Shown: in pieces, positions 1 through 39,837 of the stretch
How the letters are laid out: the number at the start of each line of letters is the position of its first letter
Position numbering within the stretch: position 1 is the stretch's first letter
Notes under the pieces: generated by a model
What the model was told of the DNA's origin: nothing
Databases searched by the model: none
The model's input: only the letters and a program-made list of their open reading frames with translations
Made by a program: the position numbers and the translations under genes
Virus record (IMG/VR): IMGVR_UViG_3300008110_000261
Span: 1 to 39,837 of that record
Strand: one strand, 5' to 3'
Length of the DNA stretch: 39,837 bases
Origin: a virus

Positions 1-114
1 CAAGTCCTGCAGTCCAGATCTGACATTGCAGTACTCTGAGACTGGTTGTTCGTGCAGGACTCGCTCATGGAAGTTCTCTACTTGGATTCCAAATTTAGGG
101 CAATGCACAAACTT
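1..114. repeat. Terminal direct repeat, left copy
   Basis: These 114 bases are identical to the last 114 bases of the window. The minus-strand PAPS-reductase-like gene reads through the repeat without a stop and finishes beyond it in the other end of the window, so the repeat most likely marks closure of a circular contig or a circularly permuted genome. A true short terminal repeat of the virion DNA is possible but less likely, because a gene spans it. Confidence 0.95.
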
Positions 115-783
115 GCCAAGTCGCTTGTCCACACAGTTGAAGCAGGCATGAACATAGTCTGAGTTCATGTGCTTATTGGGCTTGCTGACCACATTTTCGT
201 CGTAGCGAAACCGGTCGAATGGAACCTCGTTTGTTTTCAAGTACGAAGCCACATCTTCGTCCGTCCAAGTTCTGAGCGGAAACCACATCTCGGTGTTTTG
301 GCCCAAAGACTTTTTATCGACTTCCAGAGGGATACTCCCGGTAATGGGATCCTCGTCACTGTTTTTGTGTCCGCACAGCAAGACATCAAAGTCAGACACA
401 ATGTGTCCCTTGGGTCGGTTCAGCCATTCCTTGCCGCACACCCAAGGAGACTCCGCATCCATGGGTTCGGTTCCGCGCATCACCTTCAGCACACCTTCCC
501 CAAGAGAGTATGTCTCACAGACATCAATCCTGTTGTTGCCATGCGTTAATGCCACCGATACAGGAACCCAATCGTGTACGGTCATGCCATACAGTTCCTG
601 CAGCCTGTGATGAAATGCGTACTTGTGAGACAAAAATGGAAGCTTGAAGTGAATGACCTCAATGTCCGGCCGGATGTTTCTGGCAAGATCGAGCAGCACG
701 GTGCTGTCTTTCCCGCCACTCCAGAGAACCGCAGGTCTTTTGGCTGCACACAAAGCAAGCCGTATGATGTCTTGAGCCGTCAT
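1..783 (-). CDS. PAPS reductase / adenine-nucleotide alpha hydrolase family protein (N-terminal 261 codons; cut by window edge)
   Basis: The frame starts at an ATG overlapping the stop of the preceding gene (TAATG) and runs off the window edge. On the circle it continues from 39723 to a TGA at 39667, giving 279 residues. Residues 22-27 are SGGKDS, the pyrophosphate-binding loop of the N-type ATP pyrophosphatases that include PAPS reductase, DndC and TilS. The C-terminal part has paired cysteines (HACFNCVDKR, then VHCPKFG near residue 220) that could bind metal or a cluster. Known members of this superfamily activate a substrate with ATP; phage members are common and mostly of unproven role, with sulfur metabolism or nucleic acid modification as usual guesses. 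Its 3' end overlaps a CxxCxxCC protein, a possible Fe-S partner. Family assignment is firm; substrate is not inferable. Confidence 0.85.
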   Translation of the reverse strand, partial: MTAQDIIRLALCAAKRPAVLWSGGKDSTVLLDLARNIRPDIEVIHFKLPFLSHKYAFHHRLQELYGMTVHDWVPVSVALTHGNNRIDVCETYSLGEGVLKVMRGTEPMDAESPWVCGKEWLNRPKGHIVSDFDVLLCGHKNSDEDPITGSIPLEVDKKSLGQNTEMWFPLRTWTDEDVASYLKTNEVPFDRFRYDENVVSKPNKHMNSDYVHACFNCVDKRLGKFVHCPKFGIQVENFHERVLHEQPVSEYCNVRSGLQDL

Positions 784-2570
784 TAAAATGCTATTCCTGC
801 ACCAGTAAGTAGCCCGCCACCAATTGCACCAATCATACCCATTTGACCAGCACTCTTGGCTGCGTTGGCTTGAGCCTGCGCCCCGGCCAAGTTCATCTGT
901 GCGTTGTACGCTCCGTAGATGCTTCCCATTCCCGTTTGCGACTCCGGATTGAAGTACTGCGGTCCAGCCTGCTGCTGCATCGCCATTGCCATTTGCTGCG
1001 CCTGTCCTTCCTGACCTTGGAGAATCGGTTGCTTGTAAAAAGCCTGAAGGATTGGAGCTTGGGCTGCCTGCAATTGAGACATGGCACCAGCACCCAACGC
1101 GGCCTGTCCGGCTTGTGCTTGGGTGGCTGCCATATAAGCCTGCTGGTCAGCCTGCTGGCGTTGCAATGCCTGCTGGAAGGCAGCCTGCTGCTGCGCCATG
1201 CCGTAGCCAATCGCGGCTTGTTGCCGTTCCATGGACTGCGCAAGTGCAGGTTGGTAGATGGCTTGAATTGTGCCGGCGGCCTGTTGGGCGTTGGCTAGGC
1301 GTTGCTGATAGCGTTGGTTGGCAACCTGAGACCGGTTGAGAATTTCGGCACCCACAGCTTGGTTGCCTAGCGCAGTTCCTCGAGCAGCAAAGGCAGACCG
1401 TGCTGTCTGATCAGCAATGCGTTGCTCTTCCGGAGTCAGTCCGCGACCGGCCGCTAACTCCTGTCTGGAACTTTGTTCCAAGAATTTGGCATAGTCCGCC
1501 ATCCCGGGCATGGTGCCCAGATACTGGTTTACTGACCTGCGATCCAAGTTTTGGATGTTGGATGCCAGTCCTTCGTTCGGAATAAACTCCGACGGGGTGT
1601 ACTGCGTCTGCATTGCCGGCATCATCGGCAATGTCTGAGCGGCGTAATCGGGCTGCGGAATCGCAGAAGTTTGTGCAGCCTGAGGTGTTGCGGCGGGTGT
1701 TGCGGCGGGTGCCTGAGAGGCCATTGCAGCAGCAGGATCGTAGCTTGCCATGTAGGCAGACATTTGTTCTGCCTGTTGCGGTGCGTTTTGATTGTAAGCC
1801 GCAAGATCCGCTTTGTACTGGGCGATCTTGGCGTTTTGTTCATCAATTGCCGCTTGGTTTGTTATGCCTCCAGTACCTCGCCCAACGCGGCTTCCATAAA
1901 TAGGGGCAATGGGGCCACCGGGATCAGTCGGAGGCAAAGCCATTGCAGGCACATTTGCCTGAGACTGCTGAGACAATTGCAGGAATTTGTCCGACAAACC
2001 TTGGTCGATTTGAAGATCAGCAGCAGGTTGCTGTTGGGTTTGCTGCGCTGCAACAGGAGCCATCCCTGTCTGTTGAGCAGCAGGAGGCATGGAAATCATG
2101 GACGGCATTATCTGCTGTTGAGCAGGAGGAACAATCCTTCCATACGGATCCCGAACCGCATTTTGGTAAGACGCAAAGACAGGTCGATTTAGCGACTGCG
2201 CCATTGCCGACTGCGCCAACTGACCCGCGCCGGCAACAGCTTGAGCGTACCCCGGGGTCAGCGCATTAAACGCTTGCTGGTACTGCGGAAGAGTTGTCTG
2301 AAGTTGCTGTAGTTCGGCTGCACGATTGGCCTGATTGTACGCAGCTTCCATCTGCGCAATCTGCGGGTAAGCCTGACGCGCAATGTTCAGCGACTGCTGC
2401 GCTTGAAATGCCTGTTGGGCTGCCTGAAGGACATTGTAAAGTGGCTGGTACTTGGCTTCCGAGGCATACACCTGCGGCGCCATCTCCACTTGTGCTTTCA
2501 GGATGTCGCGCATCGACTCCTGATAATTTGGAGCCTGTGGGGACTGAATGACTGTATCTCCTCCGCCCAT
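783..2570 (-). CDS. Ala/Gln-rich virion protein, probable DNA-ejection (internal core) protein
   Basis: 595 residues, extremely rich in Ala and Gln, with long predicted helices (many AQQA, QAQA and QQQA runs). It begins MGGGDTVIQSPQAPNYQ and ends with a glycine-rich hydrophobic segment (GMIGAIGGGLLTGAGIAF) able to insert in a membrane. Composition, size and position after an acetyltransferase-like gene resemble the internal or ejection proteins of podoviruses, which leave the capsid with the DNA and line a channel through the cell envelope. No enzymatic motif is visible. The preceding gene overlaps its first 305 bases in another frame. The stop overlaps the ATG of the PAPS-reductase-like gene. 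The virion role is inferred from composition and context, not from a recognised domain. Confidence 0.7.
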   Translation of the reverse strand: MGGGDTVIQSPQAPNYQESMRDILKAQVEMAPQVYASEAKYQPLYNVLQAAQQAFQAQQSLNIARQAYPQIAQMEAAYNQANRAAELQQLQTTLPQYQQAFNALTPGYAQAVAGAGQLAQSAMAQSLNRPVFASYQNAVRDPYGRIVPPAQQQIMPSMISMPPAAQQTGMAPVAAQQTQQQPAADLQIDQGLSDKFLQLSQQSQANVPAMALPPTDPGGPIAPIYGSRVGRGTGGITNQAAIDEQNAKIAQYKADLAAYNQNAPQQAEQMSAYMASYDPAAAMASQAPAATPAATPQAAQTSAIPQPDYAAQTLPMMPAMQTQYTPSEFIPNEGLASNIQNLDRRSVNQYLGTMPGMADYAKFLEQSSRQELAAGRGLTPEEQRIADQTARSAFAARGTALGNQAVGAEILNRSQVANQRYQQRLANAQQAAGTIQAIYQPALAQSMERQQAAIGYGMAQQQAAFQQALQRQQADQQAYMAATQAQAGQAALGAGAMSQLQAAQAPILQAFYKQPILQGQEGQAQQMAMAMQQQAGPQYFNPESQTGMGSIYGAYNAQMNLAGAQAQANAAKSAGQMGMIGAIGGGLLTGAGIAF

Positions 2571-2967
2571 AAGACAGAATTCTTTCTAGTTTCCTAAAGG
2601 TTAACGGAACTGGTTGTTTCTTTCTCCAAGTGTACAGTTCCTTTACGGGGTGCTTGGTTTCTAAAAATTGTCTGAGAACTTCGGCGTGAGCTTGGACATT
2701 GTCCGCCCATACTACATGGGCAGTCCATATTCCATTTTCCTCAGACCAATTCCAGTCAAAATCTCGCTTACCGGGATGCGCTGTTGAGACACCTCGAATC
2801 TCACCGTTTTGCTCGCTCCAGTAGATCGAATTGTGGACTCCATAAAAGGAAAGGTAGTTCTCAACTTCGCTTTTGGTTGCGTGCCCAACCATTCCAAGAT
2901 GGTTGAGTGACTTGCGGTAAAATGCTTCGACTATTTTATCCCAAAGTTCTAGCGTTAATTTTTTCAC
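2266..2967 (-). CDS. GNAT-like acetyltransferase fold protein with anomalous C-terminal overlap
   Basis: The frame opens with GTG (an in-frame TGA lies two codons upstream). The first ~135 residues look like the small GNAT-like proteins found beside internal virion genes of podoviruses: LWDKIVEAFYRKSLNHLG, a strand-like TAHVVWADNVQAHAEVLRQF, then LYTWRKKQPVPLTFRKLERILSYGRRR. From about residue 137 to 233 the frame runs through the start of the downstream gene and becomes a Ser/Gly/Cys-rich sequence typical of a wrong frame. The real protein therefore probably ends near the start codon of the next gene (about 2570), and the missing stop is either an indel or a genuine C-terminal extension. A catalytic acetyltransferase activity is not demonstrated by any residue I can point to. 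Confidence 0.6.
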   Translation of the reverse strand: MKKLTLELWDKIVEAFYRKSLNHLGMVGHATKSEVENYLSFYGVHNSIYWSEQNGEIRGVSTAHPGKRDFDWNWSEENGIWTAHVVWADNVQAHAEVLRQFLETKHPVKELYTWRKKQPVPLTFRKLERILSYGRRRYSHSVPTGSKLSGVDARHPESTSGDGAAGVCLGSQVPATLQCPSGSPTGISSAAVAEHCASGLPADCADGSCVQSGQSCSRTTATSDNSSAVPASV

Positions 2968-2975
2968 AAATCATA

Positions 2976-4403
2976 TTAAGGCGTAACGCTTGGAGGAAGA
3001 ACGGCAGAAATTGCAAACGAAGCTGCCCAAAGAGGATATTGTACTCCATCTCCGTAAGTGTAAAAAAATCCTATATGGCTTCCTGTTCTGGTTGATCCAA
3101 ATCCTTCAGGAATATCCTGATTGTATAAATAAGTTGTTCTTCCAACATCCCTCATCGAGTACGCAAGAGATCCTGCATATTGATACAAGTTAGCAGATCC
3201 AGAAACTTGGTCACATCTAACAGGAGTAGTTACTGCCAATGTTGGAGGCTGATTTGTAACAATGTCATTAATGTAATTTACATAATACTTGGATATGGCA
3301 GTCATATCCATGTAAATGCTCTTCACATTGTAACCGTACTCGTTTGTTTTAAGATTTGTGGAATCGTAAACAAGAGAAAGCTGCACGCTTCCGCTAAAAG
3401 CGGTTGTCTCCGGAGTTGTGATCGTAAAGGTTCTGGCAGCAAGATTGGCGGATGTAATCTGGTACAACCTTCCAGTTACACCAGCAGTCCCGGTGTTAAT
3501 GCCGATGTACTGCGTTGCAAAAAAGAATGGATTTGCAGAATCGTAGTACCTAGACGGCAAAGATCCGTAGCTGATTGTCATTTCCGACGATCCTGCCGTT
3601 CGCGATCCAATGACCGTCAAAAACCTACTGGTGTCTACCGTTGTTCCGGGAACCGTTGCGTTGTAAAAATAGGCAGACGCTACCAACCTTGGAGATGTGG
3701 CAATCAAGCCATCAAGGTAGCTTTTGGTAATAACATCAGTTGATGTACTGGGTATGTTTGATGTCTGAACACGACCAAAGACATATGTGCCAGCAATATT
3801 GGCTCCGCCACGCGGAATGGTGGTGTCATCCACATACCCTTTGGTTGCCGCACCCAAAGCCACGGTTGGGCTAGTTGCCAACACCACAGGTCCGGTAAAA
3901 GTGGCTCCAGACAAGCTTGCCTTCAACGCATCCGCATTATCAACATACTGTTTAGTGGCAGCCTCAAGAGCAATTGAGGGATCTTCTTTGAGCAAAACCG
4001 GCCCTGTGAATGTGTCTCCAGCCTTGTTGGCCGGAGTATAACCAATAATGTTTTGCTTGGTTGCCAGTCCGGTGTCTACATACCCCTTGGAGGCTGCGGA
4101 TAAAGATGCTGTGGGCAGTGAGTTGGAAAGTGTCAACTCGCCCGTCATAGGCTGCGACCCATCTCTTGGCAGATACGGAGTTAACGATGGGTTAATGGCA
4201 GTTGCGGCTTGAGCGAGCGTCATCTGCTTTAGCGCTCCACTCTGCACACACAACAAAATGTCGCTCGTTGTAGATGCTGCCACTTGCGGCTGCGTGTTGA
4301 TTGCCCCGGGAACCAACACCGCATTGTTGACATGAGCGTTCAGGTTGGCAGCCGTAACTTGACCACCGTCTGCATAATTTACTCCTGCTTGAATTTGAGC
4401 CAT
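2976..4403 (-). CDS. Tail fibre protein with phage tail-repeat motifs
   Basis: 475 residues. The N-terminal half contains several copies of a short fibre repeat of the form KGYVD or KQYVD...K preceded by TFTGPV(V/L)L (for example residues near DTFTGPVLLKEDPSIALEAATKQ and TFTGPVVLATSP), a pattern known from trimeric tail fibres and host-recognition proteins. The C-terminal ~250 residues are Ser/Thr/Tyr-rich and beta-like with no recognised domain, as expected for a receptor-binding tip. The start is supported by GAGGAG about eight bases before the ATG. It lies directly after the nozzle-like tail gene. Fibre identity is secure; receptor is unknown. Confidence 0.85.
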   Translation of the reverse strand: MAQIQAGVNYADGGQVTAANLNAHVNNAVLVPGAINTQPQVAASTTSDILLCVQSGALKQMTLAQAATAINPSLTPYLPRDGSQPMTGELTLSNSLPTASLSAASKGYVDTGLATKQNIIGYTPANKAGDTFTGPVLLKEDPSIALEAATKQYVDNADALKASLSGATFTGPVVLATSPTVALGAATKGYVDDTTIPRGGANIAGTYVFGRVQTSNIPSTSTDVITKSYLDGLIATSPRLVASAYFYNATVPGTTVDTSRFLTVIGSRTAGSSEMTISYGSLPSRYYDSANPFFFATQYIGINTGTAGVTGRLYQITSANLAARTFTITTPETTAFSGSVQLSLVYDSTNLKTNEYGYNVKSIYMDMTAISKYYVNYINDIVTNQPPTLAVTTPVRCDQVSGSANLYQYAGSLAYSMRDVGRTTYLYNQDIPEGFGSTRTGSHIGFFYTYGDGVQYPLWAASFAISAVLPPSVTP

Positions 4404-4407
4404 ATGA

Positions 4408-6645
4408 CTACTCCTCTGTTATCATTCCACGGTTCGCTTGAATAGCATAAACACTGGCACTCCTAAGGGAAGGTCTGCCTGTGTTAAAATTTACCTGAAG
4501 ATCGATGCCAACTCCTTTCATGGCAATGCGCGGGCGAATTGTGCCATCGCTTTGACCAGATCCAGCAAACACATAACGCAGCACTTCTTCCGTAGAGTCG
4601 GGATCGTATACTGTGGCAAAAACGGCCACATCATCCCCGGGGTTGTTGGTAAATTGAAGTTCAGCTCTTGAGTACCGTTTAGTTGCCTGCGTTCCAAAGC
4701 CGTATTCGCGAGTGCGCACGCTGGCGGCGATTGGAGTTAAAATGTACGACAAACTGTTGATAGTTGCCGGCAGCGTGAATGGAAGAATTGGAGTTCCGGT
4801 TACGCCAAGAAACTCATCTCCGCTTTCGAGTTGTTCTGTCAAAAATATACCACCATATGCTCCTGCCAAAAATGTAGTTGGTCTGCCGGCGGGAATTGGT
4901 TGAGCTAATGGAACTTGTGTTGGCTTGCCAATGTCTGAAACAATAAACAACCTACGCTTGTTGTTATAAAGTGCCGGAACAAAATTATCAATGTACATCC
5001 CATCTGGGTATGTATCTATACTTTCCCACGCTTGATTAAGCGTGTTGTACACAAGAATAGAATTGTTCTTTACGGCTTCGCTAGTAGGGAAAGCAATAAA
5101 GAAACGATTATCAAAATAAGTAGCTGTAACCTTTCTTGCGTAATCGAAATTGACATTATCAAAGTAGTCATCGATTGGTTCGCTAAGTGGAAGTGTGTTG
5201 CCGAGCAACTTGAGATCAAGCTGTGGCGTGAGCATATGCACTCCCTTGCCACTAAAGAAAAAGACAAACTGTCCGGCAGGCACAATGCTGTGTCGGGCCA
5301 AGCATCCAACCTCGGTCGTCACCACCGTGATCTGGCTGCGATCTGGAGCTGTGGGATCAAACCGTGGATCAATGTACGCCACAAAGATGCTCTTTGACAT
5401 GAAGAGCAGGAACTGGTTCTCAATCCAAGGCAAGGTTCCTACAATCGAATCGTAGCCACCCTGATTGATGGTGTACACATTGAGCGGATCGTACCGGTCG
5501 CTCAGAATGTCCGTAGCTGTAATCTGGGTGTCTGCTGTCTTGACGACAATCCTGTTCTGGAAATAAAAACCGAATTCTGCCGGAGGCAATGGGTAAGTGC
5601 CACTTGGGTCAACGCCTGTCTGATCTACAAAACTTAACGAACCAGACACACCATCCCAGACAAGCGGCGGATTGGCTTGCTGTGCCAAGAATCCGGTGAT
5701 GTTCGTGTGCGCTTGGATGGTTGAGCCAGTCGTATTGGTGAACTGAAAGGTAAACTGAGTCGTACTCGGCACAGTCGCCACGATGAAGTTAGCGTGAAAG
5801 TACGGGTGCTGATACGGAGTAACCGTGTCGATTAGGTTGACTTCAGATCCCACTCGCAAACCATGTGCGGTAGCCGTCGTCACCGTCACCGTGATGGTAT
5901 TACCGTTCTGAACCTGTGGATTGGTGACTGTTGCGGTGATCTTTGGTCCCGGAAGGCCGCGAAAGATGTACAGCTTGTCGAGTGCCTGAACGATCTCCGG
6001 CTCAAACGAGAACGACGGCAGTATCACTGATACCGGAGTGTTTACTGCGTTTTGGTTTACCGGAGGAAGCGGATAAGCACTTGCTAAATTTAAAGCGTAA
6101 TATATTTCAGTCCCAGTTACTTGCAAAATGTCATACTCATAATATATGACATTAGGATTGCTTGTCGAACTTCCAATTTTTATTTTGTCACCAACATTAA
6201 TTCCAATGGTCGTTTGAACATTGATCCACTGAGTGTATGGTTGGCCAAGCGGCGGAGCCGGCTGCGGAATTGTGGTTGGAAATATGCCCGGAATTTGAGT
6301 CGTCAGCGTGCCAATTGGCAGGTAGCGTCCGGTTGGGAAGGTGTACTTGGAAGAAAAGGTCTGCCGCTGAGTGTTGTACAGCACCATCCCGTCGGTGAAC
6401 AGCAGCACTACATTGTCTTCACCAGCAGGATTCACATAGTACCCAGAACCACTCTGCATGAGTGCGTTCAGCGTGTCATCCGTCATCCGCTCGCATCCCT
6501 TGCGAGGCTGTGCTGTTCCGCGTTGCAGCCGCATATTCCGCGACGACTGCAGGATTCCCGGCTTCAGATTGGCAGGATCAAGACGCGACGAAAATCCGAT
6601 AAAGTTGTTATCGTTTTCTACACCGGACTGGTCGCCTTCTGCCAT
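4408..6645 (-). CDS. Large tail protein, nozzle-like (tail tubular protein B type)
   Basis: 745 residues, beta-rich throughout, with repeated short strands such as NVVLLFTDGMVLYNTQ, LDKLYIFRGLPG and FFFSGKGVHMLTPQLDLKLLG, resembling a beta-propeller. The N terminus (NNFIGFSSRLDPANLKPGILQSSRNMRLQRGTAQPR has the look of a gp12/nozzle start, where a protein first anchors to a neighbouring ring). Size matches T7 gp12 (about 790 residues). It sits between the lysis genes and the fibre gene within the virion block, and its ATG overlaps the TAA of the zinc-ribbon gene (TAATG). Assignment as tail nozzle rests on length, composition and context; I did not recognise a diagnostic motif. Confidence 0.65.
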   Translation of the reverse strand: MAEGDQSGVENDNNFIGFSSRLDPANLKPGILQSSRNMRLQRGTAQPRKGCERMTDDTLNALMQSGSGYYVNPAGEDNVVLLFTDGMVLYNTQRQTFSSKYTFPTGRYLPIGTLTTQIPGIFPTTIPQPAPPLGQPYTQWINVQTTIGINVGDKIKIGSSTSNPNVIYYEYDILQVTGTEIYYALNLASAYPLPPVNQNAVNTPVSVILPSFSFEPEIVQALDKLYIFRGLPGPKITATVTNPQVQNGNTITVTVTTATAHGLRVGSEVNLIDTVTPYQHPYFHANFIVATVPSTTQFTFQFTNTTGSTIQAHTNITGFLAQQANPPLVWDGVSGSLSFVDQTGVDPSGTYPLPPAEFGFYFQNRIVVKTADTQITATDILSDRYDPLNVYTINQGGYDSIVGTLPWIENQFLLFMSKSIFVAYIDPRFDPTAPDRSQITVVTTEVGCLARHSIVPAGQFVFFFSGKGVHMLTPQLDLKLLGNTLPLSEPIDDYFDNVNFDYARKVTATYFDNRFFIAFPTSEAVKNNSILVYNTLNQAWESIDTYPDGMYIDNFVPALYNNKRRLFIVSDIGKPTQVPLAQPIPAGRPTTFLAGAYGGIFLTEQLESGDEFLGVTGTPILPFTLPATINSLSYILTPIAASVRTREYGFGTQATKRYSRAELQFTNNPGDDVAVFATVYDPDSTEEVLRYVFAGSGQSDGTIRPRIAMKGVGIDLQVNFNTGRPSLRSASVYAIQANRGMITEE

Positions 6646-6887
6646 TAGTCTTTTACGATGAGCCTGTTGATCTTGTCGATGACACGCTGAAGGTCATCCT
6701 TGATGTCGAGCAAGGCCTGAAGGTCCATGCCTTCACTCTCTTCTTCACCTTCTTCCTCGCCTTCATTTTCACCGTACCCGCAATCAGGACAGGTGCCGTT
6801 TGACTTCATGTCGCAACCACAATCCGGACAATAGCTTTTGCCGGAATTTCCAAAAAGGGAACCAAGTGCAATGGTCAGCTTGCTCAT
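6645..6887 (-). CDS. Small acidic zinc-ribbon protein
   Basis: 80 residues. Residues 20-37 hold two CPDCG knuckles (CPDCGCDMKSNGTCPDCGY), a compact treble-clef or rubredoxin-like zinc ribbon. This is followed by a run of Glu and Gly (about residues 40-52) and a C-terminal amphipathic helix (MDLQALLDIKDDLQRVIDKINRLIV), possibly a dimerising coiled coil. Start and stop both overlap neighbours (ATGA with the muramidase, TAATG with the nozzle-like gene), so it is translated as part of the late unit. Function unknown; the layout suggests a small protein-protein adaptor rather than a DNA binder. Confidence 0.8.
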   Translation of the reverse strand: MSKLTIALGSLFGNSGKSYCPDCGCDMKSNGTCPDCGYGENEGEEEGEEESEGMDLQALLDIKDDLQRVIDKINRLIVKD

Positions 6888-7420
6888 GCGATGTAGTTTT
6901 TAAGTTTATCCAGCCGGTTATTCCAGCCGTTAATGAACGATTTTTGAGTTGGCTTGCGTTGCACAAGCAGGTCGTAAAATCCATCACGCTGCTCCAAAAT
7001 GCTCTTTACGATGGCATCCAAGCCAACATCTTTCACTTTGTCTTCGTATGCCATGATTGTCTTTGGTCCGATGGCACCATCATCCTTTGTGCCTACAGCT
7101 CGTTGCAGGAACTTGCCGGCTTGGCCAACGCCAACATTAACGCAGCCATCAAACTGCACAACACACAAAGGCCACGGGAACTTGTAGCAAGCTCCGGGAA
7201 TCCAGTAGTCATGGTAGTAAATGTCTTCAAGTTCTTCGTGAGACATCTCGCGCACACACCTGCGGTCCTCCTGTTTGTCGTCACGGTAGCGGTCATAAAC
7301 ACGCTGCAGGATGCCACGGTAAGTCTTTCCGCCACTATCGTGAGGATGGTTGCTGTAACCACCTTCAACGCTCAGAACAAACTCCAGAGACCGTTTAAAG
7401 CTTGGGTTGTGTGCGTTCAT
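6884..7420 (-). CDS. Endolysin: GH108-type N-acetylmuramidase
   Basis: About 178 residues from the ATG at 7420 (MNAHNPSFKR); ATG 7432 is also possible, and a frame extension to 7528 merely overlaps the holin-like gene. The core motif VEGGYSNHPHDSGGKTYRGI near the N terminus is the hallmark of glycoside hydrolase family 108 lysozymes; the Glu of EGGY is the expected catalytic residue. A C-terminal helical part (AIGPKTIMAYEDKVKD...) matches the peptidoglycan-binding domain that commonly follows, which carries GxIGPxT-like sequence. No signal peptide is visible, so release needs a holin, and two small membrane proteins lie immediately upstream. It cuts the glycan strands at the end of infection. 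Confidence 0.9.
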   Translation of the reverse strand: MNAHNPSFKRSLEFVLSVEGGYSNHPHDSGGKTYRGILQRVYDRYRDDKQEDRRCVREMSHEELEDIYYHDYWIPGACYKFPWPLCVVQFDGCVNVGVGQAGKFLQRAVGTKDDGAIGPKTIMAYEDKVKDVGLDAIVKSILEQRDGFYDLLVQRKPTQKSFINGWNNRLDKLKNYIA

Positions 7421-7565
7421 TGCGGATGACATCGACCAACCCAAAAATCGAGATAATAGCCGTCGAAATCGCGCCACCCATCCCGGTTGAGTAGATCCCG
7501 ATTGCTGCGCCAAGTTTTGCAAGTCCAAGCCAAGTGGATGGTTGTCTGAGGTATGTCTTGATCAT
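7395..7565 (-). CDS. Small membrane protein, holin candidate
   Basis: 56 residues from the ATG at 7565, which has AAGGAG six bases upstream. One hydrophobic segment of roughly 25 residues (LGAAIGIYSTGMGGAISTAIISIFGLVDVI) may form one helix or a tight hairpin, followed by a short charged tail. The next gene is the muramidase, whose start lies within this one, the usual holin-endolysin arrangement. Its own ATG overlaps the TGA of another small membrane protein. Holin function is inferred from size, hydrophobicity and position; I do not recognise the family. Confidence 0.65.
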   Translation of the reverse strand: MIKTYLRQPSTWLGLAKLGAAIGIYSTGMGGAISTAIISIFGLVDVIRNERTQPKL

Positions 7566-7735
7566 TGTTGCTCCTTGTGTTCGGTGTGTTCGATCAGTCG
7601 TTCCCAGAGTGCTTTTCTGTCTGATTCGCACTCCCTGATTTTGCCGTACAGATACCAGACGGCAATGATGGTGAATGCCATGGACAAGCCTTGGGCTGCC
7701 ACTTGGTCAAGGATGTGTGCGATGAACTTTTCCAT
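7562..7735 (-). CDS. Small single-helix membrane protein of the lysis cassette
   Basis: 57 residues from the ATG at 7735. One transmembrane segment (GLSMAFTIIAVWYLYG, about residues 16-31) is followed by a highly charged C-terminal tail rich in Glu, Lys and Arg. Together with the overlapping downstream 56-residue membrane protein this looks like a two-component holin or holin/antiholin pair, or a T4/T7-like class II holin with its partner. It terminates in an ATGA overlap with that gene. No spanin-type lipobox is present. The reading frame is well supported by its coupling; the function is an inference. Confidence 0.65.
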   Translation of the reverse strand: MEKFIAHILDQVAAQGLSMAFTIIAVWYLYGKIRECESDRKALWERLIEHTEHKEQQ

Positions 7736-7744
7736 AAAGTGCCG

Positions 7745-7891
7745 CTACTTTTTCTTAGCGGTTCTGGCAGACGCTCGAAATGCCGCTGCGGTAGGTGCGC
7801 CTTTGGATCCCGGCTTGCGCATCCGTTCCTTGCTGCCGGCAGCGATGCGCTCGCGTTTGGCGTGGATGTTGGCATACAGTCCCTTTTTCAT
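7745..7891 (-). CDS. Small basic protein (48 aa), conserved phage type
   Basis: 48 residues beginning MKKGLYANIHAKRERIAAG and ending in TAKKK, very rich in Lys, Arg and Ala. It is similar in style to short basic proteins I know from many environmental tailed phages (MKKGLY.NIHAKR...GSK..MRKPGSKGAPTA), whose function is not established. The ATG overlaps the stop of the upstream basic protein (ATGA). A nucleic-acid-binding or packaging-associated role is plausible from charge alone. Confidence 0.75.
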   Translation of the reverse strand: MKKGLYANIHAKRERIAAGSKERMRKPGSKGAPTAAAFRASARTAKKK

Positions 7892-8160
7892 CGGCAGTTC
7901 CAGCGTTTGAGGCTTGCGGCTTTTCGTGTTGGGTTGCCGTTCTTGTCTTTCATCGGCCCGGGCATTCCAGACATCCTAGCGCAGAAGCTCTTTTTGCGAG
8001 CAGCATCGGCCTTTGTCTTGGGATTGGGTGCCGGAGCCTTGAGGTTGCTGCCAGTCTCACGGTTGTACTTGGCGCGACCTTTTGCTGTCAGGCCAGCACC
8101 TTTGGAGACAGGGAGCTTTTCGCCCTTCTTGACGGAGAGGTTGACTTGTTTTTTTGGCAT
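7888..8160 (-). CDS. Basic protein of the DUF6321 type
   Basis: 90 residues. The central and C-terminal part (GLTAKGRAKYNRETGSNL, then KKSFCARMSGMPGPMKD and PTRKAASLKRWNC) matches the conserved pattern I associate with DUF6321, small Lys/Arg-rich proteins in aquatic phage genomes. Two conserved cysteines (in SFCARM and WNC) could bind metal. It is overlapped by the next small basic gene (ATGA) and preceded by a glycine-rich fibre gene. Function unknown; DUF assignment from memory of the motif. Confidence 0.75.
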   Translation of the reverse strand: MPKKQVNLSVKKGEKLPVSKGAGLTAKGRAKYNRETGSNLKAPAPNPKTKADAARKKSFCARMSGMPGPMKDKNGNPTRKAASLKRWNCR

Positions 8161-9552
8161 TAGAAATAAGTTGTAATGACGACGCAGCCTTGAGCACCGT
8201 TACCTCCGTTACCTCCGTTACCGGATCCAATGGTTGCGCCACCTCCACCTCCTCCATGCCCGTATCCGGTTGCGTTTGCTCCATTTCCACCATTGCCGCT
8301 TGCAAAAGTTGAAGCACCTCCACCACCTCCGGCTGATCCATTCATAATTAACGATGGCACTCCAGATCGTGGAATTGAAGCAGTTGCATTACCACCACTT
8401 GCGCTTGAACTTTGGCCGCCAGAGGCTGAGAATAAATTAATAAACGGATTTACTGCTCCGTTTCCGCCATTAAAAGGCGATGGAGTAGCAGAGATTCCAC
8501 CACCTCCACCTCCGCCGCCCGGAGCGTTTGCAGAGCCTGAACCAGAAGCTGCTGTTGCGCTGATTGAAGTTCCTCCGCCAGCATTGCTGTTGGGTGCGCC
8601 GCCGCTACCCGCTGCTGGTGCAGTCGTGCCTCCGTTTGCGCCGGGTTGCCCCCCGGGATTGCATCTGGCCAAAAAAGCCGTGGGCGCAGATGTTGGCGCA
8701 AACCCAGAGATGCCACCAAGTTGCGCTGTCGAAACTCCAAAAATTGCGCCGGCTCCACCTGCGCCAACTGTAACATCGTAAGTTGCTGGTGCGTCAGCAA
8801 GATCGGCTGCGTTTAAAGTCGTGCGGCTATATCCACCACCACCACCACCAGTTCCACCATAAATCGCAGTTCCGCTTGTTCCTTTGCCACCAGCACCACC
8901 ACCGTTGCCACCAGAAACCATTTCAACAACCACCAATTTTGCCCCCGCTGGTTTTGTCCAAATTGCAGGAAATCCAACTGGCGTAACGGTATCAAACACC
9001 TGCACATTCGTCTGAAGTGCCTGATGTTGATGATCCGCACGCGCAGCAAAGGTGCTCAGACCCACAACAGGCGCGGTAGCAAGCGCAGCAGGAGCCGTGG
9101 TAGCAAGACCAGCGATCTGGCTTGTGGTCAACGCACCAATTTGAACAGGAGTCGGGAAGATATGCTGATGGTCTGCGCGAGCCGCAAAGGTGCTCAAGCC
9201 AACCACAGGTGCAGTCGCGAGTGCTGCGGGTGCCAGCGTGGACAGACCAGCGATGTTCGCAGTCGTCAGTGTGCCAGCAAGAGCTTGGGCAACCGTTGCC
9301 TTTTTGGTGTCCGTACCTTGGTTCACCACCAAGACATCCGTTGTATGTGTAACCAATCCCAGCAAAGTTCGCGCGGAGCGCAACGCCACCGTCAGGCTGA
9401 CCGTCTGGTCCGTAATGCACATTTCCGCGAGTGTTGTAGCTTGTCTGAAGCCATTGTCCCGGACTGGAGTCGATGAATGTGTTGAAGAACTCAGGTTCAG
9501 CGACAATGACATCGATGACCCTTCCATTGAGAACTTTCGCAAAATGAGCCAT
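8160..9552 (-). pseudogene. Glycine-rich tail fibre/adhesin, frame-broken chimera
   Basis: The product is encoded in two frames. From the ATG at 9552 about 70 residues (MAHFAKVLNGRVIDVIVAEP ... ANFAGIGYTYN) match a small conserved phage structural domain that normally continues after GIGYTYD. At about 9338-9342 the meaningful reading moves one base downstream (+1): TDVLVVNQGTDTKKATVAQAL, two FAARADHQH repeats, then about 250 residues of glycine-rich sequence ending CVVITTYF. Deleting one G in AACGGATGTC would join the parts as YNDVLVVNQG. Both flanking extensions look like non-coding shadows. Its neighbour is an intact paralogue with the same repeats. It may be a real +1 frameshift, a recent out-of-frame recombination, or an assembly indel. 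Confidence 0.75.
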
Positions 9553-9555
9553 AAA

Positions 9556-11631
9556 TTAAGCCGTGTAACTTCCCGATGAATTGAATTGGAGGATGGTTCT
9601 CGAGCCACTGGTTGTGACAACGGGCGATCCGGTTGTAACTCCAGTGTATTGTGAAGTCAAAAGCGACAAAATCACAACACCAGAACCTCCGTTTCCGCCG
9701 GTTGCCGGAGATCCACTTGCACCTCCACCACCTCCACCTGTGTTTGCGGTTCCATTGTTTCCGGTGGTCAAAGCTGCGTTTCCGCCACCACCGGTTCCTC
9801 CAGTACCTTGCGTTGCGCTGGATGTGCCTCCACCTCCGCCACCATAAAAAACAGCAGAGCCTGTAATTAAAGAAGAAGTTCCTGCGCCACCATTTCCTCC
9901 TGCAGCAGTTCCGGAATTGGTGCCATTTGAGCCGGCTGCACCCGCGCCACCACCTCCTCCTGCTGGACTACCAGAAAGGCCCGGGGTAGACCCCCCGTTG
10001 TTCCCTTGTCCTGAAGTTCCAGATCCGCCAGTAGAACTAGCCCCGGTGGTGGTATTTGCTCCTGCACCTCCACCTGAACCTCCGCTTTGCCCAATAAGGT
10101 TGTTAAGAGTGCCCGGTCCCCATTTTCCACCACCACCACCTCCGATTGCAGTGTAGCCAGCAATCGACGAGTTGGTTCCATTTGCCCCAACCGTACCCGG
10201 CGTTGGATAGGCTGTGCCGGCTCCACCTGCGCCAACAGCAATTGTGTAGGTTGTGCCAGAAGCAAGGATTGCTGTTGCAGCAATGATGCCACCCGCTCCA
10301 CCTCCACCACCTGTTGCTCCACCTCCACCTGCAACTATCAAAAGATCTGCGGAAATATTGATTGCCACAGAAGAAAGCGAGGTTACCCGTCCCTTGGCAT
10401 CAATGCTCAACACTGGCACAAAAGAAGTGGACCCCACATTGCTTTGAGCCGTGGTAATTGCTGCCAATGTAGCCGTTGCAGATCCCGGACCAGTAGCAAT
10501 CACATCACCAGTCAACGCAGTAATTGCCGTTGTGGACGCCGCAGCAATAGCCGCAGTCGTCAAGCTTGTGACTCGTCCTTTTGCGTCAACAGACAGAACA
10601 GGCACAACGCTCGAAGAACCGATGTTGCTCTGTGCGGTTGTGATTGCAGCCAGCGTGGGCACAGGGTAGCTGCCAGTCAGATCGCCGCCAGCGGTTGCTG
10701 TGGCGCCCAGAGCACCAACCTGAGCAGCAGTCGGGAACGGATGCTGGTGATCGGAACGAGCGGCAAAAGCGCTAAGTCCAGCAACGCCGGCAGTTGCCAG
10801 TGAAGCAGCAGCATCGGTGGAAAGTCCAGCAATTTGAGCCGTGGTCAATGCCGCAAAAGCAACCGTGCTCAAAGATGTCACACGACCTCTTTCATCAACA
10901 CTCAAAACTGGAATTGCACTTTCAGAACCAACATTGCTCTGCGCAGTCGTAACGGCAGATAGCGAGATTGTACCGCTTGAGGTGATCGTTCCTCCATCCA
11001 GTCCTGTTCCGGCCGTGATGCTGGTGACTGTGCCTCCAGACAGACTGGAGACAGCAACAGTTGCAAGATTAGTCACGCGACCCTTTGCGTCTACACTGAT
11101 GATAGGCACTACTGTTCCGCTGCCTACATTTGTCTGAGCCGTGGTGATTGCGGCAAGCGTTGGATTCGGAAAGTTGCCAACCAAGTCTCCACCAGCAGCA
11201 GCGGTTGCTCCCAGCGCACCAATCTCCCCGGGAGTCGGGCGAGCGTGCTGATGGTCGGCCCGAGCTGCGAAGGTGCTGACCCCAGTAGCTCCTGTGACAG
11301 CCAAAACAGCTCCAGCCTCAGTAGACAAGCCAGCAATCTGGTTCGTAGTAAGCGCAGGATTAACTGCAGTAGTAAGTCCAGTCACACGCCCCTTCGAATC
11401 TGTCGTGATCACCGGAATCACAGAACTGGATCCAACGGCAACTTGGCCCGTTGTAATGGCTGCCAGAGTTGGGCTAGGATAAGTCCCAGACAGATCTCCG
11501 CTAGCAGCACCAGCAGGGTTGCGCAGAATTACGCCAGTGACCTTTTTGGTGGCTCCGCCTTGAACGATTGGAACAAGCTCCGTTCCGTCTACCGATGTTG
11601 CGCTGGGAAGTGCAGATATTTTGTCGCCCAT
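9556..11631 (-). CDS. Tail fibre/adhesin with repeats and glycine-rich C-terminal domain
   Basis: 691 residues. After a short start (MGDKISALPSATSVDGTELV, a common trimeric fibre opening) come five or so units of about 60-90 residues containing SGTYPSPTLAAITT, SVDAKGRVT and FAARADHQH elements. From about residue 430 (LLIVAGGGGATGGGGGAGG) the chain becomes glycine-rich for ~220 residues, with alternating GG blocks, then closes with VVILSLLTSQYTG and a short beta tail. Glycine-rich domains of this kind form polyglycine-II sandwiches in phage adhesins and present variable loops to receptors. It is the intact copy of the broken fibre gene that follows. Start follows the previous stop by one base (TAATATG). 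Confidence 0.85.
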   Translation of the reverse strand: MGDKISALPSATSVDGTELVPIVQGGATKKVTGVILRNPAGAASGDLSGTYPSPTLAAITTGQVAVGSSSVIPVITTDSKGRVTGLTTAVNPALTTNQIAGLSTEAGAVLAVTGATGVSTFAARADHQHARPTPGEIGALGATAAAGGDLVGNFPNPTLAAITTAQTNVGSGTVVPIISVDAKGRVTNLATVAVSSLSGGTVTSITAGTGLDGGTITSSGTISLSAVTTAQSNVGSESAIPVLSVDERGRVTSLSTVAFAALTTAQIAGLSTDAAASLATAGVAGLSAFAARSDHQHPFPTAAQVGALGATATAGGDLTGSYPVPTLAAITTAQSNIGSSSVVPVLSVDAKGRVTSLTTAAIAAASTTAITALTGDVIATGPGSATATLAAITTAQSNVGSTSFVPVLSIDAKGRVTSLSSVAINISADLLIVAGGGGATGGGGGAGGIIAATAILASGTTYTIAVGAGGAGTAYPTPGTVGANGTNSSIAGYTAIGGGGGGKWGPGTLNNLIGQSGGSGGGAGANTTTGASSTGGSGTSGQGNNGGSTPGLSGSPAGGGGGAGAAGSNGTNSGTAAGGNGGAGTSSLITGSAVFYGGGGGGTSSATQGTGGTGGGGNAALTTGNNGTANTGGGGGGASGSPATGGNGGSGVVILSLLTSQYTGVTTGSPVVTTSGSRTILQFNSSGSYTA

Positions 11632-11632
11632 A

Positions 11633-11836
11633 TTAGCCAGTAATCAGATTGTCTCCACCTTCTGTGGTGAGTTGAAATCCCGCTTCGGTCGTAATGTAAT
11701 CAACTCCCGTGCTGGGTGGAACTGTTTTCTTGAATTTAAATGTCTGACCAGTTGCAGACACTTGAATCCTAGCAAAATTCTTGTTGAAAGCTTTTGACGG
11801 ATCAACATTCCGCTTTTTGAGGAATCTGGTAACCAT
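11633..11836 (-). CDS. Hypothetical small virion-block protein (67 aa)
   Basis: 67 residues, basic N terminus (MVTRFLKKRNVDPSKAFNKNF) then a short beta-like part rich in Thr and Gly (TTEAGFQLTTEGGDNLITG). The last part resembles the LLTEAGNELLQENG segment of the neighbouring connector-like protein, as if both carry a small repeated strand motif. It lies between connector and fibre genes with one- to two-base spacing, so it is probably a late structural or assembly protein. Family not recognised. Confidence 0.65.
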   Translation of the reverse strand: MVTRFLKKRNVDPSKAFNKNFARIQVSATGQTFKFKKTVPPSTGVDYITTEAGFQLTTEGGDNLITG

Positions 11837-11837
11837 A

Positions 11838-13034
11838 CTAGTAAGTGTACACCATGTTCATCCGTTGAATCTGACCCTGCTGACGGATCAAGACATCGAT
11901 CTGTTGCTGTACAGCAAACTCAGCCATTGCCTCAAGCGAGTCAGCTTCCGGGGCGCGACCTTCAGAACGGAGAAAGTCAGCAGCAACAGAGTTGACCAAA
12001 TAGCCTTTGAAACGGAAAGGGATCTGCACCATGCTCCAAAAGAAGCTTGGATTTACCGGAGTAACGCCAATCGCAACAGACGCAATTGCATTCCAGAAGT
12101 TTCCTTGTACAGGCAGGTTCTTGCTAGGTGGCAGATACGCAGAACTACCCTGTGACGGATCGTAATACACCTGCGCTCCAGCCGTGTATGGTAATGTGGC
12201 ATCGTACCGTGTGCCGGTAAGATACGGAGCAACTTTCCGGAGGACTACAAACTTGGTTCCAAAATTGCTGAACCTAAGGACAAACAGTTCTTGGTTGAAT
12301 GCTTGGTATGTCGTCGTAGAAGACAGGTCCAGTTCCGGCATATTCTCGACCGTAAAGTCGTCATGCGCGTAACGAGTGCTTTTGCGAGGATCAGCATTCC
12401 AGCTTCCAATTGCCTGTCCTTGTACAACAACAACCGGTTGTTGGTTGTTCACGAACTCAATCGTGCTGTTGCTGATGGGAGTCCATTGCGGAGTACACCA
12501 CGGCATCTGAATTGTAATGCTTGTGATGTACGGATCCGTGGCATCATCAGCAGTCGTGTAGGTGAATTGGTACTGCTGCGCACCAGCATTTGTCAGGGAG
12601 CCATCCTCTTGAAGGATCCAAAACGGATTGATAATACTGACATTGCTCTGGCCAACTTTGTTCTGCTGCCAAGCGTTGTCTGTAAAGTCACGCAGATAGA
12701 TTCGAGGAACATTGGTATCCAGCGTGATGACAACCGGAATCGTGTTCTCGGCATTCTGCTCGTACAGAGTGGCTCCGTTTTCCTGAAGCAGTTCGTTGCC
12801 GGCTTCCGTTAGAAGCTCGATTGGATCAGCAACCACATTGGTGATCGGCGTCCCCGGCCAGACCTGTACAACCTCTTGAATGTCCGGCCACTCCTCACGA
12901 TCCCATATCATGCTTAACCGACGATTGGTAAAATCGCGGATAGCAGCAAACGATTTGTCGTTCAGCGTATTCCGGTCAAGACCGATAAGCTGGCAGGTTT
13001 CCGCCAAAAGTGCGCTGAACGGGACTGTCTTCAT
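11838..13034 (-). CDS. Probable head-tail connector / tail tubular protein A-like
   Basis: 398 residues. N terminus (FSALLAETCQLIGLDRNTLNDKSFAAIRDFTNRRLSMIWDREEWPD) is helical like the gp11-type adaptors that bind the portal; the middle is beta-rich; the C-terminal ~100 residues (FFWSMVQIPFRFKGYLVNSVAADFLRSEGRAPEADSLEAMAEFAVQQQIDVL) are again helical. The two-helix-bundle plus insert layout, and the position after the capsid gene and before tail genes, fit a connector of the short-tail type. It overlaps the previous gene (ATGA). It is longer than T7 gp11 (196 residues), so the middle domain is an addition or a different family. Assignment from context mostly. Confidence 0.55.
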   Translation of the reverse strand: MKTVPFSALLAETCQLIGLDRNTLNDKSFAAIRDFTNRRLSMIWDREEWPDIQEVVQVWPGTPITNVVADPIELLTEAGNELLQENGATLYEQNAENTIPVVITLDTNVPRIYLRDFTDNAWQQNKVGQSNVSIINPFWILQEDGSLTNAGAQQYQFTYTTADDATDPYITSITIQMPWCTPQWTPISNSTIEFVNNQQPVVVVQGQAIGSWNADPRKSTRYAHDDFTVENMPELDLSSTTTYQAFNQELFVLRFSNFGTKFVVLRKVAPYLTGTRYDATLPYTAGAQVYYDPSQGSSAYLPPSKNLPVQGNFWNAIASVAIGVTPVNPSFFWSMVQIPFRFKGYLVNSVAADFLRSEGRAPEADSLEAMAEFAVQQQIDVLIRQQGQIQRMNMVYTY

Positions 13035-13354
13035 TTGCTAGCTGGAGTCCAACCGACATGAATTTCCTTGGTCCCGCCACTATTGACGCGGCATTCCGGA
13101 TTGTCACGCAGAAATTCATCCATGAATGCTTTGCTATCCCAGCATCCATATCCAAGTTTTTGGCCCCAAAAGTGGTAAGCTGTTAGAGGAATCGTTGCAA
13201 TCTTTTGGCCCAAGCCTTCAACTGACTTATGCCGCATTCTATTGAACTTTTCGTTCTGCTTTGCCTGAACTTGAGCTTCGAGCTTATTCCGCTCCCAGCC
13301 TTTGCGCAGTTCTTTTTCCAGTTGTCCGACAAGGTGTTCAGGAATGTTGATCAT
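13031..13354 (-). CDS. Hypothetical protein (107 aa) after the capsid gene
   Basis: 107 residues with a charged helical N-terminal half (HLVGQLEKELRKGWERNKLEAQVQAKQNEKFNRMRHKSVEGLG) and a conserved-looking C-terminal half with aromatic and Cys residues (AYHFWGQKLGYGCWDSKAFMDEFLRDNPECRV). ATGA overlaps at both ends tie it to neighbours. I do not recognise the family. Position between capsid and connector genes suggests a head-completion or assembly protein. Confidence 0.7.
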   Translation of the reverse strand: MINIPEHLVGQLEKELRKGWERNKLEAQVQAKQNEKFNRMRHKSVEGLGQKIATIPLTAYHFWGQKLGYGCWDSKAFMDEFLRDNPECRVNSGGTKEIHVGWTPASK

Positions 13355-13587
13355 ACTCGAGCCATGAAAATTGTGCCGGGAGGAGGGATTTGAGGAAGGC
13401 GCCCTTGCTCGTCGTAAATCCCGCTGAATGGGTTAATCTTGTCTGACGGCATGGCTGAACCGTTTGTACCTTCAGGCCCGCTGCTAGCGGGTTTTCTGTT
13501 GGCCAGAGCAACCAGATTAGCTGGAGCCTGCACACCGGTGTACCGCTGAATCAATTCAGGAATAACAGGAATAGGAAGTACGGTCAT
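13351..13587 (-). CDS. Hypothetical protein (78 aa)
   Basis: 78 residues, Pro-rich (MTVLPIPVIPELIQRYTGV at the start, RLPQIPPPGTIFMARV at the end), low in predicted regular structure. The ATG follows a small hairpin and a run of five Ts on the minus strand. It overlaps the next gene by ATGA. Family not recognised; first gene after the capsid gap, so possibly a head decoration or head-completion protein. Confidence 0.6.
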   Translation of the reverse strand: MTVLPIPVIPELIQRYTGVQAPANLVALANRKPASSGPEGTNGSAMPSDKINPFSGIYDEQGRLPQIPPPGTIFMARV

Positions 13588-13922
13588 AAAAATGGGCCGG
13601 TACTCTCCCGGCTGTCACACCACTACGGCGACCGAGCACCCCCGGTCCGTGCGCGGCGGCATGGAGCCACCGGCAGGTGTCGCTTGTTTGTGTTGTGCCC
13701 CAGATTCAAGCGTTGTCAATTCTGACAGGCTTTACAAACTCTGCGCTTGCACAAATTGTCTCCGTCTCTCCGGAGTGTCACGCCACTTCCGGTGTGCGTT
13801 CACCACAACATCTCATCTCAGTTGCCGAGGAAGCTGTCTCTCCAGCTAGTCGCACCACTTTTGCCCCATAAGCTCGGCTTTACCCGTGAGTTCTGGCAGC
13901 ACGCAGGTGTCGCGGAAGTCTA
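13588..13922. other. 335-bp gap after the capsid gene
   Basis: No gene longer than about 25 codons is convincing on either strand. On the minus strand there are fragments with a zinc-finger look in different frames (MRCCGERTPEVA, then LCKRRVCKACQN), which may be the remains of a small Cys-rich gene broken by indels. The gap ends with a hairpin just before the next ATG. It may carry a terminator or promoter separating high-level capsid expression from the genes that follow. Confidence 0.5.
13596..13612 (-). terminator. Terminator-like hairpin before the 78-aa gene
   Basis: On the minus strand GCCGG and CCGGC pair around a 7-base loop, followed by CCATTTTT. The stem is short (5 bp plus one wobble), so this could attenuate rather than stop transcription downstream of the capsid gene, or it could shape the leader of the next gene. 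Confidence 0.35.
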
Positions 13923-15011
13923 CTAAGCGGAAGCGTAGTTGAACTTGCCAAGGCCCAGCGGGTTACCCACAACCAGACCAGCAACAGCTTCAACCAACCG
14001 GCCGGGGCCACCACCGTTGTCGGTGAGCGGAGTCACCTGAGCAACATTGCCACCGTAACGGACCTCGAGCAAGTTCATGTCGAGGACCAAACCACGGTAA
14101 GGCGTGGGAGTCCAAGTCAACGGAGAACCGGAAACCGTGCCGATGAAGGTCGTCGGGTGGAGACGAACCGTCCCGAAATCGCCTTGGAACACATCCAAAG
14201 ACTGGATGTAAGTGTCCGCAGCGGCATCGCGTTGGAATGTCTGAATCTTCGTGGCGCCGGCAGCCAGAGGAGCCGCTTGCGTGCCCGCAACGGTCGTCAG
14301 GCTGGTCGTCCCAAGCAGACCGGTGAAGGCGCGTTTGAGATCCGTGCCAACGATGCAGTCGAAGCTGGTGAAGTGACCGGTCTGGTCATACACGCTCTTC
14401 AGCAACCCCTGCACAACCGAGTCAGTCAGGCTGGTGCCAAGAGCAGTGCCAGTCCCGATGATGGAAGTGGAAGGAGTCTGGAAGATGGAAGGAATCCCAC
14501 CGGGAGTAGGAGTTCCACCACCACCAGTCGCAATCCATGTCTGAGCACCAGCGGTCCGGTAAGGGACTGTCTGATTACCCGTGTCCGCCTGAGCGGTCTG
14601 GTCGGAGGTCATCGTGACTTCCATGTCACGCTTGATGCCGGTAATCGCCTTAGCGACATTGTCTGCGAGTTCATCGCGGACACCAGCGACATCCGCAATG
14701 TCCTGCGTCAGCTTGGACACACGGACTGCGCGGCGGAAGATCTGCGCGTAGTTGGCCAACTCAGCACGGTAGTTGACGACATAGTTGTCAACGCCGGTGA
14801 CGAGGTTTACATCCACACCGTCCGGAGTGCCTCCAACTTGAGGAGCCGGCAAGCTGTCGGACTGCCAACGGAAATACATATTCCCGGGCTTGCTGCCCTT
14901 CTTCGCCATGCTGGTGAAGGGCGTGTCCTTGGCATCAACCAAGGCGATCATGTCCATAAGATCCTCGCGTTTGCCGCGACCGGAGAGATTGGGTTCGAGT
15001 AGAGTAGCCAT
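13923..15011 (-). CDS. Major capsid protein, DUF5309 (SU10-like) type
   Basis: 362 residues. Conserved parts of this HK97-fold capsid family are visible: DTPFTSMAKKG near residue 30, YFRWQSDSLPAPQ, NYRAELANYAQIFRRAVRVS near residue 80, and a long helical spine KAITGIKRDMEVTMTSDQ followed by a glycine-rich loop and a Thr/Ser-rich domain. It follows the scaffold-like gene with a 35-base gap and is followed by 335 bp without genes, consistent with separate strong expression. Codon use is more regular than that of neighbours (GAC, ACC, GTC, CGG preferred), as expected for an abundant protein. Confidence in capsid identity is high. Confidence 0.9.
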   Translation of the reverse strand: MATLLEPNLSGRGKREDLMDMIALVDAKDTPFTSMAKKGSKPGNMYFRWQSDSLPAPQVGGTPDGVDVNLVTGVDNYVVNYRAELANYAQIFRRAVRVSKLTQDIADVAGVRDELADNVAKAITGIKRDMEVTMTSDQTAQADTGNQTVPYRTAGAQTWIATGGGGTPTPGGIPSIFQTPSTSIIGTGTALGTSLTDSVVQGLLKSVYDQTGHFTSFDCIVGTDLKRAFTGLLGTTSLTTVAGTQAAPLAAGATKIQTFQRDAAADTYIQSLDVFQGDFGTVRLHPTTFIGTVSGSPLTWTPTPYRGLVLDMNLLEVRYGGNVAQVTPLTDNGGGPGRLVEAVAGLVVGNPLGLGKFNYASA

Positions 15012-15046
15012 AGGGCAAAAAGAATTACTGCGGTTGTTGTTGAGGG

Positions 15047-16006
15047 CTAAACAAAGCCCATGTTTTTGACCAAATTACTGAGTCCGTCACGATCTCCGCC
15101 GCTTCTGGCGAACTGTTGTTTCGCTTTCTGCGTGGATTGCTGATGAGCGTTGGAAGGCGGAGCTTGAGTCACCCCGGGCTGTGGAGGGGCTTTTTTAATC
15201 GGTGTCTGCGTTGTCTTTTTGGATTTCAGGTCCGTGTAGGCCTTGAGACCCAAAACTACAATGCCGGCAATGTGCTTAAAATCTGCTCTGCGCTTCTTGA
15301 TTTCCGGAAACTCGCGCAAGATCTGCTGGGCTGCTTGATACTCCTCTGTTTCGGGCTTTGCCCACCAAGGGAAGTCTTGAGTGATGCCTTGATCCATCTG
15401 TGTCTGCTTTTGCAGGTAGTTGTATCTGGCAGGCAACTCAATTTCTTTCACCCTGATGGCTCGCATCTTGATGTCGAGAATGTCCTCGTCAGACAGATCA
15501 ACACCGTTAAGTGTCGCTCCGTTTCGATTCTGCTCGCACCAAAGAATGGCGTTTACTGCCTTATTGTATTCCTCGTTTACCTGTTCAAAGGTATTCAAGG
15601 CTTCAATAGAATCAGAGACTTCTGGTTCGGATTGAGGCGCAACCTGCTTTGCAGCAAGTAGCTCTTTTTCCATTTCAGCCAAGCGTTGCTTTTGCGATTC
15701 CAGTTCAGCTTGAGCGGCTTTCTTCGCAGCAACCAACTTGTTGATGCGCTTCTGTACGCCCCTGCTTAAATTTCCCTCATCGCTTTCGTGACTTTCAGGT
15801 TCCTCGGTGCTGTCTTCGTCTTTTTCAGACACAACAGCATCTGTAACCTGCTCCTGTGTGGCCGGAGCGTCCCCTTGCTCGTCAAGGAAGTTGGATTTCA
15901 GAAGGGCACTCAAGTCCCTCTCATCCAAAAGGCCGAGCTTTTCAACAACGGGAGTTTCTGCTGCCTCCTGACCCCCGGAGTCAGGCTGTACTTCATTTTC
16001 AATCAT
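15047..16006 (-). CDS. Scaffolding protein (coiled coil, acidic)
   Basis: 319 residues. Acidic, disordered N-terminal third (SEKDEDSTEEPESHESDEG), a long coiled coil at about residues 82-125 (RINKLVAAKKAAQAELESQKQRLAEMEKELL), and a basic, Gln/Pro-rich C terminus. This is the usual plan of a phage scaffold that guides capsid shell assembly and is then lost. It sits between portal-side genes and the major capsid gene, the standard place. Its ATG overlaps the TGA that ends the read-through form of the upstream 83-residue gene. Confidence 0.8.
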   Translation of the reverse strand: MIENEVQPDSGGQEAAETPVVEKLGLLDERDLSALLKSNFLDEQGDAPATQEQVTDAVVSEKDEDSTEEPESHESDEGNLSRGVQKRINKLVAAKKAAQAELESQKQRLAEMEKELLAAKQVAPQSEPEVSDSIEALNTFEQVNEEYNKAVNAILWCEQNRNGATLNGVDLSDEDILDIKMRAIRVKEIELPARYNYLQKQTQMDQGITQDFPWWAKPETEEYQAAQQILREFPEIKKRRADFKHIAGIVVLGLKAYTDLKSKKTTQTPIKKAPPQPGVTQAPPSNAHQQSTQKAKQQFARSGGDRDGLSNLVKNMGFV

Positions 16007-16068
16007 GCTTTTAAGGTAGCAAGTTCCTTTATTTCATTCCAGAAACGCTGGGATGCCCGTTGTTGGCG

Positions 16069-16320
16069 TTATGCCAAATCTTTTTCGTCTGTCAAGCCGT
16101 TAAGTTTTAATGCTTCAGATCTTAGTGTTAAAAGTGTTGAATAAACCAAGTTCACTCCATCGGCCTGTCCGCAAGCGTGGACTCGATCCTCGCCTTTCAC
16201 ATTATTGCTGATGGCAGCAATCCACAGGCTTTCCTGCATCTGCTGGATGGTTTCAATAACCTGATCCCAGACATGGTTTTTTCCGCCAAAACCAAATGCA
16301 AGTCGTTCTTTTTCAGTCAT
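16069..16320 (-). CDS. Small conserved protein (83 aa) with an in-frame TAA before a plausible 21-codon continuation
   Basis: 83 residues (MTEKERLAFGFGGKNHVWDQ ...), family not recognised, acidic and helical, with a single Cys pair region VHACGQ. It starts in a TAATG overlap with the portal gene. The TAA at 16069-16071 is followed in the same frame by RQQRASQRFWNEIKELATLK and one more residue, ending in a TGA at 16003-16005 that overlaps the ATG of the scaffold gene. That ending mirrors every other gene junction here, so the original gene probably had about 105 codons. The TAA may be a nonsense mutation, a read-through site, or a sequencing error. Confidence 0.7.
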   Translation of the reverse strand: MTEKERLAFGFGGKNHVWDQVIETIQQMQESLWIAAISNNVKGEDRVHACGQADGVNLVYSTLLTLRSEALKLNGLTDEKDLA

Positions 16321-18434
16321 TATTGTGGTTGTTGTTGAATTGGTGTAACTCCGATTCTTCCAATCTGAGCGTTTTGCTTTTGCATCACACTCATCTGTAG
16401 ACTCTTGATGTAGTTCTGGAACAACTGCTGGAAAATGGGATCCTGTTGCAAGGCGGCCTGTGCCTTGGGATTACTCTGCATTACCTGCTCCGTGTACTGC
16501 AGCTTGGCCTGTGCAGTCGGATCGTTCTCCTGATAAGTGGCTTCGTTCCCCAGCAGCATCATTCCGATGTCTGTCTGAACATCTTTGAACAGTTTTTGTG
16601 AAGCCTGCTGTTCGGTCATCACAAGTTCTGCAGCCATTTCAGGAGCAATCGCCTGAATCATCATCTCGGTAAGACGATTGGAGTTCAGCACCCCGCCTGA
16701 ATCCATCATCTTGATAGCCTTCAGGTACTCAATCTTTTGAGCGATGTATTCCTTGTCCAGATTCATCACATCAAACCTGATGTTGAAATCGAATTCGTTG
16801 TGAATCTCAGACAAGTTTTGCGGCAACTGACCACCTGTGATGCGCTGGATCTCCTCAGGAGTCATGTACTGGCAGCACAGGGCAAACATCTGTCTGAAGA
16901 CAGATCTCCAAGACAACAACCATGTGTTCACCAAAGCCTGCTGCAGCATCTGCGTTACCTGCGGAGGCACAAGTGCGTTGGTTGTGCCAAAGTAGGAAGC
17001 GTGTTGCTGTTCCACTCGCTGGATCAGGTCGAACGCAATGGTTGGCGGCCGCGCCGGCGGATCCATGAAGGTGTAGTCGTTAGCGTTGGTGACCGGAAGC
17101 TGTACGCCCGGGCCAACCTTGTTCATGGCGCCGATCCGCTTCACAACGCGAATAGGAGGTAGCGTCGAAAATGCGGTGCTGTCTCGAATCGAATCGTGCT
17201 GGGCCTTGATCTCGTCTTGATCCGTGGTTGCCAGTTCCGGAATGCCACGGGTGTCTGTGATTGCCCTGCGAATCTGTTCGCGGCGAAACTCAACGAAGGG
17301 ATACTCGCCATGCGCGTAATCCAACCGTTCGTGAATTGCCCAAGAGGAGCTGTCTTCGGTGCGGTTAGAAGCTGCCTGCGGACAAATTACCGTGTAGTAG
17401 ATTGCCGGTGCGTTGCCATCCAAGCTTTTCGTGTAGCAGTACACGATTTCCACCATGTTTTGGTAGTTTACACCGTTGTAAACCATCATGGTCGTCGTCG
17501 GGAGCAGGTTAATGTTGTAGTAGCTGCTCGATTTGCCCAACTGCTGCAACGCCCGTTCAACCCAGTCTGGATTCCAGCCTTCAGTCGTGATTTTTTCACG
17601 CAACTCGACCTCAGACATCCAAGTTCTACGGAAAATTACCCGAGACCGTTGCAAATCCGCAGTCTCTGGAGGGAAGATGATCTCATCCCACGGCTTTAAA
17701 GCTACGATCTCGGGTAAGTTTTTGCTGACATACTCCTCATCTCGAGTTGTCTCACCTGTCTCAGCCAGTTCCCGGATCATCCGCTTGGCATCCGACTTAC
17801 TCAAGTTGGGAATGACAGCTTGGAACACTCCGATAGCCTCATCGGACTGATCCATGATCATCTGGGGCAGTTGTGCGAGCGTTTCGCTGCCAGATACCTG
17901 CGCCATTTGCAGGATTTCCTGCATATACACTGGTTGTTTCCGGACGCTGATGTTCTGTTGCCAGCCTACAAAGAAGGCACTCCAGCCGTACTGAAGAGCA
18001 TACTGGGCGCCCAAAGTGGCTTCCTTGTACAACTGCTGCGGCATCTTGCAGTCGCGGATCCAACGCAATAGTGTAGTGGCAACCTGAGACTGCTCCACAT
18101 GGGTCATGTTCACCCCGTCAGCACGAATCTCAGATTTCTGGAAGGCTGCAACCAGCAAAGAGGTCAGCTCGTTACAGGTAGCGTCGATCAGCCTTGCTCG
18201 AACATCGCTGGCACCTTCAAAAGGCCACGCCGGTTCTCCGTTCGGACGGTTTTCGGAATGCTTCTTCCCGTCGTCTGTCTGACCGGGCCAACGACAAAAC
18301 CGAATGTTATCGAACTTCGTAACCAAATTCCCCTGAGAGGAATTGATCATCGCACGATTGTATTCACTCAAAAGCTCGCCAACATGAGGCTCCTTCGAGG
18401 CAATCGCTAAAACATCGGTGTTGTAGTCGAGCAT
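16320..18434 (-). CDS. Portal protein
   Basis: 704 residues. It lies directly after the terminase large subunit and before scaffold and capsid genes. The sequence has the features of a large podovirus-type portal: long helical N-terminal part with the YKEATLGAQYALQYGWSAFFVGWQ region, a beta wing (IYYTVICPQAA, GEYPFVEFRREQI), the RRAITDTRGIPELATTDQDEIKAQHDSIRD helix typical of portal stems, and a Gln-rich C terminus (QKQNAQIGRIGVTPIQQQPQ). It forms the dodecameric DNA entrance of the head and docks the terminase. The stop overlaps the next ATG (TAATG). I am confident of the role; the closest family appears to be the portal paired with DUF5309 capsids. Confidence 0.85.
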   Translation of the reverse strand: MLDYNTDVLAIASKEPHVGELLSEYNRAMINSSQGNLVTKFDNIRFCRWPGQTDDGKKHSENRPNGEPAWPFEGASDVRARLIDATCNELTSLLVAAFQKSEIRADGVNMTHVEQSQVATTLLRWIRDCKMPQQLYKEATLGAQYALQYGWSAFFVGWQQNISVRKQPVYMQEILQMAQVSGSETLAQLPQMIMDQSDEAIGVFQAVIPNLSKSDAKRMIRELAETGETTRDEEYVSKNLPEIVALKPWDEIIFPPETADLQRSRVIFRRTWMSEVELREKITTEGWNPDWVERALQQLGKSSSYYNINLLPTTTMMVYNGVNYQNMVEIVYCYTKSLDGNAPAIYYTVICPQAASNRTEDSSSWAIHERLDYAHGEYPFVEFRREQIRRAITDTRGIPELATTDQDEIKAQHDSIRDSTAFSTLPPIRVVKRIGAMNKVGPGVQLPVTNANDYTFMDPPARPPTIAFDLIQRVEQQHASYFGTTNALVPPQVTQMLQQALVNTWLLSWRSVFRQMFALCCQYMTPEEIQRITGGQLPQNLSEIHNEFDFNIRFDVMNLDKEYIAQKIEYLKAIKMMDSGGVLNSNRLTEMMIQAIAPEMAAELVMTEQQASQKLFKDVQTDIGMMLLGNEATYQENDPTAQAKLQYTEQVMQSNPKAQAALQQDPIFQQLFQNYIKSLQMSVMQKQNAQIGRIGVTPIQQQPQ

Positions 18435-18455
18435 AATGTATAGAAATCTTGAGTG

Positions 18456-20222
18456 CTAATAACTGCCGCACTTTGATAGTCTATCCCATTGATTTTTCCA
18501 TATGGGATTATTGGTGTGCATCGGGTGCATCGCTACAAGGTAACCCAAGGCATCAATTGGATCTTTGGATGCACCCTTTTGACCATCTTGTCCAGTCCAT
18601 TCGCGCAAAGACCAAATCAAATTCTTGCAACTTTCATGCACCATTAAGCGTGGATGATTTGATTTAATATCTAGTGGAAGATCTCTGTCAAAGCACAGCA
18701 GATCATTGATGATCATCACTCGTTCCTCAACAGGGACACCGGCAGCCGGGATGAAATACAAAGGGTTGTCTGAATCGTGCAGCATATCCAGCAGCGTGAT
18801 TCCGCCTTCCTTGCTGATGGTTTCGGTGCCGGCCGACCTTGGGTCGATGTAGCGTTCTGCAATCTCCTCCGATTTGTCTTTGTCTGTCTCGAGCGACCAA
18901 ATGAGGTTGGTGTACTCGTTGATTCCCCTGCCTGCACCTGCTCTCTGTGCCGGCCCGGGTTTTCCATCTGCCTTCTCGGAAGGTAGTGCCCATTCACCGT
19001 AGCTTGGGTCTGGCCATTCACGGTAGATCCAGACAGTACCGTACTCGTCCACTCTGGCCCAGAGCATGAACCAGTTTCGGGCGCCGGCCGGATCTGCTAC
19101 CATGTAGTTTGTGCCAGACGGACAGAGTTCGGTGACGGGCTGCGAGAAGATGTTCTGTTCTCCGAACATTGGAAACTGGGATCCTGCTGTCTGATCCGCC
19201 CAGCCATAGGCGCGAATCTTGATATCATGTGAGCTACGCCCCTTGAGCGTCTGCTTCATCCGGTCCCAGTTGTTGTACGGATTCAGCTTCGAGTGGAACC
19301 AAATGCAGCCGTGCTTCCCGTAGATCCCTTCCGCCATGTAGGGCATATTCCCCTTGGGCACACTCAAGACATTGTTTTCCGGCAAAAGCTCGGATTCCTT
19401 CCAGTCGGTAATCTTGGCAGTCGTGATGAACTCCTTTACGACTTGCGTGTAGCCAAGAATCGGCGTGAAGGTGACGATCAGTTTCCCGTTTCGCGTGACC
19501 AACCGGTAGCGAAGTGTCTCCAGCCAATCTTGAGGCACCAACTCATCGCACCAGACAACATCCACCTCACCACCTTCCACAACCTTGATGTCCTGTGCGT
19601 AGTTCAGGAACCAGATCTGGTTCTTCATGTACACGGCCGTGTTGTCTGAAAAGCCATTCTTCTGTGTCCATGCCACCTGAATCTGAGCACTTCGTCTGGC
19701 TTCCTTCAACTCCCTCGGAAGATACTTGTGGAACACATTCTGTTGCATCGAGACGCTCGTCATGTGCGTGGTGTGGAGACACCAAATGTTTAGGCCACGC
19801 TTTGCAGATCGTTCCTTCAGCCAAGCCGGCATCGTCCCAGCCAAGTCCATTCCCACAAAAGCCTGAGCCACCCTTTTCGCTGCGTATTCTGTCTTTCCAG
19901 CCCGGTTCCCACCAAGGATCAAAATCTCGTTCTTAGTGTCCAGAATCCTGTCAGCATCCGGCCAAGCCGTCAGCTCGTTCCCGTACCGGTAGGGATCTTC
20001 CTGCTCTGCTCGAATCCTCTGCTCCCTTGCCAAGAACATCCGCATCACCTCCTGCGGACCAACATTCTCAATCATCCGGAGCCTTTGCTCCTCGTTCGGA
20101 CACGGAATGATTGGATGGTCAACCATCGGAAACTTGAGCAACTTCTGCACAAGCTTCTCTTTTTGGCTCTCGGACAACGAATTTTGTTCTGTTGGAGTTG
20201 ACATCTTTGGGGATTCTGGCAT
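18456..20222 (-). CDS. terL: Terminase large subunit
   Basis: 588 residues. Walker A GGNRAGKT at residues 104-111, Walker B VDVVWCDE at 220-227 and the coupling motif region IVTFTP at about 253 define the ATPase that pumps DNA into the head. The C-terminal nuclease begins at about 370 with YMVADPAGARNWF (first catalytic Asp) and contains further acidic positions (ERYIDPRSAG, DALGYL) as in RNase H-fold terminase nucleases. Start at 20222 (MPESPKM); ATG 20207 is possible, neither has a clear Shine-Dalgarno. A hairpin lies 10 bases upstream. Unlike most phages the probable small subunit is about 6 kb away, at 25.9-26.5 kb. Confidence 0.95.
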   Translation of the reverse strand: MPESPKMSTPTEQNSLSESQKEKLVQKLLKFPMVDHPIIPCPNEEQRLRMIENVGPQEVMRMFLAREQRIRAEQEDPYRYGNELTAWPDADRILDTKNEILILGGNRAGKTEYAAKRVAQAFVGMDLAGTMPAWLKERSAKRGLNIWCLHTTHMTSVSMQQNVFHKYLPRELKEARRSAQIQVAWTQKNGFSDNTAVYMKNQIWFLNYAQDIKVVEGGEVDVVWCDELVPQDWLETLRYRLVTRNGKLIVTFTPILGYTQVVKEFITTAKITDWKESELLPENNVLSVPKGNMPYMAEGIYGKHGCIWFHSKLNPYNNWDRMKQTLKGRSSHDIKIRAYGWADQTAGSQFPMFGEQNIFSQPVTELCPSGTNYMVADPAGARNWFMLWARVDEYGTVWIYREWPDPSYGEWALPSEKADGKPGPAQRAGAGRGINEYTNLIWSLETDKDKSEEIAERYIDPRSAGTETISKEGGITLLDMLHDSDNPLYFIPAAGVPVEERVMIINDLLCFDRDLPLDIKSNHPRLMVHESCKNLIWSLREWTGQDGQKGASKDPIDALGYLVAMHPMHTNNPIWKNQWDRLSKCGSY

Positions 20223-20232
20223 TTTTACTGGT

Positions 20233-20251
20233 GCAGGCCAAAATAGCCTGC
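20233..20251. promoter_or_regulatory. Hairpin in terminase leader
   Basis: GCAGGC and GCCTGC form a perfect 6-bp stem around a 7-base A/T-rich loop, ending 11 bases before the terminase start codon on the minus strand. There is no T-run, so a role in mRNA stability or translation is likelier than termination. Confidence 0.45.
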
Positions 20252-20468
20252 CGCGTACCTACTGGCCAACCTGAAACATTGGAGCCACTAGCGAAGACAT
20301 GGTTCCGGGTGTACCTCCTGACCCGGATTAAAAATCACAGGCTTCATGCTTGTGAGTACTACACAGTCGCCCGCGACAGAGGCAATGCTAGGCTGATCGG
20401 GTAGCCATGGGCTGAGACTGTGGATGCGATGCGATAGGGCGACTTTTATACGGAAGTCTTCGCTTTGT

Positions 20469-20518
20469 GAGTACACCCCCAACACTTAAGCGGCTAACGC
20501 TGAGTCTTGGGGGTACTC
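20469..20518. promoter_or_regulatory. Long imperfect inverted repeat (about 20 bp of stem)
   Basis: Outer arms GAGTAC / GTACTC, then CCCCCAA / TTGGGGG, then ACTT / GAGT and AGCG / CGCT, closing on the loop GCTAA. The left arm has a 2-base bulge and there is one C-C mismatch. No poly-T follows in either direction, so it is not a standard terminator. It lies between the late minus-strand unit and the gene at 20554, and could be a structured leader, a processing site or a protein-binding site. Confidence 0.6.
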
Positions 20519-20553
20519 TGCTCAGGCTCCAAAGCTCCTATTACCGGAAGTAC

Positions 20554-21003
20554 TTACGCTACTGAAGCTGCTGTGGCTATCATGCCGGCCTTACCAAGCA
20601 CAAGACGGTTGTTAACCACCAAGATCATCTGGCCAACCTTAAGGCTGCGGCCTTTCTCTCCGCAAAACACTCGGCCGCAAATATCGGTGTCCACAAACCT
20701 TGGGTTCGGGTATCTGCGAATCACCTTCGCAACTGTTGGTGCTCCATCATTCCCCTTCACCACCGTCACAGGCTGGCTGCCTGCTTCCACCTGCAGCTCC
20801 TCTCCCTGCTGCTTGTGCTCCACCAAGCTTGGATCCACCACATCCACAGCTTCACCCAAAAAGCCCTTCCGAAAGACAACCTTGAAACCAAAGCGGTTTC
20901 TCCTTCGCACGAAATCGGTACCTTCTTTGTACCTTTCTAGCGAATATTTTGTTCCATCCCTTTCTTTCACCAATTTCTCGCTAACAGTAAATACATCTCC
21001 CAT
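20554..21003 (-). CDS. Hypothetical protein (149 aa)
   Basis: 149 residues, rich in Val, Arg, Lys and Gly with many short strands (GFKVVFRKGFLGEAVDVVD, SLKVGQMILVVNNRLVLGKAGM). It has a small-beta-barrel look and is basic in the first 50 residues (ERDGTKYSLERYKEGTDFVRRRNRFG). No known family is recognised. It is a lone gene flanked by two gene-poor stretches and faces the same way as the late genes. The minus-strand frame is preferred over a longer plus-strand one because its amino acid composition is normal and the plus one is Ser/Pro/Thr-rich shadow. Confidence 0.65.
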   Translation of the reverse strand: MGDVFTVSEKLVKERDGTKYSLERYKEGTDFVRRRNRFGFKVVFRKGFLGEAVDVVDPSLVEHKQQGEELQVEAGSQPVTVVKGNDGAPTVAKVIRRYPNPRFVDTDICGRVFCGEKGRSLKVGQMILVVNNRLVLGKAGMIATAASVA

Positions 21004-21282
21004 ATGTGTTCAAAAACCTTACACATTCCTACGCCGCTCACAAGCAAGAAACAAAGGCGCCCAGAATTCACAAGAATTCCAGCACATTTTGCTGACAACT
21101 TTCGCCCTCTCGCCAGAGAAAACTAAGCTGCCAACACCATGTGGAGCATATGCTCACGCCTTTCGTTTCCACGCCCGGGGAAACTGTAGCGCATCAGGTC
21201 GCTTGTGGCATCAAAAAAAATCCAGATGGGGGGATGCCTAGGCCTAGAACTTGCCCGGCTTTTTTCGGTCCCCCCCACCCCT

Positions 21283-21302
21283 ACTAAGCCGATCGCTTTA
21301 GT
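21283..21302. promoter_or_regulatory. Near-perfect palindrome around CGATCG
   Basis: ACTAA gc CGATCG ct TTAGT: a 20-bp dyad whose outer 5 and central 6 bases are perfectly symmetrical. It lies in the middle of the non-coding region and has the size of a dimeric protein-binding site. Confidence 0.45.
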
Positions 21303-21502
21303 CGGGATTGCGCTTTTCCAGAGTAAGCCAGAGCCGAAGTCCAGCGCATCAGGTTGTCTTTGGCTGTCAGACAGGGAAAGCTAGCCTTTGCCAGCGTGGA
21401 AGGGCTGTCTGAGGCTGTCTGCAGGTGAGCAGGGGAAGGGCTGCAGGGAAACGGAGGCTGTCTTGGCGTGGTATTGCATAGGACGAGAGGCTAGGGAGGG
21501 GA

Positions 21503-21590
21503 ACGCATCCACCAGAGCATCCCCTTGAGCATTGCCAAGCATCCACCGAAGGTCATTCACCGGAGCTTCCCTTGAGCATCCCCTTGGCTG
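21503..21590. repeat. Cluster of short direct repeats (iteron-like)
   Basis: Within 90 bases GAGCATCCCCTTG occurs twice (21515-21527, 21574-21586, 59 bp apart), overlapped by CCCTTGAGCAT twice (21522, 21569) and GCATCCACC twice (21505, 21539). Overlapping repeats with similar spacing in a non-coding stretch are typical of origin iterons or multiple operator sites. Confidence 0.5.
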
Positions 21591-21732
21591 TCTGCAGCCG
21601 CTTGTCTTTGCCAGCGTCAACGGCGCCTTGCCTCATGCCGGGTGCGGACCGTTTCACTCGGATGCACCCAAAAAGCCCAGGCTGTCGTGTCCGCTTTTAT
21701 GCCAGGGATTGTTCGGACAAAAGATGTGAAGA

Positions 21733-21748
21733 AAAGCTTGCAAGCTTT
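21733..21748. promoter_or_regulatory. 16-bp perfect palindrome
   Basis: AAAGCTTG followed by CAAGCTTT is perfectly self-complementary. It contains two AAGCTT words, a hexamer that is also unusually frequent in the following genes. It is about 90 bases upstream of the AAA+ ATPase start and may be an operator or a small hairpin in the leader. Confidence 0.45.
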
Positions 21749-21782
21749 CCTCTCTGTCTTCATTCTGGAGCCTCAGTCTTCT

Positions 21783-21797
21783 CTCTCACGGTGAGAG
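21783..21797. promoter_or_regulatory. Operator-like dyad upstream of the AAA+ ATPase gene
   Basis: CTCTCAC G GTGAGAG: 7-base arms about one central base. The one-base centre makes an RNA hairpin unlikely and a dimeric repressor or activator site more likely. It ends 41 bases before the ATG at 21839. Confidence 0.45.
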
Positions 21798-21838
21798 CGG
21801 GGACTGAACCTTAAACGAAACAAAGAAAGACACTTAGT

Positions 21839-22987
21839 ATGTACAACCGAAACGAAAACCTATCCGGAGCAGAAGCCAGAGCTTTCCTTCGCAATTGGCT
21901 GCGCGAAAACGGTGTAGCTTCCAAGGTTGCAGACAGCCTCACCATGGCTGAACTCAATGAGGCATGGACGGACCAGAGCAATCAGGCTCTGGCGTCCCTG
22001 AAAGACAGGAAGGAAAGCGCTGCAGTTAAGCCCGTTGCGTCCATCCCTGCTGCAGGAAATGAGGCTGCAGCCTCTCTGATGCTTCAGGCTTTGTCCTTGG
22101 TGCAAACCAAGGCCAGCTTGGACGAAGACAGGGTTCTTGAATTGATCAAGGAACACTCGCAACCGAAAGAGGTAAGGCACTCTTTTGTTCTGAAGGACGG
22201 TGAACAGGCCAAAACGACAGGACGCCGTGAGCACGCCTTCTTCCCCTTGATCGTCGCTTGCCTTCAGGCTGGCGTGCATACTTGGCTGGTGGGACCAGCA
22301 GGCTCTGGAAAGACAAGCGTGGTGGGGGCTGCAGCGTCTCTGCTGGGCAGGGAACATCGGGCTGTCTCCGTTTGTGCGCAGACAACCAAAACGGATTTGC
22401 TGGGCTTCATCGATGCAAACGGCGTCTACCGTTCCACCGCTTTCAGGGAAGCCTTTGAACAGGGGATGGTTTTCCTTCTGGACGAGGCAGACAACGGAAA
22501 TCCGAATGTGCTCGCTGTCCTGAATGCAGCCCTTGCTAATGGGGAGATGACCTTTCCGGATCGTACCGTCAAAAGAGGGGACGGTTTCGTTTGCGTGGCT
22601 TGTGCTAACACTTGGGGAACAGGTGCATCCGGTGGATATGTGGGACGCAATCAGATTGATGCGGCGACCTTGGATCGTTTCTTCTTCCTTGAGCTTCCCT
22701 TGGATGAAGGGCTGGAAGCTTCCTTCTTGGGCTTCTCTGATATTCCTTCTCCGGAATTTGACTTGCAGGAAGGTGCAATCCCTTCAGCTAGGGCTTGGCT
22801 CGAGTGTGTCAGGTTGGCAAGGCGCAACGCGGAGAAATACAGCCTGAAAGTAATGATCGGAACCCGTGCGGTAATTATGGGTGAAGCCCTTGCAAAATTA
22901 GGCGTGGGGCTGTCTTGGCTGCACAAAGGGCTTCTGTTCAAATCCTTGGAAAAGACAAGCCAAGGCAAGCTTCTGCAACAGGACTAA
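21839..22987 (+). CDS. AAA+ ATPase, MoxR/CobS-like
   Basis: 382 residues. Walker A GPAGSGKT at 152-159, Walker B VFLLDEAD at 211-218, sensor 1 VACANT at 253-258 and LDRF at 278-281 define an AAA_5 (dynein-related/MoxR/CobS) ATPase. The first ~130 residues are a separate helical region with a SAP-like start (SGAEARAFLRNWLRENGV). Such ATPases usually remodel a partner protein; in phages they are often near a CobT-like or unknown partner. Here the next gene, 24 bases on, is the likely partner. The leader has no clear Shine-Dalgarno; an operator-like dyad lies upstream. Base and word use (many AAGCTT, CTTGG) differ from the minus-strand genes, which may reflect separate origin. Confidence 0.9.
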   Translation: MYNRNENLSGAEARAFLRNWLRENGVASKVADSLTMAELNEAWTDQSNQALASLKDRKESAAVKPVASIPAAGNEAAASLMLQALSLVQTKASLDEDRVLELIKEHSQPKEVRHSFVLKDGEQAKTTGRREHAFFPLIVACLQAGVHTWLVGPAGSGKTSVVGAAASLLGREHRAVSVCAQTTKTDLLGFIDANGVYRSTAFREAFEQGMVFLLDEADNGNPNVLAVLNAALANGEMTFPDRTVKRGDGFVCVACANTWGTGASGGYVGRNQIDAATLDRFFFLELPLDEGLEASFLGFSDIPSPEFDLQEGAIPSARAWLECVRLARRNAEKYSLKVMIGTRAVIMGEALAKLGVGLSWLHKGLLFKSLEKTSQGKLLQQD

Positions 22988-23011
22988 GCTTCAACCTAAG
23001 GAACCAAGAAC

Positions 23012-23848
23012 ATGGAAAAGCATATCAAACTAAGCTTCCAGAGCCTGACAGAGCTTTTTGCCTACACCCAAAAGGTGCATGGAAACGAAAAAGCTTCCGA
23101 ACGGATTAAGGAAAGCGACTTCAATTGCTTCCAAAATTGGCAAACCTGCAGGGCTGCAGCCCTGACAGGCTGGCCAGAAGGGCTGGCAAAGGTGAAGGCT
23201 CTGTCTGAAGCCCTTCTCCAAAAGGTGGGTTCAGGGATGCTCAAGGAAACCTACGCCCCGTGTGAGACAGGTTTGTTCTTCGATGTAGGGCTTGTCCTTT
23301 CCGGTGAGCCTGAAGCTTGGCTCGAGGTAAGCCAGACAGAAGAGACAGCCAAAGGGACCAAGCTTGTGACGATCGGTTTAAACTGCACCGTCTCTTGCGT
23401 AATTGAGGCGAAGGTCATTCGACAAAGGGGAGCGGCTGTCCTTGCCCTAGTGCAATTGCTGGAACAGGCTGGAAGATCCGTTTGTGTGAAGGTTGGAATC
23501 GGCGTGGATGGAAAGGGAGGAAACAAGGACTACAGCCTCGAGGCTTCGCTTACCCTGAAGGGTTTTGGGGAAGCTCTGGACGCCGACAAATTGGCCTTCT
23601 GGCTTGTGTCTGAAGACGCCTTCAGGCGCTGCTTTTTTAGGGTGATGGAGGCTTCTCCTATCTGGGAAGGGCTTGGAGCCAAGGCAGGGCTTGGATACGG
23701 TAGCGTCAAGGATAGCTGGCTTCCGGAAGGCACGGATATAGGTCTAGGAGGCTTGCGATATGGGGGCGGAGATGACTGGACCGAATCCAAGACGGAAGCA
23801 TGGATTAAAGGCCAGCTACAAGCCCAAGGCGTGACGATCGCTGAATAG
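23012..23848 (+). CDS. Conserved phage protein, probable partner of the AAA+ ATPase (DUF7192-like)
   Basis: 278 residues. The start has AAGGA nine bases upstream. The N-terminal part has the sequence ALTGWPEGLAKVKAL, which resembles a conserved feature of a phage family I know as DUF7192; then comes a beta-rich middle (GLFFDVGLVLSGEPEAWLEV, TKLVTIGLNCTVSCVIEAKVI) with RGAAVLALVQLLEQAGRSVCVKVGIGV, and a C-terminal LGAKAGLGYGSVKDSWLP. It has no CobT or VWA metal site that I can see. Adjacent placement with the ATPase and a terminator right after it suggest a two-gene unit acting together. The DUF assignment is from memory and uncertain; function unknown. Confidence 0.7.
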   Translation: MEKHIKLSFQSLTELFAYTQKVHGNEKASERIKESDFNCFQNWQTCRAAALTGWPEGLAKVKALSEALLQKVGSGMLKETYAPCETGLFFDVGLVLSGEPEAWLEVSQTEETAKGTKLVTIGLNCTVSCVIEAKVIRQRGAAVLALVQLLEQAGRSVCVKVGIGVDGKGGNKDYSLEASLTLKGFGEALDADKLAFWLVSEDAFRRCFFRVMEASPIWEGLGAKAGLGYGSVKDSWLPEGTDIGLGGLRYGGGDDWTESKTEAWIKGQLQAQGVTIAE

Positions 23849-23866
23849 GAAGGAACGGAAGGCGAG

Positions 23867-23893
23867 AAGCTCCCCTGCAAAGGGGGGGCTTTT
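23867..23893 (+). terminator. Rho-independent terminator after the ATPase/partner pair
   Basis: AAGCTCCCC and GGGGGGCTT pair (9 bp, one U-G) around a TGCAAAG loop, with the arm running directly into four Ts then CCC. It starts 18 bases after the stop at 23848. The T-run is short, so termination may be partial and let some transcript reach the next small gene. Confidence 0.65.
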
Positions 23894-23941
23894 CCCTTCC
23901 CTTCCTACCGTGAAGGGATTCAACCCAACCCAACCCAAAAC

Positions 23942-24112
23942 ATGAGAACCCGTTGCACCGTCCTTGTCCTGTCCTTCCTTTTGTTCGGCTTTGATGCCTT
24001 GGCCTTGGCCTTCCACGCTGGCAAGCCAGAAGCAGCCTTATACGGCCTTATGGCGTCCCTTGCTGCTGGCCTGTTCATGGCCGCCGCACTAGCCTTTTCC
24101 CCAAGGCCTTAA
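23942..24112 (+). CDS. Small two-helix membrane protein (56 aa)
   Basis: 56 residues, beginning MRTRCTVLVLSFLLFGF. Two hydrophobic segments (about residues 6-24 and 32-52, the second LYGLMASLAAGLFMAAALAF) are separated by a short polar turn (HAGKPEAA). The basic N terminus suggests N-in topology. There is no Shine-Dalgarno; the leader contains three tandem CAACC units. It is followed within one base by a perfect 6-bp hairpin. Family not recognised; candidates are a superinfection-immunity or inner-membrane-altering protein, but nothing here shows this. Confidence 0.65.
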   Translation: MRTRCTVLVLSFLLFGFDALALAFHAGKPEAALYGLMASLAAGLFMAAALAFSPRP

Positions 24113-24307
24113 GCGTCCGAGACTGGACGCCTTCCGGTTGCACCCGATCCGGCCTTCTATGGCTGGACGGTGCTTCCGGCCTTTGCTGCAAAGCTTTTAA
24201 GCTCAAAGGGCTTCCCAGTTTGCCCGTGCAAAGCCAAGGTTTAGTGACACTTACAACAAATCCACCGTCTACTATAGATACTACCGAAAAAAGATTGCAC
24301 TTTTTCC

Positions 24308-24336
24308 TTGCAATAAAAGGTGACAATCCCTAGTAA
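24308..24336 (+). promoter_or_regulatory. Possible sigma70-type promoter
   Basis: TTGCAA, 17 bases, then TAGTAA. The -35 is good, the -10 poor. A 16-bp dyad (TCCCTA-GTAA-TAGGGA, 24327-24342) covers the -10, which would suit a repressor site. Evidence is sequence resemblance only. Confidence 0.3.
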
Positions 24337-24346
24337 TAGGGACGGG

Positions 24347-24361
24347 CCGAAAAATTTTCGG
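24347..24361. promoter_or_regulatory. Dyad CCGAAAA-A-TTTTCGG
   Basis: A perfect 7-base-arm dyad about one A, 22 bases before the ATG at 24383. Its right half (AAAATTTTCG) recurs just before the ATG at 24578 and elsewhere nearby, so it may be a shared regulatory word. Confidence 0.4.
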
Positions 24362-24382
24362 ATCCGAAACTACAAACCAAAA

Positions 24383-24556
24383 ATGAGAACTGAAACATCG
24401 CTCACGCTCCGTCTCGGAGATGACATCGGCACAATCGTCAAAACCGGATCCGTCTGGGTCTGGACCATCATGGGGCAGTCCGGCACCTCAGAAAGTTTAG
24501 AGGATGCGACTGACAGCATCATTGATGAATGGAACATCCAACACGACAACGACTAG
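24383..24556 (+). CDS. Hypothetical small protein (57 aa)
   Basis: 57 residues from the ATG at 24383 (MRTETSLTLRLGDDIGTIVK), chosen because the dyads lie upstream; a longer frame from 24320 would run through them. The protein is acidic with a short beta pattern (GSVWVWTIMG) and an acidic helix (SLEDATDSIIDEWNI). No Shine-Dalgarno; the leader is A-rich. Family not recognised. Confidence 0.6.
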   Translation: MRTETSLTLRLGDDIGTIVKTGSVWVWTIMGQSGTSESLEDATDSIIDEWNIQHDND

Positions 24557-24577
24557 AACTTACCAAAAATTTTCGAC

Positions 24578-24931
24578 ATGAAAAATCACAACATATTTAG
24601 CGATATGCCCGAGCCTGAAGGCGCAAACGAAATTGCACTTTCCGTTCTTCTGGCGGCGGCCGCCAGAAAGTTTTCGGCCGGTAAGTTGGTCTGCACTGCG
24701 CTGGCAAAAGACACTTTTTCAAACGGTTTCCTGACCAAGTGTTTCTGCCAACATATCACCGGGGACTGGGGTGCGCTGGATGAAGAAGACATTCAGACAA
24801 ACGAGGCAGCCCTCAAAAACGGAAACCGGTTGCTCTCCAATTATGTTCACCCAGAGACAAGGGAACGACTCTGGGTAATTACGGAACACGACCGCAGCGT
24901 GACTACCATGCTTCTTCCCATGGAGTATTAG
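24578..24931 (+). CDS. Conserved 'plasmid-related' type protein (117 aa)
   Basis: 117 residues. The motif series LVCTALAKDTFSN, HITGDWGALDEEDIQTNEAAL, NGNRLLSNY and RLWVITEHDRSVTTMLLPMEY matches a widespread family of small proteins found on plasmids, integrative elements and phages (GDWGDL.EED...N......G.RLLS.Y......LWVITE.DRS.T..LLP..Y). Its function is not established. It is preceded by AAAATTTTCG and an ATG without Shine-Dalgarno. Family recognition is confident; role unknown. Confidence 0.85.
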   Translation: MKNHNIFSDMPEPEGANEIALSVLLAAAARKFSAGKLVCTALAKDTFSNGFLTKCFCQHITGDWGALDEEDIQTNEAALKNGNRLLSNYVHPETRERLWVITEHDRSVTTMLLPMEY

Positions 24932-25014
24932 CGGGAAGGCTGCCGCTTGCCGGTCGCTTTATGGGCGGCCGGCATCGGGCAGCAATCACGCTGCAGACAA
25001 CACATAAAAATCCT

Positions 25015-25299
25015 ATGTCTGACAACTACACCAAGACAAAACTGAAAGCCCTCGTTGACCGTCTCAACGAACTCACCGGAAGCCCGATGCAAACCTATGC
25101 GCCCCCGAATGGGCAGGGCACCCATGTCCCGCAGGTGGGAAACTGGCACATCTCCCAAGCATACGGTGGGTACTGCGTGGCTCGGATTGTGACCGAAAGC
25201 GGTGGATGCTCGCAGCCGATTTGGGAAGGTCATGTCCCGGCACGGTTGGCCTGTCTTCAGACAATCGCTTTCCTGAAGGGTCTCGAGTTCCGAAAGTAG
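25015..25299 (+). CDS. Hypothetical protein (94 aa)
   Basis: 94 residues from the ATG at 25015 (MSDNYTKTKLKALVDRLNEL). The frame extends upstream to 24961 but that part covers an imperfect hairpin and is unlikely to be translated. The sequence has a short helix then a beta-like part with conserved-looking Trp and Gly (QVGNWHISQAYGGYCVARIV), reminiscent of small phage proteins that carry a GNWHIxxAYGG motif. Function unknown. Last plus-strand gene before a bidirectional terminator. Confidence 0.7.
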   Translation: MSDNYTKTKLKALVDRLNELTGSPMQTYAPPNGQGTHVPQVGNWHISQAYGGYCVARIVTESGGCSQPIWEGHVPARLACLQTIAFLKGLEFRK

Positions 25300-25328
25300 A
25301 TCGGTTCTGTCGGTTCGTTTAAGGCAAA

Positions 25329-25357
25329 AGCCCGCTCCTGTTGGTTGCAGGGGCGGG
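25329..25357. terminator. Bidirectional terminator between convergent units
   Basis: GCCCGCTCCT and AGGGGCGGGC pair over 10 bp (one T-G) with a 9-base loop. On the minus strand the stem is followed by TTTTGCC; on the plus strand by CTTCTTCT. It lies between the plus-strand gene ending at 25299 and the minus-strand gene ending at 25373, the expected spot for shared termination. Confidence 0.75.
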
Positions 25358-25372
25358 CCTTCTTCTGTCTGA

Positions 25373-25612
25373 CTAGAGCTTGATCCCGCCAACCGTGGCG
25401 CAATGCGCGTCAAAAGCTTCTACAATCTCCTGTCTGATGTCTTCAGGGCAGCCCATTAACCGAACCTCGCGCCAATCCTCGTTCGGATGCTTTTCTCCGA
25501 TATGGGTGTTCAAAATCTGGTTGTTCGGAAGGCGCCCAATGCGATGCACCACGCACCCAGTGTCTGCGTACACCTGAGCGATGTAATCGTTTTTGTCGTA
25601 GACAATCTTCAT
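25373..25612 (-). CDS. Hypothetical protein (79 aa)
   Basis: 79 residues from the ATG at 25612 (MKIVYDKNDYIAQVYADTGCVVHRIGRLPNN), selected because it overlaps the stop of the preceding gene as ATGA. The fold looks small alpha/beta, with a C-terminal helix (CPEDIRQEIVEAFDAHCATVGG). Family not recognised. It is the last gene of the minus-strand replication unit before the terminator. Confidence 0.7.
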   Translation of the reverse strand: MKIVYDKNDYIAQVYADTGCVVHRIGRLPNNQILNTHIGEKHPNEDWREVRLMGCPEDIRQEIVEAFDAHCATVGGIKL

Positions 25613-25950
25613 AGGGCGACCATGACTCGTTGGCTGCGGCCGGACCGTCCGGGTCTGCGCTCGCCGGTGTCTGAGACAAATCCCTTCCGGATCAAAGCTG
25701 AGAACCTTGCCGTGATAGAGGAATATGGGAACTGCGGAAACATCCACAGAATATCATCGGCAATGGCGCCCCTGCTCCCAAAATTTTCGATGGCCGCAAG
25801 TACCATCGCTTCAAGCCGTGTGGTGTCTACGGATTCGGCCGCATCCTTGCTGGTGTCTGGATTGTCTTTCCTCGCGAGCTTATGGGCGGGAGTTCCAAAA
25901 CTTTTCGAGTACTCAAAATTCCACTCAAATTGTTCTGCTTCGTGTTTCAT
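25609..25950 (-). CDS. Winged-helix (wHTH) phage protein
   Basis: 113 residues. The pattern DTSKDAAESVDTTRLEAMVLAAIENFGSRGAIADDI then PYSSITARFSALIRKGFVSDTGERRPGRSGRSQRV is that of small winged-helix proteins common in phages (..TS..AA......G.T..EI......S...R...L...G.I...G..R....G). They bind DNA or act as regulators. Coupled at both ends by ATGA overlaps with the probable small terminase upstream and the 79-residue gene downstream. No other candidate regulator is obvious in the genome, so it could regulate transcription. Confidence 0.75.
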   Translation of the reverse strand: MKHEAEQFEWNFEYSKSFGTPAHKLARKDNPDTSKDAAESVDTTRLEAMVLAAIENFGSRGAIADDILWMFPQFPYSSITARFSALIRKGFVSDTGERRPGRSGRSQRVMVAL

Positions 25951-26498
25951 ATATCTATGGTTTTTGGTTTGTCTGTCATTGCTGAAAGAAATTGGGACTG
26001 CAAATCATTGGTGTGAATGTGCAGGTTCATGGTGTTGTTCACCTCTGGTGTCTTTTCCTTGTCCATGGCCAGCAGAATTTCCATCGACTTGGCCAAAGCC
26101 AGCGTGGCATCTCGGGCTTCCATCTCTGGCAACAGTTCGGAGATCCGGTCCACGCTATGCTCGGCCGCGTGTTGGAGCTTCTGTCTGATGTTCACCTTGA
26201 ACATGGCGTTGGCGAACTGTGTGTCTGTGTCCAACGCCCGCAACTTCACATCACCGACAACGGTCTTCGACAGCTTCAGCTTCTCCGCAATCGCAACGAT
26301 GGTCATCCCGGATGTGTACATCTCGAGGATCTGCTTCCGTGTCTCTTCAGACACGCTGGCCCAGTTGCCCTTGCCGTCAATTTTTTCGATCTGGACACCC
26401 ATGACATGGTCTTCGATGCGCACTCCGGAAAGGCCGGCCAGTTGTCTGGCTCGAGTTTCGGCCGACTTGTAGACTCGTTTTTTAGCGGGCTTTTTCAC
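25947..26498 (-). CDS. Helix-turn-helix protein, probable terminase small subunit
   Basis: 183 residues from a GTG at 26498 (MKKPAKKRVYKSAETRARQLAG); the frame could also start from a TTG at 26564, but that adds an 83-base overlap. A helix-turn-helix of the Hin/transposase type (RKQILEMYTSGMTIVAIAEKLKLSKTVVGDVK) lies in the first half, a long helical region with acidic residues in the second (HSVDRISELLPEMEARDATLALAKSMEILLAMD). This is a frequent plan for small terminase subunits that bind pac/cos DNA and hand it to the motor. No other small subunit is near the large-subunit gene. A regulator is the alternative. Confidence 0.5.
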   Translation of the reverse strand: MKKPAKKRVYKSAETRARQLAGLSGVRIEDHVMGVQIEKIDGKGNWASVSEETRKQILEMYTSGMTIVAIAEKLKLSKTVVGDVKLRALDTDTQFANAMFKVNIRQKLQHAAEHSVDRISELLPEMEARDATLALAKSMEILLAMDKEKTPEVNNTMNLHIHTNDLQSQFLSAMTDKPKTIDI

Positions 26499-26709
26499 GG
26501 CTGGAAGATTTTTTGGGTTTCTCAGGTTCGGTTTTATTTGCGCCCATCCTGTCTTTGAATGCAAGCGAGGCTAGTCCCCTGCGCCTTTCCCATTGCAAAA
26601 GTGCCTGCATCATCGACTTCATGTTCACGCCTAAACTCGGCATATACACCGTCCCGTTTGCAGGCTGGAGATCCTGCATATCCATAGTTCTCTGTGCTGC
26701 GTTTCTCAT
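26482..26709 (-). CDS. Hypothetical basic protein (75 aa)
   Basis: 75 residues, methionine-rich in the middle (YMPSLGVNMKSMMQALLQWERRRGLASLAF) with a strongly basic tail (EPEKPKKSSSREKAR). The ATG overlaps the stop of the upstream zinc/coiled-coil gene as ATGA. The 3' end overlaps the start region of the HTH protein. Family not recognised. Confidence 0.6.
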   Translation of the reverse strand: MRNAAQRTMDMQDLQPANGTVYMPSLGVNMKSMMQALLQWERRRGLASLAFKDRMGANKTEPEKPKKSSSREKAR

Positions 26710-26999
26710 GTGAGTGCCTCCCGTGCTTTGCTGCGTAAAAATTCAACTCGAGTCGTGGAGTCTCCGGAGGCAGGCAAAGCGCCTGCGGCTATCTGCCACA
26801 AAGCTTCCCGCAATTTTTTGTTTTCTGTCTGCTCGTATTCCAATGTCTCACGAAGCAACAGAATTTCGGCGGCCGCAGCTTCAAGGCCAGCGGACATTTT
26901 TTCGACGATGCTACTCATTTTTGCAATTTCGATATCGTGTTCACAACCTCCATGATCAATTCCTGTTCCAAAGCAATACTCACAATCCTTACTACTCAT
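26706..26999 (-). CDS. Small protein with Cys-rich start and coiled coil (97 aa)
   Basis: 97 residues from the ATG at 26999, chosen because GGGAGG lies seven bases upstream. N terminus SSKDCEYCFGTGIDHGGCEHD has a C-x2-C...C-x-H set like a DnaJ-type or phage zinc knuckle; the rest is a coiled coil (MSSIVEKMSAGLEAAAAEILLLRETLEYEQTENKKLREALWQI). The start overlaps the end of the preceding gene. Such small zinc/coiled-coil proteins are frequent in phage early regions with no known role. Confidence 0.7.
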   Translation of the reverse strand: MSSKDCEYCFGTGIDHGGCEHDIEIAKMSSIVEKMSAGLEAAAAEILLLRETLEYEQTENKKLREALWQIAAGALPASGDSTTRVEFLRSKAREALT

Positions 27000-27360
27000 T
27001 GTGATTCCTCCCATCTACCGAGGAATCCTCGGTAGTTGCCTGCCATTTGCCTAGCGTTTTAAGAAAAGCCTCTGCCCGTTGACGGGCTGTTGCGCAAAAG
27101 AAATCTGGGTCATCTGAGCAATCCACGCCGGTTATCAGCGCCAACTTGTTTGCGTAAAAATGGCTGAATTTTGGCAAAATAACCTTCTCAGCCTCATGCA
27201 TTGCGTTTAGGTCTTTTGTCCATATTGCCGTGCGAAGACAAACATGGTCCACTTCATTTCTGGCAGGAGGTAATCCCATGACTCCTGTAATTGGATCAGA
27301 CACAACACCCTGCCATCCCAAGTGAATCGCTATTGCTTTGTTGATCTCTTCGTCAGTCAT
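26992..27360 (-). CDS. Conserved phage hypothetical protein (122 aa)
   Basis: 122 residues from the ATG at 27360 (ATGA overlap with the upstream stop). The pattern MTDEEINKAIAIHLGWQ, then GLPPARNEVDHV, LNAMHEAEKVIL and ATARQRAEAFLKTLGKWQ is one I know from many phage early regions (a protein of about 110-130 residues with LDAMHEAEK and AEAFL.T.GKW). No function is known for it. Strong coupling to neighbours on both sides. Confidence 0.75.
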   Translation of the reverse strand: MTDEEINKAIAIHLGWQGVVSDPITGVMGLPPARNEVDHVCLRTAIWTKDLNAMHEAEKVILPKFSHFYANKLALITGVDCSDDPDFFCATARQRAEAFLKTLGKWQATTEDSSVDGRNHNE

Positions 27361-27602
27361 TTCGCGCCCCCTTTCTGTCTGTCTTCGAGCTGTTTCAGAC
27401 AGGACTTGGCCGCCTCGTAGTTGAACTCGGATCCCTGCGGGGACTCGAGCAACTCGAGCAGCATCTTGGAAACCTTGATAGCCATTTCGCGCTCGGCCAG
27501 TAAGCGATCCCGGATGAACAGAAGCTGGCTGTAGTCTTGTCTGATCCGGGCAAGCTGGTGTTCCAGCTCCGGCATCATCACATCGCATGAAAGACAGTTC
27601 AT
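27357..27602 (-). CDS. Small coiled-coil protein with CxxC start (81 aa)
   Basis: 81 residues. It opens MNCLSCDVM (a CxxC) and is otherwise one long coiled coil (ELEHQLARIRQDYSQLLFIRDRLLAEREMAIKVSKMLLELLES). It begins one base after the stop of the upstream gene and ends in an ATGA overlap. It resembles other small phage early proteins of this build. Family not recognised. Confidence 0.65.
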   Translation of the reverse strand: MNCLSCDVMMPELEHQLARIRQDYSQLLFIRDRLLAEREMAIKVSKMLLELLESPQGSEFNYEAAKSCLKQLEDRQKGGAK

Positions 27603-27603
27603 G

Positions 27604-27822
27604 TTATTCTTCCTCCTCTTCGGTGCGTTCGTTCAGACAGTTCTCGCACAGGCAGTCTTCGTGTTTTTCGATAGTCACCGTAAAGGTGACACCGTCAAAC
27701 TCTCCTCCGTTCACGCGCATCTGGAACTGTGCCGTGTTGAGTCCGTATTTTGCCAGCAACTGGCAAAGTAGTCTTGCTGCCTTGGTGGCTTTTTCTTCGT
27801 CTGTCTTACTTGGTGTTTTCAT
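27604..27822 (-). CDS. Small protein with C-terminal CxxC and acidic tail (72 aa)
   Basis: 72 residues. The N-terminal half is helical and reminiscent of DUF2786-like starts (EEKATKAARLLCQLLAKYGLN), the middle has strands (GVTFTVTIEKHE), and the end has CLCENC followed by EEEEE. The start overlaps the end of the methyltransferase remnant by 17 bases. Function unknown. Confidence 0.6.
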   Translation of the reverse strand: MKTPSKTDEEKATKAARLLCQLLAKYGLNTAQFQMRVNGGEFDGVTFTVTIEKHEDCLCENCLNERTEEEEE

Positions 27823-28394
27823 GCAGTTGGTTAAAAAGTGTTACAAAAGCTTTTTCCGCGCAGGCAGGCACCACGCCATTGCCCAAAAGTCGCAGTTCGT
27901 CAGTTCGTGAATCAGTCATCGATACTATTTGGCCCAGCACATGGACAGTCTGCGTAGTGCCCTCCGCATTTCCAGCAGATGACATCATCGCAGCATGGGC
28001 AGGGTTCGCAATCGGCCGCGTACACGATACCATCGTCCAGCCCACCGGCAGTCCCATCAGCGTCTCCACCCAACGCGGGTTCAATCTCATGCTGGTTGTC
28101 TCCAGTTGGTTCGGCAGCGTGTCCATCGGATTGCCCTTCCGCTCCTGCGCCCCCTTGCCCCTCGGCCCCTGTGTGTCCCGTGTTGCTGGTGTTGCCCATG
28201 CCTTCACCTGCGCAGTCAGCGGCATTGTTGTTACATCTCCGTTCGCTTTTTGCGACCAAGTTCGCGCAGGCATAAGCTTCGATCTCCGCATAAGCGACTG
28301 TGCGCAGAGTTGGGATAGCTCTGCGTAATCCGAGATCAATGCCTCCGTAGCCGGCACAAAGGCTGATGTGTGTAACTGTTTGGGGAGTATCCAC
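27806..28394 (-). pseudogene. C5-cytosine DNA methyltransferase remnant in two frames, catalytic centre missing
   Basis: From a GTG at 28394 overlapping the helicase stop, one frame reads VTHISLCAGYGGIDLGL (motif I, SAM binding) and VAYAEIEAYACANLVAK (motif II region), as in phage Dcm-type enzymes. Near 28250 the coherent enzyme sequence shifts one base: ATPATRDTQGPRGKG, LNPRWVETLMGLPVGWT and finally DELRLLGNGVVPACAEKAF (motif X), ending at 27806. Between them motif IV (PC), motif VI (ENV) and motif VIII are absent; about 170 residues remain of an expected 300 or more. The first frame also stays open to 27912, ends in a Cys-rich cluster (CEPCPCCDDVICWKCGG), and includes EPALGGDADGTAGGLD, itself methyltransferase-like. 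An inactive remnant is most likely; a new bipartite product is possible. Confidence 0.75.
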
Positions 28395-28395
28395 A

Positions 28396-28986
28396 TTAGT
28401 TTGGTAAAAAGCTTGCTGTCTTGCCGTGGAAGCGGAGCGTTGTCTGAACTCCGCACGGACCGTTGCGCTGATACGGGATCGAGATTGTCCGCAGTTCAGA
28501 TCCTTCCTGCTCATCGAGCTTGATAGCCATGATACAGGTCGCATCCTGCTGGATGGCGCGGCTTTCGCGGGCCTTACCCTGCTCATTGAGTTGAGTGATC
28601 GAGATCACCAGACAACCCAACTCCAACCCAAGCAACCGCAGGGAACGGGACACCTCCGCAACCTCACGCTCCCTAGTTCCCTCGCGCCCCAGATCGCAGC
28701 GGACCAACTGGATGTAATCCACCATCAGCACCTTCAGGCCGGTAGGACTTTTTGCCATCGCTCGAGCCGTTGCGGCGATGCTGGCAATGTCGTACAGGTC
28801 GTCCCTGACAACGATGTTGCTGTTGTGAATCTTGGTAACTGCACGGTGAACACCGTCAATGTCGTGCTGCGTCTTCACGCCTTCAGCCAGCGTGCGGAGG
28901 CTGACGCTGCCAAGTCGAGCGACGATGCGGTCGATTATCTGACTCGCCGGCATCTCAAGGCTAATGATTAGAATCCCTTTTCCCAT
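28396..28986 (-). CDS. DnaB-type replicative helicase, C-terminal half (Walker B to end)
   Basis: 196 residues from the ATG at 28986 (MGKGILIISLEMPASQIIDR); a longer frame from a TTG at 29031 adds 15 residues. It contains the second beta strand and helix of the RecA fold (SLEMP), Walker B LMVDYIQL (87-94), the H3 region VISITQLNEQGKARESRAIQQDA (127-149) and the H4 loop YQRNGPCGVQTTLRFH (172-187). Walker A is missing. The missing part is encoded at 30781-31437, which stops exactly where this begins. Four genes lie between. Activity would require the two chains to assemble into one ATPase site. The start codon overlaps the end of the 87-residue gene by 26 bases. Confidence 0.85.
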   Translation of the reverse strand: MGKGILIISLEMPASQIIDRIVARLGSVSLRTLAEGVKTQHDIDGVHRAVTKIHNSNIVVRDDLYDIASIAATARAMAKSPTGLKVLMVDYIQLVRCDLGREGTREREVAEVSRSLRLLGLELGCLVISITQLNEQGKARESRAIQQDATCIMAIKLDEQEGSELRTISIPYQRNGPCGVQTTLRFHGKTASFLPN

Positions 28987-29224
28987 GTTGTTTGTATTTT
29001 CGTGTAGAATTGTGGGACTTGTGCCCGTCAAACCGTCTGACGAGCAGGTCCACTACTATCTCATCGGTCGATTGATTGATTGGCTTTAGCGATTCTTTTT
29101 CAATCGCTTCATGGCACTCTTCCCTGCTACCCACAAGCAGCACCTCCTGCACAATTTTTGGTCGTGGGAGGTGCCGGATGTGGTCAGCTACCGTCGTTCG
29201 CCGGATGGCTACGAATTTCCCCAT
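28961..29224 (-). CDS. Hypothetical protein (87 aa) between nuclease and helicase C-half
   Basis: 87 residues from the ATG at 29224 (MGKFVAIRRTTVADHIRHLP), overlapping the end of the nuclease gene by 16 bases. The middle has LVGSREECHEAIEKESLKPI, the C terminus is basic and His/Lys-rich (FDGHKSHNSTRKYKQHGKR). Family not recognised. Its tight coupling to the helicase C-half makes a role with that chain conceivable, but nothing in the sequence shows it. Confidence 0.65.
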   Translation of the reverse strand: MGKFVAIRRTTVADHIRHLPRPKIVQEVLLVGSREECHEAIEKESLKPINQSTDEIVVDLLVRRFDGHKSHNSTRKYKQHGKRDSNH

Positions 29225-29982
29225 TGTCTCAGACCAAGAATCCGATGTTTCAACGGTCCGGGCCAAAAGTCTTTGCTCTGGCACTCGGCAAAGTAGTCGA
29301 TGTGGTCTTCGATCTTCTCCTGCGCGGCTTCCATTGCGTCTGAACCCAGTAAGACAAACTGTGCGAAGTGCGGCAACTCGGTGTCTACCACCAGAAACCA
29401 GAAGTCCACATCGGTGCCCCAGATTTGCTTCAGACCGTAGGCGTACCACGCCGCTTGAACATCGTATCCGAAACTCCAGAACTTCCGGTCGAACGCATAG
29501 AAATCTGAAGTTGTCTTCAGATCAACGATGACAGGCTTCCCGTTGATGTTGCCAATGATGTCTGGGCGCCCTTTGCATTGCACGCCGCTCCGCTCCCAGA
29601 ACATCGAGGCTTCGACATGGTCGATCTTCACATCCTGCAAGAGCACCTTTGCAGACATAGAGGCACCACAGATACGCAGGTACTCCTCGTTCGTGATGAT
29701 CTCCTTGCCAATGTTGTTTTCGCAGAACGCGGCCCATTCCTCCTTGCCCGCTTTGGTTCTACGGTCTACTTCCGGCCCAACCGCAAAGTCAATTTTGTCT
29801 TCCAAGACAAAAGAGTGAATCAGCGTCCCAAGCACGGCTTCCCTGTTGGGCTTCCATGGTTGCATCTTCCGGAATTTGTACTGCGCTGGTGACTGCATGA
29901 AGTTGTCGAACTCATGCTTGGATAGACCGTCATTCAGACGGTAAACTTCCATTGGGATTCCTTCGCGTAAGTCTGTGATCAT
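29209..29982 (-). CDS. RecE-like PD-(D/E)XK exonuclease
   Basis: 257 residues. The motif series LSKHEFDNFMQSPAQYKFRK, GTLIHSFVLE (His 56), CKGRPDIIGNINGKPVIVDLKTT (Asp 141, Asp 154, Lys 156) and the C-terminal YDVQAAWYAYGL (Gln) is that of the PDDEXK exonucleases related to RecE/exonuclease VIII (DUF3799 type). They resect double-stranded DNA 5' to 3' for single-strand annealing recombination. An annealing partner is not evident, although the OB-fold protein at 33.3 kb may help. ATGA overlap with the kinase gene upstream. Confidence 0.9.
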   Translation of the reverse strand: MITDLREGIPMEVYRLNDGLSKHEFDNFMQSPAQYKFRKMQPWKPNREAVLGTLIHSFVLEDKIDFAVGPEVDRRTKAGKEEWAAFCENNIGKEIITNEEYLRICGASMSAKVLLQDVKIDHVEASMFWERSGVQCKGRPDIIGNINGKPVIVDLKTTSDFYAFDRKFWSFGYDVQAAWYAYGLKQIWGTDVDFWFLVVDTELPHFAQFVLLGSDAMEAAQEKIEDHIDYFAECQSKDFWPGPLKHRILGLRQWGNS

Positions 29983-30449
29983 AGGTTGGTTAGCTCTGCT
30001 ATTTTCTTGTGTAGGTCTTCAATGCTGCCATCGTTGACTACTTCGTAGTCGGCAACAATCTGGCTTTGGTTTAGCTCTGATTCGTGTTCGTCCGCAATTT
30101 GTCCGGGCCTGACAATGCGAACGATGATTCCGTATCTGCTGCGCACATAGTCAGCTTCATTTTGAAAACGAACATCTGTGAACACAAACGGTTCCTTAAG
30201 TCGTTCGCGCACAATTTGTTTGTTCAGGCATTGAATCCAAAAACGAGCGTTGTAGCGTCTGGCAGCCATCCCAAGCTCTTGCAGCAACTTTCTGCCGTCT
30301 TCGTCCTTCTCTCCGTCCCATCCAAAGTAGAAGGCCAAGCTCTTCAGTTCATCTGCAAAAGCCAGCCTGCGATAGCCCAGCTTTACCAGTCCTCTGGCTG
30401 CGGTGTCTTTTCCGGAGCCAGCCAATCCAATTAGTCCTATGCTTTTCAT
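29979..30449 (-). CDS. Deoxynucleoside monophosphate kinase
   Basis: 156 residues. P-loop GLAGSGKD at residues 8-15, DELKSLAFYFGWDGEKDEDGRKLLQELG and a FVFTDVRFQNEADYVR segment are characteristic of the phage deoxynucleotide monophosphate kinases that phosphorylate dNMPs (T4 gp1 family, P-loop fold). The protein supplies dNDP for phage DNA synthesis. It overlaps its neighbours at both ends (ATGA). Confidence 0.88.
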   Translation of the reverse strand: MKSIGLIGLAGSGKDTAARGLVKLGYRRLAFADELKSLAFYFGWDGEKDEDGRKLLQELGMAARRYNARFWIQCLNKQIVRERLKEPFVFTDVRFQNEADYVRSRYGIIVRIVRPGQIADEHESELNQSQIVADYEVVNDGSIEDLHKKIAELTNL

Positions 30450-30784
30450 TCGGTTGCGGTAGGTGTTTCAGCGTTTATTTCGAGTCCAAGGCAACCCAGC
30501 ACCATGCCGGATTTGTCTCTGACCAGCTTTGCGGGACTCAGCAGGTCTCGCCGCAATGGGAAGGCTTGTCTGACGAGTGCCGGAACAATGAACATGGTTC
30601 CCGGTTCCTTGGGCGGAACCCCGGTGACACCATTGATGATGGTCTCCAGAATTGGAATACCTTCAATCTGTGCTGTCTGGATTGTCTGAGCGTTCAGACG
30701 AGCCACGCTGCCGGATGGCATGATTGGGTCCATGCCACCAACTTTGATTGGATACGGAGTGAGGTTAACAAATGTGATCTTCAT
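30446..30784 (-). CDS. Conserved phage hypothetical protein (112 aa)
   Basis: 112 residues. VNLTPYPIKVGG, PSGSVARLN, the VTGVPPKEPGTMFIVPALV segment and RRDLLSPAKLVRDKSGMVLGC match a family frequent in phage and prophage early regions (VNLTPH.I.....PSG..AR......GLP....GT..IVS..V......R.DL..PG..VRD..G.V.GC). Its function is not known. It is the first gene of the four-gene block that separates the two helicase halves, and its ATG overlaps the stop of the N-terminal half (ATGA). Confidence 0.8.
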   Translation of the reverse strand: MKITFVNLTPYPIKVGGMDPIMPSGSVARLNAQTIQTAQIEGIPILETIINGVTGVPPKEPGTMFIVPALVRQAFPLRRDLLSPAKLVRDKSGMVLGCLGLEINAETPTATE

Positions 30785-31437
30785 TCTGAGATGAGGTTGG
30801 CGATGATATTGAGTGCTAGCATTGTCTTTCCACTTTTGGTTTCTCCGCCTATGACCAGAAAGTCCCCCAAGCGGATCGGGGTGATGTTATCAATTCTCTC
30901 ATAACCTGTCTTGATGCGTTGTGTCGAGTCGTCACCGGACCGATAGCGATCCATGGCATCGAGCAAGAGCTTCTTGGTGTCCGCAACCTGCGGAGGCATC
31001 AGCTCGGTCTGAATGCCGTCCACCTTCATGGCAATCTCATTCACCAGTTCCGGTGTCTGAATGTCCACGGCTGCGATCTTGGCCAAGCCCTGCTGCATGA
31101 CCAACATCAACGCCCTGCGCTTTGCCGCATTCTTCACAACATCAAGCAGATCCGGAAGGCAACCTTCCAGAGGCAGCAGCGTGTAGAGTTCGGTCAACTG
31201 GTAGAACTGAATCTCGGGAAGACGCTCGCGCAGTTTCTCGAACAACACGCGGACATCGCAACTCGCGTTCCGGGATGTCTGATCCAGAATGGTCTCGACG
31301 ATAGCCCGGGAAGTTGGGTCGAAGATGTCTGCCGTGCTGAACTTCTTCTCCGTAATTTTGTTCAGTAGCGTGGTCGGATGGTTGAGCGCAATGGAGGCAA
31401 TCCCGCGTTCACTCTCGATGGCTTTGGGGATCTCCAT
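30781..31437 (-). CDS. DnaB-type replicative helicase, N-terminal half (ends after Walker A)
   Basis: 218 residues. Residues 5-110 form a DnaB N-terminal helical domain (ESERGIASIALNHPTTLLNKI, DVRVLFEKLRERL, LTELYTLLP), then a linker and the RecA-fold start with TGYERIDNITPIRLGDFLVIGG and Walker A GGETKSGKT (197-205) followed by MLALNIIANLISE and a stop. Intact DnaB would continue with GKGVLIFSLEMP; here that is the start of the gene at 28986, nothing lost or duplicated. Stop TGA overlaps the ATG of the next gene, so translation coupling is normal. No intein residues flank the break. Start is in a TAATG overlap with the upstream gene. Confidence 0.87.
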   Translation of the reverse strand: MEIPKAIESERGIASIALNHPTTLLNKITEKKFSTADIFDPTSRAIVETILDQTSRNASCDVRVLFEKLRERLPEIQFYQLTELYTLLPLEGCLPDLLDVVKNAAKRRALMLVMQQGLAKIAAVDIQTPELVNEIAMKVDGIQTELMPPQVADTKKLLLDAMDRYRSGDDSTQRIKTGYERIDNITPIRLGDFLVIGGETKSGKTMLALNIIANLISE

Positions 31438-32171
31438 TACCAGCTTGCCTCCTGTGTTGCGGAGTTCAGCAGGCTGCCTGCCTCACGCTTTTTGGCAACT
31501 GAAGCAGAGAGTGCTTTCTGCTGCAGAAAGGCCAGCGATTCAGCGGCACGGTTGAGCCAACTGTTGATGTAGTTTTTCATCCCCTTTCTGGACCGTGTCT
31601 TGTGCGGGTTGGCATCGAGCCACATCTTGGCTTTCTGCAGCTCGCGCCGCAAAAACCAGTCCTGATGCAATTTCAGGAGGTCGTGAACGAATGACGGGTC
31701 CGGCGTGTACGGTCCCTGCTTGGTGCGGAACTCGATTTCGCAAAGGTCGCGGGAATCCTGCAGGGCATTCAGTTCGGCTTCACGCTCGAGTTCGAGCAGT
31801 TCCAAATCTGGTTTCCCTTTCCTCTTCCCCTCCTTCCCCCCTTCTTCCCCCTTGCATCCCCCTTCTTCCCCTCCTACCTCCCCTTCTTCTATCCCTTCCG
31901 CAACATCTGCGCGCTGCATTTCCATGGCCACAATCATGTCACCAACGGACGGGTAGCGCTTGCCTGACGGCTTGAGATCTTCCTTTTTAATCTCATCGCC
32001 GAAACAATCCACCAGCCCGCTGGCCGCCGGAATGGCAGGTTCTGATGCCACTTGTGGTGTGACAGGGGTCACCGGAGCAGAAGGCATGGAAATGACCGTA
32101 GAATCGAGCATGGGGATGTTTACCTCCATGACGGTTCCGGACGGGTGCGTGACTTTGATGACAATGTTCAT
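31437..32171 (-). CDS. Replication-accessory-type protein with low-complexity E/G/K stretch
   Basis: 244 residues. The start MNIVIKVTHPSGTVMEV is beta-like, followed by Pro/Ala/Val-rich linker, a Gly/Glu/Lys run at about residues 92-118 (EEGEVGGEEGGCKGEEGG ... KRKGK) and a helical C-terminal part with MWLDANPHKTRSRKGMKNYINSWLNRAAE. That last motif is typical of the C-terminal end of phage replication proteins of the O/DnaD or primosome type, which recruit the helicase. It directly precedes the helicase N-half (TAATG overlap), as a helicase loader would. The purine-rich tract that encodes the E/G/K run is about 90 bases. Assignment as loader or initiator is inference. Confidence 0.6.
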   Translation of the reverse strand: MNIVIKVTHPSGTVMEVNIPMLDSTVISMPSAPVTPVTPQVASEPAIPAASGLVDCFGDEIKKEDLKPSGKRYPSVGDMIVAMEMQRADVAEGIEEGEVGGEEGGCKGEEGGKEGKRKGKPDLELLELEREAELNALQDSRDLCEIEFRTKQGPYTPDPSFVHDLLKLHQDWFLRRELQKAKMWLDANPHKTRSRKGMKNYINSWLNRAAESLAFLQQKALSASVAKKREAGSLLNSATQEASW

Positions 32172-32172
32172 G

Positions 32173-32463
32173 CTAGTGGTTTGGCTTCTTGTCGATGCGA
32201 AGGGTTGCTTCGGCCTCTGTATAGCCGCAGGTGATCAGTCCCTTGATGAGGTCAGGAAGGGACGGTTCGCTCCTATCAGGTTTGTACAGGAAATGATCGA
32301 GGTGCGGCCAACGGTCCACGCATTCGCGTATGCTGAACCAATCCCACCAAATGATGTAGGCAACATGGTGCCGGTGCTTCTTCGGCACGGTTAACACGCG
32401 GCGCAGCCACTCCTCGCCGCTGATTGCCCTGAAATGACGGAGTCTAGTTTTGTTCTTAGCCAT
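32173..32463 (-). CDS. Hypothetical protein (96 aa)
   Basis: 96 residues from the ATG at 32463 (MAKNKTRLRHFRAISGEEWLRRVLTVP); an upstream extension of the frame runs through the intergenic repeat and is unlikely. It has many aromatic and His residues (HHVAYIIWWDWFSIRECVDRWPHLDHFLY) and ends in KKPNH. Family not recognised. Its stop is one base from the next ATG. Confidence 0.65.
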   Translation of the reverse strand: MAKNKTRLRHFRAISGEEWLRRVLTVPKKHRHHVAYIIWWDWFSIRECVDRWPHLDHFLYKPDRSEPSLPDLIKGLITCGYTEAEATLRIDKKPNH

Positions 32464-32551
32464 AAGTACTTTTCGTTTAATGGTCTGCGTGTTGTACAGA
32501 TGCGCAGCCCCTGACTGGTCTCTCCCAGTTGTCACGCCCATTGACGCTTGG

Positions 32552-32577
32552 CGGCGTTCCCGATTCGGCGTTCCCGA
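32552..32577. repeat. 12-bp tandem direct repeat
   Basis: CGGCGTTCCCGA occurs at 32552-32563 and 32566-32577, a 14-bp period, immediately after the stop of the 106-residue gene. The 116-bp intergenic space here is one of the few in the minus-strand replication unit, so it may contain a promoter or regulatory site. Confidence 0.6.
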
Positions 32578-32579
32578 AG

Positions 32580-32900
32580 TTATTTTGAGCGAACCGCTTG
32601 ATCTGCTGTAATTTCGCCAGCTAAATATCGCTTCCCAACATCTGTTTGGCACCAAGAGTCCCACTTGGAGACTTGGTCGGCAAGCCATCTGCGAGCATCT
32701 CGCTCAACCTCTTCAATGGTGGCTTGACCTGCGCCAACTGGAAATAAAGGCCCGCTATTTGGGTGCTGCCATGGAAACCGCTCTTCACCGTTCCGCACCC
32801 AAAACTTGTAGTGCGGCCTAAGCCCGCTGGATTCATCAATGAATGTGAATTGAACTTCACAGTTGGGGAATCTGTCTGTTGGTATTTTGATTGTATTCAT
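32580..32900 (-). CDS. Hypothetical protein (106 aa)
   Basis: 106 residues from the ATG at 32900 (MNTIKIPTDRFPNCEVQFTFI), which overlaps the stop of the endonuclease gene. It has a beta start, a RFPWQHPNSGPLFPVG turn and a helical C terminus (TIEEVERDARRWLADQVSKWDSWCQTDVGKRYLAGEITADQAVR). Family not recognised. Confidence 0.65.
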   Translation of the reverse strand: MNTIKIPTDRFPNCEVQFTFIDESSGLRPHYKFWVRNGEERFPWQHPNSGPLFPVGAGQATIEEVERDARRWLADQVSKWDSWCQTDVGKRYLAGEITADQAVRSK

Positions 32901-33238
32901 TTTGGTAACTTGTTCAGCCCATCCATGCCTTCTCGGAGCAACTTGAAAAACAGTTCCGAACTGATCGTCACACGCCACGGTTTTCTATCCCGTTTGTGTG
33001 CGACAACCCAGTCTTTCAACTGGCCGGCATCTCTGCTGGCTTGTTCGATGGCACCTTCCAAGTTCAAAGCCTGCACGCACTTCACCTCGAAGTGCAGCCC
33101 TGCAAGCTCCTCACAGATGACATCCGGACTGTCTGAACCTCCGGCAAACTGTTGTCCGCGACGGGCGGTGAAGCCCTCCTCACGGAGGACATCACGCCAC
33201 ATACGCTCACCTCTTGCTCCTTTTTGGCGACTGTTCAT
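32897..33238 (-). CDS. PD-(D/E)XK endonuclease (phage Holliday-junction-resolvase-like)
   Basis: 113 residues from the ATG at 33238. KGARGERMWRDVLREEGFTARRGQQFAGGSDSPDVICEELAGLHFEVKCVQALNL is the compact PDDEXK core seen in many phages as putative resolvase: Glu 11, Asp 39, and Glu-Val-Lys at 51-53 are the catalytic positions. The family resembles Hjc resolvases and cuts branched DNA during recombination or packaging. It is downstream of an SSB-like gene and a tiny membrane-peptide gene with overlapping ends. Confidence 0.9.
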   Translation of the reverse strand: MNSRQKGARGERMWRDVLREEGFTARRGQQFAGGSDSPDVICEELAGLHFEVKCVQALNLEGAIEQASRDAGQLKDWVVAHKRDRKPWRVTISSELFFKLLREGMDGLNKLPK

Positions 33239-33297
33239 TTGAGAACCAGATGCGCTAGTAGCAGTAGAAGGCCAAGGAAGATGATGCTGTCTACCAT
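33235..33297 (-). CDS. 20-residue hydrophobic peptide between SSB-like and endonuclease genes
   Basis: An ATG at 33297 lies inside the last codons of the SSB-like gene and the TGA overlaps the ATG of the endonuclease gene. The peptide is MVDS, then FLGLLLLLAHLVL, ending in K: one short transmembrane helix. It fills the only gap between the two genes exactly, with the same overlap style as every neighbour, which favours real translation. Alternatively the gap only serves as a leader for the endonuclease. Confidence 0.45.
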   Translation of the reverse strand: MVDSIIFLGLLLLLAHLVLK

Positions 33298-34016
33298 CCG
33301 GCCTCCTGCTCGAATTCATCAACCTTTTTCGGCGCAGCCAAGCCGGGGATCTGGTCGTCAGGCTCGAGTGCTTCAGGCTGCGGCACGGTAGAAGCTGCTG
33401 GCTGACCAATCGGCGTCTTGAGGTGCTGGTGCAACCCAGCCCTGTCTGCGCTGATGAACAGGCTGCTGACCAGTGCCTGAAAGTGCTCCGGGGCCAGTGT
33501 TCCGAAAGACTGCTCAATCTTGATCTGCGCCGATTTGGCTGCAGCGTAGCAATGCATATACAGGCGCCCCCTGCGGATTACTTCTTCCTCGACGGAAATC
33601 CCGCCGGAAGGTTGCGATTGCTTCGGTGCTGCTGCTGCTCGAGCGGGAACCTGCGCACGATAGTTGTCCACGGCATTTTGGTCGTCCGTGATGATCGCAC
33701 ACTTTTCCGTGATCTTGAGTTCGTTCGTGTCCGAATGCTTCGAGTACTGGACATTGATGCCCTGAAGCCCCTTGTTGGTTGCCTGACTCTTAATCGTGAC
33801 CGTCTGGCCAACGAGCGGTTGCAGGTCAGACGGCAGCCAGAAGCTGGCCCGAACTTCACCGGTTGCGTCCTTCAGGATGCACGCTTGCACCCTCCAAGGA
33901 CCGTACTTCCCTTCACCAGTTTTGGGTGGGAAGGCTGCCTTGATTTGGACTCGCATTTCTCCAATTAGGGAGCCGTCTGCGAGGTTTCCAATGTCCTGAA
34001 CTTGAGCTACTTTCAT
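33291..34016 (-). CDS. OB-fold single-stranded-DNA-binding-like protein
   Basis: 241 residues. The first ~110 residues form an OB fold (MKVAQVQDIGNLADGSLIGEMRVQIKAAF, WRVQACILKDATGEVRASFW, GQTVTIKSQATNKGLQGINVQY), then a Gln/Ala/Pro linker, a helical region (YMHCYAAAKSAQIKIEQSF) and an acidic C-terminal tail with DEFEQEAGW, where acidic tails in SSBs recruit partners. It is the first gene of the minus-strand replication unit. Binding single-stranded DNA is the likely role; it lacks the usual bacterial SSB signature, so a related OB protein is possible. Confidence 0.7.
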   Translation of the reverse strand: MKVAQVQDIGNLADGSLIGEMRVQIKAAFPPKTGEGKYGPWRVQACILKDATGEVRASFWLPSDLQPLVGQTVTIKSQATNKGLQGINVQYSKHSDTNELKITEKCAIITDDQNAVDNYRAQVPARAAAAPKQSQPSGGISVEEEVIRRGRLYMHCYAAAKSAQIKIEQSFGTLAPEHFQALVSSLFISADRAGLHQHLKTPIGQPAASTVPQPEALEPDDQIPGLAAPKKVDEFEQEAGW

Positions 34017-34105
34017 GTGTTGTTTTTCTTGAGGTAAGAACGGACTGGGCAGTCAGCGTCTGTGCTGGCTGCAATCACCAAGTCCGGCCCTACATCGTAA
34101 CACAT
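34013..34105 (-). CDS. Possible 30-residue protein before the SSB-like gene
   Basis: ATG at 34105, TGA overlapping the ATG of the SSB-like gene. The peptide reads MCYDVGPDLVIAASTDADCP then RSYLKKNNT-like ending; it has two Cys and an acidic middle. It is the only frame that tiles the gap with an ATGA junction. Without a Shine-Dalgarno and with so few residues it remains uncertain. Confidence 0.35.
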   Translation of the reverse strand: MCYDVGPDLVIAASTDADCPVRSYLKKNNT

Positions 34106-34126
34106 CGGCACAAGGCCGCAGTAACT

Positions 34127-34279
34127 TTAGCGTTTTTTTGCGGCCGCCGCTTTTTTTGCGGCTTCCTTCTGGACCTGATAGGCAATGGCAACCGCTTGGT
34201 CACGGGGCTTGCCGTGCTTGATCTCGGTGCGGATGTTTTGAACAAACGCTTTTTCGGATTTGGAGTGTTTGAGCGGCAT
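34127..34279 (-). CDS. Small basic protein (50 aa), DUF6496-like
   Basis: 50 residues beginning MPLKHSKSEKAFVQNIRTEIKHGKPRDQAVAIAYQVQKEA, with a Lys/Ala-rich end (AAKKAAAAKKR). SEKAF..NI.TEI..GKP..QAVAIAY matches a small family common in phages and bacteria (DUF6496-like). It starts one base after the stop of the large virion protein gene. Function unknown; probably nucleic-acid associated by charge. Confidence 0.8.
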   Translation of the reverse strand: MPLKHSKSEKAFVQNIRTEIKHGKPRDQAVAIAYQVQKEAAKKAAAAKKR

Positions 34280-34280
34280 A

Positions 34281-37200
34281 CTATTTTCTCGGTTTGATGG
34301 GTGGCAGGCTCTTCATGTCATCCATAACTGCCTTGTCTTTAGCGGCCCGGATGTTGTCTGAAATTCCAATCTGCTTGCCGTTTTGGTCGAATGTCCGGAA
34401 CTTGCCGTTCACGGCTTGGATGGAGTACCCGGTGATTCTGTCTCGCAGGAACTTCCCTTCACCCAAGGTTTCCTCCTTGGTGTTGAGAACGCTAAACGGG
34501 ATCGGAGGAACTTCCTTCTGCAACTGGTCTTTCGACACAAAGTAGCTCTTCAGAACCGCATTGATGCGCGGCATATTTTCTGGCCGCAACGGGAGCAGAG
34601 CTTCGATTGCCAGATTGGGATCCAGCATGGCATCCACCTGAAACCGTTCAACCATGTGCTCAAGGCCACGGTTGTACACGCTGCTAAACATATCTCCAAG
34701 CCAAGTAAACCGGTTGAATGCGGAGCTTTTTGGTGTCAGTCCTTTGCCTAGTTTTGAGATTAACCCAAGCAGGTTTTCTTGAGTTTGAGCCTCCATCGAC
34801 TTCTGCAAGCCAGTAAGATCCATCGTGGGCGATGACCCGGGCGAAATCTGTTGGGTGCGACTCCAAGCTTCCATTTGCTCCCGAGCCATATCCATGGCTT
34901 TCAGTTCAACGGAGTCCGGACCAAATGCCACATCAAGAATCTGGCGAATTGGAGAAGTACTTTTCATCATACCATCCAACTTAGCCAAAGACAAACCAAG
35001 CTCACCGGGTGCAAGAGGTCTGTCTGGTTGATTGTCTGTAGACAATGGTCTGCTGTTTTTTTCAACTGCTTGACCAATAAACTGCCTGAGAGCATTTCTC
35101 AGTCCCTGAATGGCTTCTCCAGAAGCATCCTGCGCAGCCATTTGTACCACTTGCTGCATTGATCCAACGGGATCTCTGGATGCAAGGACTTCTCCAATTG
35201 CAACCTGCGGATCTGCCCCTACAAAACTAGTGAAGGCATTTGCTTTGGCTTTGCTGATAAGCTCTGCCTTTTGGTCCTTTGCAAGCGACAGCAAAGCATC
35301 TCGTTGTTCTTTTGCAGCTTCTCTTTCCTGCTTTGGAACATGATCCGGTTGGATTTTTGGTACCTTCTTTGCAGCTTTTTTTGCTGCTTCAGCAGCGTCC
35401 ACAGACAACTCTCCGTTCCGAATGTCTCGAATGTGGTCTTCAAGAACAGATCGAGCTTCTGGAAAGGAATTAAGGATTTCCGATTGCTTGGAGTTTCTAA
35501 TCCAAGCCGTCATGCTTTTGGAGGTTTCTCCTCCTTCCTGAGCCAACTTGTGAACAAACCAATCCGTAACAGCGTCAATTCCTGCTGGACGCTCCTTTAG
35601 GGCCAAGCGCAGTTGTTGCGCAGCACTCAGATCTTGCGTGCCGGATTTGCCGCGCAAAATTTTATCGATGGTTTCCTCTGTGGGAATAGCATTGCGCGAG
35701 GCAACCACCTTGCCAATCTCACCATCTCCGTAGAGGGTCATGGCTTCACTCCACGCCTTGTTGGCTTTTTCGAGTTCAGGCCAAGCCTTGCCGGCAGCAT
35801 CAAGATCCAGTTTCATCCCCTCCCGAATTCTTTGAAGAACTCGGACGGTGTTGTCTTGGCTATTGTCTGCGGCTTCGCTAATTGCCTGATTGATGTTCCT
35901 GTAATCAGTAATGAGTTCGGCAACACTCCGTTCGTGTAGCGGCTTTCCTTTCTTGCCGTTTTTTTTCTTGCCGTACACAGGCTTTCTGATTTTCAGAAGC
36001 CGAGACACAATCCCGGGGGCAATAGCTCTGTCTTTTTTGCCACTTTCACCAAAGCCTTCGCTTCCCTGACTCCACTTCAACGCCTTGTAGGTGTTGTCAA
36101 AAGTGGTTTTGGCTTTGATTGCTTTTGGTGTCTCAAACAGTTGGGATGCGGCTGCAATAACCGTGTCCCCTTCTGTTTTCAAAACATTCCGTACTGCTTT
36201 TGCAGCAGGCTCCCGTGTGCCTGCACGCACTTTGATGCTTTCAATGGCAGCTTCAAGGTTGCGAAGCGTCAAAGATTGTGCCGTTTCTGCGTTGATGATG
36301 CCCTGCTCTCGAGCAGCGTGCGCTGCAGCAGACTGGCGGATAGCAGCGTCGATAGTGTCTGCGTATTGTGTCTGCCCAGCTTCAGACAAGGTTTGGTACA
36401 GTTGATTAGCTTCAGCCAGAACGGTGTTGTACCAGTCTTCAGCAAACTGTCTGGTAGCAGCAGGTGGCGCCCCTTCAGGCGCAAGTTCACCAGCAAGATT
36501 CATGGCAATTGCTCGTTCGTTAGCCGCAGCCCGTTCCGATATTCTGGAATCAGCAGTTGCGCCCAAGACACGCTGCATACGAGCAAGCATTCCACCAACC
36601 AAATCGCCACTCATTAACTGCACGCCATTTTGGTTTACTTTACCGGCTTCTTGAAGCCTGAAGATTGCATCAGTTCTGGCATCTTCAGACACATTCTTTT
36701 GGAACAGCTTGTTCCGAATCTCCAAAGCCTGCCTTGTGGTAGATCCCAGTCGGTCATGTAGCAACCTGCCAAGGTTGTTGCTCTCGAGTGCGCCGCCGGC
36801 AATGAGACCTTGAAAGACACGCTCCGGGTCAATTTCCTGACCTCGATAAAGATCCATTGCCGCTGGGATGGTGGCTCCTATCCCGGCTGCGATGCCGATT
36901 CTTTTGGCCGCAGGGACATCGATATTTGCCAGCGTACTGCCAGCAAAATTCAACACCTGCGTTGGCATTTCTCCCGCCGCTATTTTTGCGGCAGCGTTGC
37001 TTGGCCCAATGAAGATTGGCTTTTCGGTAACAAGGCTTGGAACAAGTTCTCCGGCCAGCCTAGACCAACGGGTTGACCTTTTCTTTTCGTCAAAAACTTG
37101 TTGAGCAAGATCTCTTGAAGTAGATGGAAAGAGTGACTCCTGAAGTGCTCCACCAGCCATGCCGCCGGCAACCGCAAACGGTATGGCTCCGTAAGCAAGC

Positions 37201-37721
37201 GGCGATGCTGCTGCGCCAGCAAGACCTCCTACAGCAGTAGATCCAATTGCGCTGACGGCACCTCGAGCAGCGGCGCCCAGCATGGTTGAGCGCATTTCCT
37301 CTTTGTATGGATTCCAGTACGAATTGAAGGCGCCAAATTTAGGGTCAGCTTCAAACTCCGGATCAAGTAGCCCATTTTGAACAGCAGAGTCCAGCACCTG
37401 TCTTGGTGTCTGAACCTTTGTTTCCTCTCCACCTTGACTGTAACTAAGGGAGTACGGGTTGACTGCGCCAGCAGACAAAAGGGAGAAGTCTCTGGCAAAC
37501 TCCGGCGTGATGTAACCATCAAGCGAGTTCCATGATTCCTGCCGCTCCGTGGGTGCAATCCTAGGATCCGTCAACTCTACCCTTTGAATTCCGCCACCTT
37601 CAATTGGGAAAACAAGTTCCCCGGGCACCTGTTCGACCGGAGATGGTGCCATCAAAAGGTCATACTCAGATCCTGTCTGAGGAGCATCAGGCTGCAGAAG
37701 GATGTCGTATTCGCTGGGCAT
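34281..37721 (-). CDS. Giant virion protein (1146 aa), probable DNA-ejection or internal core protein
   Basis: 1146 residues. It opens with two copies of a short N-terminal motif (PSEYDILLQPDAPQTG and GSEYDLLMAPSP), reminiscent of gp16-type internal proteins. At about residues 140-200 there are hydrophobic Ala/Gly-rich segments (LGAAARGAVSAIGSTAVGGLAGAAA, YGAIPFAVAGGMAGGAL) that could enter a membrane. The remainder is long helices with charged Gln/Glu repeats (AANERAIAMNLAGELA, AAEAAKKAAKKVPKIQ). No transglycosylase or other catalytic motif is evident. Size, placement next to two other Ala-rich virion-type proteins and podovirus gene order indicate a core or ejection protein. Alternative: large tail protein. 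Confidence 0.65.
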   Translation of the reverse strand: MPSEYDILLQPDAPQTGSEYDLLMAPSPVEQVPGELVFPIEGGGIQRVELTDPRIAPTERQESWNSLDGYITPEFARDFSLLSAGAVNPYSLSYSQGGEETKVQTPRQVLDSAVQNGLLDPEFEADPKFGAFNSYWNPYKEEMRSTMLGAAARGAVSAIGSTAVGGLAGAAASPLAYGAIPFAVAGGMAGGALQESLFPSTSRDLAQQVFDEKKRSTRWSRLAGELVPSLVTEKPIFIGPSNAAAKIAAGEMPTQVLNFAGSTLANIDVPAAKRIGIAAGIGATIPAAMDLYRGQEIDPERVFQGLIAGGALESNNLGRLLHDRLGSTTRQALEIRNKLFQKNVSEDARTDAIFRLQEAGKVNQNGVQLMSGDLVGGMLARMQRVLGATADSRISERAAANERAIAMNLAGELAPEGAPPAATRQFAEDWYNTVLAEANQLYQTLSEAGQTQYADTIDAAIRQSAAAHAAREQGIINAETAQSLTLRNLEAAIESIKVRAGTREPAAKAVRNVLKTEGDTVIAAASQLFETPKAIKAKTTFDNTYKALKWSQGSEGFGESGKKDRAIAPGIVSRLLKIRKPVYGKKKNGKKGKPLHERSVAELITDYRNINQAISEAADNSQDNTVRVLQRIREGMKLDLDAAGKAWPELEKANKAWSEAMTLYGDGEIGKVVASRNAIPTEETIDKILRGKSGTQDLSAAQQLRLALKERPAGIDAVTDWFVHKLAQEGGETSKSMTAWIRNSKQSEILNSFPEARSVLEDHIRDIRNGELSVDAAEAAKKAAKKVPKIQPDHVPKQEREAAKEQRDALLSLAKDQKAELISKAKANAFTSFVGADPQVAIGEVLASRDPVGSMQQVVQMAAQDASGEAIQGLRNALRQFIGQAVEKNSRPLSTDNQPDRPLAPGELGLSLAKLDGMMKSTSPIRQILDVAFGPDSVELKAMDMAREQMEAWSRTQQISPGSSPTMDLTGLQKSMEAQTQENLLGLISKLGKGLTPKSSAFNRFTWLGDMFSSVYNRGLEHMVERFQVDAMLDPNLAIEALLPLRPENMPRINAVLKSYFVSKDQLQKEVPPIPFSVLNTKEETLGEGKFLRDRITGYSIQAVNGKFRTFDQNGKQIGISDNIRAAKDKAVMDDMKSLPPIKPRK

Positions 37722-37722
37722 A

Positions 37723-38841
37723 TTATTGTCCTAGAATTCTGCGTGCGGCAGCTTTGTGTTGCTCCGTTGCGTTGGGATCGTTGAGTGCTTTTCTGGCAAG
37801 TTCTGCTCTTGGATCCATCGATTGTGTCCGCGCAGATGTCCCGGTATTTGTCTGAATTGGAGCCTGTGCAGAGTACTGAGATCCAGCCATTTGCGTTCCT
37901 CCTGCCCCTGCCATTGCTGCTTCGTTGGCCAATCTTTTGTCCCGTTCGTTGACCGATTCGAGGTAGTTAACACCAAGACGCTTCAGGTGAAATGGACTGG
38001 TGCGTTCAGCAAGAAGCCGTACATTCTCGTTGTGCGCCATTGCAGAAACATCCTGCATAGATCTGGCGACATTGATCATCCCTTTTGGATCTCCAACAAA
38101 CATATTGGAAAACAGAGAAGACAGATTGCCTACTGCTTCATCTCTGTTCTTTGGATTGGACAACCATTTGGCAAGGATGTTTTTTGCTTCAAGCATTGGC
38201 CTTCCATTAATTTGAGCCTGAAGCTGGGTAGGAATAACTTGATTGTACCGAAAAATAGCTTCAGACAGACCAACCGCATCTGAACCCCATAGAGAATTCA
38301 GCTCCTTCATCAAGCTGGTGCGTCCGTATTGAGTTGCAGCTTCTTTACCTTCCGTATCCAACAGGCGTTGCATCTCATCAACGCTTTTACCAAGCCGAAA
38401 CGCACTTTCGTACCTTGGCTTTGTGCTCTGTGCGGTTTCCTCGGATTTTTTGAAAATGTCGGTGTCAACAAAGTCTTTGGGTTCACCGTACATATCCTTA
38501 ATCCTCTCCCGCTCAAACTGAGCAGACTTGGAGTTGGGATCAATTGCCTTTAGGGCAGCATCACGCTCCAGACGCTGAGTGAAAGCCTGAATGTCATGCA
38601 CAATTGCAGGTGCCTGCCTGTCTTTTTCGGGAATGCTTTTTACGAACTGCTCGATTTGAGCCATCCCCTCTGCACGGTGCTTTTCGGCTTCTGCCAGCCT
38701 TCTAGCTTCAGCCTCCTGAGCCTGACGCATCTGGCCCTGTCTGATGGCCATGATTGTCTGGACCGCAGGATCCTTCAGGTACTTTTGTACCCCAGCAAGT
38801 GCCGGATCTTGTTCCGGATTTTCAGCGTTAGGGTCTGTCAT
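37723..38841 (-). CDS. Probable internal virion protein (372 aa)
   Basis: 372 residues from the ATG at 38841 (GGAGG eight bases upstream); a GTG at 38850 is in frame. Strongly helical and rich in Glu, Gln, Arg and Ala (IRQGQMRQAQEAEARRLAEAEKHRAEGMAQIEQF), with a mixed C-terminal region ending MDPRAELARKALNDPNATEQHKAAARRILGQ. It is one of four neighbouring Ala/Gln-rich proteins of the ejection class. Coupled to neighbours by overlaps. Exact homology not recognised. Confidence 0.6.
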   Translation of the reverse strand: MTDPNAENPEQDPALAGVQKYLKDPAVQTIMAIRQGQMRQAQEAEARRLAEAEKHRAEGMAQIEQFVKSIPEKDRQAPAIVHDIQAFTQRLERDAALKAIDPNSKSAQFERERIKDMYGEPKDFVDTDIFKKSEETAQSTKPRYESAFRLGKSVDEMQRLLDTEGKEAATQYGRTSLMKELNSLWGSDAVGLSEAIFRYNQVIPTQLQAQINGRPMLEAKNILAKWLSNPKNRDEAVGNLSSLFSNMFVGDPKGMINVARSMQDVSAMAHNENVRLLAERTSPFHLKRLGVNYLESVNERDKRLANEAAMAGAGGTQMAGSQYSAQAPIQTNTGTSARTQSMDPRAELARKALNDPNATEQHKAAARRILGQ

Positions 38842-39475
38842 AAACGCCACCTCCGATGTTCATTTTTCTTTTTTGAGTAAAATCAGGTGCAGGTGCAGTT
38901 GCCCGAGCAGCCCCACCGGGACCAAAGATAAATGCACCTCCAGCCGCAGCTTCAGACACAGCTTTGAAGCGAGCCAAATCTTCTTCTGCTTTGATGCGGT
39001 CTTGTTGCAGTTTCTCGTTAGCCTTGAGCTGTTCTGCCTGCCTTGCAGCCGCAGCCTTTTGCTCTTCAGCCGCAAGACCAGCCTGAATGCCTCCGGATGT
39101 CTTCAACTTGTCTATTGCCTGTTTCTGGCTGACTGCGCCCCCAATGTATTCGTAGGCACGCTTGTACATGGCAGCTTTTTCAGAGAAAGGAATGTCTGAA
39201 TGTACGGTATCGTTGTACAGCTTCTTCATGTCTTCCGGCATGAACGAGACAAGCGTGCCAAGCACCTTTTCGTCGGCCGCAACTTCCGTCTTCAGCTTCT
39301 TGTAGTCAGCATATGCGCTGGCGGCCGATGTGATGCCTTTTGCAATCGCAGCCCCGGCGCCTTCGTACCCAGCCTGTAGTGTCTTTCCAATGTTTGCTCC
39401 AGCCTCCAGAATGCCCTGTCCCATCATGGACATGGCTCGAGGTGCTTCACCTTGGTACGGATTGAGTGGTTTCAT
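38828..39475 (-). CDS. Probable virion protein with coiled coil (215 aa)
   Basis: 215 residues. N terminus MKPLNPYQGEAPRAMSMMG, then a Gly/Ala-rich part, a helix with VLGTLVSFMPEDMKKLYND, and a long charged coiled coil (EEQKAAAARQAEQLKANEKLQQDRIKAEEDLARFKAVSE) followed by a Gly/Ala-rich tail ending MNIGGGVYDRP. The start overlaps the Cys-cluster gene by 29 bases. Composition matches the adjacent internal-type proteins, so a minor virion protein is likely. Family not recognised. Confidence 0.6.
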   Translation of the reverse strand: MKPLNPYQGEAPRAMSMMGQGILEAGANIGKTLQAGYEGAGAAIAKGITSAASAYADYKKLKTEVAADEKVLGTLVSFMPEDMKKLYNDTVHSDIPFSEKAAMYKRAYEYIGGAVSQKQAIDKLKTSGGIQAGLAAEEQKAAAARQAEQLKANEKLQQDRIKAEEDLARFKAVSEAAAGGAFIFGPGGAARATAPAPDFTQKRKMNIGGGVYDRP

Positions 39476-39749
39476 AGAAGGACTTTCTGGCTTCTAAACA
39501 AAGCACACTACCTGCCTTAAACTGCCGGCAAGCCTGTGGACGGTGTTCATAAATTGTACACGAAACAGATTTACCAACAACTCCAGACAAAGCTGCGCAT
39601 CTGTTGTTGCAGGTCTTAAGCAGCGGGTAGTCATCTCGAATCAATTCCGGTGGTATCCCTGCTGCATCAGCTTTGTCCCGGCGCAGCACAGGCCAACTCC
39701 ATTTGTGGCTGCAGCAGGCTCCGCAAGTCCTGCAGTCCAGATCTGACAT
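39447..39749 (-). CDS. CxxCxxCC (YkgJ-like) metal/Fe-S cluster protein
   Basis: 100 residues from the ATG at 39749 (MSDLDCRTCGACC); the frame could also start at 39791 inside the terminal repeat, adding 14 residues. CRTCGACC, then a CNNRCAAL and CTIYEHRPQACRQF set, is the signature of the YkgJ family (UPF0153) of Cys-cluster proteins thought to bind zinc or an Fe-S cluster. The gene overlaps the 3' end of the PAPS-reductase-like gene by 83 bases, so the two are expressed as a unit. Reaction unknown; a partner in a sulfur-linked chemistry is a hypothesis. Confidence 0.85.
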   Translation of the reverse strand: MSDLDCRTCGACCSHKWSWPVLRRDKADAAGIPPELIRDDYPLLKTCNNRCAALSGVVGKSVSCTIYEHRPQACRQFKAGSVLCLEARKSFYETTQSVPR

Positions 39750-39837
39750 TGCAGTACTCTGAGACTGGTTGTTCGTGCAGGACTCGCTCATGGAAGTTCT
39801 CTACTTGGATTCCAAATTTAGGGCAATGCACAAACTT
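39667..39837 (-). CDS. PAPS reductase-like protein, C-terminal end (continuation of the 1..783 gene)
   Basis: This is the last part of the gene that starts at 783. Codon 224 begins at 39837 and the frame continues through the right copy of the terminal repeat to a TGA at 39667, giving the C terminus ELACAAPGQS. Because the join is in frame, the genome is circular or permuted in the sampled molecules. It overlaps the CxxCxxCC gene by 83 bases. Confidence 0.8.
   Translation of the reverse strand, partial: KFVHCPKFGIQVENFHERVLHEQPVSEYCNVRSGLQDLRSLLQPQMELACAAPGQS
39724..39837. repeat. Terminal direct repeat, right copy
   Basis: These 114 bases are identical to positions 1-114; see the left copy. 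The unique genome length is therefore 39723 bases if the contig is circular. Confidence 0.95.

Follow-up and report, generated by a model that had tools for sequence, protein, structure and literature searches.

Background

The two coding regions of M.AquI (CYCGRG), a C5 methyltransferase made of two polypeptides, lie in tandem, and the small subunit of M.EcoHK31I (YGGCCR), likewise a two-polypeptide C5 methyltransferase, is read in a shifted frame inside the gene for the large subunit. In M.AquI motifs I-VIII are found on one chain and motifs IX-X on the other, and in M.EcoHK31I motifs I-VIII and X and the predicted target-recognition domain (TRD) are on the large chain, with only motif IX on the small chain (PMC3404938). 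An ORF hidden within a phage methylase gene has been described in phage ShiLan, where an out-of-frame HNH endonuclease lies within the methylase as a mobile insertion (PMC11855218). In the literature searched, which was covered in part, we found mentions of M.EcoHK31I and M.AquI and this unrelated hidden-HNH paper, and no phage-wide description of dual-frame methyltransferases.

The locus analyzed here very probably represents a phage gene for a two-polypeptide C5 methyltransferase, with the subunits encoded in overlapping frames of the same DNA, in a copy made catalytically dead by an internal deletion. Its family extends the known two-polypeptide C5 methyltransferases, from which it is set apart by the degree of overlap and by its breadth.

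Organization of the locus in the window

The window, meaning the whole stretch of DNA analyzed, is one complete IMG/VR virus record of 39,837 bases, and the locus lies entirely on its minus strand. The anatomy of the locus, including the deletion, is given in Table 1. Frame A contains motif I, the beginning of the motif II region, a linker, EPALGG and a Cys tail that ends at TGA. Frame B, which is shortened by the internal deletion, begins with a conserved N-terminus; after it come slightly more than one TRD-like WATP module and motifs IX and X. Of the motifs of a functional C5 methyltransferase, the window copy thus retains I in A and IX and X in B; A lacks IV-VIII, and motifs IV (PCQ), VI (ENV) and VIII (QRKRVF, with its QRxR) occur in neither frame. 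In all 39.8 kb of the record, PF00145 matches nothing but the motif I stub of frame A, and there only model positions 2-42.

The original prediction, that methyltransferase motifs lie in two frames of one short locus from which the catalytic motifs are absent, was borne out in every element that it named. The linker-like stretch (EPALGG...) does belong to phage methyltransferases, and the predicted Cys cluster is present, although it has eight Cys rather than seven. When the two translations were checked separately for homology, as had been proposed, frame A matched phrog_116/363 and frame B matched phrog_1008 (E 9e-15), a family to which it belongs, and both recovered viral relatives.

At 27909-27920 of the window, the stop codon of A shares bases with a frame B ATG (ATGACTGA or a similar sequence), as it does at the same place in L003, L004, L014, L015 and L016, so reinitiation could yield a short motif X peptide.

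Table 1. Positions of the overlapping methyltransferase frames, their motifs and the neighbouring genes in the window
Feature	Position	Strand	Remarks
DnaB-helicase C-half gene	28396-29031	minus	upstream neighbour of the two overlapping ORFs
Whole cassette	27823..28402	minus	empty site at this position in the close relatives L104 and L112
TAATGTG	28392..28398	minus	TAA stop of DnaB C-half, ATG of B and GTG of A overlap within 7 nt
Frame B ORF (beta)	27806..28396	minus	196 aa, ATG start, +1 relative to frame A
Frame A ORF (alpha stub)	27912..28394	minus	160 aa, GTG start
Motif I, frame A (SLCAGYGGIDLGL)	28326..28364	minus	
Deletion junction	28245..28250	minus	NLVAK / SERRC in A, ARTWSQK / ANGDV in B
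TRD-like module, frame B (KAWATPATRDTQGPRGKGAQERKGNPMDTLPNQL)	28103..28204	minus	near letter-for-letter match in L005
Motif IX, frame B (LNPRWVETLMGLPVGWT / LNPRWVETLMGLPVGW)	28037..28084	minus	same bases read EPALGGDADGTAGGLD in frame A
Cys cluster, frame A (CEPCPCCDDVICWKCGGHYADCPC)	27939..28010	minus	kept in six other loci with an intact catalytic core
Motif X, frame B (DELRLLGNGVVP)	27866..27901	minus	downstream of the frame A stop
72-aa gene	27604-27822	minus	neighbour on the other side of both ORFs

A two-frame methyltransferase family in viral loci

Relatives were collected by searching viral contigs with each of the window translations, which gave ~90 viral loci, and counts were made on a set of 64 non-redundant loci. 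In essentially all of the recovered loci the +1 frame is open from the start of the methyltransferase to its end, usually over 300-550 codons, while the +2 frame is always short; a full-length ORF in the +1 frame spans the methyltransferase in ~80 viral loci. Within the set of 64, A and B overlap by 837-1,708 nt (median 1,153), and in 60 loci their starts are 2 nt (ATGTG, 38 loci) or 5 nt (ATGANATG, 22 loci) apart. Frame A of intact relatives carries motifs I-VIII with the SAM pocket, the PCQ nucleophile motif, ENV and QRKRVF. Motif IX was found in frame A of none of the 64 loci and in frame B of 61, and motif X in frame A of 53 and frame B of seven. Frame B of the relatives contains repeated WATP modules, which vary in number and are common to different phages. 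The subgroup of the window (L003, L004, L014, L015, L016 and L025) retains all catalytic motifs; in these loci the conserved Cys tail closes A, and both IX and X lie in B.

Intact phage pairs resemble M.EcoHK31I in that motif IX is on a second polypeptide, in an alternative frame (61/64), and the large subunit has motifs I-VIII and X without IX (X in A in 53/64). They differ from it in that the two genes overlap almost end to end with starts 2-5 nt apart, that B has variable WATP modules and that the TRD, predicted on the large chain in M.EcoHK31I, is placed by us in B. In the window copy IV-VIII are lacking, and its large subunit is without the full I-VIII set of the M.EcoHK31I type because of the deletion. 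The M.AquI partition (I-VIII / IX and X) is common to the window subgroup (7/64), where it was found in L003, L004, L014, L015, L016 and L025, and to L186; of this partition the window copy has only motif I and the IX-X half left. The genes of M.AquI are in tandem, whereas the phage coding regions overlap for the greater part of their extent; in the window subgroup, A also bears a Cys tail. As in ShiLan, an ORF is hidden in another frame of a phage methylase gene, but frame B spans the whole gene. A hidden HNH element in frame B was considered and ruled out, as no HNH match was obtained with Pfam or NCBIfam.

L186 (L186:1407-3312) is a more distant relative in which A stops after motif VIII and the +1 frame B carries many WATP modules as well as IX and X, an M.AquI-like split with extensive overlap. 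A compact dual-frame methyltransferase is found in a Pedosphaera MAG (L183:2991-3773). Both of its frames lack most of the variable region, but it retains X in A and IX in B, and it may be a minimal pair.

Evidence that both frames are coding

Synonymous resampling was carried out on 58 complete loci (mean 389 codons) with codon usage taken from a single-frame control gene of related phages. None of the 58 loci contains a stop in the +1 frame, against 8.1 expected per locus, and the probability of an open +1 frame is 5e-4 per locus (0.05% of resampling draws), a value that cannot be multiplied across loci because they are phylogenetically related. Compared with the control, which comprises one gene family and was taken from phages that are in part different, the ratio of substitutions at codon positions 1 and 3 of A (A1/A3) in the motif I-VIII part is 0.5-0.7 vs 0.26-0.34 (75-95% identity), and change at the four-fold sites of A is 0.34 vs 0.54 (80-85% protein identity). 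Downstream of motif VIII, A1, which is also B3, varies as much as A3 or more, so B is constrained there at least as much as A.

In the subgroup with motif X in B, differences between motif IX and the A stop are 0.171 at B1, 0.427 at B2 and 0.156 at B3, the pattern of the A frame, and beyond the A stop they are 0.228, 0.169 and 0.618, the pattern of the B frame. This switch at the A stop codon is the strongest indication that A and B are both produced and under selection. Dual coding with selection in both frames is a property of the relatives, as their codon-position rates, a check proposed at the outset, reveal; the initial remark that both frames look like methyltransferase sequence describes the normal design of intact members.

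Predicted roles of proteins A and B

Intact frame A matches HhaI residues 15-180 by sequence. In its structural model (pLDDT 69), residues 1-172 and the motif X helix at the C-terminus are confidently predicted, while the part between them is poor, with low confidence at residues ~175-290, where HhaI has its small domain. The model aligns with HhaI from 5..309 to 10..325 (199 aligned, Z 19.5, rmsd 3.3), and intact A is accordingly modelled as an HhaI-like large domain without the small domain. Frame B has no Pfam or NCBIfam match, its model is poor (pLDDT 54) and a profile search of Pfam and PDB with the B C-terminus (motif IX-X) gave no match. An invariant block of B (KLNPRWVETLMG) aligns with HhaI motif IX (KLHPRECARVMG) in a 19-residue hhalign match (P 0.005). 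We infer that B is the missing small, target-recognition domain, the TRD being placed there because of the variable modules and the pattern of constraint, and that A and B together form one methyltransferase.

In intact relatives frame A would give the large domain with the SAM pocket, PCQ, ENV, QRKRVF and usually motif X, and frame B, read in the +1 frame from a start 2 or 5 nt distant from that of A, would give the WATP modules and motif IX. The two chains would assemble into a single enzyme, which could modify phage DNA against host restriction. In the lineage of the window motif X is in frame B, and A bears a Cys tail; a deletion of ~1 kb in phase for both frames then took out IV-VIII and methylation with them, leaving a remnant that is most likely being lost. 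It seems fairly probable that phages widely encode both subunits of one C5 methyltransferase in the same ~1.1 kb, in two frames with starts 2-5 nt apart and with target recognition in the overlapped second frame, that the partition flips between M.EcoHK31I-like and M.AquI-like by small indels, and that the window pair lost its catalytic core in both frames at once.

Deletion in the window copy

The window copy is short by ~1 kb at the junction, in phase for both frames, which removed motifs IV-VIII; the landmarks flanking the junction are ~0.95-1 kb apart in intact L012 and L185 (~950-970 nt on closer measure). Both frames are still in phase because any loss in multiples of three leaves the phase unchanged. 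Microhomology at the deletion amounts to a few bases at most. An internal deletion that destroyed the catalytic centre and left motif I and a Cys cluster as a stub had been anticipated, with a junction at about 28250, and we found it at 28245-28250. The Cys cluster of the stub, which had been suggested as possibly part of a new protein, is an inherited, conserved tail that was not created by the deletion.

The exact junction recurs in one other contig, IMGVR_UViG_3300008448_001475 (L193), which is 99.55% identical to the window over 14.4 kb and has zero differences from it within the locus. L104 and L112, with 79-83% DNA identity in the flanks, carry neither frame, and there the helicase runs directly into the next gene. 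Among named phages, no DNA-level relatives of the window were found. Because motifs IV-VIII are gone, the window copy cannot methylate as a C5 methyltransferase. The locus is wholly absent from close relatives, so the remnant is most likely being lost and is probably decaying. Both frames have stayed open since the deletion and the Cys tail is unbroken, as would be expected from retained function no less than from recent decay.

Were the reduced pair still in use, the motif I stub with its Zn-like Cys tail and the small IX/X protein would form a non-catalytic DNA-binding or regulatory pair. Such a role would agree with frames that stayed open and with an unchanged Cys tail, IX and X, with a frame B that overlaps the upstream stop and the downstream start like a normal operon member, and with the identity of the window and L193 inside the locus despite a difference of ~0.45% overall. 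We nevertheless consider it unlikely, given that the catalytic and most SAM-fold elements are gone and that the form is found in only two closely related contigs, the locus being absent from close relatives; the substitutions are too few to measure selection after the deletion. Still less probable is the joining of A and B into one methyltransferase chain by programmed ribosomal frameshifting, with the dual start incidental. The constant +1 relation would permit a single chain, and since the A stop overlaps an ATG in phase with B (most of the subgroup has ATGACTGA), recoding or reinitiation there is possible. However, overlapping starts in 60/64 loci and gene-wide constraint on B would not be expected if only the 3' end of B were used, and no slippery site was identified.

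The repeated WATP modules in frame B of the relatives raise the question of an assembly artefact in which internal modules collapsed, yet at the junction a module follows directly on the N-terminal core, and no two modules are joined. The identical junction in an independent, non-identical contig makes a collapse confined to one assembly unlikely, and very little weight is left to this explanation. Seen alone, the window looks like a plain pseudogene, an ordinary single-chain methyltransferase whose frameshifted 3' end would be the second frame, and the original prediction had implied that the C-terminal motifs came into that frame by a frameshift or deletion. This is already contradicted by L003, L004, L014, L015, L016 and L025, which are intact, with all catalytic motifs, and have the same two frames, so its probability is close to nil. 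An internally deleted copy of a two-frame methyltransferase gene is the explanation that we retain.

Distribution and annotation

Eight named phages have a +1 ORF that is nested and closes with a motif-IX-like block, namely Paenibacillus phages Bloom and Lily, Salmonella phage SEN5, Lactobacillus/Lacticaseibacillus phages Lc-Nu, R23.9 and R9.2, Acinetobacter phage ABMM1 and phage C75C1, representing four host groups and one unassigned phage. In none of the eight is motif IX found in A. Some of their records label both ORFs as methyltransferase and others only A, and one notes a 'g62 internal gene'. The phrog_363/phrog_1008 'DNA methyltransferase' pairs of Paenibacillus, Lactobacillus, Salmonella and Acinetobacter phages have the same nested +1 ORF and motif-IX-like end, but in many of them the B ORF is shorter and its start lies far within A. 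A functional account of these pairs was not found in the literature searched.

Frame B gave no match against a plasmid collection, and a scan of bacterial genomes with it gave four loci, three of them of Verrucomicrobiota type. Bacterial contigs with close relatives are mostly Verrucomicrobiota, which hints at a host in this group.

Dozens of phage loci keep a same-strand overlap of ~390 codons open, which makes this an exceptionally strong natural example of dual coding, and the two products seem to belong to one enzyme. The breadth of the intact family and its degree of overlap are of main interest, the window copy being a minor and probably dead derivative. The second ORF of many phage methyltransferase loci has been left unannotated or labelled as a duplicate methyltransferase or hypothetical protein, a reading that is corrected here. 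Such enzymes are predicted to fail if only the annotated frame is cloned, and the arrangement suggests that evolution of target recognition is possible within an overlapped frame.

Other features of the window

A DnaB-like helicase is cut within its RecA fold into two genes on the minus strand (30781-31437 and 28396-29031). The first contains the N domain and DnaB_C positions 2-44, stopping right after Walker A, and the second contains DnaB_C positions 44-253; three genes lie between the halves, one of them a PDDEXK nuclease. No intein was seen at the split helicase, and the same split is present in L104, L105, L106, L016 and L109. A 1,146-aa ORF at 34281-37721 (minus) adjoins the replication genes and matched nothing in Pfam or PHROG. 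An AAA ATPase-type gene at 21839-22987 (plus), located between the structural and the replication block, matches phrog_249 ('porphyrin biosynthesis').
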